A stretch of 64,000 nt of DNA from Marine Group II euryarchaeote MED-G38 (lineage in GTDB: Archaea; Thermoplasmatota; Poseidoniia; Poseidoniales; Thalassarchaeaceae): assembly GCA_002457145.1 (NCBI GenBank), contig NTJP01000010.1:1-64000 (forward strand). Reading direction: 5' to 3'. Both the position numbers and the translations under genes were made by a program. Of this stretch, positions 1 through 64,000 are shown piece after piece. Under the pieces are notes generated by a model. The model did not search any database and was not told where the DNA came from. It saw only the letters and a program-made list of their open reading frames with translations. Positions within the stretch are counted from its first letter, which is position 1; each line of letters opens with the position of its first letter.

Positions 1-2429
1 ATCGGTAAGGTTGTTGTAACACTAATATTGTTATCTTCATCAAGAAATAATTCTAGAACTAAATATCCTGAATCTGAACCCAAGGCCGTACTCGGTGCAA
101 TTATTGTTATTTCAGGATTCCAGGATTCATCTACTCCAATTTCAACTCCTGTTATGCTATTGGAATCAACACTCCAATCCCATCCATCAGGAAGACTGGT
201 AGAATCTATATCCAAACTCCATGTTCCTGCAAGTCTACCTGTTGACCTCACAGTTGGTTTGGTAACAACACTTTCGCCCGGATTGACTCTAATAGGATCT
301 GTGGAAATTTCAAAAGTTGCATTGTAAGTAGGAACAATTGATAGCATTTTTTTCTGCATGTCATTATCATAACGTGTTTGAGATATATTTTGGTATGGAT
401 CTAGTTTTAGTTCAAATTCATGTTCCCCCAAACCTCCGTTCCATTCTACGTCAAAACTCTCAAATGTTCCTGAACCGGTAGGATTGATGGGTTGCATATT
501 TCCTGACCGATATCTTCCAATTTCACTACCATCAGCATACAGTACCGCATCTACTCCATCTTCTGTTTCAGTTGTCCCTGCATTTTCAAAGAAAGCTGTA
601 ACTGTAACAACTTCTCCGGGTTCAGGTTCACTGGGATTAAATTCTATACTTCGACCATCTACTAATGGCCTAATGTCAGATTTACTTGTGGAGATTACAA
701 TATTACCTATTATCAAGTCTAGAGTTGCATCTCCATCTATATCTGCCAAAGAAGGGGATGACCATGTTCTGTAATCAAGATTAATTTCATTTGCCCATTC
801 CGTACTTATAGCCGATGATGTGCCCTGTTCACCATCAAAAGCCCATAAAGATCTCCCGAAAGCAACTAATATATCCTGTATGTCTTCCCCATCTAGGTCC
901 ATTCCGATTACTGAACTAACTGCTATTTCATCATTTGGAGTGCCGCTACTTTGTTCTAAGTCTCTATTCCAAATCTGGTTTGGAATAGTTCCACTAACGT
1001 CATGACAGCCAACTTCACCATGCCTAGCTGTAGTAGTTTGCCACCATGTCACCCAACAAACTTTGTCATATACGCCATCATCATCTGTATCTAAAGTCGT
1101 TGGAGGTGCATCAGCATAACCATTTCCAGCATTAAAACTCCAAATTTCATCTCCATCACTTATTTCTAAACCCCTATATTCTGCACCATCTGCACCTGCA
1201 GATCCATCTGCATCAGTGGGTATTGTAATAATCATCTCCGGGACATCGTCGGAATCAAGATTAGTAATAATTGGCCCAGGGAGTCTAATATGGGGTACAT
1301 CATTATCTCCATCAAGATTATTTAGATTTAAACCTCCATCCCAACTAGAATCTCCAGTATCTGATTCTATTTTCCAAACCCACATACTTCCGCTATTGGC
1401 CTCTATTGTGGTAAGTAATACATATCCTGTTGAATCATCGGTTTGAGCAAATGCAGGATCTGAAGGATGACTTCCTTTATCTAAACTAACTTGCCAAATA
1501 GGACTCGGGACACTAGTTGCTGGCAAAGGAAGTGCTAAAACTACAGGATCTTCAGAAATCTCATCTATCAGTGAAAGAACCAATTCTGCGTCGCCATCCA
1601 AATCCAAATCGGCGAGTAATAATTGAGTAGTAGGATTATGACCTCCAAATAAATTACTTGTGTAAGGGCCTTCATCACTAGTTATTCTAAGATTTTCATC
1701 ATTCCATGTCCATAATAACTCTGATGAGTGACCATTGACTGCCCAACCGGTAACTGAACAAGTTAAACGAGGTGCATATGCGTCAACAAAAACTGAATTT
1801 CCTGCGTCATAAGCCACTATAACTTCCTGCTTATCATCATTATCAATATCTACAATAACTGGTGAAGTTTTTATCTTTTTAGTAGGTCCCAAATCCACTT
1901 GCCAAGCAACATCTGCATCTTCTCCTTCTATTATTTTTAGAATACTGTGATCAGTTCCTGAAATATCTTCAGTTTGTATCAAGATTGTAAATAGTGATGA
2001 TTTACCACATCTTTCTTCCGCTTCTACACTTTTCGTTATTGAATTTTCTAAATTTGCTATTGGAGTTCCTAGAGAATCAGTGCCAATATCATATCCTTCA
2101 TATTGCCAATTTATTTCTGGACTAACTATTGACATTAATTCGGTAGCATTTGAAGGTGAATCAAATCCTGCACCTCCTGTTGGACTATGTAATGGGGCAT
2201 CACTAATTCTATCACTAGTTCTGCCAAATTGAGGCCATGGTTGTTCTCCATCTGTCCAAACTTCAGTAGTCCCATCAGAGGTATCTGACTTAATTTTTAT
2301 ATTTGTAACAGAGTCTATACTATTGTGAATACTTACTAATGGAGTAATCATAAACATAATTATGACAGCAACAGTAATTGATGCTTTCCGGTTGTCGCCG
2401 GATTGATCGGACAAAAGACCCGCTACCAT
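1..2429 (-). CDS. Secreted FG-GAP/VCBS-repeat protein with CARDB-like domain (3' partial)
   Basis: This frame is open on the minus strand from an ATG at 2429 to the window edge, so it is missing from the ORF track and its C terminus lies outside. I translated it by hand: about 809 residues without a stop. The N terminus (MVAGLLSDQSGDNRKA) precedes a hydrophobic segment (ITVAVIIMFMITPLVS) that looks like a signal or anchor. The body has at least five calcium-binding FG-GAP/VCBS-like blades, such as VDIDNDDKQEVIVAYD, ADLDLDGDAELVLSL, NLDSDDVPEMIITIP, MDLDGEDIQDILVAFG and ADIDGDATLDLIIGN. A CARDB-like adhesion module follows (NPSEPEPGEVVTVTAFFENAG). It is probably a cell-surface binding protein; the ligand is unknown. 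The listed plus-strand ORFs here are shadows. Confidence 0.8.
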   Translation of the reverse strand, partial: MVAGLLSDQSGDNRKASITVAVIIMFMITPLVSIHNSIDSVTNIKIKSDTSDGTTEVWTDGEQPWPQFGRTSDRISDAPLHSPTGGAGFDSPSNATELMSIVSPEINWQYEGYDIGTDSLGTPIANLENSITKSVEAEERCGKSSLFTILIQTEDISGTDHSILKIIEGEDADVAWQVDLGPTKKIKTSPVIVDIDNDDKQEVIVAYDAGNSVFVDAYAPRLTCSVTGWAVNGHSSELLWTWNDENLRITSDEGPYTSNLFGGHNPTTQLLLADLDLDGDAELVLSLIDEISEDPVVLALPLPATSVPSPIWQVSLDKGSHPSDPAFAQTDDSTGYVLLTTIEANSGSMWVWKIESDTGDSSWDGGLNLNNLDGDNDVPHIRLPGPIITNLDSDDVPEMIITIPTDADGSAGADGAEYRGLEISDGDEIWSFNAGNGYADAPPTTLDTDDDGVYDKVCWVTWWQTTTARHGEVGCHDVSGTIPNQIWNRDLEQSSGTPNDEIAVSSVIGMDLDGEDIQDILVAFGRSLWAFDGEQGTSSAISTEWANEINLDYRTWSSPSLADIDGDATLDLIIGNIVISTSKSDIRPLVDGRSIEFNPSEPEPGEVVTVTAFFENAGTTETEDGVDAVLYADGSEIGRYRSGNMQPINPTGSGTFESFDVEWNGGLGEHEFELKLDPYQNISQTRYDNDMQKKMLSIVPTYNATFEISTDPIRVNPGESVVTKPTVRSTGRLAGTWSLDIDSTSLPDGWDWSVDSNSITGVEIGVDESWNPEITIIAPSTALGSDSGYLVLELFLDEDNNISVTTTLP

Positions 2430-2674
2430 TAGAAAATAACATGTCTAGGGAATCTTCTTGAACATTCGCACTAAACGTACACTAATGCCTAGGTCTGCAC
2501 ACACTATTCAAAATGCCAAGAAGTATTATTATCCGTTGCGCTTATACGAGATGTGCCGGTCGCGCAGTCCAACTGACCTCTCCTCTAGAGGCGTAGCCGA
2601 TGAGGGACGAGAGGATTTTCCTCTGTCTCTGTCGTACAAATCTGAGGGTGGGGCTGATTTTGAGGTTGAAAAAC
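2430..2674 (+). promoter_or_regulatory. Divergent intergenic region with structured leader of the rpo7 operon
   Basis: This is a 245-base gap between the divergent surface-protein gene and rpo7. An AT-rich stretch (AAGTATTATTATCC, near 2520) could be a TATA element. Downstream lies an unusually GC-rich block (about 2550-2650). It contains the palindrome CCTCTAGAGG (2582-2591), a 6-bp hairpin AGAGGA-TTT-TCCTCT (2610-2624), and an upstream CCTCTC (2577-2582) that could pair instead with GAGAGG (2609-2614). These pairings exclude each other, as in a switching leader. A Shine-Dalgarno-like GAGGT sits just before the rpo7 ATG. The role is inferred; no tRNA or known ncRNA family was recognised here. 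Confidence 0.4.
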
Positions 2675-3223
2675 ATGTATAGGATTGTTACTAGAGAAGA
2701 TACTATACGTATACCGGCTGAATATATTCGCCGCGGTCGTAAATTAGAAGAACATATTGATGAATTGGCACATGAAGCCTTTGAGGGTAGATTTGATGAA
2801 AATGAGCATTACACTCTTGTTACTTTCAATCATGAAGCAGTGGGAAGGGGTAAAATAATACATGGTGATGGAGCAATTTATCAAAGTGTTAAATTTACCG
2901 CATTAGTTTTTACTATGGAAAATAATGAAGTAGTAGACGGCGCAGTTTCTGAAGTTTCAGAATATGGGGCATTCGTTAGAATTGGACCTATAGAGGCTTT
3001 ATTACATAAATCTCAGATTCTTGATGAACCAATCCAGGTCAATCTTGGCATACGTAGAATAGAAGGTTCTCAAACTGGTAAATCACTGACTGAAGGTTCT
3101 TTTGTAAGGTCCAGAATAGTTTCTAAAGCAATAAATCAAAACGATCCTCGTTCTAGTAAAATCGGCCTCAATTGTAAAATGGACGGATTAGGTTGTTTCG
3201 ATTGGTTATCTGAGAGTGATTAA
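2675..3223 (+). CDS. rpo7: DNA-directed RNA polymerase subunit Rpo7 (E')
   Basis: Rpo7 forms the stalk of archaeal RNA polymerase with Rpo4, helps promoter opening and binds emerging RNA. The protein (182 residues from the chosen start) begins MYRIVTREDTIRIPAEYI, typical of the N-terminal tip domain. It continues with an S1/OB-fold region (VSEVSEYGAFVRIGPIEALLHKSQI) and ends with the conserved IGLNCKMDGLG-type segment. The ATG at 2675 is preferred over the ORF start at 2600. It matches the family N terminus and has GAGGT about eight bases upstream, while the 25 extra residues look like translated leader. It is the first gene of a run with spt4, rps24e and rps27ae, spaced 2 nt, 11 nt and overlapping, a classic archaeal arrangement. 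Confidence 0.95.
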   Translation: MYRIVTREDTIRIPAEYIRRGRKLEEHIDELAHEAFEGRFDENEHYTLVTFNHEAVGRGKIIHGDGAIYQSVKFTALVFTMENNEVVDGAVSEVSEYGAFVRIGPIEALLHKSQILDEPIQVNLGIRRIEGSQTGKSLTEGSFVRSRIVSKAINQNDPRSSKIGLNCKMDGLGCFDWLSESD

Positions 3224-3225
3224 AA

Positions 3226-3429
3226 ATGGTAAAAGTACCATTCGCATGTGGTGAATGTAATAGAATTTTGGATGATGGTATCTCTCAGTGTAATCACTGT
3301 CCAAATGCACCCGTTACTACAGACTGGCAAGGATTCGTCGTTATTCTTCACCCTTCTCGATCTGAAATAGCAAAAAGACTCAACGTTTCAGCACCAGGAA
3401 ATTATGCATTAAAAGTTAATATTCGTTAG
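3226..3429 (+). CDS. spt4: Transcription elongation factor Spt4 (RpoE'')
   Basis: Small zinc-ribbon protein of 67 residues that pairs with Spt5 to clamp RNA polymerase on DNA and promote elongation. The zinc ligands are visible as CGEC near the N terminus and CNHC about 13 residues later, followed by the family's W-x-G-hydrophobic stretch (TDWQGFVVILHP) and the RSEIAKRLN segment. It lies 2 nt after rpo7, the usual archaeal neighbour, so the two are almost certainly co-transcribed. Length is normal for archaeal Spt4. Confidence 0.93.
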   Translation: MVKVPFACGECNRILDDGISQCNHCPNAPVTTDWQGFVVILHPSRSEIAKRLNVSAPGNYALKVNIR

Positions 3430-3440
3430 GAGATGATAAT

Positions 3441-3740
3441 TTGGAAATAATCAAGAGAAAAGAAAATCATTTACTTAGTAGAGTGGAAATCAACTTTACT
3501 TTGAATCATGCTGACGCTCCAACTCCGTCTTTATCTGAAATGATAGGTATGGTTATGAAACTAGAACCAGGTTCCAAAAAGGAATTAGTTTTTATCAAGA
3601 ACGTTAATACTAGATTTGGCATGCCTCGAACTACAGGTTTAGCATTGATTTATGATTCTGAAGATGATGCTAGTTTAGAACCAGATTTTATTAAATCAAG
3701 ACATAAAATAACTGAAGAATCTGATGGAGGAGATGAATAA
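3441..3740 (+). CDS. rps24e: 30S ribosomal protein S24e
   Basis: Small-subunit ribosomal protein shared by archaea and eukaryotes, 99 residues. The sequence MEIIKRKENHLLSRVEINFTL followed by a PTPSLSEM segment and a central RFGMPRTTGLALIYD strand is characteristic. The start is a TTG at 3441. The nearby ATG at 3434 hits a stop after five codons, and a Shine-Dalgarno-like GGAGATGA lies just upstream of the TTG. It is the third gene of the rpo7 operon, and its stop overlaps the ATG of rps27ae in the string TAATG, which suggests translational coupling. Confidence 0.92.
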   Translation: MEIIKRKENHLLSRVEINFTLNHADAPTPSLSEMIGMVMKLEPGSKKELVFIKNVNTRFGMPRTTGLALIYDSEDDASLEPDFIKSRHKITEESDGGDE

Positions 3741-3940
3741 TGCCTGATGGAAGTCCAAATCCCCAAGCCAAGCACACAAAATATTCAGTAGAAGGAGATA
3801 CTCTAGTTCGTAAGGGAATTTTTTGTCCTATATGTGGGCCTGGAGTATTTTTGGGGATTCATAATGATCGGAAAGTATGCGGAAAATGTGGCTATTCTGA
3901 TCCTCCAAAGATTGAGAGAAGTATTTACGAGGAAGAATAG
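3740..3940 (+). CDS. rps27ae: 30S ribosomal protein S27ae
   Basis: Zinc-binding small-subunit ribosomal protein of 66 residues. The zinc finger is visible as CPIC (after RKGIF) and CGKC (before GYSD), with the family's G-P-G-V-F-L segment between them. It starts one base inside the rps24e stop codon. Its last 16 bases overlap the 3' end of the convergent minus-strand gene that follows. It is the last gene of the rpo7-spt4-rps24e-rps27ae operon. Confidence 0.93.
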   Translation: MPDGSPNPQAKHTKYSVEGDTLVRKGIFCPICGPGVFLGIHNDRKVCGKCGYSDPPKIERSIYEEE

Positions 3941-4845
3941 TCTTCCCAGTTCCCATCATTATCTAGTATTTTAGAATTTGAAATATGTATTCCAATATTT
4001 TCCCTATTTTTAAAAGAGAAGGTATTATTTTCTACTTGTGACTCTCCATCATGCCTCCAGCCTGTCCATTTCCAAGACTTTTCGTTAGAGTCGAAATAGG
4101 CATCTAGCACAGGCCCGGGAGTTTCAATGAACAAAGGTTTAGTATCTATATCACTCAGAATTCCTATTGCCTTACCATGCATCATTACAAACCAACCTCC
4201 TTCTTTAGAGTATTTTACATTAGATATTTTATCTTTTAATTTAATGATATTACTTCTCTTCATTGTTCTTTCATGGTCTAATTCCATTACTCCTCCAGCT
4301 GCAGACCATATTACTATTCCATTATCATTTTCAATTATAGAAACTATTGGATTCATATCTGGCGTTATATCCAAATCTCTCCATATTGGATAATAATCTC
4401 TCCATATCTCTTCTCCTTTTTGGTCTATCATATAAATTCCTTTATTAATAGTCGTAAATACGATATTTTCTCCAATTTTCCCTAATCCCATTGGCTCAGA
4501 GTTCAGTATTTTTTGCCATAATGCATTTTTTGGAATTATATCTAAATCGTTATTGGTTGAGGAAACCCTCAATGCGTCTCTTCCTATTCCATCTTCCCAG
4601 TCTATTTCTAAAGGTATTCCAGCCATTCTAACATCCTGTAATTCTCTATCTATCCATATTCCTATCCATATATTATCAAATAAAACTCCCGACGTTATTG
4701 ATGTAGGAAACGGTTTTGTCTGTTGCCCTATTTGTTCATATTCAGAATTCATTTTTACTAATTCTCCCGAACTACCAATTATAATAATACTTTCACCATT
4801 TCTATTTACCATAGAAGGAGTGAAGTTTAATGACATCCCAGTCAC
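3925..4845 (-). CDS. Conserved hypothetical beta-propeller-like protein
   Basis: I do not recognise this 306-residue protein. It has no evident signal peptide or membrane segment. It is rich in short beta-strand units ending in small or acidic turns (ESIIIIGSSGELVKMN, ENIVFTTINKGIYMIDQKGEE, NGIVIWSAAGGVMELDHE, GGWFVMMHGKAIGILSDID). This periodicity resembles PQQ- or WD-type propeller blades, possibly six or seven. It faces dtdA divergently across about 65 bases and its 3' end overlaps rps27ae by 16 bases. ATGs at codons 1, 4 and 12 all remain possible starts. Function unknown; a binding or scaffold role is only inferred from the repeat pattern. Confidence 0.6.
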   Translation of the reverse strand: MTGMSLNFTPSMVNRNGESIIIIGSSGELVKMNSEYEQIGQQTKPFPTSITSGVLFDNIWIGIWIDRELQDVRMAGIPLEIDWEDGIGRDALRVSSTNNDLDIIPKNALWQKILNSEPMGLGKIGENIVFTTINKGIYMIDQKGEEIWRDYYPIWRDLDITPDMNPIVSIIENDNGIVIWSAAGGVMELDHERTMKRSNIIKLKDKISNVKYSKEGGWFVMMHGKAIGILSDIDTKPLFIETPGPVLDAYFDSNEKSWKWTGWRHDGESQVENNTFSFKNRENIGIHISNSKILDNDGNWEDYSSS

Positions 4846-4911
4846 AGGGTTGTGTCTTTATGTTTGAATGTGTGTCCGTCAAGTTTGAATCCTATACTTA
4901 TTTCGGACAAC

Positions 4912-5886
4912 ATGGTTACATTGCTACTGGCTTCTTCTGAAGACCCAGCATCTATGAATCTATATCATACAATTTTAGATACTTCTGTTTGGAATAAAGG
5001 AACTGAAATGGCCCATGGTGTTGTACATGAGCATTTTTCCAGTAAAGTTCATATGTTACTGATAAATGATATTCACCATATTTTTGCAGACGATATAGAC
5101 ATCACTCACGAAGAGATTAAAAATGTACAAGTTGATGAGGTATTAGTGTTATCAAAGCACGCTTCAAAATCCGAAATACCTGCTTTGGCAATTCATTTTA
5201 TTGGTCTACCAGGTCAACAACCTCTAGGTGAAAAAGGATATTATGGAGGTTATAATGGTCATTTAGTGCCTCCTTCGCCTCGTTTTGGTACTCTCTTCAG
5301 GACACTATGCGATATTTCTTCAGAAAAAGGTTTAGATTCTGAGTTTGATGTAACTATTGAATCAACCCATCATGGCCCTTCACTAACAAAACCAACCGCC
5401 TACCTAGAAATCGGCTCAACTCATTCTCAATGGATACGTAAAGATGCTGCTTATGTTTGGGCATTAACAATAGTTCGTTGCCTAGGACTAGATGGAGAAA
5501 AACCATCAGGAGTATGGGAAGGAACTGGCAGTGTAATGCTAGGACTAGGGGGCGGACATTATGCTCCTAGGCACCAATCAATAATATCACAGACTGAAAT
5601 TTGGGTTGGACATATTTTAGCAAACTATTCGATAATTTTTGATTTTAAAGAAAAAAATACAGGAATATCCGATCAATGGAAAGAAGCTATAGACGCGTCT
5701 TTAAAGGCTACAAGGATTTCTTTTCCAGGAGGGGATATTTTTGTCCATTTAGATAGAAAATCATTCAAAGGTTGGCAAAGAAATATGATAATTTCTTATT
5801 TGAACGATAGAAACATTCCTGTATATAGGGGTAAAGAAATAATGTCTCTCCACAAGCATAAAAGTTCTAACGAGTCTCCCAAGTAG
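4912..5886 (+). CDS. dtdA: D-aminoacyl-tRNA deacylase (archaeal DtdA type)
   Basis: Removes D-amino acids mistakenly attached to tRNA. The 324-residue protein from the ATG at 4912 begins MVTLLLASSEDPASMNLYHT, matching the archaeal family's A-S-x-x-D-P-A-x-x-N start. Further family motifs are IESTHHGPSLTKP, EIGSTHSQW and GLGGGHYAPRH, histidine-rich stretches expected near the zinc/active site. The listed ORF start at 4852 adds 20 residues that do not fit the family. The proline dehydrogenase gene follows after 2 bases, so the two are probably translated from one mRNA. Confidence 0.92.
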   Translation: MVTLLLASSEDPASMNLYHTILDTSVWNKGTEMAHGVVHEHFSSKVHMLLINDIHHIFADDIDITHEEIKNVQVDEVLVLSKHASKSEIPALAIHFIGLPGQQPLGEKGYYGGYNGHLVPPSPRFGTLFRTLCDISSEKGLDSEFDVTIESTHHGPSLTKPTAYLEIGSTHSQWIRKDAAYVWALTIVRCLGLDGEKPSGVWEGTGSVMLGLGGGHYAPRHQSIISQTEIWVGHILANYSIIFDFKEKNTGISDQWKEAIDASLKATRISFPGGDIFVHLDRKSFKGWQRNMIISYLNDRNIPVYRGKEIMSLHKHKSSNESPK

Positions 5887-5888
5887 TA

Positions 5889-6863
5889 ATGAGGTTTGTC
5901 GGGCGTACTATTGTCTTATTCTTACCTTTGATGCCAAAGTTTTTTGTTAGGTGGATTTCAAAGCGATATGTAGCAGGAGAAAGTCTCTCCGACGCAATTA
6001 AAGTTATGGAGTCTATGAAAGCTGACAACACTTGTTTTACTGTGGACGTACTGGGTGAGGAAATAAATAGTATTTCTGAAGCATCCTACTTTATTAGCGA
6101 ATATAATAATCTTTTGGATTCAATAGTTGAGAATAATTTAGACGCTAATATATCAATTAAACCAACAGCCTTAGGGCTATTAATAGATGAAAACAAAGCA
6201 CAAGAAAATCTATCAAATCTTCTAAAAAAAGCCGACTTAAGTAACATTTTTGTTCGATTAGATATGGAAGACACTCGGGTAACTCAGCCTACTATAGATT
6301 TAATATATGAAATGCATAAAAGAGGGTACAAAAATGTAGGTACAGTTCTTCAAGCAAGATTATTTAGAACCCCTGAAGATATAACTAATATTTGTACAAA
6401 ATTAGGGCCTAATGCCGACTTTAGGATCTGTAAGGGCATTTATTTGGAGCCCAACGATGTAGCATTTACAGATTATCAAGATATCGTAGATGCAACTAAT
6501 TTTTCTATAGATTCTATGCTGAAAAAAGGTGCTTATGTTGCAATTGCTTCACATGATACTCCTGTAATAAATCATTCATTAGATTCTATAGCAAAAATTC
6601 AAATGGGTGCAGGAAAAAAAGATCCTAGAGAAAACTCTGGGAGTAAAAGAAATGGTAAAGGAAATGGTTATGAATTTCAATTTCTCTTGGGTGTTAGGGG
6701 AGATGAGAGGCGAAAATTATCTTCTGATGGTCACTTAACTCGTGTTTACCTGCCATATGGATCACGTTGGTATGAATATAGTATGCGCCGATTAAGAGAA
6801 AATCCTGAAATTGCTATGCACGTAGCTAAAGCATTCTTTTTACCTTGGACTAATAGAAGATAA
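5889..6863 (+). CDS. Proline dehydrogenase
   Basis: FAD-dependent oxidation of proline to pyrroline-5-carboxylate, passing electrons to the quinone pool; first step of proline catabolism. The 324-residue protein is the single-domain PRODH form, not a PutA fusion. Visible motifs include the barrel strands ISIKPTALGL and VRLDMEDTRV, GTVLQARLFRT, the substrate-loop RICKGIYLEP, and the C-terminal YLPYGSRWYEYSMRRLRENP. The arginine pair in that last motif is the usual proline-carboxylate contact. It sits 2 bases after dtdA. No pyrroline-5-carboxylate dehydrogenase is in the window. The hydrophobic N terminus (TIVLFLPLMPKFFVRWI) may help it associate with the membrane. Confidence 0.9.
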   Translation: MRFVGRTIVLFLPLMPKFFVRWISKRYVAGESLSDAIKVMESMKADNTCFTVDVLGEEINSISEASYFISEYNNLLDSIVENNLDANISIKPTALGLLIDENKAQENLSNLLKKADLSNIFVRLDMEDTRVTQPTIDLIYEMHKRGYKNVGTVLQARLFRTPEDITNICTKLGPNADFRICKGIYLEPNDVAFTDYQDIVDATNFSIDSMLKKGAYVAIASHDTPVINHSLDSIAKIQMGAGKKDPRENSGSKRNGKGNGYEFQFLLGVRGDERRKLSSDGHLTRVYLPYGSRWYEYSMRRLRENPEIAMHVAKAFFLPWTNRR

Positions 6864-7469
6864 TTATATTGAATGTAAATACATTCTTTTTATCTCTGAT
6901 GCTTCCCTTTTTCCTCTTAGAGTACGCCCTTTGCCAGTATGTATGGCTCTAATTCTCCATTTTCGTCCTTCAATCTCTATTATGGTACCACAAGAAAATA
7001 TTCGATCAGGCGGGCTCTCTATACTATGAGGGATACTTATATCTCCATCTGTCATTGTAATTTTTATTATTTTTTTATCAACGCGTGTCGCCCACATTGC
7101 ATATATTTTAGATGCCTCTAGTTTCTTGAATGGTTTTGATATTTCATTATCTATTCTAGTTACCGTCCAATCTGAATTTTCATATTGAAAAATATCTCCT
7201 ATTGATATCACTTCGTCAATATCGACTTCAACTAAACCTGCGGAACTCTTCCTCCCTTCAGAAAATGTTGTATTAAGAAATATAGGTTTAGGCGGCCTTA
7301 ATTCGATCAAATGAACATAACTACATTCAGAACATCTAGCTAAAATATCCTCTCCGTCACCCTTATTTGTTCTTTTTAAAATGTCATGTTCTGTAATATC
7401 TGTACACTGTGGACATTCAGAAACATCAAAAATTTCGGCGTCATAATCTATGTTATCTTCAAACACCAT
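6864..7469 (-). CDS. HVO_0476-family zinc-ribbon protein
   Basis: Archaeal protein with an N-terminal zinc ribbon (SECPQC and ARCSECSY) followed by two S1-like beta domains (VISIGDIFQYENSDWTVTRID and RIFSCGTIIEIEGRKWRIRAIHTG) and the basic tail GRTLRGKREASEIKRMYLHSI. This agrees with the conserved archaeal family typified by HVO_0476 (COG1326), whose role is not settled; RNA or translation association is a guess. The ATG at 7469 is preferred. The track's 7580 start would overlap the divergent methyltransferase-like gene by 36 bases and adds residues unlike the family. It converges with the proline dehydrogenase stop, with the two ends adjacent. Confidence 0.75.
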   Translation of the reverse strand: MVFEDNIDYDAEIFDVSECPQCTDITEHDILKRTNKGDGEDILARCSECSYVHLIELRPPKPIFLNTTFSEGRKSSAGLVEVDIDEVISIGDIFQYENSDWTVTRIDNEISKPFKKLEASKIYAMWATRVDKKIIKITMTDGDISIPHSIESPPDRIFSCGTIIEIEGRKWRIRAIHTGKGRTLRGKREASEIKRMYLHSI

Positions 7470-7544
7470 TTTCTTATCGCAAGACTTACTTCTATTCAAA
7501 CCATCCAATGAATTAATTGAATAGTTGAATTCCGAGCGGATAAT

Positions 7545-8327
7545 ATGAATGAGTCGGGAAGAGGTTTTGGTCTGCCACAAATGTCAGAACGTGAAATGTT
7601 TGAAATGTTACTTTCAGAAGACGAATATATGACTTCTGATGAACCTGAAATAGCTGCTAATATAGGCGAACAGATGATTCATATGGGGCTTAGGCCTCTA
7701 TCACGGACCATTCGTTCTAGAATAAGGGACATATGTTCCAGAATACCTGCAAAAAATGTAATATTAGTAGGAGGTGGAATTGGCCATCTTTCGGCATGGC
7801 TTTTCGATTTATGGTGTTCTGAAGAAAAATCCAATGTTGAACCTCCCGAATCTTTTACAATTATTGAAGAAGGAGGGAAATTTGGAATTATATTAAATCG
7901 ATTAATTGCCCGTTATGAGGCAGATTCGTGGTCAAAAGTTATTGTTAAACCATGGAATGAAATATCTGCCGAAAGTACTTCTTGGTTCGCATCTAATGCT
8001 GCAACTTCCGACATTACTCCTTTTTCCTTGATACCTTTACCTGTCGATCTTATTCTAATAGATTTACCTGAAAATGAACGTATTGATGCATTAGTCTCAT
8101 CTTTTGATTTACTATCACCGGGAGGGATAATAATTATTAAAGAACCAGAGGTTCCTACTGGAGATGTTGGAGAAATAAACGACGATATGGAGATTACACA
8201 AGCCCAAGAAAAAGTATTATATTTTAATAGGTGGATTAGAGCAATTACTGATTTTAGTAAAGATAATTCCCTGAGTTTTATAGAGCTAAATGGAGGTTCA
8301 TTAGTTATTTTAAGACGCTCTGATTAG
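7545..8327 (+). CDS. SAM-dependent methyltransferase-like protein
   Basis: 260-residue soluble protein with a Rossmann methyltransferase core. A glycine-rich motif I (NVILVGGGIGHLSAW) is followed by an acidic second strand (FTIIEEGGKFG), a PVDLILIDLPENE strand IV and the LLSPGGIIIIKEPE motif typical of class I enzymes. A helical N-terminal extension of about 65 residues (MSEREMFEMLLSEDEYM) precedes the core. The substrate cannot be read from the sequence. It is divergent from the HVO_0476-family gene (75-base gap). A catalytically inactive relative is possible. Confidence 0.65.
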   Translation: MNESGRGFGLPQMSEREMFEMLLSEDEYMTSDEPEIAANIGEQMIHMGLRPLSRTIRSRIRDICSRIPAKNVILVGGGIGHLSAWLFDLWCSEEKSNVEPPESFTIIEEGGKFGIILNRLIARYEADSWSKVIVKPWNEISAESTSWFASNAATSDITPFSLIPLPVDLILIDLPENERIDALVSSFDLLSPGGIIIIKEPEVPTGDVGEINDDMEITQAQEKVLYFNRWIRAITDFSKDNSLSFIELNGGSLVILRRSD

Positions 8328-8367
8328 TTTATTTTCCTATATTATTTGTATTTACTTTTTATTAAAA

Positions 8368-9525
8368 CTAATTCTTGGCATCAATTAATGAATCTATTCT
8401 AAATATTCCATATCCATAATAATCATCATGCTCCGTTTGCCCTTCTTTCATTTCCGAATTAAACATTATAAGATCTTTAATTTCGTTTATACTGTCTCTA
8501 CCTTGGGAATTTTCATGTTGCAGCTCAGGATTATTTTCTAGTAATAATGCCAAAGATCCTGAAATCCATGCTGTTGCTGCCGAAGTACCACTAGACCATC
8601 CCCACCAGTTCTCATTACTTATTCCACTAGCCATGAGTATTGGCACCTCTTGAGCTGGTCCCACTACTTCAGGTTTCATATCAGGATCATTTCTTGGTAA
8701 TATTGGATTAGGCCAAAATCTACCATTATTATCTCCTACCGAACTTCCCTTCCAAACTTGTCCATTTCTAGTTATACCTCCAACGCATATTACATCTTCA
8801 ACAGAACCGGGCGATTCCACATCTCCATCATCGTCTTCTCCATCATTTCCTGCCGCAGCAACAACATATACGCCCTGATCTAGTGCTTGTTCTACAGATT
8901 GTTCCAATGAATCCGTTGTAAATATTCCTGAACCAAAACCTTGTGCCCCTCCTAAACTCAATGAGATTATATCGGCATTATTCATTACACACCAATCAAC
9001 GGATTCTGATATTATCTGATCACTACCAGTACCCTCATCACTTATTGCTTTAGCAACTAACAGTGATACCCCGGGAGCATTACCTATTAGGCCATTATTT
9101 GAAACTATTATTCCAGCCATGGCAGTACCATGGCCTTCATCGTCATAAGGCTCGGCCTGTTGATTTACAAAATCTTTCCAACCATATATTTCCATTCCTT
9201 CAAATCCAGGGTGCTTCATATCTATTCCAGAATCTACAATACACAATATTACTCCCGTTCCATCGAGGTCCTGAATTTCATCTAAACCTGTAATTTCTCT
9301 ATACTCATTTTCCCATGCTATTAACGCCCCCGATGGTCCAGCAGATCCTATATTGCCAACACCAGGTAATAAGTAAACAAGTGATATAGAAATTAGTAGT
9401 AATGCTACTAATACAGTAACAATCGATGTAACCATTAGAAAAGCATCTCCATAATTAGCAGAACCAAATGATTGATTTTCTTCTGCTATTTCTTCTTCCA
9501 TTTCAATCCACTTACTTTTTACCAT
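8368..9525 (-). CDS. Membrane-anchored subtilisin-like serine protease (S8)
   Basis: 385 residues with one N-terminal transmembrane segment (about 29-51, FLMVTSIVTVLVALLLISIS) after an acidic cytoplasmic tail, then an extracellular S8 domain. The catalytic triad is intact: Asp98 in CIVDSGID, His132 in GHGTAMAG and Ser315 in SSGTSAATAW, with oxyanion Asn227 in AAAGNDGE. There is no long propeptide or C-terminal adhesion domain, unlike the 1591-residue subtilase in this window. Its start overlaps the stop of the upstream zinc-ribbon membrane gene by 7 bases, so the two are probably expressed together. It may shed or degrade proteins at the cell surface. Confidence 0.9.
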   Translation of the reverse strand: MVKSKWIEMEEEIAEENQSFGSANYGDAFLMVTSIVTVLVALLLISISLVYLLPGVGNIGSAGPSGALIAWENEYREITGLDEIQDLDGTGVILCIVDSGIDMKHPGFEGMEIYGWKDFVNQQAEPYDDEGHGTAMAGIIVSNNGLIGNAPGVSLLVAKAISDEGTGSDQIISESVDWCVMNNADIISLSLGGAQGFGSGIFTTDSLEQSVEQALDQGVYVVAAAGNDGEDDDGDVESPGSVEDVICVGGITRNGQVWKGSSVGDNNGRFWPNPILPRNDPDMKPEVVGPAQEVPILMASGISNENWWGWSSGTSAATAWISGSLALLLENNPELQHENSQGRDSINEIKDLIMFNSEMKEGQTEHDDYYGYGIFRIDSLIDAKN

Positions 9526-10682
9526 GTCTCTTCATCACTAAAATGACTTTCTACAGGTGTATTCGAATTACAACTTCTACATTTCAATCTTGTTGGTAGT
9601 ATTTCTTCACATATTTCGCACATACTACCTATACTCCCTTTTCCTCCACAGTCATTTGTTGTACACATAATTTCTATTTTTCCAGATGAATATTTTTTTG
9701 CAGTTGTTTCTATGTTGCATATCGGACATCTTCCTTGTTGAACAATTGGTTTTTTAATCACTGTTTCTCCTGCCACTTCTCTAGCTCTTACAGATTGAAT
9801 TCGCTCTTCGGCACTTCCTAACATAAAGTGCGGAAACCAAATTATTACTAATAGTAAAAGTATTGTAGCTATGCCCGAAATAATGTATAATAGAACCAAT
9901 AGATAATTCAGACTTTCAGATGCAATATTCATTCTAGTTGCTACGGCATGAGAACCTGACCATGACATAATATTGAGCATAACAATTAATCCCCCCATTT
10001 CTAAGTCCCAAGCTTTCAGGCTATGATCTTCCCAGGCCTCTTGAACTACTCTGGGATCGGGGTGAGCATGTCTTTCTTGTACATGGACATCTCTAGTTTC
10101 TCTCACTGCCCTATGGACCACGATAATTGATAAGAAGAAAAGTACTAGATTGCCCAAAATTATTGCTCCAAAATCGGCTATTTTAGAATCAAAAGGGAAT
10201 GAAGGATTACTTGCATGTGTTGACATGTATCCATATTGAACAGCAAATGATCCAATTAACAAATAAGCTAAATTTTCCCGCATTATAGGATATTCTGACC
10301 ACAGAGAAAATATCATTCCTAGCCAACAAATAATAGAGAGTAATGATAACATAAGGGTCCAATCTGAAACTTGTAAAAAGCCACTATCCTCTCCAAATAT
10401 TCCATATCTGTTATAGTCTCCTCCATTAGATAATTCTCCAATGCCAAAATCCCATGTTCCAAGGATAAATGAAAAAGTGGCCAATGCAATAATTGTTAAC
10501 TCCTTGATGCCCCATTTATTTTTAATTAAAGTTTTTTGAAAGAGAATTTCTCTTCTTATGGTATCGAGATAATTTAATTTTACATTAATTTCTGTAAACT
10601 TATATTCTAATTTTACTTGACTAAGTCTTAAGTTTCCATCATTTTTTAAATCACTGGAAATATGTGAATTTTCCTCCTCCAT
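9519..10682 (-). CDS. Multi-pass membrane protein with C-terminal zinc ribbons
   Basis: 387 residues from the ATG at 10682; the ORF track begins at a GTG seven codons earlier. About six hydrophobic segments are visible (ELTIIALATFSFILGTW, LMLSLLSIICWLGMIFSLW, LAYLLIGSFAVQYGYM, IILGNLVLFFLSIIVV, LEMGGLIVMLNIM and LLVLLYIISGIATILLLLVII). A cytoplasmic tail follows with paired cysteines CPIC, CTTNDC, CEIC and CRSC, enough for two zinc ribbons. Family not recognised. The overlapping downstream subtilase suggests a functional link, such as sensing or regulating the protease. tRNA-Ser lies just upstream on the same strand. Confidence 0.6.
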   Translation of the reverse strand: MEEENSHISSDLKNDGNLRLSQVKLEYKFTEINVKLNYLDTIRREILFQKTLIKNKWGIKELTIIALATFSFILGTWDFGIGELSNGGDYNRYGIFGEDSGFLQVSDWTLMLSLLSIICWLGMIFSLWSEYPIMRENLAYLLIGSFAVQYGYMSTHASNPSFPFDSKIADFGAIILGNLVLFFLSIIVVHRAVRETRDVHVQERHAHPDPRVVQEAWEDHSLKAWDLEMGGLIVMLNIMSWSGSHAVATRMNIASESLNYLLVLLYIISGIATILLLLVIIWFPHFMLGSAEERIQSVRAREVAGETVIKKPIVQQGRCPICNIETTAKKYSSGKIEIMCTTNDCGGKGSIGSMCEICEEILPTRLKCRSCNSNTPVESHFSDEETW

Positions 10683-10762
10683 GTCAAGGCGAGGTGGTAA
10701 CACTGAATAAATTCCGCGTATTGATGATTATTAAAATAATCAATTCTTTTGTCTTGTTATTA

Positions 10763-10848
10763 TGGCGCCGAGAGAGAGATTTGAACTCCCGAGGGAAAAT
10801 CCCACATGATTTCCAGTCATGCGCAATACCAGGCTATGCGATCTCGGC
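10763..10848 (-). tRNA. tRNA-Ser(GGA)
   Basis: On the minus strand the gene reads GCCGAGA ... TCTCGGC, giving a perfect 7-bp acceptor stem, then discriminator G and an encoded CCA. The anticodon stem-loop ATGAC-TGGAAAT-type places GGA in the anticodon, decoding UCC and UCU. A long variable arm (GTGGGATTTTCCC) identifies it as a class II serine tRNA. The T arm is GGGAGTTCAAATCTC. No intron is seen. It decodes serine in this serine-rich proteome. Confidence 0.93.
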
Positions 10849-10944
10849 AGGCAGTTCTTCCTAACGAAGCATTAGTTTTGAGTTTGTTGTATTATTTTTT
10901 ATATCCGTAGTGATTAAATTGTAAATTGTTTTGGACTAAACAGC

Positions 10945-11019
10945 GCCACTGTGGCTTAGGGGTATAGCATCCCATTGGTAATGGGAAGGTCGGGAGTTCA
11001 ATTCTCCCCAGTGGCTCCA
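10945..11019 (+). tRNA. tRNA-Thr(GGT)
   Basis: Acceptor stem GCCACTG pairs with CAGTGGC, followed by discriminator T and an encoded CCA. The anticodon arm TCCCA-TTGGTAA-TGGGA gives anticodon GGT (ACC/ACU codons). The T arm is GGGAGTTCAATTCTCC. It is intronless and divergent from tRNA-Ser with a gap of about 96 bases. A TATA-like TTTTTTATATCC lies about 40 bases upstream. The T-rich tract near 11066-11074 downstream could end transcription. Confidence 0.95.
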
Positions 11020-11134
11020 TACTTCTACAATATGACTTTGTAATTTTTATTCAAAGAAACTCATATTTTTTTTGTGGTGTAGATTTTAAACCTGAAGTAA
11101 TTAAGTTGATAATCTACCTAATATACAGAGAACT

Positions 11135-14100
11135 ATGAATTACTCCAATAGAAGACTTGCGATATCTTTGATATTACTCATGATTGCAGCACCTTTGGCG
11201 AATGCAGGCGTTGCAAACTGGGACGCGTCTAATAATATCAATACTAATGGTACTTCAATCACAGTTAGAGGTTTTGAAGTTCCTGGTAATTCTACAATTA
11301 TTGATGGTTGGATGCATGTAACTAATTCAGATATGGCAACCTCATTGAATAATGGAATAATTTGGGAAGGTTCAGATTTTGATAGTGGTACAAAGTTTGG
11401 AACGTTTATAGATGAAAATGAACATATAACCATTAAAGATGACGGCTCAAGGTCGAATCTCAGTACCTTTGATGTAGGAAATATCAATGTAATCATGAAT
11501 TCAAAATACAAATATACACCTGGCTGGAAACTTGTTTATAGTTTAAATTCTGTTACAAATATTTCGGATTGTGGAGGTCAAGATGGTAAAATACTTGAAT
11601 ATGGCTTTGATAATGATTTTAACTCTAATCTTGATGATGTAGAAATTCTATCCACTTCATATTATTGCGATACCCTTTCAAAAGAAGATACAATCCAGCA
11701 GCTAAATATTGATTCAACAGGAGATGGTTATTCCAGCGGCAATCTTTCTGCTACCGGAGGGGGTGGAGAAGATTTTTCTGGAACTTACTTGATTAGCACA
11801 GGCATAGATTCAATATCTATAAACAATGGAGGGTCAGGTTATGATTCTAGTGATTCTTTAACAATAGTTTGTGTACAATGCGATGGTGAAAATGCAAATG
11901 CTTCAATTTCTTCTGTTGATAGTAGTGGCTCAATTACCAGTATTACAGTTGATGATGCTGGTTCAGGATATACAGCAGATGATACAATTTTTATTTCAAT
12001 AACTAGTACAGGAGGCAGTGGAGTAAATCTAGATGCTAATTTATTAAATACTGGAATAATACACTCAACTGAAATAATTGATGAAGGGTCAAATTATTCT
12101 ACTACGCCTACAATTGTAATTAGCGATTCTTCAGGAACAGGAGGCAGTATATCTGCCATTTTAGGTGCTTATTTTGAATATGAATTGGATATCAGTTCAC
12201 TAAGTGTAGGTAATTCATATTGTCAATATGGCGGATATATTGTAGAAAGTGGCTTGGATTACAATGGTAATCGTAATTTAGGAAATGATGAAATTCAAAA
12301 TGAGGAATATATTTGTAATAATATTAAAACCTGGCAGGCAACAACTTTCACAGGATTAAATGGAACCATATATGGAAATCAACAAAATATGAGTTATGGA
12401 GTAATACCCTCTGAAGCTCCTAGTGGAGTTGTTGCTATTGGTACTACTCCGGGAGTACCACTTGCTGCAGGGACGAATAGTTCTTTCTTATTGCCTTCAG
12501 TTTCAGTCCCTCTAATCGTTGATCATAATAATTATTTCATGTCTTTTGATCATTGGTATCATGTAGATAGTACTTCTTCCGGTGATGGCGATGGCACATG
12601 GGTTGAATACCGTGTCCAAGATTCCGGAAATTGGGGAGATTGGACATATGTTGCTCCAAATTCAGGTTATCCTAGTACCATGTCAACAGATTCACATACG
12701 CCCAATGGAGCACCATCAGGAGCGGTTCCAGTATTCGCTTCATCTACTCATAGTGGTTGGGTTACAAGTACTTTCGACCTAAACTCACTAGTTAATGAAA
12801 ATTCTTCAGATATCCAGTTTAGGTTCCATATTTGGACTCATCCAGATTCGGAAAATGAACGTCCAGGTTGGTTTATAGATAATATTTACTTCAACAATGA
12901 TGGAATTAGTTATGGTGCGTGGCACCATGGTTGCTATACTCAAACCTCAAATTCTTGTTACTATTCCGCTAATGCCTACGCTTCTTTACAACGTATTGTA
13001 GATCTATCTGGCACTAATTCTACTTCTAAAATAGAAATTGATTTAGAATGGGATTTAGAAGGTTCTACAGTTGATAACGCCTGTATTGAAGTCTCTCTGA
13101 ATCAAAATACTTGGTATGATATTTCCTCAACAGGAACAACTTCTACATCTTCTGATTGTGCTTCAAGAAATGGTGCAATACCAAGTGGAGGATATACTGC
13201 ATCTAATGGTGAAACTTATGGCGACCAAAGTGGTAGAACTAGAACAATAGACCTCGTAATACCCAATTCGTTTCTTGATCAATCTTCTGTTTATCTTAGA
13301 GTTATTGTAGATACGGACTATTATAATAATTATGGAGGGTCTTTAGATGCAAGAGAAGGGCTTACTGTAGATGAAATTAGGGTCGTAGACTCTAGTAATT
13401 CTATTTTATTTTTAGATGATTTGGAAACACCCACTACAATGACTCACACTTCTATTGGAGCCACAGCAGATGATTGGCAGCATCTAGTATTATTGAGAGG
13501 TTCCCAATCTGTTAGGATGGGTTTTGAAGATTCGACAGCGAGTGCACCATCTGTTTCTGATGCACCAGGCTGGTCGAGAACTAATTCTATGAGTTCAGGA
13601 TCTTGTTCAGGAGATACCTGTAAATGGACATTAAATAAAATAAACTCTAACTCTGGGCCATCTATAACCGCTTCATTTCCTTATGCTTACGGTGTAGCTT
13701 TCTCAGGAAGTTATTCATCATATATCCAAGAGGCAAGGTTATTCTCTCCTTCCTATCAAATCCCCGCTAATGGGAATGCATTTTTGACTTTTGATCACTG
13801 GGCTTACATGGAGCCAACTTGGGACGGAGGAGCAGTTTTCATTAAGGTAAATAACGGCTCATGGCAGCATTTTGACCCAGGTAATTGGTATGATAGTCAA
13901 GTCAGTTATAATTATCATAATTTGTATGGTTACGATACTTTCGCCTCTCAATCCTCAGCAAATGGAGGTATGAAAAATATGCAAGCAAGTTTACTAAATT
14001 ATCAAGGAGATACAATTCAATTTAAATTTTCTATGGGGACTGATGGTTATGTAAATTATGGTGGTTGGTTTATAGATAATGTTGGCGTAAAGATAGCTAA

Positions 14101-17100
14101 TTATGGTAACCCTGGAGACTGGGTCAGCCCCTCTTTTTCAATAGGTGAATATGATGATTTTAATATTGGGATAGTTGACTTAGATGCCGTAATACCAGAA
14201 AATACCTCAATAAAAGCTTCATTGATAGATGCTTCTACTAATTTGTTACTCCCGGGATATGCAAATGTTTCTTTGCCTTTTTCTCTTGCAGGAATTGATT
14301 CTACAAATCACCCTCAAATTAAATTAAGACTACATCTAACTACTACAGATCCTGAGGCGACTCCTTCAATCAGTAAAATTAGCATTGGAGGCAAGAGATT
14401 CTTGAATGCTGATTCTGGAGATAATGGTTGGACATTTAGTTCAGGAGTAGAAGTAGTAAATGGATTATTAAATGCAACACTTATATCTGGAACATTAATT
14501 TCTGATTTTACTCATTCTTCTAGGCCAATAAAATCTCTAAATGTAGGAGGTAATATTTCTAATGGGATAACGGTTACTGCGTTGAATAAATATGGCGGAT
14601 CATTAGGATCAGCATCAAAGGGAGGTAGCATAGTATTCTCTAATATCCAAGCAGGTTTCGGACTATCCGTAAATCTTCCGACAAATGCATGGATTGATAA
14701 ACTTGTAGTTACAGCTGTATTTGCAGAACCTGCGAGTAATCCAGTCGTCGATGTTCTCAATGATGATACTTCAGACTGGTCTTTCCCTAGGGGTGATTAT
14801 TATGGCCACTATGGTTGGCAATCTACTCTTTTTGACTCTGATTCTTCTGATGAACAAGTAATCAGTAAAACGTTCGAATTGGATGGAATTAATCCTCAAT
14901 ATACATCCATTCTCATTCCTGCAGACGCATCTGTAAGTTCAGGGGTAATTGCTATCTCTCCTGACTCAGATGGCTTTGAATCTCCTATTACACTTACCTT
15001 AGCTGGTTCATCACAAATCGGTCCTTCTGGAAATAGTATTTTCTATAATTTAATTAGTTCTTCTCAGATTTCTGGAATTTCTCTTATCGGTGGAACTCAT
15101 ACTGATACAGATACCGGAAGATTATGGCGAGATATACCTATTTCATTGGATTCAGATACAGAACAAAATGTATCTATTTCCAGACTTGGTATAAATTATT
15201 TACTATTTGAGAATATTTCTAATTTAGATACCGACATTTCTGATTATCATGAGTCAATTATGGATTCATACCCAGAATTTGATGAAGTAGAAATTCCTGT
15301 AACATTTTCCGCAGACATAGGTTCTATTTCCATAGATGGAGATATAATCTATGATTTCTTAATTCAAAATAGAGATTTTTCTGTACCCAATACCTTCTAC
15401 CCGAACGGTGATTCAGTACAAATAACTACACAGCATCACCATCTTTATGATAATTCTGAACTATCCGAAATCACTCTCAAGGGAATTGCTTCAGATGGCA
15501 ATATAATTCTCTTCAAAGTTGAAAATAGTGTTGATGGGATATGGGGTACAGGGTCAAATCCAGTTACCTTTTCTCAAATTTCAGGTTCTGATAAATCTCC
15601 TTTGGATTTATCATCAAGCTTTGTAGAACTAACCAATAATAATGATGGAGGAGTGGATGTTAGCGTTAATTGGATTTTTGACATAACATGGTATTGGGAT
15701 GATGTAGATGAAATACATTGGATTTCTCGTGCTAATGACGCCAACGGAGATACAATATGGCCAGCAGAACAATTTAGTGGTAGATCTGGAGCTCAGGCTG
15801 TAGAAAATGATTTACAGATTGATTATTTTGAAGTGTATGATTCCAATGGACGGTTGATATCAAATATTTATGATAATTTATTTTACCCATTCCCCATACT
15901 AGAAGGTAGTGAATTAAATATATCTGGGAAAATAAGATTCCAAGATTCTTCTAATCATAGGCCTCTCAGTACCGACTTTATTGTAGGATTAAATTTATCC
16001 GGAGACATTTATTCTCTAACTTCTAATTCTGAAGGTGAATTTTCAGGAATAATAAATTCGCCTACAGGAAAAAATGAAATCACCCTTTCTCCAATAATTA
16101 TCTCTATAGGGCCGTCAACTGGTTCATTTGGTGCCAACGACGTAACCGGACAGCCACCTATGATTGATGTTATTATAGACAATAATCCTCCAATAGCAGG
16201 ACCTTTACAAATTAACACTCCTATTGGATTACAGTTGGCTGATGGAATGGTCTCTGACCCCACAACTCCTTTTAGGCCATATATTACAGTTAGTGAGAGT
16301 GAGGCTAGAGGCGATTTCGTCACTCTAAAATACTGGCGTACAGGAGTAGATGATATTAATGGAGATGGAATTGCATCCGAAAATGAATATAATTCTCAAT
16401 CCCAATCATTGACTCCAGGATTGACTGGGGAACAACAAATACAATTCTCTTCAATCGACGTTACTAGCTTAGATAATGAACCAATATTACTCTATGTAGA
16501 GGGTAGCGATTGGGCAGGTCTAAGTTATTCTGATGGAGGAACAGGTGGCGGACCAGGTGTAAATAACTCTTGGGCTAACGTAATAATTGCTGTAGATGAA
16601 CCAACGCAGTTTGCTGGAGATAGTATAGGAATCGGGCAAGGTCAAAATGCTGCTTTCAATTTAGATCGAAGGACAAATGACAATGTAGAATTCTATCTTT
16701 TGCCAGATGTATTACATACATTTAGCATACAAATTGATGATCCCAATGGAGTTCATACATTGGATAACATTACTGTAATGTTATGCGGATATGGGACCAA
16801 TCTAGGTTTATTTACACTAGCTCCGTATTCTGGGGAGCTATGGGCTCCGGAAAGTAGTATGGTCACTCCAATCAACTATCAAACAGAACCTATCACCAAT
16901 TCTGTTACTAAACTTCATTTGAGTTTTAAACTATCTTGGGAATTCCCTTGGGATGATGATACCGTAGCATGTAAACCAAGAGTAACTGTTGACGATAATC
17001 TCATTACTGTAGCCGAATCTGATGTGTTGAGCGCATTATCTTGGAAATTAGATAATAAGATTTCTGCTATTCCAGAAGGAGTATACGATCTAACTCTCCC

Positions 17101-18310
17101 AACTATGGAATCTTTAGATAATGCATTGTATCTAAAACAAGGTGATGAATTTTCAGTTTCTGGGGCCTTGTATTATGCAGGTTCAGGAGAAAGACTACTC
17201 TCCATTAGTGATGATTTAGGGGCTAAAATAAAACTAATTTATGGTTCTCAAGAACTTACTTCAGAATCATTAGTAGAAGAGGACGGCTCATTCAACCTCT
17301 CTTTACAATTACCTTCTCGAACACCCTCCAATCCAATAATGCCAATCTCTACTGAAGTAATAAATCTTCCTGGATTGTCTTCTTCTCTACATAATTCAGA
17401 CGCCTCAGTAACTGTAGATGGAGATTCTCCAACTGCACGTTTTAATCAAGATATTTATCCTGATACATCACTAACATCCCTAGGAACAGATTCTCTTAGT
17501 AATGTACTAATTACTATATCTATAGTTGATGAATTTGGCATGCAAGACGGTCCTTTGATGATTTCTTGGGAATTTTTACGAGCAGGGGGGCCAATAGTAG
17601 GAACACGAGATTCTGGCGAACTCCCTTTAATTTCATTTTCTGAAGGAATTAGTATTTACCAAGGTAGGATAGACTTCACTCCTTTGTTAGACTTAAGTTT
17701 CATACCTTCAGATCAAATAGCAGTTTGGATTGATTCAAAAGATAAGGCTGGAAATTCACTTATAGGATTAGGAAGTGAAGAAACGCCAAGAATTCCGACT
17801 CTTAGAATAATTGAATTTTTAGGTCAATATACTAGAGAAATAACAACTCCAACTAAATATCCTGCTGTAGGAGATAGATTAACCATAGTTACATATTGGG
17901 AGAATCCTGGTACCCTTGATGGCACTATTTCATTAGGATTATGGGAGAAACTACCCGATGGAACTTGGAAACCTTCTCTTACTACTCAAAAATTTGGAGA
18001 CCAAGAGGTTATTTTGGAATCTGGTAGTTCTAGTGTTCTGGCTTCATTTGAATATGATACATGGCAAATAGGATCTCCTTATTTGGTTATAATTGTCGAT
18101 GGGGACTTTGATAATGTCAACGGATTACAAGAAGAAATAATAGGAATAAATGTCGATGAACCTATTGCAGTTGATTCTGGAGGCTCAACAATCTGGCTTA
18201 TTGGTTCAGGAATAATAATATTCTCAGCTATAGGGGTGTTAGTATTTGTAATGAGAGGAAGAGGAGAAGATTATTATGATGATGATGAAGATTATTATGA
18301 AGAAGATTAA
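11135..18310 (+). CDS. Giant secreted, membrane-anchored surface protein (2391 residues)
   Basis: N-terminal signal peptide (LAISLILLMIAAPLANAG). One C-terminal transmembrane helix (TIWLIGSGIIIFSAIGVLVFVM) is followed by a short acidic tail rich in Asp, Glu and Tyr. Early on there are two cysteine-paired acidic modules (DCGGQDGKILEYGFDNDF and CQYGGYIVESGLDYNGN) that look like DUF7151-type repeats. A glycine-rich block with repeated GSGY and GSNY units separates them. At least two MAM or jelly-roll-like modules follow, each ending in GWFIDN (FDHWYHVDS ... PGWFIDNIYF and FDHWAYMEP ... GGWFIDNVGV). Many Ig-like beta domains fill the rest. It is probably an adhesin or surface-layer-associated protein; ligand and partners are unknown. 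Confidence 0.8.
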   Translation: MNYSNRRLAISLILLMIAAPLANAGVANWDASNNINTNGTSITVRGFEVPGNSTIIDGWMHVTNSDMATSLNNGIIWEGSDFDSGTKFGTFIDENEHITIKDDGSRSNLSTFDVGNINVIMNSKYKYTPGWKLVYSLNSVTNISDCGGQDGKILEYGFDNDFNSNLDDVEILSTSYYCDTLSKEDTIQQLNIDSTGDGYSSGNLSATGGGGEDFSGTYLISTGIDSISINNGGSGYDSSDSLTIVCVQCDGENANASISSVDSSGSITSITVDDAGSGYTADDTIFISITSTGGSGVNLDANLLNTGIIHSTEIIDEGSNYSTTPTIVISDSSGTGGSISAILGAYFEYELDISSLSVGNSYCQYGGYIVESGLDYNGNRNLGNDEIQNEEYICNNIKTWQATTFTGLNGTIYGNQQNMSYGVIPSEAPSGVVAIGTTPGVPLAAGTNSSFLLPSVSVPLIVDHNNYFMSFDHWYHVDSTSSGDGDGTWVEYRVQDSGNWGDWTYVAPNSGYPSTMSTDSHTPNGAPSGAVPVFASSTHSGWVTSTFDLNSLVNENSSDIQFRFHIWTHPDSENERPGWFIDNIYFNNDGISYGAWHHGCYTQTSNSCYYSANAYASLQRIVDLSGTNSTSKIEIDLEWDLEGSTVDNACIEVSLNQNTWYDISSTGTTSTSSDCASRNGAIPSGGYTASNGETYGDQSGRTRTIDLVIPNSFLDQSSVYLRVIVDTDYYNNYGGSLDAREGLTVDEIRVVDSSNSILFLDDLETPTTMTHTSIGATADDWQHLVLLRGSQSVRMGFEDSTASAPSVSDAPGWSRTNSMSSGSCSGDTCKWTLNKINSNSGPSITASFPYAYGVAFSGSYSSYIQEARLFSPSYQIPANGNAFLTFDHWAYMEPTWDGGAVFIKVNNGSWQHFDPGNWYDSQVSYNYHNLYGYDTFASQSSANGGMKNMQASLLNYQGDTIQFKFSMGTDGYVNYGGWFIDNVGVKIANYGNPGDWVSPSFSIGEYDDFNIGIVDLDAVIPENTSIKASLIDASTNLLLPGYANVSLPFSLAGIDSTNHPQIKLRLHLTTTDPEATPSISKISIGGKRFLNADSGDNGWTFSSGVEVVNGLLNATLISGTLISDFTHSSRPIKSLNVGGNISNGITVTALNKYGGSLGSASKGGSIVFSNIQAGFGLSVNLPTNAWIDKLVVTAVFAEPASNPVVDVLNDDTSDWSFPRGDYYGHYGWQSTLFDSDSSDEQVISKTFELDGINPQYTSILIPADASVSSGVIAISPDSDGFESPITLTLAGSSQIGPSGNSIFYNLISSSQISGISLIGGTHTDTDTGRLWRDIPISLDSDTEQNVSISRLGINYLLFENISNLDTDISDYHESIMDSYPEFDEVEIPVTFSADIGSISIDGDIIYDFLIQNRDFSVPNTFYPNGDSVQITTQHHHLYDNSELSEITLKGIASDGNIILFKVENSVDGIWGTGSNPVTFSQISGSDKSPLDLSSSFVELTNNNDGGVDVSVNWIFDITWYWDDVDEIHWISRANDANGDTIWPAEQFSGRSGAQAVENDLQIDYFEVYDSNGRLISNIYDNLFYPFPILEGSELNISGKIRFQDSSNHRPLSTDFIVGLNLSGDIYSLTSNSEGEFSGIINSPTGKNEITLSPIIISIGPSTGSFGANDVTGQPPMIDVIIDNNPPIAGPLQINTPIGLQLADGMVSDPTTPFRPYITVSESEARGDFVTLKYWRTGVDDINGDGIASENEYNSQSQSLTPGLTGEQQIQFSSIDVTSLDNEPILLYVEGSDWAGLSYSDGGTGGGPGVNNSWANVIIAVDEPTQFAGDSIGIGQGQNAAFNLDRRTNDNVEFYLLPDVLHTFSIQIDDPNGVHTLDNITVMLCGYGTNLGLFTLAPYSGELWAPESSMVTPINYQTEPITNSVTKLHLSFKLSWEFPWDDDTVACKPRVTVDDNLITVAESDVLSALSWKLDNKISAIPEGVYDLTLPTMESLDNALYLKQGDEFSVSGALYYAGSGERLLSISDDLGAKIKLIYGSQELTSESLVEEDGSFNLSLQLPSRTPSNPIMPISTEVINLPGLSSSLHNSDASVTVDGDSPTARFNQDIYPDTSLTSLGTDSLSNVLITISIVDEFGMQDGPLMISWEFLRAGGPIVGTRDSGELPLISFSEGISIYQGRIDFTPLLDLSFIPSDQIAVWIDSKDKAGNSLIGLGSEETPRIPTLRIIEFLGQYTREITTPTKYPAVGDRLTIVTYWENPGTLDGTISLGLWEKLPDGTWKPSLTTQKFGDQEVILESGSSSVLASFEYDTWQIGSPYLVIIVDGDFDNVNGLQEEIIGINVDEPIAVDSGGSTIWLIGSGIIIFSAIGVLVFVMRGRGEDYYDDDEDYYEED

Positions 18311-18437
18311 TTAATATTCCGAAATTTTATGTTGACCTATATTATCGGCTTTTGAAACAATATTTAACCTCTATAATTTATAGACTAATAGTTGTTGACA
18401 TAAAACAGAAAGAAATATCTTTCTAGATGGGATTTGG

Positions 18438-18611
18438 ATGCAATTAAGAGAAAACGACGTTAAAGAAGTTGATGAATTAAGGAATGAATTAGAAGATTTA
18501 AAATCTCTTGTCAACACTCTTTTGACTATAATTATGGAAGAAGCAGATGGCGTACAAAGTGGTGCAGCCCCTTCTCTAACCGATCATCCTAGACGTGGAT
18601 ATTGTATGTAA
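18438..18611 (+). CDS. Small coiled-coil protein (57 residues)
   Basis: Below the ORF-track cutoff; found by hand. The ATG at 18438 opens a 57-codon frame: MQLRENDVKEVDELRNELED, then a leucine-heptad region (LKSLVNTLLTIIMEE), then a Pro/Arg tail ending RRGYCM. Heptad spacing suggests a short coiled coil. The stop at 18609-18611 abuts the stop of the convergent AlkA-like gene exactly, and codon use is like the neighbours, which supports a real gene. It resembles nothing I recognise. A small regulatory or oligomerising protein is possible, and it could be spurious. Confidence 0.5.
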   Translation: MQLRENDVKEVDELRNELEDLKSLVNTLLTIIMEEADGVQSGAAPSLTDHPRRGYCM

Positions 18612-19235
18612 TCAGTATTGAACTGGCTCAGGATCTATACTTCTCCATAAGTACCAAGTAGCAATAGTTCTCCATGGTTTCCATGTTATGACTACTTTTT
18701 CTATTTCTTTCTTACTCATTCTATCTCCATCATTGTAAATCTTTTCTAATGCTCTTATTGCACCAATGTCTCCCATTGGAAAAACATCTGGTCGCATTAA
18801 TGTAAATATTAATATCATTTCTGCTGTCCATGTACCGATTCCTCTAATTTGAATCAGCTTATTAATAATCATTTCATCGGATAAATTATCCCAATCAATT
18901 TCTCCATAACCATTTATCCATTTTTCTGAGGCTGATTTCATATATTCAACTTTCCTTTCCGATAAGCCACAACTACGCATATTTTCTTTATCCATTTCAA
19001 AGATAATTTCAGGCCTGATTTCTACGGCTTTATTTAGTAATTTTTCCCATACTGTGTCTGCAGCCTTTACTGATATTTGTTGTCCCACGATTGAACGAAT
19101 TAGAGTAAAAAAAATGTCATCCCTGGTAGTGAGGGACGGGAATTCATAATTATCAATAATTTCTCTTATCTTAAAATCTACTTCTCTAAGATCTCTCTTT
19201 CCTTCTTCCCAATATTCTGGAGTTAAATTTTTCAT
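18612..19235 (-). CDS. DNA-3-methyladenine glycosylase (AlkA-like, HhH-GPD)
   Basis: Base-excision repair enzyme that removes alkylated purines. The 207-residue protein carries the HhH-GPD fold: IRSIVGQQISVKAADTVWEK near the N terminus, the helix-hairpin-helix IQIRGIGTWTAEMILIF, and the catalytic aspartate segment VFPMGDIGAIRAL. The conserved tail WKPWRTIATWYLWR is typical of the AlkA/MagIII-like group. It lacks the N-terminal beta domain of Escherichia coli AlkA, as is common for archaeal and short bacterial forms. It lies 4 bases after the rtcB stop, so co-transcription is likely. Confidence 0.9.
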   Translation of the reverse strand: MKNLTPEYWEEGKRDLREVDFKIREIIDNYEFPSLTTRDDIFFTLIRSIVGQQISVKAADTVWEKLLNKAVEIRPEIIFEMDKENMRSCGLSERKVEYMKSASEKWINGYGEIDWDNLSDEMIINKLIQIRGIGTWTAEMILIFTLMRPDVFPMGDIGAIRALEKIYNDGDRMSKKEIEKVVITWKPWRTIATWYLWRSIDPEPVQY

Positions 19236-19239
19236 TTAA

Positions 19240-20712
19240 TCACCCTTTAATTACTGCTAAAGGCCTCAAGCGAGCGACCGGCCTTGCTAACTCCGCTTCT
19301 TGGGTTAATTTAACGACTTCATTTACATCTTTATATGCATCTGGTGCTTCTTCTGAAAGTATATTTGGTGTTTTAGAATGTACGAATATTCCTCTTTCCT
19401 CTAATTCAGTCTTAAGTTTCATTGAGTCAATATTATTTCTTGCTGCTGTTCTCGACATTTTCCTTCCTGCTCCATGGCAAGACGAAGAAAAGGCATCATT
19501 AGAACCTTTTTTTGGACCTGCAAGAATCCAAGATGCAGTTCCCATATCTCCAGGAACAAGAACAGGCTGACCTATCCCTCTAAAACGTTCAGATAATTCA
19601 ATATGATCTCCGCCCAATGCCCTCGTTGCACCCTTTCTATGTACACAACATTTGCAATTCTTTTTGTGAATTTTATGATCTTCAATTTTTGCAATATTAT
19701 GACTAACGTCATATATGACATCTAAATTACTATCTCGGCCCAAAATTTCCCTAAGTACACCTCTTAATTTTTGTGTTAATGCAGATCTATTGGCAAAGGC
19801 ATAATTTCCTGCTGCATTCATGGCATCTAGATATTCCTGTCCTTCTTTGCTATGTATGGGTGCTGCAGCTAACTGCCTATCTTTTACTTCTATATCCCAC
19901 TTAGGAGAACGCCATATATCATTATTTTTTTTATAATTAGATTCTATTGCATTTACATGTTCAGAACATACTTGGTGACCTAAACCCCTAGATCCTGTAT
20001 GTATCATTACTGTTATCTGTCCCTCACTCAATCCATATGCCTTTGCTGCTTCTATGTCTACTATCTTATCAATAACTTGTAATTCTAGAAAATGATTGCC
20101 GGATCCCAAGGTACCTAGTGCCTTTTCTCCTCTCTTTATTGCACGTTCGCTCAAATTTCTTTCTTTACTATCCAATATGCCATTAGATTCTATGCTCATT
20201 AAATCTCTGCTTTCGCCCCATCCTAGTTCAACAGCAGCCCTAGCTCCGCCTGAGAGAATAGACTCGAGTTGTGTCTGATTTAAATTTAGGCCACCTTTTC
20301 TTGTTGCTCCTGCTGGAATATTCCGGGCTAATTCCAATGCAATTTTTTTGATATTGATATCCGATATATCTACATCCAGTGAACATAATCTAACTCCACA
20401 ATTAATATCAAACCCTACTCCTCCTGGGGAAATTGAACCTCCCTGTTCTCCTGCTTCTATATCTGTTGCTACCACTCCTCCAATTGGGAATCCATAGCCA
20501 AAATGCCAGTCTGCCATGGCCCATGCATTTCCGACTATTCCAAACATCGAAGCAGTATTGATAATTTGATTGGGAGATCGATCATCCGTATGATTTTGTA
20601 TATGTTTCTCATTTGCAACCATAAAAGCATCAGTGAGCATTTTTCCATGTTTCTTGATGCGCATTCTTCCTGGGCCAGAAGACTCTAGATATTCTCTCCA
20701 CTCTGCACCCAT
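19240..20712 (-). CDS. rtcB: RNA-splicing ligase RtcB
   Basis: GTP- and metal-dependent 3'-5' RNA ligase that joins tRNA exon halves after intron removal. Family landmarks are visible in order: WAMADWHFGYGFPIGGVVATD, the metal-binding cysteine in GVGFDINCGVRL, GSGNHFLE, MIHTGSRGLGHQVC, the acceptor histidine in SSCHGAGRKMSRTAA, and a C-terminal MYKDV-type segment (DAYKDVNEVV). No intein interrupts it, although RtcB often carries one. The ATG at 20712 (MGAEWREYL) is chosen because the extra upstream residues are unlike the family. Archease, its activator, is encoded about 9 kb away at 29303. Confidence 0.95.
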   Translation of the reverse strand: MGAEWREYLESSGPGRMRIKKHGKMLTDAFMVANEKHIQNHTDDRSPNQIINTASMFGIVGNAWAMADWHFGYGFPIGGVVATDIEAGEQGGSISPGGVGFDINCGVRLCSLDVDISDINIKKIALELARNIPAGATRKGGLNLNQTQLESILSGGARAAVELGWGESRDLMSIESNGILDSKERNLSERAIKRGEKALGTLGSGNHFLELQVIDKIVDIEAAKAYGLSEGQITVMIHTGSRGLGHQVCSEHVNAIESNYKKNNDIWRSPKWDIEVKDRQLAAAPIHSKEGQEYLDAMNAAGNYAFANRSALTQKLRGVLREILGRDSNLDVIYDVSHNIAKIEDHKIHKKNCKCCVHRKGATRALGGDHIELSERFRGIGQPVLVPGDMGTASWILAGPKKGSNDAFSSSCHGAGRKMSRTAARNNIDSMKLKTELEERGIFVHSKTPNILSEEAPDAYKDVNEVVKLTQEAELARPVARLRPLAVIKG

Positions 20713-20801
20713 GGTTATACGCAATATCATGACCATTTCAATTAGTCGGGGCATTATCGAACATTGCCTTCAAGACTAATCATCTAATCGAGGTGTTAAT
20801 A

Positions 20802-23696
20802 GTGGTACGTGGTACATTGGCCTTTGGAGATATTCATATCCCATTTTGGGATGATTCTAATCATTTTCGAAAAGAGTGTGTTGTAACTAAATTGAATTTC
20901 TGGACTAGGGACATTGAAAGAATAACATGTGGAGACTCAACTTCAGATTCCTACACGTTTATTGGAAATCCTATAATTAAAGGGTTTCCTATGAAGGGTA
21001 AAAAGTTGAAAGATAGTATGAGGCAAACATTTCTCGATTATTTTAAGAAACGTAGCCATGAGATTATATCTCCATACCCAGTTGTAGCTCGGTGGCGTGA
21101 CGATATACACCTTACAATAGCAAGTATTGCTGATTTTCAACCTCATGTTACCAGTGGAAAAGTACCTCCGCCTGCCAATCCTTTAGTAATCAGTCAACCA
21201 TGCATTAGATTGACCGATGTCGCAGCAGTTGGGCGTTCAGGCAGACATCTTTCTACTTTTGAGATGATGGCCCATCATGCATTTAACAAACCAAATGAAG
21301 ATAATGTAGTTTACTGGATAGATCAATGTGTTCGTTATTGCGATGAGATGTTAATAGAAACCTTCGGAATTTCTCCTAATGATATTACTTATGTAGAAAA
21401 TCCATGGTCTGGAGGCGGTAATGCCGGTCCAGCGCTTGAGGTAATTGTTGGTGGATTAGAATTAGCAACCCTAGTTTTTATGAATCTTGAAGAGCATGAG
21501 GATGGAGAAATTATCATCAAGGGATTAAAATACAAAGAAATGGATTTACAAATAATAGATACAGGATACGGACTTGAAAGATTTTGTTGGGCAGCGGCTG
21601 GAACTCCAAATATCTATGAAGCAATTTATCCAGAAACAGTTAATTGGTTAAAGAATCTTTCAGGTTATCACGATTTAATTAATTCTTTAGAAATAGATGT
21701 CGATTTAGATTTACTTTTATCAGAAATATCAAGATTATCGGGAATTTTAAATATTGATGTTGGTACTGATGTTAGTTCTTTGTATGATATTCTAATATCA
21801 AAAATTAATGATTCTGGCTATAATATAACACTTGAACATCTAAAGGAAATTACCGAACCTCTTTCATCAATTTATGCAATACCTGATCATATGCATGCCA
21901 TATGCAATATGCTCGGGGATGGACTGGTACCAAGCAATTCCAAAGCTGGATATTTAGTAAGAATGTTATCAAGAAGAGTTTGTAGGATGAAAGATAGTCT
22001 AAATATTTCAGTTAGTTTATCTGATTTAGCTCAGAAACATATCGATTTTTACCTAGATGCGAATTCTTTTATTCAGAATAAGAAAGGAATTATGGAAATT
22101 TTAAACTTTGAAGAAATGAAATACTATGAAATGATTAGAAAAGGAAAATCAGCCGTTAAAACCGCATTAAAAAATATTGATAAAAATTCTTTACAAGTCC
22201 CAGATGAGATATTATATCGACTTTCCGAAGAAAGAGGGTTAACTCCAGAAATGGCTATATCAATATCTAATGAATTGGGTTGGAAAAAACTATCAGTCCG
22301 AGTTGGTTTTGCAGCAGACATGGCTGCTAGAAACGCCCAAATTACAAAAGAAGAATCTAAAGAAAGATTTAAATCAAATTCTATAGAAAAGTATCCAGTA
22401 AAGCCTACTTTACTTGATTATTATGAAGATACTACTTTGACGGATTTTTCAGCAAAAGTATTATTTGTAACTAAATTATCACCCGCTAATTTAAACTCGT
22501 TTACATTCTCAAATGAAGTTAATGGTGTTCCCGGTTATATCATTATACTCAATCGTACTTTATTTTATCCAGAAGGAGGAGGGCAACTTGGTGACCAAGG
22601 AATACTCAGACAATTTAATACTGAGGTCAAAGTTATTGATACAAAAATTTCGGAGGGTGTTGTACTTCACTTTACTGATGCCCCATTAGAAATCGGTAAT
22701 GTAAAAGGCCATATTAATTGGAATAGACGTAAACAAATAATGGACCATCATACAGCAGTTCATGTTGTTGGTGGCGCTACTAGAAATCTATTAGGCCCTC
22801 ATATTTGGCAGGCTGGATCAAATAAAGGTGCTAATTATGCTAGAATAGATGTAACGCATCACTCTAGGCTAGATAGTAAATTAATAAATAAGATTGAAGA
22901 CAAAGCAAATGAAATTATAAACAGTAACTTAAAAATAGAAAAATTGGTTTTATCTAGAGCTAATGCTGATAATAAATTTGGATTTGAAATTTATCAAGGT
23001 GGCCCTCCAAAGCATGATGAGATAAGAATAATTAAAATTGGTGATTTTGATATTCAGGCGTGCGGTGGAACGCATCACGACAGTTTATCTGAAATTGGTG
23101 AAATTAGAATAGTTCGGACCAGTCAAGTACAAGACGGTGTGGAGCGTCTGCAAATCGTGGCAGGAGAGACGGCGCGCGAATATGCACGATTACAAGAACA
23201 AATTTTGAATGAAACATCTAAATTATTAGGTGTCAGCCATCAAGATTTACCTAAAACAGTATCACGTTTTTTTGAAGAATGGAAGATACAGCAAAAAATA
23301 ATAGAAGAACTAGAAGGAGAAATAATACGTTTAAGAACTAGTGGTAATAGTAATGAAGCGATAGAAGTAGATGGAATTAGATATGTAATAATGGAAGTTT
23401 CTGGTAACTCAAAACAAATGATGGCAATGATGGCTGAATTAACTAGAAATACAGCAAAACCCACTCTTGCTGTACTAGGGAGCAGAGAAGGAGGCGGAAA
23501 ATTAATAGTCGCTTTGACTGAAAAATCCTTAGTATCTGAAAAATATAATGCTGTTGAAATTTTAAATAATATTTCTAAGTATATCAATGGAGGAGGAGGC
23601 GGAAAATCTTCATTTGCTCAAGGAGGAGGCTCAAATCCAGATGGAATAGAAAATGCCCTTATCGAGGCTCGAAAAATTATAGGTTTAGATTATTAA
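20802..23696 (+). CDS. alaS: Alanine--tRNA ligase (archaeal type)
   Basis: Charges tRNA-Ala and edits mischarged Ser and Gly. Domains in order: an N-terminal FWTRDIERITCGD segment specific to archaeal AlaRS, the class II catalytic core (ARWRDDIHLTIASIADFQPHVTSG, ENPWSGGGNAGPALEV), the tRNA-binding helical region, then the editing domain (MDHHTAVHVVGGATRNLLG and QACGGTHHDS), ending in a Gly-rich DHHA1 segment (GGGGGKSSFAQGGG). I prefer the GTG at 20802. A GAGGTG Shine-Dalgarno (20790-20795) lies six bases upstream, whereas the track's GTG at 20793 would be inside it. Two of the four expected zinc cysteines at the N terminus are replaced. It is divergent from rtcB. Confidence 0.94.
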   Translation: MVRGTLAFGDIHIPFWDDSNHFRKECVVTKLNFWTRDIERITCGDSTSDSYTFIGNPIIKGFPMKGKKLKDSMRQTFLDYFKKRSHEIISPYPVVARWRDDIHLTIASIADFQPHVTSGKVPPPANPLVISQPCIRLTDVAAVGRSGRHLSTFEMMAHHAFNKPNEDNVVYWIDQCVRYCDEMLIETFGISPNDITYVENPWSGGGNAGPALEVIVGGLELATLVFMNLEEHEDGEIIIKGLKYKEMDLQIIDTGYGLERFCWAAAGTPNIYEAIYPETVNWLKNLSGYHDLINSLEIDVDLDLLLSEISRLSGILNIDVGTDVSSLYDILISKINDSGYNITLEHLKEITEPLSSIYAIPDHMHAICNMLGDGLVPSNSKAGYLVRMLSRRVCRMKDSLNISVSLSDLAQKHIDFYLDANSFIQNKKGIMEILNFEEMKYYEMIRKGKSAVKTALKNIDKNSLQVPDEILYRLSEERGLTPEMAISISNELGWKKLSVRVGFAADMAARNAQITKEESKERFKSNSIEKYPVKPTLLDYYEDTTLTDFSAKVLFVTKLSPANLNSFTFSNEVNGVPGYIIILNRTLFYPEGGGQLGDQGILRQFNTEVKVIDTKISEGVVLHFTDAPLEIGNVKGHINWNRRKQIMDHHTAVHVVGGATRNLLGPHIWQAGSNKGANYARIDVTHHSRLDSKLINKIEDKANEIINSNLKIEKLVLSRANADNKFGFEIYQGGPPKHDEIRIIKIGDFDIQACGGTHHDSLSEIGEIRIVRTSQVQDGVERLQIVAGETAREYARLQEQILNETSKLLGVSHQDLPKTVSRFFEEWKIQQKIIEELEGEIIRLRTSGNSNEAIEVDGIRYVIMEVSGNSKQMMAMMAELTRNTAKPTLAVLGSREGGGKLIVALTEKSLVSEKYNAVEILNNISKYINGGGGGKSSFAQGGGSNPDGIENALIEARKIIGLDY

Positions 23697-23769
23697 TAAA
23701 TTAATAATAAATATCCTATATGAGTTTTTTTTCCGTTGACTTCTTGTTGGGATTGGTACACGCAACAAC

Positions 23770-24969
23770 ATGGTAGACCAAGTTGATGTTGCTCCCAGAG
23801 CATCTAATATTGAATATGCAATACGAGATGTAGTCGTACCTGCAGTTAAATTAGAATCGGAGGGGCATGAAATAATTAGGTTAAATATTGGCGATCCTTT
23901 GGCATATGAAGGATTATCTACTCCTATTCATATGATTGAAGAATTCAAAAAAGCTTTAGATAGGCAAGATAATGGATATGGCCCCTCATATGGCCTTCCA
24001 ATTTTGAGATCGGCAATTGCATTGTCCGAATCAAAGAAAGGTTGGAATTGTTCTTCTGATGATGTTTATGTTACTCATGGAGTCACGGAAGCATTACAAA
24101 TAATATTTGCATCATTCCTTAAAAAAGGAGATATAGTTTTGGCCCCAGGCCCTCATTATCCTCCTTATGTTGCATACCCTCAAATGTATGGTGCTAAAAC
24201 TGTAGAGTATAGACTAAATCCTAATGATGGTTGGAAAATTGATTTAGAAGATATAAAGTCTAAGATGAATAATAAAGTTAAATTATTAGTTTTAATAAAT
24301 CCAAATAATCCAACGGGAAATGTGGCTACAAAAAAAGATATAGACGCATTATTAGAAATTGCCAATAAATGGCCCAAATGTACAATAATAGCCGATGAAA
24401 TTTATGACGCTCTTGATTTTACAGGAAAATTATGCTCTGTTGCCTCTAGATCAGTAAAAACTCCCGTCCTAGTTCTTAACGGTGTTTCTAAAGTATATTT
24501 TGCTCCAGGCTGGAGAGTTGGATATATGGCTCTACATGACCCATTGGGTAATCTTAACTTAGTAAGAGATGGTATGGAGAGATTACTTCGTAGCCGACTT
24601 TGTGCTTCGACTCCTGCTCAATATGGATTCCTAGCAGGATTAAATGGCGATTCAAAATGGCTAGATGAACACAAATCTAAGATTAAAAAAAGATTGGATT
24701 ATTGTTTACAAAGAATTTCTGAAATTGATGGATTAGAATGTGAATCTCCTGGTGCTGCTTTTTATTTATTTGTAAAAATTAAAGATCCTAATCTATCTAA
24801 AAATGATAAGAATTTTGTCCTTGATTTACTTAATGAAAAACATGTTCTAGTTGTTCATGGTTCTGGTTTTTCATCAGAATTCGGCAATGGCCATTTTAGG
24901 ATGGTTTGCTTACCTTCAATAGATATTCTAAAGGAGGCCTTTGATAGAATATCAGAATTTCTTACGTGA
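23770..24969 (+). CDS. PLP-dependent class I/II aminotransferase (alanine/aspartate type)
   Basis: 399 residues of fold-type I aminotransferase. Seen: IIRLNIGDPLAY near the N terminus, substrate-binding DNGYGPSYGLP, YVTHGVTEALQ, the INPNNPTGN motif, cofactor aspartate in IIADEIYDAL, the Schiff-base lysine in LNGVSKVYFAPGWRVGY, and a C-terminal HFRMVCLP arginine. The pattern fits archaeal AlaT/AspC-like enzymes moving amino groups between alanine or aspartate and 2-oxoglutarate. The exact substrate cannot be decided from sequence. Its stop overlaps a GTG of the next frame; the next gene's likely ATG is 5 bases downstream. Confidence 0.88.
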   Translation: MVDQVDVAPRASNIEYAIRDVVVPAVKLESEGHEIIRLNIGDPLAYEGLSTPIHMIEEFKKALDRQDNGYGPSYGLPILRSAIALSESKKGWNCSSDDVYVTHGVTEALQIIFASFLKKGDIVLAPGPHYPPYVAYPQMYGAKTVEYRLNPNDGWKIDLEDIKSKMNNKVKLLVLINPNNPTGNVATKKDIDALLEIANKWPKCTIIADEIYDALDFTGKLCSVASRSVKTPVLVLNGVSKVYFAPGWRVGYMALHDPLGNLNLVRDGMERLLRSRLCASTPAQYGFLAGLNGDSKWLDEHKSKIKKRLDYCLQRISEIDGLECESPGAAFYLFVKIKDPNLSKNDKNFVLDLLNEKHVLVVHGSGFSSEFGNGHFRMVCLPSIDILKEAFDRISEFLT

Positions 24970-24974
24970 TTCAA

Positions 24975-26081
24975 ATGTCTTGGTTTTCGAATATTATTAA
25001 TAAAAACAAAAATAATGGTAATATTTTCGACCCTTCAAGACGCTGGATTCATTTCTCTAATGGACTTATATCGGACCTAGAAGATATCAGCCAATCAATT
25101 TGGATTACAGATTCTAATTGGTTTGAAATGTGGTTTTTAGGAGTTGAAGAAAGACTGGGATTAACATTGGGTAAAAGACTAATCCAAGCTTCATCAGATT
25201 CATTCGAATATTTCTTAATTTTTAATAAAGTACAGATACCAAAAAATAAAGATATAGGTAATTGGACTAAATTACATGAGGATTGGAGGCATAGGAATCT
25301 TGGAAATTTTTCACTATATTCCGTAGACGCTAAAATCACCAAATTATTAATTACTGATTATGCCAATTTATACATAACTATAGGTTATCTTGCTTCAGCT
25401 TTTGAATATATTAATAATGCTAGATATAAATTTCAATGGAATGATTCTGAGTCATCGATAATACTAAGTTTTGAATTAACAAATCAATTTTTTCCTCTCC
25501 CTTCAAAATCTAAGAATTTTAGTCATAATTTTTCGGAAATCAAAAAAATCCATAATTCTGAATTATGGGACATGCTTTCTATACAAGATGATGGAATGTG
25601 GTATATTCATAATTCACGTAAAATGATAGTCACAAGTGATTTATTTTTTAGATTTGAAGGCCAATGTCTACCATTCTTAAAGAAAATAGACTTTTCCGGA
25701 TCAAATAATTATGATTGGGGTATTAAAGATGATATGAAGTCTCTTTGGTGGTCCGCTTCAGCTGATTCAGCCAGAGAATTATTTATTTCATCTGCTTATC
25801 ATATTTTGATAAGAGAAGATTCAGATTGGATAAAAGTAGGTCAAAAACATCTTAGTATGTATGGACTAGGAAAAATAACTCATGCAGAATCATTGGATAA
25901 ATACGGAGAAATAATTTTTCAGTTAGAAACATCATTCCATCTTTCACTTTCATGTGGAATTCTTTTGGCATGCTGGGAGCGAGCATATGGTAAGAAAGGT
26001 AAATTAATTTTAACCTCAGATGAAAATGATTTTTTTGTAAAAATTTCTAACTCTCTTGATGCCGTAAACCCTCAATATTAA
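24975..26081 (+). CDS. Conserved hypothetical protein, possibly with V4R-like domain
   Basis: 369 residues from the ATG at 24975; the track starts at a GTG inside the aminotransferase stop. There is no signal peptide, membrane helix or zinc motif. The C-terminal third (WIKVGQKHLSMYGLGKITHA, then SFHLSLSCGILLACWERAYG) loosely resembles a V4R ligand-binding domain, in which a basic/glycine segment is followed by a small hydrophobic helix and a terminal strand. An earlier stretch (FLGVEERLGLTLGKRLIQ) could be a second, degenerate copy. The call is tentative. Tight coupling to the aminotransferase gene suggests a shared role or only shared transcription. Confidence 0.5.
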   Translation: MSWFSNIINKNKNNGNIFDPSRRWIHFSNGLISDLEDISQSIWITDSNWFEMWFLGVEERLGLTLGKRLIQASSDSFEYFLIFNKVQIPKNKDIGNWTKLHEDWRHRNLGNFSLYSVDAKITKLLITDYANLYITIGYLASAFEYINNARYKFQWNDSESSIILSFELTNQFFPLPSKSKNFSHNFSEIKKIHNSELWDMLSIQDDGMWYIHNSRKMIVTSDLFFRFEGQCLPFLKKIDFSGSNNYDWGIKDDMKSLWWSASADSARELFISSAYHILIREDSDWIKVGQKHLSMYGLGKITHAESLDKYGEIIFQLETSFHLSLSCGILLACWERAYGKKGKLILTSDENDFFVKISNSLDAVNPQY

Positions 26082-26153
26082 TCTTGTACTGTGAAACATT
26101 ATATCCAAACCCAAATTCAATAGAGCGTTCTCAAGTAGGGGGCAGGTGTTTGG

Positions 26154-29100
26154 ATGGCTCTGAATCATAACCAATATGCAGTTGCGGCAATTGCTGCTAC
26201 ACTATGTTTGGCAGGAATTTATACTGTTATCGGCGCTGCAATTTCTAGTACAGATACGGGCGGATTCGATTCTGCTGTGGGAGATATTTTTATCACCGAA
26301 GATGAAAATCCAAAAGAATGTCCAGAAGATGTTGCGACCGTTGGTTGTGACTGGGATGGTGACGGAATACCAGATAGGATGGAACAAACTCTCTATGGTA
26401 CTAATTGGCAGAAAGCTGATACTGATGGAGATGGACTCGAAGATGGTTGGGAAATAGACAATGGATTAGATCCTCTAGATACAGGAGAGCCATGCATATC
26501 TTTCGTAGATATCGATCAAGGAGACTGTAAAGATATACCCATCAATTCTGTAGATACTGAGCAAGAAACTGGTGAGCAAAATGAAACATTCCCTAATCCA
26601 GATAATGGCCCTTTAGGAGATCCAGATAGAGATGGACTCACTAATCTTGAAGAATCAGAACTTGGTACAAATCCTAACTTAAAAGATAGTGACGGAGACG
26701 GACTAAATGACCGATGGGAATCTCAATATACATATGAAATTATCACATCTCAAGGGCCAATTACTCTTTTGGACCCATTAGATGGAAATTGGAATTGTCC
26801 TCTTCTTTCCGCTACTGTTCGTGCTGAAATAGAGTTAGATATCGGCTCTACTCTATGGGATGAAATGGGGAATCAATTCGGACATTCTTGTGATGCAGTA
26901 CTTGATTTAGAGCAACCTGAGCCAGATACCTTAAGGAATTTTGTCGAAGAAAGATATGATACAAACCCACTTGCCGAAGATAGTGATAACGATCTCATAG
27001 ATGATAGATATGAAATTGCCTTTGGATCTATAGTTCTTGACGTTCATTGTGGTGTTCCAGTATTCGGTACTCTATCTATTGATGCACCATACACAGATAA
27101 AATGACAGCACCAGGCGACTTAACTTGGTTTGAACAAGATATGGACTCAGATGGTAGACTTAACGGCCCGGGAGACTGGGATACCGATGGAGATGGTATG
27201 CCAGATGGGTTCGAATATTGTTATAATGATCTATTAAATCCTTCAAACTCTACAGACGCATATGGGGATAATGATGATGATGGACTTAATAATGTAGAAG
27301 AATTTGAGGTTTCATACGTATGGGGTGAATCAAATTTCACTAGCCCACTAGATGCAGATACGGATAACGATGGTATGCCAGATGGTTGGGAATACCTTAG
27401 CGGAATACACCCTGCCGATGGAAGTAATGCTGATGATGATCCTGATTATGATGGTTATGATATAGATGGTGATGGAGGGGTGAGATACTCAGAAATGCTC
27501 GGAGTTAGTACAGTCCAATCAATTTTGGTTGAAAAAGGAGATTATGTAATTGAAAATCAAGCAATCCTTTGGGTTCAGACAGTCCAAGATGGTAATTATG
27601 TCAATATACCTATAAAAACTCAGATAGCTGGGTGGGTATATCATATAAATATTGAAATTAATGAAGAAGTGACCAGTAGACTACAGGATTTAGTTGTAGT
27701 ACTCGAAGAAAATGAGAGATTTACTAATTTTAATGAATATAACGCTAGAGATCGAGATCTAGATGGTATAGTAGATGGAAGATCAACAGATCCTTTGAAT
27801 GAAGATACAGATAGTGATGGATTAATTGATGGCATAGAAGTCATGGGGTGGCTGATTAGAATTGTTGATGACGGAGTTAGGGACGTAATTGTCCGCAGTG
27901 ATCCGGGTTCCTATGATAGTGATAGTGATGGCCTAAGTGATTCCGTAGAATATTATGATACATTTACAAATGCGACAGATAGAGATACTGATGGAGACGG
28001 TTTGGAAGATTATAGAGAATCAATAACTGGGCATTATATCGAAATAAATGGTTCTACTGTTCACTATTTTACTAACGCGTCCGCCTTTGATACTGATAAT
28101 GACGGGCTCGAAGATGGTGAAGAGGTCATAAGTGGGGTAGATACTTATGTTACTCATGCAAATAATGCCGATACTGATGATGATGGACTCAATGATGGTG
28201 GTGAAGTTCTATACATACCGCGACCATGGCAAAGTCCTACTAGTCCGTTGAATAATGATACAGATGGAGATGGGCAACCAGATGGATGGGAAATGCAAAT
28301 TTTCTCCGTACAACAGAATACTAATAGTCACAGCCTCTGGATTTCCACAACTCCCTGGCTTCCTCCAAATTGTGAATCTCTGATAGAATGTGGATTAGGG
28401 CCCGGAGGTTGGGTGTGGTCAAATTTCAACACTGGTTTTTCAACTTCCGGAGATAGAAACGGAGATGGAGTAATGGATCCTAAATATTTCCTCCATGAAA
28501 TGAATCTAACTGACTTTACAATTCCTGAGCAGGGAAGATGGGCACTTAACCCATCAAGTATTTTACAAGATTCTATTTACGATATAGATAATGATACCTT
28601 ACAGAATTCATTAGAAGCTCCCGATAGGTGGAATACAAATCCAGTTGATCATGACAGTGATGGAGATTTATTACCAGATGGTTGGGAAGTAACAAAAACA
28701 GAACAAGCGCTAACCTTGGGACTAGTGGATAATAATTCTCTAAGTGCATTGGGCTCTCGAGGGCCAATGGATCCCAGAATGCCTGATTCAGATCTAGATG
28801 GAATTGATGATGGACAAGAAGATTTTGATGGTGATGGATTAAATATCACGTATCTCAAAAATCGATATTGTCCTGGGTGGGAGGATCCTCAGAATTCTGA
28901 GTGTCATATTGACCCATTTGGAAGTGGTGCAAGATTCTATAATGATCTAGCTAATTTCACTAACTTTGAAGAATATCAAAATGGTACAAATCCAATTTTA
29001 TCTGATTCAGATTTATGTGCTGATGGTTCTAACTGCCCAGATGGCTGGTCTGATGGTTCTGAGGTATATCACCAAGATCAGGATGGAGATGGGATGTGGT

Positions 29101-29267
29101 CAGGTTGGGAATACTTTTTCAATTTTGATCCATTTGACGCTTCAGACGCCGCGATAGATTCCGATGGTGATGGTTACATCAATAAATGTGAAAACAAATG
29201 GAATACTAACCCAAAAGATCCCCTTAGTTTCCCTTCTCAAGGTGAACTTTGTGATAACTATGATTAA
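26154..29267 (+). CDS. Secreted thrombospondin type-3-like calcium-binding repeat protein
   Basis: 1037 residues. The N-terminal hydrophobic segment (YAVAAIAATLCLAGIYTVIGAAI) acts as signal or anchor, and no C-terminal helix is seen. The rest is dominated by about twenty Asp-rich loops of the form DxDxDGxxDxxE, such as ADTDGDGLEDGWE, KDSDGDGLNDRWE, DTDNDGMPDGWE, RDTDGDGLEDYRE and IDSDGDGYINKCE. These are the calcium loops of TSP3/Doc-type repeats, usually followed here by a GWE or ExE helix start and a GT(D/N)P-like linker. It likely forms a calcium-stiffened extracellular rod. A Shine-Dalgarno-like AGGTG precedes the ATG. The ligand is unknown. Confidence 0.85.
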   Translation: MALNHNQYAVAAIAATLCLAGIYTVIGAAISSTDTGGFDSAVGDIFITEDENPKECPEDVATVGCDWDGDGIPDRMEQTLYGTNWQKADTDGDGLEDGWEIDNGLDPLDTGEPCISFVDIDQGDCKDIPINSVDTEQETGEQNETFPNPDNGPLGDPDRDGLTNLEESELGTNPNLKDSDGDGLNDRWESQYTYEIITSQGPITLLDPLDGNWNCPLLSATVRAEIELDIGSTLWDEMGNQFGHSCDAVLDLEQPEPDTLRNFVEERYDTNPLAEDSDNDLIDDRYEIAFGSIVLDVHCGVPVFGTLSIDAPYTDKMTAPGDLTWFEQDMDSDGRLNGPGDWDTDGDGMPDGFEYCYNDLLNPSNSTDAYGDNDDDGLNNVEEFEVSYVWGESNFTSPLDADTDNDGMPDGWEYLSGIHPADGSNADDDPDYDGYDIDGDGGVRYSEMLGVSTVQSILVEKGDYVIENQAILWVQTVQDGNYVNIPIKTQIAGWVYHINIEINEEVTSRLQDLVVVLEENERFTNFNEYNARDRDLDGIVDGRSTDPLNEDTDSDGLIDGIEVMGWLIRIVDDGVRDVIVRSDPGSYDSDSDGLSDSVEYYDTFTNATDRDTDGDGLEDYRESITGHYIEINGSTVHYFTNASAFDTDNDGLEDGEEVISGVDTYVTHANNADTDDDGLNDGGEVLYIPRPWQSPTSPLNNDTDGDGQPDGWEMQIFSVQQNTNSHSLWISTTPWLPPNCESLIECGLGPGGWVWSNFNTGFSTSGDRNGDGVMDPKYFLHEMNLTDFTIPEQGRWALNPSSILQDSIYDIDNDTLQNSLEAPDRWNTNPVDHDSDGDLLPDGWEVTKTEQALTLGLVDNNSLSALGSRGPMDPRMPDSDLDGIDDGQEDFDGDGLNITYLKNRYCPGWEDPQNSECHIDPFGSGARFYNDLANFTNFEEYQNGTNPILSDSDLCADGSNCPDGWSDGSEVYHQDQDGDGMWSGWEYFFNFDPFDASDAAIDSDGDGYINKCENKWNTNPKDPLSFPSQGELCDNYD

Positions 29268-29302
29268 TTATAATAAATTTCTCATTTAAGGTAGTAGATA
29301 AT

Positions 29303-29779
29303 ATGTCATGGTGGATACTCCCAACAACTGCAGATATAGGAATAAGAGCTTTTTCTAGTAATCCTTTAGATTTATTAAGAGAAGTTACTTTTGGATTTCA
29401 AGAAATTCAACTATCAGATGAAGGTAATGATGCAATATCAACATTGAATCAGCATAAGGGCCAATGGTCTATACCACTTATTGATGAAGATCTAGAAAGA
29501 GGATTAGTTTTATGGCTTGAAGAAGTACTTTTTCGTGGATCAATTGAAGATAAATGGTTAATTGATGCCTCATTTAAAATTTCTAATTTAGCAATAGATG
29601 CTCATGTATCTTGGGTAGATTCAAAATTAATATCAAGGGAGATTGAAATTAAAGCTGTTACTATGCATGAATTAATATTCAAAGAAATATATAAAAACGA
29701 GATATTGAATAGCATAGAAGACTCAATTCCTTCATTTGAAGGGCCGGGGTGGGTCGCCCAGGTCGTTCTGGATGTTTGA
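29303..29779 (+). CDS. Archease (RtcB activator)
   Basis: 158-residue archease-family protein that helps RtcB complete multiple turnovers by promoting its guanylylation. Family landmarks: the N-terminal TTADIGIRAFSSNPLDLLRE with a metal-binding aspartate, the central LVLWLEEVLFRG helix, the EIKAVTMHELIF strand, and the C-terminal WVAQVVLDV with the last conserved aspartate. Length is normal. It follows the TSP3 protein gene by about 35 bases and converges with the 682-residue membrane protein gene. Presence of rtcB in the same window supports the assignment. Confidence 0.92.
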   Translation: MSWWILPTTADIGIRAFSSNPLDLLREVTFGFQEIQLSDEGNDAISTLNQHKGQWSIPLIDEDLERGLVLWLEEVLFRGSIEDKWLIDASFKISNLAIDAHVSWVDSKLISREIEIKAVTMHELIFKEIYKNEILNSIEDSIPSFEGPGWVAQVVLDV

Positions 29780-29784
29780 CTAAT

Positions 29785-31833
29785 TTAAGCCTCAATCCTT
29801 AGTATACTATTACATTCTGAGCATGGCATTCTCAAAGGTCTTACATTAGATTGAACTAGATTGGACTTACCACAAGAAGGGCATTTTACATGTGGTCCTC
29901 CGATTTTTTTACTTATTTTTTCAATCGTACCTGATGATGGTGAGACTAAAGATATTGGGAAGACTAGTAAAATACTTGTTGAAACAATTCCCAAAACAAT
30001 TTGCATTGGCAAACCCATCCAATATATAGAAAATGCTAGAGAACCTAGGACCAGAATCGTTATCATTGTAGGGACTCTAGCTCTTCTTTTAGTTAGGGCC
30101 AACCCAATCATAAGAGAAATTGATAGTGCTAAAACAGACATCATAGCAGAAACTAGTGGACTAAATAAAAATGAATTGGGTGGCACGAATTCAATTCTAA
30201 ATTCAGTATCCGAATCAATATCTTTATCTTCAACAGTAATTACTTCCATAATAATCCATCTTCTTAGCTCATAATTCATTTCATCAGCATATATATCACC
30301 TAATCCCGTTAACATGTTTGTTTTCATTCCGATAAGTAATGAGATTTCCGTCCAATATTTCTCTGCAGATGGTCTAACAAAATTTTCCACCAGTAGTTGC
30401 CTTTGTCCCTCCTCAACTCTATAAGATGATTCTATAGTGATTATAATTTCTTCAGAGCTAAAAGCTCTTGATTTTCCCATGTTAATATCTATTGTGGTAG
30501 GTCCTAGTTCAACAGGGTCAACACCAATTATTGATTCTATTTCTAAAAACAATCCATTTGCAAAGAATGACTTTAAGTCAGATTTAGATCCTATCAGATG
30601 GTTCTGTAAAGCCAATATTTCTGAATCATCTACCTTGCCATTATGTTTCTCAGAAGATTTTATTGAATTTGAATATTCATTAAGATTTTTCCACCAACTA
30701 TTCGAATCTAAGGTATTATTTCCAATGTTATCTAATCCCCATCTAATCCATTGAGACATTGAACCATCAAATTCTATTGACACCTGTCGTTCTACTAAAT
30801 TCCCTTTGAATATTGCATCAACATTAATATCTAACTCTGCTCCTCCAGTCCTTAATGGTTCATTTTCTGGGTACCAATCATTTTGTCCGTCACCTCCTCC
30901 AATTGTTATGTCATGGGTTTTGTTCAATTCTAATATTAACCCTGGTTGAGGTACCAATTCAAAATCAAATCTAATTTCACCATTTAGGTTATCTGGTATC
31001 TCCCATACAAAAGTGACTTCCACACCTTCTTCTCTAAGAATTGCAATAGGACTATCACTTATCTCTAAATTCTGAACTTTAGCCTTACCTTCTGATCCAG
31101 ACCACATCCTATCTTCAAATCCTGATTTAATCAAAACTGGAAAATATGCTAAATTTCCCAAAACACTTGCTTCATTCATAATTATTTCTAATAAAGGTAG
31201 TTTAACACTCATGTGAGCATTATATTCTTCTGAGCCCCAAAGAAATTTAACTCCAGTATTTTCATCTCCTGGGTTAGAAAATATTAAATTTTGAACATTT
31301 AGTGTTATCTCTATCACATCTCCTTCTGATAATGTTCCTTGGCCAACATTGACTGGTATCTGGATTTCTCCTTGTCCTGTGAACATTAATTCAGGCATAC
31401 TTAATGTCCCTTGGTAGGTATTACCTCCTACTTTTACTTCTAATGTAGCATTGATTGTAAAGCCAGCAGCTTCTTGTAATTCATAAGGAATCACAAAGTT
31501 CCAAATTTCTGCTGAATATTCTCCCTCAGTTCTCCAGATAACTTCCCATGTTCCTATCTTTACCTCTCCTCCTATTGATGAGGTTACAATTTCTTCCACA
31601 GGGTCTTGTTCCAAATCAGAATAAAACGGAGAAATGAACCCATCGTCAGAATCTCCTAATAAAAATAAATCAAATTCTGTTTGTGAACAACACTGTTGCG
31701 ATTCTTCTCCGTTTACACTCATTGGAGACAGTATAATCACGATTAAAAGTGCGCCCAAAAATAAAGCATAGCCTCTTTCACGAGTTATCATTTGTTCGCT
31801 GATTGTTATCACGTCCTTGAATGCGCCGCTCAC
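29785..31833 (-). CDS. Secreted-loop membrane protein with C-terminal zinc ribbon
   Basis: 682 residues. An N-terminal signal/anchor (ALFLGALLIVIILSPMSVNG) is followed by about 500 extracellular residues rich in beta strands. Near the C terminus are three hydrophobic helices (SPLVSAMMSVLALSISLMIGLAL, MITILVLGSLAFSIYWMG, MQIVLGIVSTSILLVFPISL) and a cytoplasmic zinc ribbon (VKCPSCGKSNLV ... MPCSECNSIL). The layout resembles other large membrane proteins here: outside beta domains with a short zinc-ribbon tail inside. Not recognised as a named family. The start could be ATG 31833 or 31791. Its stop lies 5 bases from archease, convergently. Confidence 0.6.
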   Translation of the reverse strand: MSGAFKDVITISEQMITRERGYALFLGALLIVIILSPMSVNGEESQQCCSQTEFDLFLLGDSDDGFISPFYSDLEQDPVEEIVTSSIGGEVKIGTWEVIWRTEGEYSAEIWNFVIPYELQEAAGFTINATLEVKVGGNTYQGTLSMPELMFTGQGEIQIPVNVGQGTLSEGDVIEITLNVQNLIFSNPGDENTGVKFLWGSEEYNAHMSVKLPLLEIIMNEASVLGNLAYFPVLIKSGFEDRMWSGSEGKAKVQNLEISDSPIAILREEGVEVTFVWEIPDNLNGEIRFDFELVPQPGLILELNKTHDITIGGGDGQNDWYPENEPLRTGGAELDINVDAIFKGNLVERQVSIEFDGSMSQWIRWGLDNIGNNTLDSNSWWKNLNEYSNSIKSSEKHNGKVDDSEILALQNHLIGSKSDLKSFFANGLFLEIESIIGVDPVELGPTTIDINMGKSRAFSSEEIIITIESSYRVEEGQRQLLVENFVRPSAEKYWTEISLLIGMKTNMLTGLGDIYADEMNYELRRWIIMEVITVEDKDIDSDTEFRIEFVPPNSFLFSPLVSAMMSVLALSISLMIGLALTKRRARVPTMITILVLGSLAFSIYWMGLPMQIVLGIVSTSILLVFPISLVSPSSGTIEKISKKIGGPHVKCPSCGKSNLVQSNVRPLRMPCSECNSILRIEA

Positions 31834-31868
31834 AAAACTAATTTAAAGGCATTTTTCATATTTTATTT

Positions 31869-33599
31869 TCACCCATGTAGCCAAATCATCTCTATCGGAC
31901 CCGTGTTTGGTATTTTCTCTATCTTGGCAAAACCTACTCTTTCTAATTGACATATCATTCCTTCTGAAATATCCTTCATTTCCAATAAACCCTCTTGGAT
32001 CAATACATCTTTCTCAGATGGAATGTAGAGTATTGCATCCCTCGAATTATTTTTTGGTAACCAGTGTACGATCGGTCTTTTATCTATAATATCCATGGAT
32101 TCTATATTTCCATTTTTTTTATTTATTTTTATACTCGCGAAGTCTTTTAATCTAATCTTGTCACTTTTTTCTACATCTTGTTTTTCAATATATATTTTAC
32201 AATTATTTTCATCTATTATCCATTCTCTATGTCCTTCAACTAAATTTTCTGGATGGTTAGGAATTTTCAGTATTATGGGATTAATTCCTTCTATCTTTAA
32301 ATCAATTTCAATTGGTTCTCTGATAAAAGACCGCCTTGCAGTCAGCGAATCTATTTTTTTAACATTAAAAGACTCGAGAGTTTGCATTGAAATCGATATA
32401 TCCTTCTGTGATAGTCCTAAATCTATCCAAAAATCATTTAATGAACTAGCATTAAATCCTCTTCTTCTCAATGATTTAATTGTTGGTAATCTTATATCGT
32501 CCCAACCAGAATATTCATTTCTCATTATTGAATTTTTCATCCCAGAAGTGGAAAAACCTCCAAATTCGAACACTTTAACACGTCCCCAGTACAAAGTTTC
32601 TGGATACTCCCATTGAAAATGTTCGTATAGTAACTTCTGCTTCCTCGTACTATCCATTAAGTCCTTTCCTCTGATTATGTGGGAAACACCTTGTTCATGA
32701 TCTTCAATAGCACTTTGAAAATCTAATAATGGCCAGACTTTATATTTTTCACCAACAAGTGGGTGTTTTCTATGTTGAATTCTTAAAGCAGGCCAATCTC
32801 TTAGTGCAGGATTTGGGATTTCCATGGATGTCTTAACACGTACAACTGCATCTCCTTCTTCTATATCACCACTAATCATCTTATCCCAATCCTCTAGATT
32901 TTCTTCAATACTTCTTTCACGATAAGGGCTACTGACTCCATCATCTCTTAATTTCTTGAATTCTTTAGAACTACATCTACATACATATCCAAATCCATTA
33001 GAAATCATTTCCTGAGCATATTTCAGATAAATCGGCATTCTCTCACTAGCCTTAATTATTACATCTGGCTTTCGTCCAGTTATCCATTCATAATCCTCTT
33101 CTATCCATTTATAAGCATCCAACAATGGAGGCTTGACTTTTGTATCCGTATCATCAAATCTTAGGATTAATTTACCATTATATTTTTCAGCAAATTTAGA
33201 ATTTACTACGACCCCTCTGGAGTGCCCTATTGTCAATGGGCCGTTTGGATTAGGAGCAAATCTAAGTACAACCTTTCGATTTTCAGCATTATTCAAATCA
33301 GGAAGGCCTACTCTACGCTTCTGCTTCTTTCTTATTAATGCGTCAGGATTTTCTTTAGCGAGTAACCTCTCTATATGTCCAATGCCATGTTCTTTTGCAA
33401 TATTATTAGCCCTTGTCACTTCACTTTCAACATAGGACTTCAACAACTTAGCTTTACTTCGTAAATCTTTCCTTTCAGACATTATTCTTCCGAGTACACT
33501 CCCAGAAACTCCTTTCCCCTTGTATTCCAAGGAATTTTGAAGAGCATATTTTCTAACGATATTTTCAATTTCGATTCCCCAATCCTCTTCTTCACTCAT
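31869..33599 (-). CDS. gltX: Glutamate--tRNA ligase (archaeal type)
   Basis: Class I synthetase of 576 residues, of the archaeal/eukaryotic GluRS-GlnRS type. The nucleotide-binding HIGH-type motif is FAPNPNGPLTIGHSRG. The KMSKS-equivalent is in FGGFSTSGMKNS, the archaeal S-T-S form. Other catalytic-domain segments are LRFDDTDTKVKPP, SHIIRGKDLMDST and YPETLYWGRVKV. The C-terminal half is the beta-barrel anticodon domain typical of this branch, not the bacterial helical one. The charged N-terminal extension of about 110 residues is normal for archaea. It is followed, on the same strand, 46 bases downstream of rnhB's stop. Confidence 0.94.
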   Translation of the reverse strand: MSEEEDWGIEIENIVRKYALQNSLEYKGKGVSGSVLGRIMSERKDLRSKAKLLKSYVESEVTRANNIAKEHGIGHIERLLAKENPDALIRKKQKRRVGLPDLNNAENRKVVLRFAPNPNGPLTIGHSRGVVVNSKFAEKYNGKLILRFDDTDTKVKPPLLDAYKWIEEDYEWITGRKPDVIIKASERMPIYLKYAQEMISNGFGYVCRCSSKEFKKLRDDGVSSPYRERSIEENLEDWDKMISGDIEEGDAVVRVKTSMEIPNPALRDWPALRIQHRKHPLVGEKYKVWPLLDFQSAIEDHEQGVSHIIRGKDLMDSTRKQKLLYEHFQWEYPETLYWGRVKVFEFGGFSTSGMKNSIMRNEYSGWDDIRLPTIKSLRRRGFNASSLNDFWIDLGLSQKDISISMQTLESFNVKKIDSLTARRSFIREPIEIDLKIEGINPIILKIPNHPENLVEGHREWIIDENNCKIYIEKQDVEKSDKIRLKDFASIKINKKNGNIESMDIIDKRPIVHWLPKNNSRDAILYIPSEKDVLIQEGLLEMKDISEGMICQLERVGFAKIEKIPNTGPIEMIWLHG

Positions 33600-33645
33600 A
33601 TTACGCTACACTCTCACATATATCTTACATTTCACCATTCTCATT

Positions 33646-34380
33646 TCACCATTCGTATAGTGAAGTTTGTTTCATATTTGTACAATATTCACTTCTAAGT
33701 GGAGCTGGCATTTTATGAACACTCATCCATTTATCCTTCACAGTTTTCCAACTCCATCTTAATTCATCATGAGGGAAATTACCCAAAATCATTTTTTCTA
33801 CTGCAATTTTAGTAACTGGATCAGAAGGATATCCTGAGCCAATGCTAAAACTCATATTTTTACCTATCCTTTCTATTTCAGAATCTCGAGTAACTTTTGC
33901 TATTATGCTTGCTGCTCCTGTTACTAAATCTCTATCATCCATCTTATGTTTTGAGATTATTTTTGTTTTTTCCCATCTCTCTCCCAAATTATCTCTCACA
34001 TTAGCTCCAAACCTTTCCTCATTAACATCACAAGCATCCAGATTAATTTGTTCAATTTTTAAAGAAAAACCATTTTTTTTAATTACTTCTGAAAATAGTC
34101 TAACTTCTAATTTATTTAGATTATTTTTTTCCATTTCTAAATCTATCTCGCTAGAGGGACATATAATTGTGCTGACATTCCATTTTTTTTTCTTACAATT
34201 TTCAATAATGGCTTCATATAAAAAATTTCTTTTGTTCTTACTAACCTTTTTAGATTCTTTAACTCCTATTTCTTCAAGTATTCTAATGTCTCTTTTTGGG
34301 ATTCTCAATGCTGTTACTACCAAAGGCCCTATGACCGGCCCTCTTCCAGCCTCATCTACTCCAATTATTGTGTTCGCCAT
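33646..34380 (-). CDS. rnhB: Ribonuclease HII
   Basis: Removes ribonucleotides and RNA primers from DNA duplexes. The 244-residue protein opens with the invariant IGVDEAGRGPVIGPLVV, containing the first catalytic acids (Asp, Glu). The remaining acidic residues appear in INLDACDVN and KHKMDDRDLVTGAASIIAKVTRD, with the SGYPSDPVT segment conserved in archaeal RNase HII. The C-terminal WSWKTVKD region is also standard. Start ATG 34380 fits the family (MANTIIGVDEAGRG). It runs in the same direction as gltX, 46 bases upstream of it. Confidence 0.94.
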   Translation of the reverse strand: MANTIIGVDEAGRGPVIGPLVVTALRIPKRDIRILEEIGVKESKKVSKNKRNFLYEAIIENCKKKKWNVSTIICPSSEIDLEMEKNNLNKLEVRLFSEVIKKNGFSLKIEQINLDACDVNEERFGANVRDNLGERWEKTKIISKHKMDDRDLVTGAASIIAKVTRDSEIERIGKNMSFSIGSGYPSDPVTKIAVEKMILGNFPHDELRWSWKTVKDKWMSVHKMPAPLRSEYCTNMKQTSLYEW

Positions 34381-34471
34381 GCTACCCTGTCGGGGTAGTA
34401 ATTATTCATTTATCCTATTTTTTGAATCAAAAATACGAAGACTTAATGTTAATTGCTTACTATGACATATC

Positions 34472-34663
34472 ATGTCTCCTTTTTGGCCCTTTAAGAAAAA
34501 GCCTCGAAAATCACCTCTCAGAAAAAATGATTATACAGAAAATATTGTTGAATATGAAAGAAATACCTCTACAAAAAAAGACTCTAAAAAAAATGACAAT
34601 AGTCATCTAAACAATAAAAATTTTTTGAATGCTCTTAAAATTTTGGATCAATCTAAAGAGTGA
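34472..34663 (+). CDS. Small lysine-rich hypothetical protein
   Basis: 63-residue frame starting MSPFWPFKKKPRKSPLRKND, strongly basic, with the remainder rich in Lys, Asn, Ser and Asp and a short helical end (FLNALKILDQSKE). It sits between the divergent rnhB start and the convergent pheT stop without overlapping either. An aromatic/basic start with a disordered middle occurs in small nucleic-acid or membrane-peripheral proteins, but no function can be assigned. It may be a chance frame in an AT-rich gap. Confidence 0.4.
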   Translation: MSPFWPFKKKPRKSPLRKNDYTENIVEYERNTSTKKDSKKNDNSHLNNKNFLNALKILDQSKE

Positions 34664-34666
34664 GTT

Positions 34667-36421
34667 TCAAATCAAGGGATCTGACGCTACTTTATTTATC
34701 TCAGTAATACTAAATTCTCCTCCATGGATCGGAGTTTTTAGGCCATATCGTTCGCTCACTAGAGGGTCTATTTCTCCAAATTGACCAATTTCAATATTTC
34801 GAACTATTATTTTAGCACCTCTTCCAAAAAGCCAAGGAGATTTTTGTTCTTTAATTGGTTTATATTTAACATCCTCACTAAGTATTCCTAAATCCCTAAT
34901 AATAGATTGAACATATCCTTTGGCCGAAGTAAACCCACCTCCTACTTCTGCACATGACCAAGAAAATGAGTAACTATTCTTAGAATCATTAACTACATGT
35001 CCAAGTTCATAGATACGTTGTGGTAACTCTTGATGTCTATTTGCAGCTAATATCTGTAATAATGATGGAAGTATATACTGTCTAAGTATTGTGTGTTCTG
35101 AACTAATTGGATTAGAAATACTCGTTACTAACCCCTTTTTCTCCCATCTAGTTCTTTCAAATTGATCTCGTTCATTTGATAGAGTCAAACTTTGTATTTC
35201 CTGTAATCCTAGTGCACGTAAACTCGCTCTAATTCTCCTATTCATCTGGGCAGATTTTAGCGGCAATGCATCTAGATGTATCGAAGACATCTGTTCGGGT
35301 AGATTATTGTATCCAAATCCTATTGCTATATCCTCAACAATATCTATTGGGTGCATTATGTCACTTCTCCATCTGGGCATTGAAATAATATGCTCAGTCT
35401 CTCCAATAACACAATCAGACCATCTTTCAGCTTTATTGGGTCCGTCAGTAACTGTCCTAGATTCCAGCAATTGCCCCCCCATTTTACTTATAGATTCTTT
35501 AATTTCTAAATTACTTAATCTCATACCAAGTATTTTCTCTATTAACTTATCCGGGATTCTATGATTTATCGCAGTTCCATCGGGCGTAATTGATGATTTT
35601 TTATCAGTAAATTTTATCTCTAAACTTTCAATAGTTCCATTTCTTTCTCGAAGTGCCAAGCAAATTAACAATAGACATGCTTCACATGATCTTTTATCCC
35701 ATCCTGTTACATCGATAAAAAAATCTTTAGTTTTACTTGTAACTGTGGTTTTTTGACCATTAATAATGGGAGGAAATGAGACAACATCATTATTTGAATC
35801 TAATATCACTGGAAATGTATCTAAGTCTTTCATAAGATGAGAATATTCAATTCCTTTTGGATGCTTTTCAAGGATTTCTGTAATACTCATATCAGAATTC
35901 TCAGATAAAGGTATAAATTTAAACGACGAATTAACTGTCTTGACTTTAAATGGTGGTTTTATTTTTTCTAAATCGTGAACTCCTATTGAGGATAATTTTC
36001 TTTTTCTACCGAGAGTTAGATGTAATTTTTCTTGATGATCCATTAATGATTGGATAAATTTTTCTTTTTCTTCGATATTATTTCCAGTTTTTACATCTCG
36101 GACAATAGCTGACATTATAACCGGGCGTACATTTTCGAGACTCTTTTCTACATATACAACGCAATTTCCTTTTTTTACATTTATTATTGTATCCTCTTTC
36201 TTATCTCCCAAGAAAGATCGCGCAGCTTTTGCCAAAGTCTCATGACTTAACAAGTCAGGCCTATCAGGAAAAACCTCTATATCTATTCTCTCTTCATTAT
36301 TGCTTTCTACAGGACAACCAATTTCAGTTAACCAATTATCCCATATCTTTGATTTATGTTTGATACCATTTATTTCTTGGATATACCTTAATAATTCATG
36401 TTCTAGAGTAATCGTTGGCAT
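34667..36421 (-). CDS. pheT: Phenylalanine--tRNA ligase beta subunit (archaeal type)
   Basis: 584 residues, the shorter archaeal/eukaryotic beta chain without the bacterial N-terminal tRNA-binding fusion. It starts MPTITLEHELLRYI with the RIDIEVFPDRPDLLSHETLAKAARSF segment. The B3/B4 region contains ERNGTIESLEIKF, and the B5 domain contains IPDKLIEKILGMRLSN and DIMHPIDIVEDIAIGFGYNN. The C-terminal catalytic-like domain has EHTILRQYILPSLLQILAANRHQ and the terminal GEIDPLVSERYGL. It forms a heterotetramer with PheS, which is not in this window. A GAGGTT Shine-Dalgarno precedes the ATG. The upstream GltB-like gene on the same strand ends about 10 bases before it. Confidence 0.94.
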   Translation of the reverse strand: MPTITLEHELLRYIQEINGIKHKSKIWDNWLTEIGCPVESNNEERIDIEVFPDRPDLLSHETLAKAARSFLGDKKEDTIINVKKGNCVVYVEKSLENVRPVIMSAIVRDVKTGNNIEEKEKFIQSLMDHQEKLHLTLGRKRKLSSIGVHDLEKIKPPFKVKTVNSSFKFIPLSENSDMSITEILEKHPKGIEYSHLMKDLDTFPVILDSNNDVVSFPPIINGQKTTVTSKTKDFFIDVTGWDKRSCEACLLLICLALRERNGTIESLEIKFTDKKSSITPDGTAINHRIPDKLIEKILGMRLSNLEIKESISKMGGQLLESRTVTDGPNKAERWSDCVIGETEHIISMPRWRSDIMHPIDIVEDIAIGFGYNNLPEQMSSIHLDALPLKSAQMNRRIRASLRALGLQEIQSLTLSNERDQFERTRWEKKGLVTSISNPISSEHTILRQYILPSLLQILAANRHQELPQRIYELGHVVNDSKNSYSFSWSCAEVGGGFTSAKGYVQSIIRDLGILSEDVKYKPIKEQKSPWLFGRGAKIIVRNIEIGQFGEIDPLVSERYGLKTPIHGGEFSITEINKVASDPLI

Positions 36422-36430
36422 TTTGAAACC

Positions 36431-37975
36431 TCAATTTCCCAGCCACATAGGTAAAGATTTGTTATATCCTATCAATCGAAGGCCTGAGATTGCTGCTGTA
36501 TCGAAACTATTGGCCCTTAAGTTCCTTCTACCTATTTTTTCCAATCCATCAATACCAAGTTCATACATCCATTCTTTTAATTCTAATTCTTTAACTTGTA
36601 TGTTTTCATTAATCTTCGAATCTTCTGCTGGACCTATTATTCCTATGCATCCCGAAGCTACGGAAATAAGCATATCCTCTACTGTTGGCTGCTTATCAAT
36701 TTTCATGAAAACTTTTAGATTGTTTTCTACAAAACTCCAAGACTTAATTGCCAAACCGATTGTAGGCAGACAGGCAGCAACTCTGCTTCCTCCAGGAGCT
36801 GATGCATCAACTATCGCACCATCTAATTTAAGCTCAATAACTAATCTAAACAAATCTTTAACTCTGTTTACATGATTCTTCAGGAATACCATTGATGATT
36901 CTTTCATTCTACTGGCCAGTGATACTATTATCGCTTCTAATTCAGCGTCATTAAGATATGGCATTTGGGCTAAATCAATTATTATTCCTGCACATAAGTC
37001 GATATGTTCCATAGAATTTACTAAATTCTCTTCATTGATTTCCAAAAAATCTATTTCTCTAGGATTTTTAAATACTAATGCAGGTTGATTCGATGCATAA
37101 CTGCCTTTCCACTTTTGAGCAGTTTCACACTCAATAAGCCATGGAACTTTGAATAAAATACCTTCAGAATCTGGATTTTTAGGAAGAATTAATGTGTAAT
37201 TATCTACTGTCTTATGAGTAGGTATTCTCTCGTTATTATCCGGTACTAAAATTATATTTTCTAATCCTTCGGTTATATTCTTTATCGGCTTATTAATATC
37301 TTGTTCTTGTTTACTGATTGCGGATTCTAATACTAATGCATCTTCATTAATCGTTAATCCAATGGGAGTTAAATATTCTTTGCAGTATTCTATTTCTTCT
37401 TCGTTTATGGAACGCATTAAAACATCTTCACCAGGAGGCGGGCAACTTCCTGCTATTATCAACTTCCCTCCGGCCATACCAAGGCCAGGTTCCGAGCCAG
37501 TGGATCCTAAAATTATCCCAACTCCACCATTCATTTTCGATCCTAACTTATCTCCGGCATGGCCTCTGACAATGATGGTGCCTCCTCTCATCTTTCCTCC
37601 AGCCTCGTTTCCTACAGAACCCTGAACTATAATTACTCCACCTTCCATCTGATAGCCAATTTTATCTCCTACATCTTTCTCAACTATTATCTTACCAGAC
37701 TTTTGAAAGGCACCTAACATAGATGTTGCCGAACCCTGTAAGGTGAATATTCCTCCTCTATTCATTGCACCAGCACATTCTCCTAAATCTCCTAATAGTA
37801 ATACCTTTGATTTCTTCGGAAGGTGAGTTATTGCTCCAATTTCTCCATTTCTGGGTTTTTCATCTTGGTCTCTACCCCAACCTATTTTGACAAGTAAATC
37901 TTTTTTCATAGCTTCAATAAGTAATTTATCAAGCTGTCTATTAAGTTTAATACTTTTTTCTGTGATTTCGCGCAT
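36431..37975 (-). CDS. Glutamate-synthase-like protein: GXGXG domain fused to FMN-barrel-like domain
   Basis: 514 residues. The N-terminal part (about 40-190) is a GXGXG beta-helix of the GltB domain-3/GlxC/FwdC type, with repeats such as GGIFTLQGSATSMLG, GGVIIVQGSVGNEAGGKM, GGTIIVRGHAGDKLGSKM and GGKLIIAGSCPPPGED. The C-terminal part (about 270-510) resembles the FMN-binding barrel of glutamate synthase (DGAIVDASAPGGSRVAACLP, GCIGIIGPAE) and ends like GltB tails (LGIDGLEKIGRRNLR). The order is reversed relative to GltB, and the C-C-C iron-sulfur cluster motif is missing. The gene has a strong GAGGTGA Shine-Dalgarno and is divergent from GAPDH. It may not be a working synthase. Confidence 0.65.
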   Translation of the reverse strand: MREITEKSIKLNRQLDKLLIEAMKKDLLVKIGWGRDQDEKPRNGEIGAITHLPKKSKVLLLGDLGECAGAMNRGGIFTLQGSATSMLGAFQKSGKIIVEKDVGDKIGYQMEGGVIIVQGSVGNEAGGKMRGGTIIVRGHAGDKLGSKMNGGVGIILGSTGSEPGLGMAGGKLIIAGSCPPPGEDVLMRSINEEEIEYCKEYLTPIGLTINEDALVLESAISKQEQDINKPIKNITEGLENIILVPDNNERIPTHKTVDNYTLILPKNPDSEGILFKVPWLIECETAQKWKGSYASNQPALVFKNPREIDFLEINEENLVNSMEHIDLCAGIIIDLAQMPYLNDAELEAIIVSLASRMKESSMVFLKNHVNRVKDLFRLVIELKLDGAIVDASAPGGSRVAACLPTIGLAIKSWSFVENNLKVFMKIDKQPTVEDMLISVASGCIGIIGPAEDSKINENIQVKELELKEWMYELGIDGLEKIGRRNLRANSFDTAAISGLRLIGYNKSLPMWLGN

Positions 37976-38134
37976 TTATCAATTCACCTCTTGTTTAGTC
38001 ATCTACTCGCATGACGTCCGAGAATAGACTTAGAAAAAAGGATATCCTATAATTAAATTATTTTTTTGAGGTTATGTTGATAGAGTTTATTCAATTCCAG
38101 TTAATTGAGAGACCTTCGGGGGCGTGATATAAAA

Positions 38135-39169
38135 ATGATAAAAGTAGCTATAAATGGTTATGGGACTATAGGAAAAAGAGTTGCAGATGCAGTAGATGCT
38201 CAAGATGATATGGAAGTAATAGGAGTTACTAAAACAGGTCCTAATTTCGGCTGCCAACTTGCTGTAAAAAAACAATATCCTCTTTATTGTACATCGGATG
38301 AAGAAGAAAAAATAAATCTTTTTTCAGAACAAGGTTACATATGTCATGGTGGAATTACTAAATTATTAGAATTAGCTGATATCGTTGTTGATTGCTCTCC
38401 AGGAAAAATGGGTAAAATGAATCTTGAGAAATACAAGGGTGCTGGAATTAAACATATTTTTCAAGGAGGAGAGAAACATGAGTTAACCGGACTCTCATAT
38501 ACATCATGCGCAAACCATAAAGCTGCCCTTAATGCTAATGGAGCACGCGTAGTGTCATGTAACACAACAGGACTTTCTCGAACCTTAGTCCCTTTACATG
38601 ATAATTGTGAGGGTATAAGCGTAGAATGTACCATGATAAGGAGGGCCGCCGATCCCGGAGATTCCCAACGAGGTCCGATTAATGCAATCAAACCAGTATT
38701 GAAAGTACCTAGTCACCATGGAATTGATGTTATGACAGTTAAACCTGAAATTAAAATCAATAGTCTTGCAGTAGCCGTCCCAACAACTTTAATGCACGTC
38801 CATTCCTTAGTAGTAGAGTTACCTCCTAATCATGGACTAACTACTGAATCAGTGATTAAACTTTGGAAAGAACAACCTAGAGTCATTGTTATGAACGGTA
38901 CTGAGAATCGTATACCAACAACTGCAGAAGTAATGGAATTGTCTAGAGATATTGGTAGGAAATGGGGTGATCTGCATGAAATATTTGTATGGGAGGAAGC
39001 TGTTTCATTGAAGGGTAATAAATTATATTATTTTCAAGCTGTACACCAAGAAAGTGACGTTATACCAGAGAATATTGACTGTATTAGGGCTTTGATGGGA
39101 ACAAATTCTGATTGGAAAAATTCTGTTTCAATTACTGATGAGGCCATTTCAAGATATAATGGTATTTAA
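38135..39169 (+). CDS. gap: Glyceraldehyde-3-phosphate dehydrogenase, archaeal phosphorylating type
   Basis: 344-residue type II GAPDH. The Rossmann start VAINGYGTIGKRVADAV and VDCSPGKMGK identify the archaeal family. The catalytic cysteine lies in ARVVSCNTTGLSRTL, and the conserved histidine region is MRRAADPGD-like (IRRAADPGDSQRGP) with TTLMHVHSLVVEL. The reaction is reversible oxidation of G3P to 1,3-bisphosphoglycerate, used in gluconeogenesis or glycolysis. The ATG at 38135 is chosen over a TTG ten codons upstream. GGGGGCGTGAT is the Shine-Dalgarno-like stretch. Upstream AT-rich DNA (AATTAAATTATTTTTTT) is a plausible promoter in the 158-base divergent gap. Confidence 0.94.
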   Translation: MIKVAINGYGTIGKRVADAVDAQDDMEVIGVTKTGPNFGCQLAVKKQYPLYCTSDEEEKINLFSEQGYICHGGITKLLELADIVVDCSPGKMGKMNLEKYKGAGIKHIFQGGEKHELTGLSYTSCANHKAALNANGARVVSCNTTGLSRTLVPLHDNCEGISVECTMIRRAADPGDSQRGPINAIKPVLKVPSHHGIDVMTVKPEIKINSLAVAVPTTLMHVHSLVVELPPNHGLTTESVIKLWKEQPRVIVMNGTENRIPTTAEVMELSRDIGRKWGDLHEIFVWEEAVSLKGNKLYYFQAVHQESDVIPENIDCIRALMGTNSDWKNSVSITDEAISRYNGI

Positions 39170-39196
39170 TGACTCATTTAAGGTACAAAAGATGTT

Positions 39197-39218
39197 AATA
39201 GTCAAAAGGAGGACTATT
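39197..39218 (+). promoter_or_regulatory. Hairpin presenting a Shine-Dalgarno-like loop before the subtilase gene
   Basis: AATAGTC and GACTATT form a 7-bp perfect stem around the loop AAAAGGAG, so the only good Shine-Dalgarno-like run (AAAAGGAGG) sits in the loop and first stem pair. The start codon is at 39233, about 20 bases from that run, which is too far for ordinary spacing unless the structure changes it. It may be a translational control element or coincidence. Confidence 0.35.
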
Positions 39219-39232
39219 CACGCCTATAAGGA

Positions 39233-42200
39233 ATGTCACCTTCTAAATCGGCAATGTTGATTGTCGCATTAATTATTTTTTCTCCATTTTCTGTATTTAC
39301 AGAAGCATCTATTTCAGATTCGAATTATCTAGAAATAACAGATTCAGAGAACTATGATGGGAACTGGTTCGTTATTCAAAATGCGACATTAAATACATAC
39401 GCTTTGTCAGAATCTTCAGGATACATACATTCTCCATTAGGCTCTTTTGATCCTCTTGAGGGTTTCATCCCTCTAGGTCCGGAAAATTTTATCGATTTTA
39501 ATGCCTTTTTAAAAACAGGAATGGCAATTATTCAATCTAAGTCTTCTGACATGACTTCATTAACGGATGCCCTTAATAAAGAAAATAATATTTCAATACT
39601 TGATTCTATTCCTGATGATTCATTAATAATTAGGATTTCAGGCGAAGATAAATTTCAAAATTTCTTAAAAATCAGTAAATTTTCTGAAGTAAGATGGATC
39701 GGAGAACTACCGATAGCATGGAAACTTTCTAAAGATTTAATTTCCAATACTTTAGAGAGTAACAATCTTATTGATGTCATTATCTCGCCTACTAATGATC
39801 TTAATATTGATCAATTAAATAGGTTAAATTATGACTTATCGAAATTTTCTTCTATAAATTCAAAAAGTAAAATATGCAGTCTTTCCTTATGTCAAATCAA
39901 AGATCTAAACCCTTCCGTACTACCTTTGATTGCATCGGATGAAAGGATAATTAAGATAGAATATGCTCCAAATTTAATCCCTCATAATAATAATGCGCGT
40001 GAACTTTCTGGTATTGATAATGCTTTATTTTTATCGGATAATATACTCAACGGAACTGGTGAGGTAATTGCTATTTCGGATACTGGACTTGATTCCGACC
40101 ATGGTGACTTTGGAGGAAGACTTAGAAATCCAGTTTACAATGACTTTGGTCCTGATAATTCTGGTGCTGATGCAAACAGCGGCCATGGAACTCATATTGC
40201 AGCAACACTATTGGGAGATGGTTCTGGAGATTCAAAAGCCACTGGAATGGTCCCAGAGTCAACATTTATTTTCTATCAATTAGAAGTTGATAGCTCCGGA
40301 ATATTCGCACGTTGGGACTCTTTGTACTCTATGTTTTCTCATGCATGGCAAAGAGATGCAAAAATACAAACTAATAGTTGGGGGTCATCAAACCTATTGG
40401 GAGAATACACTTCAGATTCTCATTCTGCAGATTCTTTCGTTCAGGACCATCCAAAATTCTTAGTTTTATTTTCGGCCGGTAATTCAGGTTCTGAGGGGGT
40501 AAGCTCTCCTGGAACTGCAAAAAATGTTTTGACTATAGGAGCATCCACGACTGGCGCTTACTCTAGTCAAGAAGTAGGTCAAGTTTACAATAGCTCTTCT
40601 TCTAGTTATACTCAGGATGGACGCATCAAACCAGATCTAGTCGCACCAGGAGTAATGATTTGCTCTGCAAGAGCTCAAGAGGCACAATTTGCATCTGGAG
40701 AATCTTGCTCCGAAGAGATTCATGAAGAAGGTGAGGATCCACTTTATATGACTTTGAGTGGTTCCTCTATGGCAACTTCTGTTGCTGCAGGCGCTTCGAC
40801 TATGACAAGACAATTTCTTCGTGAAGAGATGAACATCTCAGAACCTCGTTCTGATTTAATAAAAGCCATTTTAATTAATGGGGCCATGGATCTGGGTGAT
40901 TCTGACATACCCAATCCAATGGAAGGATGGGGGCAAATAAATGTTAGTCAAAGCCTATATCCCAAATCTGGAGATCAAAATTCAAATGTTCACATAGACT
41001 ACTCACGTTCTCTTCTTCCCGGACACAGTTTTGTATATACTTTTGATGTAACCGAAGATTCTAAGTTGGATGCTACATTAGTTTGGAATGATAAAGAAGG
41101 ATCTGCAACAGGTAATCAAACTCATGCTCGTCTTATAAATGATTTAGATTTAAAAATAACTTCTCCTTCAGGTTTGGTGTATAATGGTAATAATTTTATG
41201 TCTGGATTAAGTGTATCTGGAGATTATACAGATACAATAAATAATGTTGAGAGGGTAAAAATAGATTCTCTAGAGATTGGTATTTGGATGGTTGAAGTTG
41301 GAAACGCTAGAGGAAATGCACAGGATTATTCTTTAGTAATATCTGCAATTGCCGAAGAAACCTCAGAGTCAGATTTATCAGTTATCCCTGATTCTATATC
41401 TTCAATTAATGCCTATCCTCTTCAAGGTGATTTGATATCTATAAATACCAAATGGTCTAATAGAGCATCTTTACCAACAGGAGATTATTCCATCTCTGTA
41501 AAAGACTTATTTGATGGTACAATAATCAAAACATCACAAAGAAATTCTTTAGAAGGTGGTCAGATCGATTCACTTTCTTTCACACATTCTTTTGAAACTA
41601 CAGGGTTACATATTTTACAACTTAAATTAGATTACCTCTCAGAAGTAGATGAATTAAATGATGAATCTTTTGGTACCAATAATAATATTTTTAATTTTTC
41701 ATTCAATGTATCTCAAATAGGAGTTAGATTGACTCCATTATTACCAGATAGTTCCGTTCCAAACTCATACGAAGAATTAATACTAGCAAAAATACGTGAT
41801 TTCGATCCACGAACTCAAACATCAATTTTATTCGAACTTGAATTAAAAAATGAAGGAACATCTCAAATAACCGTCGATTTGACAGTTTCTCCAGTTCAAA
41901 TCATTAGTGAACAGGGGATTTTGAATCAACCACAAGACGAATGGTCAAAAGTTCTTAGTGAAAGTGGTCCATGGGTACTAAATCCTAGTGGAGATGATGG
42001 CGATAGAACAATTATATCTCTGAATTTATCAAACCTAGATGCCGACTTAACGAATAATGCACTAATTCGTTATTCATTACCCGGAGATTATGTGACAGAC
42101 CTAGTCTTATTTGACAAGAATTCACCTACTATCACTCATTCCATAAGACTCACTACAGTTGTCGATAGGGTAGAAGGACTGTTTACTGTAATTGCAGGAG

Positions 42201-44008
42201 AAAATGATTTGGGGGCAATTCCGGGTGACTACGCTACATTCTCTCTTTCCATAAGGAATGTAGGAAATGGACCAACACAATATACCATTAGTTGTGAATC
42301 ACCAAATCGATGGATTATCCACATAGGTAATTCCGAATCTTCAGAACTAACACTAGACCCATTAAGTAGGTTGCAATATTTACCACTTTTTATTAATGTC
42401 AAAGTTCCTAAGTCTTTAGACTTTCAACCTGCCGCAGGAGTAACTGAACAAGTTACTTGTATCACAATGTCTGTATTTGATTCGTCAATATATACATTAG
42501 AATTAGCCACAGTCGAAGTCTTAGAAAGTAAACTATTTTCTACAGAACTAATCGATTCTGAAGAATCTCCTCTTGGGCCATTAGCAATATCTCCAGATCG
42601 CCCTGTGATTAATGGTAATACTGTTTCAACTAATCTAGTTATAACAAATTTAGGAAACGTCATTATTAATTTTGATATTCAGGTTTATTCTTCTCTAAAT
42701 ACTTGGCCTATACAAATTTATGAAAGTCAAGATAATATCCCAATTAATGTTGTTGATTTTATCTCCATTTCTATCTTTCCGGGAGATAGTTCTAATATAG
42801 TAATCAATACTATCGTACCACTTTCATCACAAAAAGGAGATATCAATACTATAACTATTAAAACGACTTCAGATGAAAATATTTTGGTTAATAACGGAAC
42901 GAGATTAATTGTAAAGGAAATAGCTACCTTGGAACTATCTGAAACAGTTAATATGAACGTCGCTCTTGGTAATCCTGGAGTTTCTGAAATAAATATAAAA
43001 AATACCGGTAATGTGCCGCTAGTAATTAGTCTAAGTATAGGTAGTATTTCTCAAAATTGGGAAGTAGGTTTTTTATCCGGTAATTTCTTTACTATGGATA
43101 TGAATAGAGAGGCAATTATAATCGTTAGCGCCTTTTTACCAGAAAATATTAATCCTGGGATTTTGCAAGATAAGATACCTATTATCGTTCAAGCAAATAC
43201 TCCCAATCAAGAATCAATTATATTCACAGTTGAGGTTGCTGTAACAGTACTTCCATCAGTATGGTTAACATTAGATTCTGAGTTAACTCAAGTAGAAGAT
43301 ATAGAATCTAATGGAAATTCAAATTTTGCAGTTATTTTATCAAATAAGGGTAATAGCCAAGCCAATGTAAATATTAGCCTATCAAACTTAGAAAATTGGG
43401 AAATTACTTCTGACAAACAATCAATTGATAATTTGAAACCTGGTACTGAAGTTTCAATATTGGTCAGTGCCTCTCCTAATTCAGGTTCTTCTAATGGCTT
43501 AATGGAGTTTACTATTGTGGCAGATTCACCTTCTTCTGAAGAATTATTTGTCACTACCAGTCCTTTGACGCTTAAAGTTAGTAAGGCCAGAGCAGATAAT
43601 ACCGGCGGCATTAGTGGGATATTTCAAAATTTAGGAATCCCTTCATGGATTCTACCAATGTTATTCCTGTCGCTACTAGGAAGTGTTATTTACATTGGAT
43701 TAAATTTAAGACGTAATTCATCAATGTCTAGACCAGATGAAGAACTGATTCCAAAAGGCTCTGCATTATTATCTGGTTCTAATTCTGAACGTCGAATCGC
43801 CGCTCTTGATACATCATCTGCAGGAGAAGTACTTTCCGGAGGAGTTTCTGAGGATGAGATTAAAGCAGCCCTCGCATCTTCATTACCATCTCTAACAAAA
43901 ACACCTGAAGGTGCCCCGCCATTGCCCTTAAGTGGCTTACCAGAGGGATGGACTATGGATCAATGGGTTGTATATGGACAAATGTGGTGGGACCAAAATA
44001 AACCATGA
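39233..44008 (+). CDS. Large secreted cell-anchored subtilisin-like protease
   Basis: 1591 residues. A signal peptide (MLIVALIIFSPFSVFTEA) precedes an approximately 240-residue proregion. The S8 catalytic domain has Asp283 (ISDTGLDSDHGDF), His318 (SGHGTHIAATLLG), oxyanion Asn in LFSAGNSGS, and Ser512 (LSGSSMATSVAAG). A P-domain/jelly-roll-like region follows, then a long series of CARDB/Ig-like beta domains (LVITNLGNVIINFDIQ, INIKNTGNVPLVISLS, VILSNKGNSQANVNIS). A C-terminal membrane helix (IPSWILPMLFLSLLGSVIYI) leads to a cytoplasmic tail ending GLPEGWTMDQWVVYGQMWW. It probably digests extracellular protein at the cell surface. N-terminal region residues 30-250 may be a fused propeptide that is cleaved. 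Confidence 0.9.
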   Translation: MSPSKSAMLIVALIIFSPFSVFTEASISDSNYLEITDSENYDGNWFVIQNATLNTYALSESSGYIHSPLGSFDPLEGFIPLGPENFIDFNAFLKTGMAIIQSKSSDMTSLTDALNKENNISILDSIPDDSLIIRISGEDKFQNFLKISKFSEVRWIGELPIAWKLSKDLISNTLESNNLIDVIISPTNDLNIDQLNRLNYDLSKFSSINSKSKICSLSLCQIKDLNPSVLPLIASDERIIKIEYAPNLIPHNNNARELSGIDNALFLSDNILNGTGEVIAISDTGLDSDHGDFGGRLRNPVYNDFGPDNSGADANSGHGTHIAATLLGDGSGDSKATGMVPESTFIFYQLEVDSSGIFARWDSLYSMFSHAWQRDAKIQTNSWGSSNLLGEYTSDSHSADSFVQDHPKFLVLFSAGNSGSEGVSSPGTAKNVLTIGASTTGAYSSQEVGQVYNSSSSSYTQDGRIKPDLVAPGVMICSARAQEAQFASGESCSEEIHEEGEDPLYMTLSGSSMATSVAAGASTMTRQFLREEMNISEPRSDLIKAILINGAMDLGDSDIPNPMEGWGQINVSQSLYPKSGDQNSNVHIDYSRSLLPGHSFVYTFDVTEDSKLDATLVWNDKEGSATGNQTHARLINDLDLKITSPSGLVYNGNNFMSGLSVSGDYTDTINNVERVKIDSLEIGIWMVEVGNARGNAQDYSLVISAIAEETSESDLSVIPDSISSINAYPLQGDLISINTKWSNRASLPTGDYSISVKDLFDGTIIKTSQRNSLEGGQIDSLSFTHSFETTGLHILQLKLDYLSEVDELNDESFGTNNNIFNFSFNVSQIGVRLTPLLPDSSVPNSYEELILAKIRDFDPRTQTSILFELELKNEGTSQITVDLTVSPVQIISEQGILNQPQDEWSKVLSESGPWVLNPSGDDGDRTIISLNLSNLDADLTNNALIRYSLPGDYVTDLVLFDKNSPTITHSIRLTTVVDRVEGLFTVIAGENDLGAIPGDYATFSLSIRNVGNGPTQYTISCESPNRWIIHIGNSESSELTLDPLSRLQYLPLFINVKVPKSLDFQPAAGVTEQVTCITMSVFDSSIYTLELATVEVLESKLFSTELIDSEESPLGPLAISPDRPVINGNTVSTNLVITNLGNVIINFDIQVYSSLNTWPIQIYESQDNIPINVVDFISISIFPGDSSNIVINTIVPLSSQKGDINTITIKTTSDENILVNNGTRLIVKEIATLELSETVNMNVALGNPGVSEINIKNTGNVPLVISLSIGSISQNWEVGFLSGNFFTMDMNREAIIIVSAFLPENINPGILQDKIPIIVQANTPNQESIIFTVEVAVTVLPSVWLTLDSELTQVEDIESNGNSNFAVILSNKGNSQANVNISLSNLENWEITSDKQSIDNLKPGTEVSILVSASPNSGSSNGLMEFTIVADSPSSEELFVTTSPLTLKVSKARADNTGGISGIFQNLGIPSWILPMLFLSLLGSVIYIGLNLRRNSSMSRPDEELIPKGSALLSGSNSERRIAALDTSSAGEVLSGGVSEDEIKAALASSLPSLTKTPEGAPPLPLSGLPEGWTMDQWVVYGQMWWDQNKP

Positions 44009-44050
44009 TGAGCGATTTACTTATTTCTAAAGTCCCTTTGGAGTATATTG

Positions 44051-44674
44051 ATGGACTCTTCAATAATATTATTCGGACCTCCGGGAGCAGGTAAAGGGAC
44101 ACAGGCTGTAAGAATATCAGAGATTACAGGAAAACCACAAATATCCACAGGAGATATGCTAAGAAGCTCAGTATCAAAAAAAACAGATTTAGGTCTTAAA
44201 GCCCAGCATTACATGGAATCTGGACTTCTTGTACCTGATGATTTAATAATTCAATTAATTTCAGAGAGAATTAAAGAAAAAGATGCTATCCAAGGAGTAT
44301 TATTTGATGGATTCCCACGTACTCTCAAGCAGGCAGAAGCACTATCTTCAATTGTTAATATTTCTTGTGTAATATCAATAGAAGTTTATGATGAAGAAAT
44401 AATAGAGAGAATCGTTGGACGGAGGATGGATCCAGAATCAGGTGAAATATATCATTTAAAATTTAAACCACCTCCAAAAGAAATAGAGAATAGACTTATA
44501 CAACGTAAAGACGATAATGAAAAAACAGTGAGAAAAAGACTTTCTGCCTATCATAAAGAAACTTTTCCCTTATCTAATTGGTATTCAGAGAAAGGACTTT
44601 TGTTCAAAGTGGATGGCAACCGTACGATCGAAGAAGTTGGCGAAGATATAGAAAAATTTCTTTTACAAAATTGA
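44051..44674 (+). CDS. adk: Adenylate kinase (bacterial/eukaryotic AMK type)
   Basis: Interconverts ATP + AMP and 2 ADP. The 207-residue protein has the P-loop FGPPGAGKGTQA, the NMP-binding STGDMLRS and GVLFDGFPRTLKQAE, the LID region from RRMDPESGEIYHLKF, and RKDDNEKTVRKRLSAYH. This is the P-loop AMK type, not the archaeal trimeric AdkA. The LID has no zinc cysteines. The track starts at a TTG one codon earlier; the ATG at 44051 has GGAG upstream. The rnp4 gene follows after 1 base, so the operon is adk-rnp4-yhbY. Confidence 0.93.
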   Translation: MDSSIILFGPPGAGKGTQAVRISEITGKPQISTGDMLRSSVSKKTDLGLKAQHYMESGLLVPDDLIIQLISERIKEKDAIQGVLFDGFPRTLKQAEALSSIVNISCVISIEVYDEEIIERIVGRRMDPESGEIYHLKFKPPPKEIENRLIQRKDDNEKTVRKRLSAYHKETFPLSNWYSEKGLLFKVDGNRTIEEVGEDIEKFLLQN

Positions 44675-44675
44675 G

Positions 44676-45065
44676 ATGTTGATTATGCCCAACTCTAAAA
44701 TAAAAAAAAGATATTTTAAAAATCGGAAAAAAAATGCTTCTAAAGCAATGCTTTTTCTATCAAATATTTTAAACGAAAGAAATTTAACAAATGATACTCT
44801 TGCTGATTCTGTTGCAAAATCTATTATGCGCTTAGGAAAAAAACATGGAATAAGGACAAAAAAGGATAAATACAATAATTTTTGTAGGACATGTCAATCA
44901 TCTCTGATTCCTGGTAAATCTTGCAGAGTAAGAATTTCTAATGGCTTTATTCTAAATACCTGTATGACTTGCCAACGAATATATAGGTTTAGATTAGACA
45001 ATCAGGACAGTGAAGAAAATAATGATGAAAGCCCCATTACATATAATCAAATATGCAAAAAATAG
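44676..45065 (+). CDS. rnp4: Ribonuclease P protein component 4 (Rpp21/Rpr2 family)
   Basis: Archaeal RNase P subunit helping the catalytic RNA remove tRNA 5' leaders. The 129-residue protein has a basic helical N terminus (KIKKRYFKNRKKNASKAM, then the ILNERN helix) and the Rpr2-type zinc ribbon with ligand pairs FCRTC and TCMTC, separated by the LIPGKSCRVRI segment. Length and layout are typical. The start may be the ATG at 44676 or 44685. Its 3' end overlaps the start region of the YhbY-like gene by about 40 bases, a tight coupling of two RNA-binding proteins. Confidence 0.9.
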   Translation: MLIMPNSKIKKRYFKNRKKNASKAMLFLSNILNERNLTNDTLADSVAKSIMRLGKKHGIRTKKDKYNNFCRTCQSSLIPGKSCRVRISNGFILNTCMTCQRIYRFRLDNQDSEENNDESPITYNQICKK

Positions 45066-45294
45066 AGATTTACTAGTTTCTTTGCGTATAGGAAAAGAGG
45101 GGGTAACTGACTCACTGATTAAAGAATTAGATGCTCAATTAAGAAGTAAAAATATTATAAAATTAAAAGCCAATAAGCAAATATTAGCATCTTCCGAACA
45201 GAGAAATACCGTATTCTTAGATTTAGCTAATTCTACAAATTCATCTCTAATATTTCAAAGGGGAAATGTAGCGGTTTATTGGCGCCCTAAGTGA
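45022..45294 (+). CDS. YhbY/CRM-domain RNA-binding protein
   Basis: About 90 residues forming a single CRM domain, found in bacterial YhbY (associated with pre-50S ribosomes) and plant splicing factors. The pattern SLRIGKEGVTDSLIKELDAQL, KLKANK and the C-terminal strand LIFQRGNVAVYWRPK with the R-G-N near the end is typical; the usual GxxG loop is GKEG here. ATG codons at 45022 and 45025 are the likely starts; the track's GTG at 45010 adds four residues. It overlaps rnp4 in a different frame. Confidence 0.88.
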   Translation: MMKAPLHIIKYAKNRDLLVSLRIGKEGVTDSLIKELDAQLRSKNIIKLKANKQILASSEQRNTVFLDLANSTNSSLIFQRGNVAVYWRPK

Positions 45295-45321
45295 TTATAT
45301 TTGTTTTGGCATGTTATTAAT

Positions 45322-46995
45322 ATGAGTGAGATATTTATGGTAAATGTATCACGGAGTAATATGATTGGTAGTGTCCGATACGTTCCTCCGAGTAAAAATC
45401 TAATTTTTTTCATGAATTTAATATTAATGTTGATATATTTACCTTTAAATGTTTCTGCAGCAAGTAGTTCTGGAGCAAATTGGGTAGCCCCTGATATGCC
45501 TAATTGGTCGGTTCCTGTAGCGGTTGGCATCTTAGTGGTTGTATATGGATTGATAGTTTTTGAAGTTGTTCACAGGGCCCTTGCAGCGTCTATTGGAGGC
45601 ATAGCTGCAGTTCTCTCATTACATGTTGTAGGTAGTGGCCCAGATTTAGCCGCAATAATGACCTGGATTGATTGGGAAACTATCGGACTTCTTATTGGCA
45701 TGATGGTTATGGTGGATATATTATCTAAAACAGGCTTGTTTGAGTGGGCTGCAGTACAAGCTTATGCCCAAAGCGGGGGTTCAATATGGCGCTTATCATT
45801 TATACTATGCACAATTACAGCCATATTTTCTGCATTATTGGATAATGTGACAACTATATTGTTGATAGTACCTGTTACCATCCAGATTTCTAAGGTTTTG
45901 GAAATAGAGCCTGTACCTTTGATAATTGCTGAAGTAATGTTCTCAAATATTGGGGGTGCAGCTACACAAATCGGTGATCCTCCAAATATAATTATTGGAG
46001 CCCAGCTTTCTTCACAAAGTCTCAGCGGTACAGAACTTGCATCACAAAGTATCGGTTTTAGTGATTTTATTATCCATGTCGCACCTGCAGTTGTAATTGC
46101 TATGATACCAGCATTTTGGTTATTGAAGAAATTAGAAGCAAAAGGACTTTCAGGTAGCAGAATAAGAAATATAGACCTATTAAGAATAAAATATGGAATA
46201 AAAGATTTCGACCTTCTTAAAAAGTCTGGAACTATTTTAATATTTGTTATATTAGCATTTTTTGCACATTCTGCTTTCCATCATCCTTTGTTGTCAGTCG
46301 CCACAATAGCAATAGCAGGCGCAGTAATAATGCTCTTAGTAACCTCTCCACACAGAGTAGAAGAACAGTTGGATTCCGTCGAATGGACTACCATAATATT
46401 CTTTGCAGGTTTATTCATAATGATTCATGGACTTGAGTATATGGGATTAATTGATAAGATTGCTGATTTGATTTCAAATACCATTGCTAAAGCATCCGAA
46501 GAAAATAGATTGATGGTCGCAGTACTATTACTTTTGTGGGTTTCTGCCATTGCATCAGCATTTATTGATAATATTCCATATACGGCTACTATGGTCCCAG
46601 TAGTCATTGAACTTGCCATGGATCCAGAACTCCAATTGCCTCTAGGACCATTAGCATGGGCTTTAGCATTAGGGGCCTGTTTAGGTGGCAATGGAACAAT
46701 AATTGGTGCATCAGCTAACGTAGTGGCCGCTGGACTTGCCGAAGACTCTGGTAATGATATTTCCTTCAATAGATTCTTCATAACAGGATTCCCCATAATG
46801 TTGTTAACTTTATTTATTTCTACAATATATTGTGTAATTCGCTATGCAATGGAATGGCCTTCACAATATATTCCAGCAGCATTGATATTAGTATTGACAA
46901 TTGCTAGCCTATCTCTTGCTCCAATGGTGTATAGAGATAGAGAACCAATACCAAAGTTGCTATCGCATAAAGAATTTGGTTTCGAATCTGAATAA
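45322..46995 (+). CDS. ArsB/NhaD-superfamily sodium or anion transporter
   Basis: 557 residues from the chosen start with around 12 hydrophobic segments. Signature stretches of the ArsB/NhaD (P-protein/SLC13-like) superfamily are present: IDWETIGLLIGMMVMVDILSKTGLFE, SALLDNVTTILLIVPVTI, SNIGGAATQIGDPPNIIIG, and in the second half SAFIDNIPYTATMVPVVI and GGNGTIIGASANV. The inverted repeat of the two D-N-x-x-T motifs is characteristic. Likely Na+/H+ antiport or anion transport; the substrate is not decidable. The N terminus is uncertain: ATG at 45322, 45334 and 45361 are all possible, and the first 40 residues include a signal-like helix. Confidence 0.85.
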   Translation: MSEIFMVNVSRSNMIGSVRYVPPSKNLIFFMNLILMLIYLPLNVSAASSSGANWVAPDMPNWSVPVAVGILVVVYGLIVFEVVHRALAASIGGIAAVLSLHVVGSGPDLAAIMTWIDWETIGLLIGMMVMVDILSKTGLFEWAAVQAYAQSGGSIWRLSFILCTITAIFSALLDNVTTILLIVPVTIQISKVLEIEPVPLIIAEVMFSNIGGAATQIGDPPNIIIGAQLSSQSLSGTELASQSIGFSDFIIHVAPAVVIAMIPAFWLLKKLEAKGLSGSRIRNIDLLRIKYGIKDFDLLKKSGTILIFVILAFFAHSAFHHPLLSVATIAIAGAVIMLLVTSPHRVEEQLDSVEWTTIIFFAGLFIMIHGLEYMGLIDKIADLISNTIAKASEENRLMVAVLLLLWVSAIASAFIDNIPYTATMVPVVIELAMDPELQLPLGPLAWALALGACLGGNGTIIGASANVVAAGLAEDSGNDISFNRFFITGFPIMLLTLFISTIYCVIRYAMEWPSQYIPAALILVLTIASLSLAPMVYRDREPIPKLLSHKEFGFESE

Positions 46996-47067
46996 AGAAA
47001 TATTTAAGATTGTGAATACGCCTCTATATACAGTTATAATAAAACATATAGTGGTCTTCGGTATAAC

Positions 47068-47319
47068 ATGCAATCTTGTAATATATGCGGTATGGAATAT
47101 GAGAATACCTCAATATGCACACTTTGCGGAGGTGCTGTAGATACATTACTTGAAGAGGAAAAATATCAACAAGAAATATCAGAAAAAGAGATACTTATCG
47201 GAGTCTCCGACACGCCCGTAAGTGACAATTATATTTTAATTCCATTCGACATAAAATATGCTCCTCAATATCACATTTATTCAATAATTCCATTTGGTAT
47301 TGATTATGCACCAAATTAA
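47068..47319 (+). CDS. Small zinc-ribbon protein
   Basis: 83 residues. The zinc knuckles CNICG and CTLCGG lie within the first 22 residues, followed by an acidic helix (LLEEEKYQQEISEKE). The C terminus holds a repeated element: IPFDIKYAPQ followed by IPFGIDYAPN. The family is not recognised, but the motif pair suggests a real protein. An upstream AT-rich segment (GTGGTCTTCGGTATAAC) offers little Shine-Dalgarno signal. The promoter of the 23S gene begins immediately downstream. Confidence 0.65.
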   Translation: MQSCNICGMEYENTSICTLCGGAVDTLLEEEKYQQEISEKEILIGVSDTPVSDNYILIPFDIKYAPQYHIYSIIPFGIDYAPN

Positions 47320-47325
47320 GGTTTT

Positions 47326-47338
47326 TTATTATAAATTT
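47326..47338 (+). promoter_or_regulatory. TATA-like element upstream of the 23S rRNA leader
   Basis: TTATTATAAATTT is a good archaeal TATA-like match just after the small zinc-ribbon gene, preceded by a T-run that could also end that gene's transcript. It is about 130 bases upstream of a strong leader hairpin and about 220 bases before the mature 23S. No separate BRE was proven. The assignment as the rRNA promoter is inference. Confidence 0.35.
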
Positions 47339-47339
47339 A

Positions 47340-47558
47340 GGTAACAATATATTACTCCAATTTTTTGTTTCCATCCTCTTAATTCATATACCAATGGCAG
47401 GTCGGCGAATTGCTTTTAGTGCGCTTTGATACTATCAGGTATCAGGGTAAGTGGTTGAGATTGCTCCGCCCTGCGGGGAGACGGAGCGATCTGAGACACC
47501 AGAATTGATATGCCTGGACACCAGAGGACTCACATAAGGTGGGATTGTAGAAATCTAA
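47340..47558 (+). other. 23S rRNA leader with strong hairpin and processing-stem 5' arm
   Basis: This non-coding stretch precedes mature 23S. At 47459-47491 a 10-bp stem (GATTGCTCCG with CGGAGCGATC, one G-T pair) encloses an inner CCC-TGC-GGG hairpin. A 5-bp GATAC/GTATC hairpin lies nearby at about 47428-47443. From 47516 the sequence pairs with the 3' flank of 23S. No tRNA lies in the leader and no 16S gene is upstream. Confidence 0.5.

Positions 47559-47564
<6 letters not shown>
47516..47564 (+). other. 5' arm of the 23S processing stem
   Basis: Pairs with 50428-50473. Matching blocks from outside inward: GGA/TCC, CAGAGG/CCTCTG, CACATA/TATGTG, GG/CC, GGATT/AATCC, GTAGAAAT/ATTTCTAC, GATGCT/AGCATC. 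Three-base unpaired bulges (CAC on the 5' side, ACT on the 3' side) interrupt it, recalling the archaeal bulge-helix-bulge used for rRNA excision. Pairing is directly visible; the cleavage role is inferred. Confidence 0.75.
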
Positions 47565-50427
<2,863 letters not shown>

Positions 50428-50433
<6 letters not shown>

Positions 50434-50473
50434 CAATTTCTACACTAATCCAGGCCTATGTGGGCCTCTGTCC
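50428..50473 (+). other. 3' arm of the 23S processing stem
   Basis: Complementary to 47516-47564 as listed for the 5' arm, ending in CCTCTGTCC. The 5S gene begins about 37 bases downstream, outside the stem, so a single precursor could release 23S by cutting at the stem and leave the 5S part. Confidence 0.75.
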
Positions 50474-50509
50474 AACAGCGCATATCAATTCATAAATTCG
50501 AAAAAAGAG

Positions 50510-50632
50510 TTGAGCACGACCATAGCGGAGGGGTAATACCCGGTCCCATATCGAACCCGGAAGTCAAGCCCTCCTGCGTCGTATCCTGTACTGTGGTGCG
50601 AAAGCCCACGGAAAAGATCGTCGTTGTGCCTC
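50510..50632 (+). rRNA. 5S ribosomal RNA
   Basis: About 120 bases with archaeal 5S features: GCACGACCATAGCGGAGGGG at the 5' end, the loop A/B region CCCGGTCCCATATCGAACCC, GGAAGTCAAGCCCTCC, and the D/E arm TACTGTGGTGCGAAAGCCCAC. The closing helix pairs GAGCACGAC with GTCGTTGTGCCTC, with bulges. A T-rich stretch (TCTCTTTTCT) follows and may terminate transcription. Ends are approximate to a few bases. Confidence 0.93.
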
Positions 50633-50702
50633 TCTTTTCTCACCCCGCAAACATTAATTTATCTATGCGATAGCCATAAACACAATTCGAGGAGAGGATA
50701 CA

Positions 50703-51365
50703 ATTACAATATCTACTGGTGATTTATTTGGGCATTCTCAAATCGGAGTTCATCTTTCAGTTATTGGAGATGTTCTTTTCTATCCACGCTCTTTAGATAA
50801 GCAATCAATAGGATTACTCGAAACTTCTTTTGAGATGGAAATGCATCCTTTTTTAGTTGGTGGCTCTGCATTACTGGGTAGTTTACTAAGGGGCAATAAA
50901 AAAGGACTCGCTGTCGCAGACATAGCATTCGAATCAGAATTGGACGAATTAACTAGCTTTGGTGACGTTGTTGTTATGCAAAGCGGAGTCAATGCTGCTG
51001 GAAATTTAATCGAATGTAATGATATTGGTGCAATCGTTAGTCCAATAGTTCCAGATTCCGGTTTAGAAATGATTGAAGATGTTTTGGGAGTAAAGTCAAT
51101 TAGATCAACTGTTGCACATCAAGAATCAATAGGAAGCCTTCTCGTAGCAAATAACAAAGGTGTTTTAGCACATCCAGATATAACTCCACATGAAGTTGAA
51201 ATTATTGAATCTACACTTAAGGTTCCTTTAATGGTTGGAACTGTCACCTTCGGATCTCCGTTTGTTGGCGCTGGTTGTACTTCTAGTGATGTCAATGCTT
51301 TAGTAGGGTCTGGCTCCACTGGTCCGGAACTGAATAGAATAGAAGATGCCTTAGGACTGATATAA
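50703..51365 (+). CDS. Translation initiation factor aIF6 (non-ATG/GTG/TTG start)
   Basis: Anti-association factor that binds the large subunit; homologue of eukaryotic eIF6. The track starts it at 50835, but the conserved N-terminal region is upstream in the same open frame: TISTGDLFGHSQIGVHLSVI, then DVLFYPRSLDKQSIGLLETSF, before MEMHPFLVGGSALLGSLL. Repeats with GVLAHPDITPHEVEIIE and VGSGSTGPELNRIEDALGL complete the pentein fold, giving about 220 residues, the normal length. Between the in-frame stop at 50655 and 50835 there is no ATG, GTG or TTG. A GGAGAGG Shine-Dalgarno (50691-50697) points to ATT at 50703 or ATA at 50709. Confidence 0.88.
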   Translation: MTISTGDLFGHSQIGVHLSVIGDVLFYPRSLDKQSIGLLETSFEMEMHPFLVGGSALLGSLLRGNKKGLAVADIAFESELDELTSFGDVVVMQSGVNAAGNLIECNDIGAIVSPIVPDSGLEMIEDVLGVKSIRSTVAHQESIGSLLVANNKGVLAHPDITPHEVEIIESTLKVPLMVGTVTFGSPFVGAGCTSSDVNALVGSGSTGPELNRIEDALGLI

Positions 51366-51372
51366 TAAAAAT

Positions 51373-51588
51373 TTATTTTTTATTTTCTTTACTTGTGGCT
51401 CCTTTCCAAATTTGCTCTATTAATTTATCATGATGTTCTTTACAATAATTAAATTTTTTATAGGCATCTCTGAATGAATATACTTTTTTACCACTAGATA
51501 TTAAATTACCTTCAATTGATAGCCTACTGATTTGACTTCCCTCGCTTTGACAGTTAGGAAAACTACAGAATTTTTTATTTCTTTTCAT
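51373..51588 (-). CDS. Small Cys/His protein in the acyl-CoA carboxylase cluster
   Basis: 71 basic residues (MKRNKKFCSFPNCQSEGSQI ...). Potential metal ligands are C-x4-C near the N terminus and C-x2-HH in FNYCKEHHDKLIEQIW. The pattern may be a zinc finger. Family not recognised. Its start overlaps the biotin-carrier gene's stop by 14 bases, so it is translated as part of that operon. It converges with aIF6, and its 3' region is AT-rich enough to act as a terminator for aIF6. Confidence 0.55.
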   Translation of the reverse strand: MKRNKKFCSFPNCQSEGSQISRLSIEGNLISSGKKVYSFRDAYKKFNYCKEHHDKLIEQIWKGATSKENKK

Positions 51589-51985
51589 TCTGATTCTTTT
51601 CCTCTACAATTATTAATGGCACATTGGAATCAATACTATCTCCAGTTTTACAATTTATATTTTTAATAATTCCTTTTATTGGTGAAATTATTTCATTCTG
51701 CATCTTCATCGCCTCTAGTATTAACAACACATCTCCTTCATTTACTAAATCCCCAATATCATAATTAACCTTGATTATTTTACCAGGTATACTAGAGGAA
51801 ACTGTTCCATTACTAAGTTCAGTCTTCTTCCTTTTTTTATTTTCTTTGATGATTCTATTATTGTCTCCCTCGACTTTTATGGTAAATTCTTTATTTCGTA
51901 TTTTTACTTTCCAAAACAAACCTTTTTTTTCCAATTCTACATCAAATTCTTCATCATCAACAAAGACTTTTCTTTTTTCAGACAT
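51575..51985 (-). CDS. Biotin carboxyl carrier protein of acyl-CoA carboxylase
   Basis: 136 residues. The C-terminal lipoyl/biotin domain contains the biotinylation site in LILEAMKMQNEIISP, preceded by VSSSIPGKIIKVNYDIGDLVNEGD and followed by a GIIKNINCKTGDSIDSNVPLIIV second half. The N-terminal half is a charged beta region (KRKVFVDDEEFDVELEKKGL) and a linker. It carries carboxybiotin between a biotin carboxylase (not in this window) and the carboxyltransferase encoded upstream. A GAGGTAA Shine-Dalgarno precedes the ATG; the gap to the small subunit gene is 4 bases. Confidence 0.92.
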   Translation of the reverse strand: MSEKRKVFVDDEEFDVELEKKGLFWKVKIRNKEFTIKVEGDNNRIIKENKKRKKTELSNGTVSSSIPGKIIKVNYDIGDLVNEGDVLLILEAMKMQNEIISPIKGIIKNINCKTGDSIDSNVPLIIVEEKNQNEKK

Positions 51986-51989
51986 TTTT

Positions 51990-52181
51990 TTACCTCAATG
52001 TACTTCTTTGATTTCTCTTCTTCGATAAACTCGTTTTGCCGATTGAAATTCTAGTGTGATCTTGAGACCATGCAGTCCCTCTTTCTCTTCCTGGAGAAAT
52101 TTTTATTACAGACTCATCAGAATCAATTAGTAATATTGCAGCAATGGCTGCTACAATTATTTTATCACTTTCATCATTCAT
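51990..52181 (-). CDS. Small accessory subunit (OadG-tail-like) of acyl-CoA carboxylase
   Basis: 63 residues with the segment KIIVAAIAAILLIDSDESVIKI followed by a basic GRERGTAWSQDHTRISIG. The pattern (VAAIAA helix, then a strand, then W with a basic R/S region) matches the soluble C-terminal tail of OadG-type subunits of decarboxylases and small accessory subunits of archaeal acyl-CoA carboxylases. It has no true membrane helix. It is located between the carboxyltransferase and the biotin carrier genes, which supports the assignment. It could instead be an unrelated small protein. Confidence 0.6.
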   Translation of the reverse strand: MNDESDKIIVAAIAAILLIDSDESVIKISPGRERGTAWSQDHTRISIGKTSLSKKRNQRSTLR

Positions 52182-52190
52182 TTTTTAGCC

Positions 52191-53744
52191 TCATAGCGGT
52201 ATATTACCATGCTTTTTTTCAGGTCTAACCTCTTCCTTCTCTAATAGGGCACCTAATGCTTTTATTAACTTCAATCTTGTTTCTCTTGGTTGAATCACAT
52301 CATCTAAATATCCTAATGAGGCAGCCCGATAAGGATTGGCAAACGTATCGTTATAATCTTCAACTAATCTCTCTCTTTCTTGCTCTGGATTTCCTGATGA
52401 CTTTATTCTTTTTCTATGGATTATCTGTACCGCACCACTTGCGCCCATAACTGCAAGTTGAGCACTCGGCCAAGCAACATTATAATCTCCACGAATATGT
52501 TTCGAGGACATTACATCATATGCTCCTCCATATGCCTTCCTAGTTATCACGGTAAGTTTCGGTACAGTTGCTTCTGCATATGAGTAAAGTAATTTAGCCC
52601 CATGACGAATTATTCCTCCCCATTCCTGACTAGAACCCGGCAAAAAACCCGGTACATCGACAAATGTAATTAAAGGAATATTGAATGAATCACAAAATCT
52701 AACGAATCGAGCAGCCTTTATTGAAGCATCAATATCTAAACAGCCAGCTAAATATTTTGGTTGATTTCCAACTACGCCCACTGTATTGCCTCCTAATCTG
52801 CCATATCCAATAACTATATTTGGTGCAAACTCCGATTGAATTTCCAAAAATGCTCCATCATCCAAAACTTCTTCTATTACTTCATTAATATCATATGGTA
52901 AACTAGGGTCATTAGGTATTATCGTGTCTAGAATATTACACTCCCTATCAAGCGAATCCTTAGTATTCTTTGTGGGCGCTTTCTCTAAGTTGTTACTTGG
53001 TAAATAACCAACTAACTCTTGTACTAAATCTAATGCTTGTTGATCATTATCTGCCGTAAAATGGGTAACTCCTGATTTCCTAGCATGAGTACTTGCGCCT
53101 CCTAAATCTTCAAAAGTTACTTCTTCATTAGTTACAGTCTTTATCACTTCTGGACCAGTAATAAACATGTGCGCAGTCTTGTCAACCATTATTACAAAAT
53201 CGGTTATTGCAGGTGAATAAACAGCACCACCAGCACAAGGTCCCATAATTACAGAGATCTGAGGAATTACTCCACTTGCACGAACATTCCTAAAAAAAAT
53301 CTCCGCATAGGAACCTAGGCTAGCTACGCCTTCTTGAATTCTGGCTCCTCCACTATCATTCAAACCAATTACGGGGGCACCAGTTTTTATTGCCATATCT
53401 AATATTTTACATATTTTCAAACCATGCATTTCGCCTAACGAACCTCCGTAAACTGTAAAATCTTGAGCAAAACAATATACCAGTTTTCCATCAATTGTTC
53501 CATGTCCGCATATTACTCCGTCTCCTGGGATGATGTTTCTTTCCATATCAAAATCTTGACATCTATGTTCCACCAATGAGTCTACTTCCATGAAACTTTC
53601 AGGATCTAATAATAGCAATATTCTTTCCCTTGCAGTCATCTTACCTTTAGCATGTTGCGCCGCAACTTTTAGCTGACCTCCTCCTCCTTCTGATTGCGCT
53701 TTCCTCCGCCGAAGTTCTTCAGTCCGTTCATCTACTCGAGACAT
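52191..53744 (-). CDS. Acyl-CoA carboxylase carboxyltransferase subunit (propionyl/methylmalonyl-CoA)
   Basis: 517 residues of the crotonase-type carboxyltransferase family (PccB/MmdA). N-terminal: [17 protein letters not shown], then [20 protein letters not shown]-like, [19 protein letters not shown] and [20 protein letters not shown]-terminal: [64 protein letters not shown]-type and the final [14 protein letters not shown]. It transfers CO2 from biotin to propionyl-CoA (or the reverse). The small subunit and biotin carrier lie downstream in order on the same strand. It is divergent from the mutase B12 gene. Full length, no defects seen. Confidence 0.93.
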
Positions 53745-53857
53745 GTCTGAACGCTGATTGAGTAGGGACGCACATGAGCATTCCTACTAACTTTGTAAAA
53801 TTTTATCATCCTGCGGTTGTTTGAAAATAGAGTACGACCTCGCCGGATAAGATAGAG

Positions 53858-54295
53858 ATGCGTGTAGTCATAGCTAAACCTGGACTAGATGGACATGATA
53901 GAGGTGCGAAAGTAATAACTAGAGTTCTTAGGGACGGAGGTCACGAAGTGATATACACAGGTATTCGAAAGACTCCAGAACAAATTATTAATATCTTAAT
54001 TGATGAAGATGCAACTGCTTTGGGAATATCTTCCCTTTCTGGAGCTCACGAAGTACTGATACCAAAAATTTGCGATAAAATGAGAACTGTAGGATTATCT
54101 GACGTTGTGGTCTTTGCAGGAGGTATTATTCCTGAAAAGGACCATGAATCTTTGCATTCTTCAGGAGTAAGGGCAATATTTGGTCCTGGAACGCATTCAG
54201 AATCCATTATCAATTTTTTAATCGAAGTTTCTGAAAGACAAAAAAGAGGAGAACCAACAGGAGTTGGAGAAGATACTGGGTGGCATTGGGATTGA
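53858..54295 (+). CDS. Methylmalonyl-CoA mutase small (B12-binding) subunit
   Basis: 145 residues matching the C-terminal cobalamin domain of methylmalonyl-CoA mutase, standing alone as in many archaea. The B12-binding DxHxxG motif is GLDGHDRGAKV, with the later SSLSGAHEVLIP and AGGIIPEKDHESL segments binding the dimethylbenzimidazole tail. It pairs with a large catalytic subunit, not in this window. Its stop overlaps the TTG start of the MeaB-like GTPase, which protects the mutase. Together with the divergent carboxylase genes it outlines the propionate/methylmalonyl-CoA pathway. Confidence 0.93.
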   Translation: MRVVIAKPGLDGHDRGAKVITRVLRDGGHEVIYTGIRKTPEQIINILIDEDATALGISSLSGAHEVLIPKICDKMRTVGLSDVVVFAGGIIPEKDHESLHSSGVRAIFGPGTHSESIINFLIEVSERQKRGEPTGVGEDTGWHWD

Positions 54296-55149
54296 CTACA
54301 AACTCTCATCAATTAGATCTAGCAATAAGTGGAGATAGGAGATGCTTAGCAAAAATACTTACAAAGATAGAATCTGGTTTTGTACCAATCATGGAAGTAC
54401 AGAATCCTTGGACACTAGGTGTTACTGGACCTCCTGGTGCAGGAAAATCAACCTTAATTGGTAATTTAATATCTGAATGGATAAAAAGAGGGGAAAAAGT
54501 AGCAGTTTTAGCGGTAGACCCTTCATCTCCAAAATCTGGCGGGGCACTTTTGGCTGATCGAATAAGAATGCAGGGCGAAGAATCTTCTAACTCTGTATTC
54601 ATAAGATCTATTGCCTCTCGAAATCATCCCGGAGGATTATCATTATTCATTGGCCATATGGTTAATGTTTTATGTGCTTGTGGATGGACAAGAATAATAA
54701 TCGAAACTGTAGGTTCAGGTCAGTCTCAAACTAGAATAGTTGCATTTGCAGATCGTATATTGCTAGTAGAAGGACCAGACAGAGGAGATATAATACAAGC
54801 TGAAAAAGCGGGTATTTTAGAATTAGCAGACATAGTTGTAGTTAATAAATCAGATATCAGTTCCTCAAAATTAGCATTCAACTCTTTAAATTCTTCATTA
54901 ACACTAAATCATGATTCCTCCATTAGCACTCATCTTGTTTCTGCTTTGAATGGGAACGGTGTTGAAAATTTACTTTCCTCTATAGAAGAATGCCCAAAAT
55001 CATCACAAAGAGAAATTATTAGACAGAGAGAAAGATTACTTTCAATTTGGGATTCTAGACTTCTGAATTATCCAGGGCTAAATCATATTCTCGAACAACT
55101 ATCTACCGGAAGTATAACACTTGAAGAGGCTGCGGATGAGATTGATTGA
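54292..55149 (+). CDS. MeaB/ArgK-type GTPase (methylmalonyl-CoA mutase chaperone)
   Basis: About 285 residues. G-protein motifs: Walker A GVTGPPGAGKSTL, base II VDPSSPKSGGALLADRIRM, G3 ETVGSGQSQ and G4 VVNKSD. This is the MeaB/ArgK family, which gates B12 loading into methylmalonyl-CoA mutase and guards it against inactivation. The start is likely the TTG at 54292 overlapping the mutase stop in TTGA; the track uses a GTG four codons earlier. The next gene, a lipid-kinase-like protein, starts 20 bases downstream, so the transcript may continue. Confidence 0.92.
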   Translation: MTTNSHQLDLAISGDRRCLAKILTKIESGFVPIMEVQNPWTLGVTGPPGAGKSTLIGNLISEWIKRGEKVAVLAVDPSSPKSGGALLADRIRMQGEESSNSVFIRSIASRNHPGGLSLFIGHMVNVLCACGWTRIIIETVGSGQSQTRIVAFADRILLVEGPDRGDIIQAEKAGILELADIVVVNKSDISSSKLAFNSLNSSLTLNHDSSISTHLVSALNGNGVENLLSSIEECPKSSQREIIRQRERLLSIWDSRLLNYPGLNHILEQLSTGSITLEEAADEID

Positions 55150-55169
55150 GGATAAAGTGAGGCGTCTTG

Positions 55170-55817
55170 ATGAGTGACCAAGTAGAAAATAATTTAACTA
55201 TAGATCATGTATCTCATTCAATTGGCGGTTTCAAAGGTCATGCTTTTCGAAGATTAACTCATATCTCTATGTTCTTGATCCCAGTTTTATATTATAAAAA
55301 TGGCATTGAAATATCATCATTTTTTAATCTCGAACCACAACAATTTGTCAGTTTAGTTTGTATTGTAATTTTAGGTTTTGAGGCATTAAGATTAAATTTA
55401 GGTTTAGTAATTATCGGTCAAAGAGAATATGAATCTACTCAAATATCTGCGTTGGCCTGGGGGGCTTTTTCTGTTTCTTTAGTTTTTCTAGTTTTACCAG
55501 AGCAAGATTATAATGGTTTAAAATCTGGCTTATATGGAATTCCAATAATTTTTGGCCTAACATTCGTTGACCCAATCATGGGTGAGATAAAAAGAAAGAA
55601 AAAGGATATTAAAATGGCAATATATGTCGGATTAGTTTGTTCATATTCTATATGGATAGGGTGCACAATTTGGCTTGGAACACCTTTATTTGTTTCCATT
55701 CTTTTAGCTCCTTTGACCGTTCTTGGAGAAATTCCTCAAATTAAATATATCGATGATAATGCAACAATGATATTATTCCCACTCTCTGCATTAATGATAT
55801 TATTGCCTTTAGTTTAG
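55170..55817 (+). CDS. Dolichol/phytol/diacylglycerol kinase-like membrane protein
   Basis: 215 residues with six to seven hydrophobic segments. The SEC59/DGK1/VTE5-like CTP-dependent polyprenol kinase family is suggested by HAFRRLTHISMFLIPVLYY near the N terminus, ALRLNLGLVIIGQREYES, the TFVDPIMGEIKRKKKD segment (D-P-x-x-G) and the C-terminal LGEIPQIKYIDDNATMILFPLSALM (DDN then hydrophobic). The ATG at 55170 is chosen over the preceding TTG. It might phosphorylate an isoprenoid or archaeal lipid precursor. It follows MeaB by 20 bases. Confidence 0.7.
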   Translation: MSDQVENNLTIDHVSHSIGGFKGHAFRRLTHISMFLIPVLYYKNGIEISSFFNLEPQQFVSLVCIVILGFEALRLNLGLVIIGQREYESTQISALAWGAFSVSLVFLVLPEQDYNGLKSGLYGIPIIFGLTFVDPIMGEIKRKKKDIKMAIYVGLVCSYSIWIGCTIWLGTPLFVSILLAPLTVLGEIPQIKYIDDNATMILFPLSALMILLPLV

Positions 55818-55848
55818 GTAAAACCCCGTCATCTTTACATTGTAATTA

Positions 55849-55974
55849 ATGTTGGGTATAATGTTAACTATGACTCCCGAGAATGATGAGCCTCAATTAT
55901 CGCAAAATGTATATTTATTAATATGGGGCCTAGCATCATTTATTTCCATGATTATATTCATTCGTTTTTTTTAA
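55849..55974 (+). CDS. Single-pass small membrane protein (41 residues)
   Basis: Too short for the ORF track; found by hand. MLGIMLTMTPENDEPQLSQN is followed by one hydrophobic helix (VYLLIWGLASFISMIIFIRFF) and a stop. A later ATG at 55861 or 55870 may be the real start. It sits between the kinase-like gene and asnB with spaces on both sides. The composition of a clean transmembrane helix after a polar segment favours a real gene, but no homolog is claimed. Confidence 0.45.
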   Translation: MLGIMLTMTPENDEPQLSQNVYLLIWGLASFISMIIFIRFF

Positions 55975-56039
55975 ATGATAAATATAAAGCAATAATGAAA
56001 TAAGCATATGTTTATTTATTACCAAATATTGTCAAACTC

Positions 56040-57899
56040 ATGTGCGGTATTATAGGATTGTTTGGCAATGCTGAACCTTCCGTTGCAAAATCAATGATAT
56101 CATCAATCTCTCATCGTGGTCCAGATGGCATGGAGATATTTTCTGAATCTATAAGAAATGGTTCAATTTCATTAGGTCATGCAAGACTTTCTATAGTTGA
56201 TTTAAAAAATTCTAGACAACCATTGGGTTCTGATCATGGCTCAATTTTGATTCAAAATGGTCAAATATATAATTTTAAATCTATAAAATCTAATATAAAT
56301 AATTACACATGGAGGACAAAAGGTGATGGAGAAGTAATATTAGCATTAAGTAAAAATTTCATTAAATCAAAGAATGAAGTTATAACTCCTCCAAATGGTA
56401 AATTTAAAAATTCTATTAAAGTAACTCCAAATTACCTTGATCCTATTAATCCCGCATCACTTCATGATTCATGGGTAAAAAAACTTGACGGAATGTGGGG
56501 ATTCGCATTATGGGATTCTAGAAACCAGGAATTGATACTAAGTCGAGATTCAATGGGCATAAAACCACTTTTTAGAACTGTTTTAGATGATGGTACATTA
56601 TTATTCGCATCGGAGATAAAGGCATTTTTTCAACATCCTAATTTTTCAAGGAGACCAGACATTAACGCCATTTATGCTCGTTTAGCATATGAGTACCCAT
56701 TAGATAATACAACTTTATTCGAGGGAGTTACCCAAGTAGCCCCTGGAACAATTGAAACTTGGTCTCTAGATTCAAGTGGTCATGCAGTTTTAACCGGTAT
56801 CAGTAAATTTTCTTCAGAAAAAATATATCCTAACAAGGATTGGGATCCTACTTCTGGTTCTAAAAATCTTTTAAAAACACTAAGTAATGGAATTCAAGAC
56901 CGTTTTATGTCAGATATGCCAATAGGCATCGTACTCTCAGGAGGATTAGACTCTAGTTTGATTGCAGCCTTATCTTGTGATGCTGCCGTATCTACGAATA
57001 AACACACACCTGAATGTTGGACAGTTGCTGATAGCGAAGATAATCCAGACTATCTATTCTCAGAATCTGTAACGAATCATTTAGACTTAAATTTTAATCC
57101 CAAAATCATAGAAGAAGATATTTTTCATAAAGGAATACCTAATTTTTCATGGCATGGAGAGGATTTAGATATCTCTGTATTATTTTGGCAACCATTATTT
57201 AAAGAAATGTCAAAAAAAGTTTCTGTTGGATTATGCGGCCAAGGGGCCGACGAATTACATGGGGGTTATCAGAGATATAAAGACTTAAAATCACATTATA
57301 ATCTAATTAAATCAAGGCTTGATACTAACGATCTAGAAAATAATTTAGATATTGCCATCGGCCCTGGAAATCCTTGGCATGATGATAAAATATTCTATGA
57401 AAATAATTTTTCAGACTTACTCTCAACTCTTCAATTTGAAATAGACCGAGGGCAATTATCGAATTTCCAATTGAGATTAGCCGACCGGCATAGTATGGCA
57501 TTCGGATTAGAGGCAAGAGTACCATTTTTGAATAATCTTCATCGTCAAGAATCACACAAAGTACCTTTGCATTGGAAAATTTCTGAGAATGAAGAAAAAT
57601 TGGCTTTACGAAAAGCAGCACAATTAACAAAATTGCCTGAAGAGGTCGTCAATAGGCCTAAATTACCTGCAGGAACGGCCACTACTCCTAGTCTATTATC
57701 CTCATTTATAGATGAATTAACGCCACATACCAAAGAATGGATAGACGATTATGGGATATTGTCAAAACAACTTAGAAATCAGCCAAATATGGCAATTGGG
57801 TTACGTTTATTTCATTCAGTACATATGACAGAAAGGGATATAAATTTTAAAAATGCTGACTTAATGAGTTTATTAGAAGATGTTGAACCATGGCCATAA
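56040..57899 (+). CDS. asnB: Asparagine synthetase (glutamine-hydrolysing)
   Basis: 619 residues. N-terminal class II glutamine amidotransferase begins MCGIIGLFG with catalytic Cys2, followed by ISSISHRGPDG and HARLSIVDL; the C-terminal ATP-pyrophosphatase/AsnB domain has the P-loop MPIGIVLSGGLDSSLIAALS and GLCGQGADELHGGYQRY. It transfers amide nitrogen to aspartate. An extra segment of about 35-40 residues (NFIKSKNEVITPPNGKFKNS ...) is inserted before the MWGFALWDSR motif of the amidotransferase domain, between E-V-I-L-A and the next strand, longer than usual. Start ATG 56040 fits because Cys must be residue 2. Confidence 0.93.
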   Translation: MCGIIGLFGNAEPSVAKSMISSISHRGPDGMEIFSESIRNGSISLGHARLSIVDLKNSRQPLGSDHGSILIQNGQIYNFKSIKSNINNYTWRTKGDGEVILALSKNFIKSKNEVITPPNGKFKNSIKVTPNYLDPINPASLHDSWVKKLDGMWGFALWDSRNQELILSRDSMGIKPLFRTVLDDGTLLFASEIKAFFQHPNFSRRPDINAIYARLAYEYPLDNTTLFEGVTQVAPGTIETWSLDSSGHAVLTGISKFSSEKIYPNKDWDPTSGSKNLLKTLSNGIQDRFMSDMPIGIVLSGGLDSSLIAALSCDAAVSTNKHTPECWTVADSEDNPDYLFSESVTNHLDLNFNPKIIEEDIFHKGIPNFSWHGEDLDISVLFWQPLFKEMSKKVSVGLCGQGADELHGGYQRYKDLKSHYNLIKSRLDTNDLENNLDIAIGPGNPWHDDKIFYENNFSDLLSTLQFEIDRGQLSNFQLRLADRHSMAFGLEARVPFLNNLHRQESHKVPLHWKISENEEKLALRKAAQLTKLPEEVVNRPKLPAGTATTPSLLSSFIDELTPHTKEWIDDYGILSKQLRNQPNMAIGLRLFHSVHMTERDINFKNADLMSLLEDVEPWP

Positions 57900-57909
57900 C
57901 AATCAATTC

Positions 57910-58416
57910 TTAATTAAAAATCTCAACGCCTTCATGTTCTAAAAGTAATTTTTTACCCATTTTTCCTCCGATTCCACTATATCTTCCTATGGAATTATCT
58001 TTTTTTATCACTCTATGGCAAGGAACAATTATCGGCCATGGATTTTTTGCCAATGCAGTACCAATTGCTCTAATTGCAGTCCTATTTCTTATTAAAAATG
58101 CTAATTCAGTATAACTAACTGTCTTTCCAAACTTTACATTTATCATTAATTCATATAATGTTTTTTTCTGAAATTCAGTCATATTTTGATAATCTAATTC
58201 AGGCCTTTTAATTTCAGAACCATTAAAATAAGAAATCAACCACCTTTCTGCTGAATCAAGATGTTTTTTTCCTATTGAGTTGTTTTCTATATTTTTTTTA
58301 GATGTAATTTTAATTATCCCAATTTCAGTAGATAGTACGTATAACTTACCAAGTGGCGTATGTATTTTTCTGACACCATTTTTTTCTAATTTAACTTTTT
58401 TATTATTCTTCAGCAT
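57910..58416 (-). CDS. ogt: Methylated-DNA--protein-cysteine methyltransferase
   Basis: 168-residue suicide repair protein that removes O6-alkyl groups from guanine. The acceptor cysteine is in IIVPCHRVIKKD, with the preceding Asn hinge region IRAIGTALAKNPWPI and following GRYSGIGGKMGKKLLLEHE. The N-terminal domain (PLGKLYVLSTEIGIIKI) is divergent, as usual. Its start overlaps the next upstream gene's stop by 14 bases, so it may be co-transcribed with the ferredoxin genes although the function is unrelated. Confidence 0.93.
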   Translation of the reverse strand: MLKNNKKVKLEKNGVRKIHTPLGKLYVLSTEIGIIKITSKKNIENNSIGKKHLDSAERWLISYFNGSEIKRPELDYQNMTEFQKKTLYELMINVKFGKTVSYTELAFLIRNRTAIRAIGTALAKNPWPIIVPCHRVIKKDNSIGRYSGIGGKMGKKLLLEHEGVEIFN

Positions 58417-58690
58417 ATTTTTCCAGACTCTTATTATCTACTTCCATTCCTTTAATTTCATAATTTGAAGGGAATAATGCAATCACAACTCCTGCTACTA
58501 GAAATGTTAATCCAATCCCGAATGACTGTTGAACTACCATCAATTCTAATCCAATAGCAAATAATATCAATCCACCAACATTAGATACCCAGACTAGAGT
58601 TTTGAAGGTTGACAATGAAACTCCACTAGGATTTTCTACTCCTTTTGGGCCAAATTCTGCTCCAAATCTAAGTGGATTATCATCATTCAT
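58403..58690 (-). CDS. Small two-helix membrane protein in respiratory cluster
   Basis: 95 residues from the ATG at 58690 (AGGTGA Shine-Dalgarno five bases upstream; the track uses a GTG at 58699). Soluble start (NDDNPLRFGAEFGPKGVEN), then two hydrophobic helices (VWVSNVGGLILFAIGLELMVV and FGIGLTFLVAGVVIALF), then an acidic tail. It overlaps ogt at its end and follows the ferredoxin gene directly. Possibly a small accessory subunit of the cytochrome b complex; no family name is assigned. Confidence 0.6.
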   Translation of the reverse strand: MNDDNPLRFGAEFGPKGVENPSGVSLSTFKTLVWVSNVGGLILFAIGLELMVVQQSFGIGLTFLVAGVVIALFPSNYEIKGMEVDNKSLEKYAEE

Positions 58691-58695
58691 ATATT

Positions 58696-59085
58696 TCACC
58701 TATCAATCATAACTATTGCATCAGTTGGACATGCTAATACACATAATTTACATCCCGTACATGGGTCTCTTAAAACTCTCGCCTTCTTATTATTATCAAC
58801 ATCCATTATGGGGCTTTTCATAGGCGTTTTATAAACTTCAATAGCATCATCATCACATACAATAGTACATTGATCACAACCTATGCATAAATCTTCCTTT
58901 ACCCATGCGACTGTTTCAAGACCACCTTTTATTTTCGCCCTTTCTTCAGAGCGCATAGCGTTTAACATCATCCTTATCCTTTTCTGTTCCATATTTCTTC
59001 TAGCGGCAAGGTCGCTTTGCTCAGTCATTAGGCGCCCACCATTAACCTCTTTGAGAAGGTCATCTTTTATAATCGTCAGTTTCAT
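58696..59085 (-). CDS. Two-cluster 4Fe-4S ferredoxin
   Basis: 129 residues. Two complete cluster motifs: CIGCDQCTIVCDD and CTGCKLCVLACPTD, each C-x2-C-x2-C-x3-C, separated by about 31 residues (longer than a short clostridial ferredoxin). The N terminus (about 60 residues, RRNMEQKRIRMMLNAMRSEE) is basic and helical and may dock to a partner. The start is uncertain: ATG 59085 leaves only 24 bases to the divergent gene, ATG 59028 leaves 81. It could carry electrons to or from the HdrD-like subunit. Confidence 0.85.
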   Translation of the reverse strand: MKLTIIKDDLLKEVNGGRLMTEQSDLAARRNMEQKRIRMMLNAMRSEERAKIKGGLETVAWVKEDLCIGCDQCTIVCDDDAIEVYKTPMKSPIMDVDNNKKARVLRDPCTGCKLCVLACPTDAIVMIDR

Positions 59086-59109
59086 TGCTTCTACAACAGT
59101 CGGGTAGAC

Positions 59110-59373
59110 ATGGAAGACCCTCCTTCTTTATGGTGGAAAGATCCTCTTTCTTTACTTGGACTACTCCAAGGAATATTAATTTGGTTGATAATGGTATATT
59201 TCTTAAATTTAGAAGTTGCATGGATTTCTTTTTCCTGTGGAGGTCTAATAGGTTTCTTTTTGTGGTTAACCGCATTAGGCTATCAAAAGCCGCTGATAGC
59301 TAAAATGACATTACTAGGGATTTTTTTTAATGCTATTCTTTCGTTATTTTCCGCGTATTTAGCTTTCAGTTAA
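59110..59373 (+). CDS. Small membrane protein interposed in the respiratory cluster
   Basis: 87 residues, two or three hydrophobic helices (LGLLQGILIWLIMVYFL, AWISFSCGGLIGFFLWL, LIAKMTLLGIFFNAILSLFSAYLAF) after a short acidic/aromatic start MEDPPSLWWKDP. It is opposite in direction to its neighbours. Its last 4 bases overlap the 3' end of the petD-HdrD fusion gene, and it starts 24 bases from the ferredoxin start. No homolog is recognised. A membrane subunit of the complex is possible. Confidence 0.55.
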   Translation: MEDPPSLWWKDPLSLLGLLQGILIWLIMVYFLNLEVAWISFSCGGLIGFFLWLTALGYQKPLIAKMTLLGIFFNAILSLFSAYLAFS

Positions 59374-62153
59374 TTATTTTTCTTAGCATTTACTTGTCTA
59401 GCCAAGAAACTTACAACGTCTAATATTTCAAAGTCATGCCTAGGATCTCCTTCAAATTTTAAACATTCAAAATGACTAACACATTTAGGACAAGTTGTTA
59501 GCATTACATCTGCACCAGTAGCTTTTACTTCATCAAAACGCTGTAATCTCAAGCCTCTACTGTTCTCATTACACGACATCATACTGGATACACCACAACA
59601 TAATCCATCTTCTTTATTATGCTCCATCTCTACAAGGCTAACTCCATCTATGGACTGTACTAAATCTCTAGGCTCATCATAAATATTCATTTGTCTACCA
59701 ATTCTACAAGGGTCATGGTAAGTTACGGTGATATCTTCTTCTGTTTGTAATTGCATATCAAATCCCTTTTCAGTTAGGAACTCTGTGGTATGCATAACTT
59801 TCATGTCTTCTAACTCATAATCTAGCGCGAAAGTTCTAAAGCATTCAGCGCAAGAAGTGACTAAAGTATCTATCCCACTTTCACCTATTTTCTTTTGATT
59901 GTATGACTTCAATTTTTCAAAAACTTCTGTTAAACCTTGCCATTTTTGATCATGTCCACAACATTTCAAAAAATCTCTACCTAGGTATGTCACCTCTTGA
60001 TCTAATTCTTCAAACAGTGTGAAAGCAGCTGTTGTAGTTTCTCCAAGATTCATTGTTCCTTCATTAACATGACTGAAAATCATTTCTTGATCTATGTAGT
60101 CTACACAACCTGGATAATATCCAACATTAGAGTCAATTGGATAGTCACTAGTTGGAATAAATGCCTCATCTTCATCAGCTTCAGCGGCCAATACAGCCTG
60201 TAAAACAGTATGAGGTATCTCTGCAGCTGGAGGGCCGCCTACAATTAAATTTCTTCTGATATCTACATACGAGTCATAGTCTACTAATTGAGGACAAGCG
60301 TTTGTACAAGCACTACATGTTAAACAAGAATATAGTGGAACTCCATCATCTTCATTATTCCATGTATTATAAATAATATTTAATTTATCTCCTGCATTAA
60401 ATAATCTAACTGGACACGCATCATCACATAAATCGCATCCATAGCATTTATTCATTTCCCATTCGTAACCTCTTGCCATGCTACGCATTAACATGAAAAC
60501 CATCGCGCCTACTCCTAAACATGGAATGAAAAGTGAATATATCAATTTCGCATCTAAACTTTTGGGATTTTTGTGATATGTAGGATTTTTAATTGACATT
60601 TCACCCATTTCCTCAATAGTCATCGTGTTTCCTTCTCTAATTAATGCAGTACCATCATCATTCAACAAAAGCGGTTGATAGGACGTTGCAGAGAAATCTG
60701 TAATCATGGAAATAGATTCATTAATCCCACTTGATGTTGTAGTATAATACAAAATATACGTTGCCCCAGAATCCAAATAAATAGTTTCAGAAGTACATGT
60801 AATACCTTCCATGTTCCATATATTTTCTCCCAATGAGTTTTGTAATGACATTGTTTGACTATGAACTCCTAAACCATAAGTGGATGTTCTAAAATTACAT
60901 CCTATGTCAGTTGCTACACTACTCACTCCTAGATTTTCTACAGTAAAGGTTTTTGAGTCAGTAATCGTCTTTTCAATTCCATTTAAATTACCTGGGTATG
61001 TAAATTCAGATAATGCTGCATTTCTGCCTGTTTCAGGATCGGCATGCCCATTAACTCCGGCAAAATCAATTATATTGTATTTAGTTGGTTGATAAATTCC
61101 CCAATTAATCCAATTTGATGCTGTAATTACACACCATTCTCCATAGTCATCCTCTTCAATAGTATCCCATACACTCAATCCACTAGTTTCTGAATATGGC
61201 ATACAATCATCTTCCCATGCTTCCCATACATTTCCTTTACCATAGTGCACCAAAGTATCTTCAGGCTGCTCTCTCAATTCATCTAACTGTGAAACACTGT
61301 CCATAGCACCAAGGCCGCCATAGTTCCAAAAACCTCCTTCATAAATGGGCCATGTAGCTGTAGATATTAAAACTGTAATTATTAATGTACCAATTGTTAT
61401 TTGCTTTCCTATTCTGGGTGTAACACGTGCTCCCATTGTACTTAGTAAAAATTTTCTTATGACAAAGTAAAGTACTACAAATAAGAAAATTGCAGTAAGA
61501 ACCCAAGGTATAGAATTGAAGATGGTCGCAGTCCAAGGAGCCTGTCGGCCGCAAAAGAAATATTGATGCGAATCAACAAAACAATAATTCGTCAAATCCT
61601 TGGCATATAATTCTAAGAATATATTAATTGAGAAAACCGATATGAACCATACATGAGCCAAATAGGCGGCACCAGCGCTTGCAAACCATGGATCTTCTAC
61701 GCCTCTTTTCTCTCTCTTACCAATAATAAATGGAGGTAATGCTAGAATTCCGACAGGAATTCCAGTTATTGCTGCACCCCACCATGCTGCATTCCAATAA
61801 ATAAATGGTTGACCGAAGAAATCCCCAATAGGTCCTGCAGGTATTGTGTATTGAGGTAAATATTCTCCCCATCTCAAGTATCCATATGAGAATAAAACAT
61901 ACCAGTCAGGAAATACGAATCCTGCCTGAGCAAAAGGATCCGCAGCGCTGTGTAATGGAGGAGGTACTATCCAAGAATAAAAACATATAACCATAACCAT
62001 ACTTGCTAGAATTATTGTATCTCTTAGTACTTCAGTTGGCCAAAAAGAATGTCCTACAAAGACCCTTCTCCTTTCTTGTTCTGCCTCAATAAGAGTATCT
62101 CTTTCGCTAATGTATGTATCAGCAATCCTACCAAATCTATCTATTAATCCCAT
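59370..62153 (-). CDS. Cytochrome b subunit-IV-like domain fused to HdrD-type Fe-S/CCG module
   Basis: 927 residues. N-terminal membrane part with about five helices (44-62, 122-146, 160-183, 208-232, 250-269) and the subunit IV-like quinol-site segment SAADPFAQAGFVFPDWYVL (PEWY becomes PDWY). Residues about 272-533 form an extracytoplasmic domain with four cysteines. A helix (536-557) returns to the cytoplasm, followed by two 4Fe-4S motifs (Cys570/573/576/580 and 610/613/616/620) and two CCG domains (Cys683, 731/732, 768/771; Cys816, 852/853, 888/891), the HdrD/GlpC/LutA signature. AAGGAGGTCA precedes the ATG. It lies downstream of cytochrome b and Rieske. Confidence 0.85.
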   Translation of the reverse strand: MGLIDRFGRIADTYISERDTLIEAEQERRRVFVGHSFWPTEVLRDTIILASMVMVICFYSWIVPPPLHSAADPFAQAGFVFPDWYVLFSYGYLRWGEYLPQYTIPAGPIGDFFGQPFIYWNAAWWGAAITGIPVGILALPPFIIGKREKRGVEDPWFASAGAAYLAHVWFISVFSINIFLELYAKDLTNYCFVDSHQYFFCGRQAPWTATIFNSIPWVLTAIFLFVVLYFVIRKFLLSTMGARVTPRIGKQITIGTLIITVLISTATWPIYEGGFWNYGGLGAMDSVSQLDELREQPEDTLVHYGKGNVWEAWEDDCMPYSETSGLSVWDTIEEDDYGEWCVITASNWINWGIYQPTKYNIIDFAGVNGHADPETGRNAALSEFTYPGNLNGIEKTITDSKTFTVENLGVSSVATDIGCNFRTSTYGLGVHSQTMSLQNSLGENIWNMEGITCTSETIYLDSGATYILYYTTTSSGINESISMITDFSATSYQPLLLNDDGTALIREGNTMTIEEMGEMSIKNPTYHKNPKSLDAKLIYSLFIPCLGVGAMVFMLMRSMARGYEWEMNKCYGCDLCDDACPVRLFNAGDKLNIIYNTWNNEDDGVPLYSCLTCSACTNACPQLVDYDSYVDIRRNLIVGGPPAAEIPHTVLQAVLAAEADEDEAFIPTSDYPIDSNVGYYPGCVDYIDQEMIFSHVNEGTMNLGETTTAAFTLFEELDQEVTYLGRDFLKCCGHDQKWQGLTEVFEKLKSYNQKKIGESGIDTLVTSCAECFRTFALDYELEDMKVMHTTEFLTEKGFDMQLQTEEDITVTYHDPCRIGRQMNIYDEPRDLVQSIDGVSLVEMEHNKEDGLCCGVSSMMSCNENSRGLRLQRFDEVKATGADVMLTTCPKCVSHFECLKFEGDPRHDFEILDVVSFLARQVNAKKNN

Positions 62154-62165
62154 ATTATGACCTCC

Positions 62166-63032
62166 TTAATGTGGCTCAGCGATACCTTGCACCCAAACAA
62201 TGAATAAATGAATAAGAATGAGGGTGGTAACTAGTACAGGTAATATAAAAACATGTAAGAAATACATTCTTGTTACTGTTTGGCCCGAAAGTGTAGTACC
62301 GGCAAATAGTGCATTTGCCATCCAATCTCCTATCAAGGGTGTTGCCGTTGCCATATTTATTCCAATAGTTGCCGCTCCAAACGCTAGACTATCCCAAGGT
62401 AGGAGGTATCCTGAATATCCGAAGAAAATTACGAAAAACATCAACGCAACTCCAATTAGCCAATTTAATTCTCTTGGGTTTCGGTATGCACCAGTGAAGT
62501 AGACTCTACACATATGCAAGAAGACAGCGGCAACCATGAAATGAGTAGTCCAATGGTGAATAGATCTAATGATATATCCAAAAGGCAAGGTAGTCATTAT
62601 GAATTCCATACTGCTGTATGCAGGAGTAGGATCTCCTTCTCCTCCTGGGACATAATATAGGCCGAGAATACTTCCAGTAATAACCAGAATTATAAATGCC
62701 AAGAATGAAATCCCTCCTAAGCAATATAATGGATACCAATACCATATTATCCTTAGCTTATATTTTTCAGCATGAGTTAAAGGCATTTGCCTGTGTACAC
62801 TATGAAATGCATCTCTACTCATACCCCAGTAATCTTGTATTCTAAATCTAGTATCTAGCCAAGAGAATGCCCATAAGAATATTTTCTCGGAAAATCCCAT
62901 TTCACTAGCATTTGACTCAACAGCTCTGAGAATATCTTTCCTAGGCATATCATCTCTTTCTTTTCGTAGTGTAAAAGCTACTATTACAACAACTAATGCT
63001 ATAAATAACCATAAAAACCAGAATTGAATCAT
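62166..63032 (-). CDS. Cytochrome b (b6-like N-terminal half)
   Basis: 288 residues. One extra N-terminal helix (FWFLWLFIALVVVIVAF) precedes the four-helix cytochrome b core. Haem ligands fit the b6 spacing: His159/His173 (IIRSIHHWTTHFMVAAVFLH) and His260/His275 (YFLHVFILPVLVTTLILIH), offsets of 14 and 15. GYSGYLLPWDSLAFGA is the conserved Qo-region sequence. It provides the b-haem core of a quinol-oxidising complex with the Rieske protein upstream and the subunit-IV-like fusion downstream. AAGGTGAT is the Shine-Dalgarno. Gaps to neighbours are 9 and 12 bases. Confidence 0.92.
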   Translation of the reverse strand: MIQFWFLWLFIALVVVIVAFTLRKERDDMPRKDILRAVESNASEMGFSEKIFLWAFSWLDTRFRIQDYWGMSRDAFHSVHRQMPLTHAEKYKLRIIWYWYPLYCLGGISFLAFIILVITGSILGLYYVPGGEGDPTPAYSSMEFIMTTLPFGYIIRSIHHWTTHFMVAAVFLHMCRVYFTGAYRNPRELNWLIGVALMFFVIFFGYSGYLLPWDSLAFGAATIGINMATATPLIGDWMANALFAGTTLSGQTVTRMYFLHVFILPVLVTTLILIHLFIVWVQGIAEPH

Positions 63033-63041
63033 CTTATCACC

Positions 63042-63887
63042 TTATCCACAATATGCATACCAATCTTTGAAGTCTGGTAACGCCTCTATAATATCACCAT
63101 TTACTGTAAATGGTATCAAAGGCATCCCATTAGGAGCTGGACCTCCAGTTTTTCTTACCCCTATGAATTCAAACGGCACTCCTTTTCCCATGCTATTCTT
63201 TTCGATAGCAGTTGGATCAAATCTACTAGAATGACATATGCAAAAAAGTTTGTCTCCTCCTTCATCTGTTCCTCCTGCAGCCCAAGTATCTCCGGTGTAA
63301 TTATTAGTTACTAATTGCCAACCTGGGATACAACAAAGATGTGGACATCTTGAGAAAATTATAACCATATTGTCATGTATGGACAATGAGCTATATGCTG
63401 CATCATCTTCAACTTCTCTTCCAGAGCCCACATATTTGCCTCCGAGATCATAACCATCTAGATATTGAAATCTAGGTTTATCTGATTGTAGAGGTAGATC
63501 TTTGTTCTCTTCATGAGGTACATATACAACATTTACAGGCATCCCGGACCATACTCCTTGAGCTCCTATCATGCCAGTTTTTGTGTTGGCTGCAGCTACT
63601 TGGAATGAACTGTAACTCATTGGTTCTAAATGTTTGTCTCCAAACCATGCGGTATCTTCTGCTCCTGAAGGAACCCAAAATCTTACAGCACTATCTCCAC
63701 CATCTGCTTCAGGTTGGCCCATGAGTAAAGCCGCAAAACCTACACTACCCAAACTTGCCACAGTGATTAGTCCCGCTGCAGTATTGAATGATAATCGCAT
63801 AAACTCCCGTCTATCAATCATTTTTACCGATTCAACAGAATCATTGGATTCTGACGGTATCGGACGTAATTTAAATCTTCTAGCCAT
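63042..63887 (-). CDS. Rieske iron-sulfur protein
   Basis: 281 residues. Cluster-binding boxes are CPHLCC (Cys181, His183; disulfide Cys186) and CICHSS (Cys216, His219; disulfide Cys218), the 2Fe-2S Rieske signature. An N-terminal twin-arginine-type sequence (DRREFMRLSFNTAAGLITVAS) suggests Tat export with the helix remaining as a membrane anchor. It accepts an electron from quinol in the cytochrome b complex. It is the first complete gene of the operon; the partial gene upstream ends 2 bases before its ATG. Confidence 0.93.
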   Translation of the reverse strand: MARRFKLRPIPSESNDSVESVKMIDRREFMRLSFNTAAGLITVASLGSVGFAALLMGQPEADGGDSAVRFWVPSGAEDTAWFGDKHLEPMSYSSFQVAAANTKTGMIGAQGVWSGMPVNVVYVPHEENKDLPLQSDKPRFQYLDGYDLGGKYVGSGREVEDDAAYSSLSIHDNMVIIFSRCPHLCCIPGWQLVTNNYTGDTWAAGGTDEGGDKLFCICHSSRFDPTAIEKNSMGKGVPFEFIGVRKTGGPAPNGMPLIPFTVNGDIIEALPDFKDWYAYCG

Positions 63888-63889
63888 GT

Positions 63890-64000
63890 CTATGCCTCAT
63901 ATTTTTTCCAAGCTTCAGTATCATTCTTTGTTATATATTTGTTTCTTCTGTGCTTTACAACAACGACATCAGGCATTACATATTTTAGGTATATGATGCC
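63890..64000 (-). CDS. C-terminal end of an upstream gene (partial)
   Basis: A minus-strand frame enters from the window edge and ends with TAG 2 bases before the Rieske ATG. Visible residues: GIIYLKYVMPDVVVVKHRRN then KYITKNDTEAWKKYEA. An internal ATG (MPDVVVVK) could start a 28-residue protein, so either a partial or a tiny gene is possible. Close spacing suggests it is part of the Rieske/cytochrome b operon. Function not known. Confidence 0.5.
   Translation of the reverse strand, partial: GIIYLKYVMPDVVVVKHRRNKYITKNDTEAWKKYEA

Follow-up and report, generated by a model that had tools for sequence, protein, structure and literature searches.

A fused GXGXG–barrel protein of Marine Group II archaea as a probable pseudoenzyme derived from glutamate synthase

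Introduction

Marine Group II has been described as the most abundant group of planktonic archaea in the surface ocean (PMC6461757). In the Marine Group II euryarchaeote MED-G38 (Poseidoniales, Thalassarchaeaceae), one gene encodes a protein with two domain types of glutamate synthase, a GXGXG beta-helix followed by an FMN-type barrel, and the question raised by this locus is what such a protein does. The original prediction, made from a 64,000-nucleotide stretch of contig NTJP01000010.1 (positions 1 to 64,000; hereafter, the window), noted that the barrel lacked Fe-S cysteines and that the domain order was reversed, and it offered three roles, namely, a scaffold, a new oxidoreductase, or an amidotransferase partner. 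The answer matters for genome interpretation, as a core gene that resembles glutamate synthase but is very probably not one likely misleads reconstructions of nitrogen assimilation. Here, we propose, with a probability of roughly 0.6, that the protein is a non-redox pseudoenzyme derived from glutamate synthase, with a scaffold or ligand-binding role. No description of this protein family was found in a literature search limited to open-licence papers.

Domain Content and Fold

The gene and the elements of its product lie on the minus strand of the window as follows:

36431..37975, minus strand: coding sequence of 514 amino acids, a GXGXG beta-helix and then a decayed FMN-type TIM barrel (open reading frame, homologues, AlphaFold)
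37817..37888, minus strand: N-terminal signature KIGWGRDQDEKPRNGEIGAITHLP, residues 30-53
37451..37822, minus strand: GXGXG domain (PF01493), residues 52-175 (Pfam and PDB sequence matches)
36434..37312, minus strand: decayed TIM barrel with C-terminal tail, residues 222-514 (fold, profile alignment)
36611..36628, minus strand: approximate site of the deleted Fe-S cysteine loop, residues 450-455 (alignment with intact barrels)
36443..36529, minus strand: C-terminal tail RRNLRANSFDTAAISGLRLIGYNKSLPMW, residues 483-511 (alignment)

The predicted N-terminal GXGXG domain was confirmed by PF01493, the sole Pfam match of the 514-aa protein, with E=1.2e-12 and a score of 48.3 bits (cut-off, 32.5). 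Within the overlapping signature KIGWGRDQDEKPRNGEIGAITHLP, I31, G32, P41, G44, and P53 were invariant across the order, and intact relatives carried GLxGQxxIAVGL at this place. The best PDB sequence matches of the domain were FwdC and then the GXGXG domains of glutamate synthase. FwdC (TIGR03122) was also its best NCBIfam match; however, the score of 61.5 bits was under half the family cut-off (130.65), and membership in that family was rejected. A barrel is absent from FwdC. In the Pfam searches, neither PF01645 nor a class II amidotransferase domain was found in the 514-aa protein, and the C-terminal half searched alone gave no match.

The second half was addressed by structure prediction and profile alignment. 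AlphaFold, run with 36 relatives, gave a full-length model with a pLDDT of 87.6 and a pTM of 0.86, and the C-terminal half modeled alone formed a TIM barrel (pLDDT 88.4). The Foldseek neighbors of this half were hydroxyacid oxidase and glycolate oxidase (both approximately 1e-9; glycolate oxidase, E=1.6e-9), followed by IMPDH (approximately 6e-6) and DHODH (approximately 1e-5), and the full-length model also matched glutamate synthase 7mfm (E=3.5e-4, 20% identity). Thus, the model places the C-terminal half in the FMN-linked oxidoreductase superfamily by its predicted TIM barrel fold. In hhalign, residues 219-514 aligned with glutamate-synthase barrels of Thermoplasmatota over 279 columns (probability 98.6, E=5e-16), and the same barrel profile reached 95.7-96.6 against two single archaeal barrels, with all of the controls (IMPDH, GDH, PheT, and five shuffled barrels) at noise; searched against PDB sequences, the barrel profile found nothing. 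When the last 60 residues were removed, the match dropped to a weak E=5e-4 over 212 collinear columns, still ahead of the unrelated controls (0.03 or worse), which indicates that the sequence link of the barrel to glutamate synthase depends to a large extent on the conserved tail. Two sets of bridging sequences, together with the fold, add support for the barrel origin despite this tail-dependent signal. The 471-aa proteins of f3 matched the query over approximately 470 residues (E down to 9e-28) and aligned with intact barrels at a probability of 99.8, and the whole-family profile aligned end to end with a 660-aa fused protein (L082) over 513 columns (probability 99.9). As judged from these alignments, the C-terminal barrel appears to be homologous to archaeal GltB2, and the FMN-barrel-like second domain of the original prediction, which would have fallen had this half failed to match the FMN-binding fold of glutamate synthase, is retained.

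Loss of the Catalytic Motifs

The motifs by which such barrels bind FMN, substrate, and the Fe-S cluster were compared across the alignment. Ordinary GltB2 proteins kept all of them: GEGG, GQGAKPGMGG, GGTGAS, the beta-7 Gly-Gly, and the cysteine loop. Intermediate states were observed in other lineages: f8 proteins possessed the cysteines and Gly-Gly and had lost GGTGAS, the fused proteins of f33 and f26 possessed the cysteines and had lost Gly-Gly, and the split f11 proteins (L202/L203) had lost the cysteines. In f7, one protein (L081) carried the cysteines and its neighbor did not (L197 and the split L168), which implies at least one separate cysteine loss. Both f3 and the order of the window lacked the segment with the GEGG and GQGAKPGMGG loops (approximately 95 residues in the order of the window); the GGTGAS loop was gone as well, as were the beta-7 Gly-Gly and the Fe-S cysteine loop. 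The tail LRAxxxxTAAxSGLRLxGYxRPLPxW was retained through this whole decay series; common to intact GltB2-like barrels, it is the best conserved stretch of the C-terminal half, and W511, R487, A488, A494, G498, R500, and G503 within it were invariant across the order.

Among the 44 aligned members of the order, the beta-7 position did not generally carry Gly-Gly (residues 427-429 were D/P/G, W/K/E, and S/A/Q), no relative in the order had regained GG at these residues, and the beta-8 loop was changed or deleted. The absence of Fe-S cysteines noted previously proved to be a deletion of the loop itself: the four cysteines of the C-terminal half are scattered with no cluster, and Cys443 in GCIGIIG is isolated and present in only 24 of the 44. 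Since the phosphate-site motifs are absent, we infer that the protein binds no flavin. A flavoprotein oxidoreductase that holds FMN or F420 at a changed site and passes electrons without an Fe-S cluster of its own would agree with the Foldseek neighbors, which are FMN enzymes and include several that lack Fe-S (glycolate oxidase, IPP isomerase 2); nevertheless, with the beta-7 Gly-Gly not the rule, the beta-8 and Fe-S loops altered or deleted, and the GEGG/GQGAKPGMGG segment missing, we consider it very improbable, and the new oxidoreductase among the three suggested roles is disfavored.

Domain Order and a Probable Route to Fusion

The reversed order holds relative to the single-chain GltB; however, it is not anomalous, as it equals the gene order of split enzymes. 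In N-methylglutamate synthase, GltB1, GltB3, and GltB2 correspond to mgsA, mgsB, and mgsC, with mgsB followed by mgsC (PMC6237917). Likewise, in other Thermoplasmatota a GXGXG gene is directly followed by a barrel gene (L080, L081), and the same pair lies behind HdrA-like and FrhB-like genes at three further loci (L083, L084, L199; names assigned by eye). Thus, a fusion would need no domain shuffling, and the domain order of the protein probably represents the operon order of split genes. As a separate observation, the barrel gene of the latter three operons includes a ferredoxin domain, and their gene content suggests a glutamate-synthase-like enzyme whose electron supply is linked to F420 or Hdr.

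The same fusion, with Fe-S-type cysteines still in place, was found in two other lineages. L082, from another lineage of Thermoplasmatota, encodes a single chain with both domains (PF01493, E=2.1e-13; PF01645, E=1.6e-48) and a CxxCxxC-type stretch; L196, the second case, also retains Fe-S-type cysteines (PF01645, 5e-11). L082 shares the fusion, the domain order, and the C-terminal tail with the window protein, whereas it still has Fe-S-type cysteines, matches PF01645 clearly, and is approximately 145 residues longer. MgsB-MgsC, the split GltB3 and GltB2, agree with the window protein in both domains and in their 5'-3' order; in contrast, the window protein is fused, its shortened barrel lacks the motifs for FMN, substrate, and Fe-S, and its gene has no GltB1 amidotransferase gene as a neighbor. 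GltB (PDB 1ea0, 7mfm) contains both domain types but in one chain of opposite order, together with an amidotransferase domain, FMN, and [3Fe-4S]; the window protein shares GXGXG with it and lacks PF01645 with GGTGAS and the beta-7 Gly-Gly as well as the [3Fe-4S] loop. A tree of the fused and concatenated proteins left single and repeated fusion, and likewise single and repeated cysteine loss, unseparated.

Relation to Glutamate Synthases

The window genome (G000) and its relatives were searched for separate glutamate synthase partners. In G000 the only PF01645 match was weak and lay in an IMPDH-like open reading frame, and most relatives had no such enzyme; a partner in the own genome was thus rejected. 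A split enzyme, with an 856-aa amidotransferase-GXGXG protein beside an intact barrel gene, was present in only 15 of the 59 relatives, compared with 55 of the 59 for the 514-aa protein. Glutamate dehydrogenase was present in 20 of 21 relatives; therefore, glutamate synthesis need not depend on the 514-aa protein. These distributions indicate that the protein is unlikely to be a glutamate synthase subunit. It could still be imagined as a noncatalytic subunit of glutamate synthase or of another glutamine amidotransferase complex in which ammonia is delivered to a separate catalytic barrel, given that both of its domains are glutamate synthase parts and that some relatives carry a second, decayed barrel beside the intact one in their split operon (L047). 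This reading is quite improbable in view of the scarcity of the amidotransferase, found in about a quarter of the relatives, and of the family-bearing genomes of f8, f7, f33, f11, and f3 g23, in which no glutamate-synthase-type amidotransferase was found, only weak partial matches in other proteins or none. The amidotransferase partner of the original prediction is accordingly disfavored.

Two further loci deserve mention. In some Thalassarchaeaceae, the operon at L047:528-6003 combines two barrels, one decayed (502 aa) and one intact (466 aa), with the 856-aa amidotransferase-GXGXG fusion. The decayed barrel is a separate, second pseudoenzyme candidate; descent of the 514-aa protein from it was rejected, as the profile alignment was at noise (probability 0.5). 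In addition, G057, a genome of the same order, has a complete bacterial-type GltB of 1499 aa (L050:2577-7076), possibly acquired by transfer.

Conservation, Selection, and the Preferred Reading

A homologue was found in 55 of the 59 relatives, the great majority full-length, and in all 24 of those that are at least 90% complete; the named relatives at 94% identity are Candidatus Thalassarchaeaceae, which places the window in Marine Group IIb or close to it. For the closest pair, dN/dS was approximately 0.05 and 0.07 in the two halves, and unsaturated pairs ranged from 0.02 to 0.06 in GXGXG and from 0.06 to 0.17 in the barrel. Both halves are thus under strong purifying selection.

The main rival to a scaffold or ligand-binding role is an enzyme remodeled after the loss of FMN and Fe-S, in which the empty barrel would have acquired new, non-redox catalysis such as lyase or isomerase chemistry. 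TIM barrels switch chemistry easily, selection on this barrel is strong, and D309, R483, R487, R500, and L403-P404 are invariant across the order. However, nearly all of the invariant residues of the C-terminal half lie in the tail and in structural turns, and the barrel itself has just four invariant positions, D309, G330, L403, and P404, and shows no conserved polar cluster resembling a catalytic center; we thus regard this alternative as unlikely.

Taken together, we favor the pseudoenzyme, and with it the scaffold among the roles first suggested. We propose that adjacent archaeal genes for domain 3 (GXGXG) and domain 2 (the FMN/Fe-S barrel) of glutamate synthase would have fused in operon order, and that the fused barrel would then have ceased to bind FMN and substrate and would have lost its Fe-S cluster. 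The beta-helix would pack on the emptied barrel within one chain, and the N-terminal loop (IGW..GE.G) and the C-terminal tail (LRA....TAA.SGLRL.GY.RPLP.W), both invariant, may form a putative surface to which a partner protein or a small ligand binds. Ligand binding by a barrel does not require the classical motifs, which counts against the pseudoenzyme reading. More tentatively, the protein may belong to a phylum-wide family of pseudoenzymes that decayed stepwise and that, in Poseidoniales, entered the core genome and took on a new non-redox function, possibly as a metabolite sensor or an assembly platform. If so, a natural series could be read from the intact split enzyme to the emptied fused scaffold, and the intermediates within one phylum would provide a testable example of a redox enzyme turning into a scaffold or sensor.

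Gene Neighborhood

Two genes flank the coding sequence in the window:

34667..36421, minus strand: pheT (Phe-tRNA synthetase beta), starting 9 nt downstream
38105..39169, plus strand: type II GAPDH, divergent neighbor, context only

No partner or ligand was found, and the context outside the order gave no role. In the order, pheT lay directly downstream at 94 of the 95 loci, with a gap that was most often 9 nt and sometimes longer or overlapping when gene starts were taken from the longest open reading frame. This arrangement makes cotranscription probable and would suit an accessory factor that is linked to translation and works with PheT; nevertheless, the RnhB, GluRS, GAPDH, subtilase, and adenylate kinase neighbors are about as fixed as pheT, f3, which belongs to the same class, lacks the link, and pheS is located elsewhere, which renders such a factor scarcely credible. 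Outside the order the neighbors differ (pheT, idi-GGPP synthase, lipA, aspS, AlaX-like), and at the f3 loci idi and a prenyl synthase, or lipA, adjoin the gene (names by eye). As most flanking genes are frozen within the order, synteny is weak evidence of a shared role, and adjacency to GAPDH or pheT was rejected as a functional clue, in agreement with the earlier view that the divergent GAPDH suggests no role.

Two other proteins of the neighborhood were observed. A 682-aa protein (window 29785-31833), which apparently has membrane segments and ends in CxxC...CxxC at its C terminus, gave no match in a Pfam search and is conserved behind GluRS in most loci. On the other side, a 1591-aa subtilase-family protein (window 39233-44008) adjoins GAPDH throughout the order.
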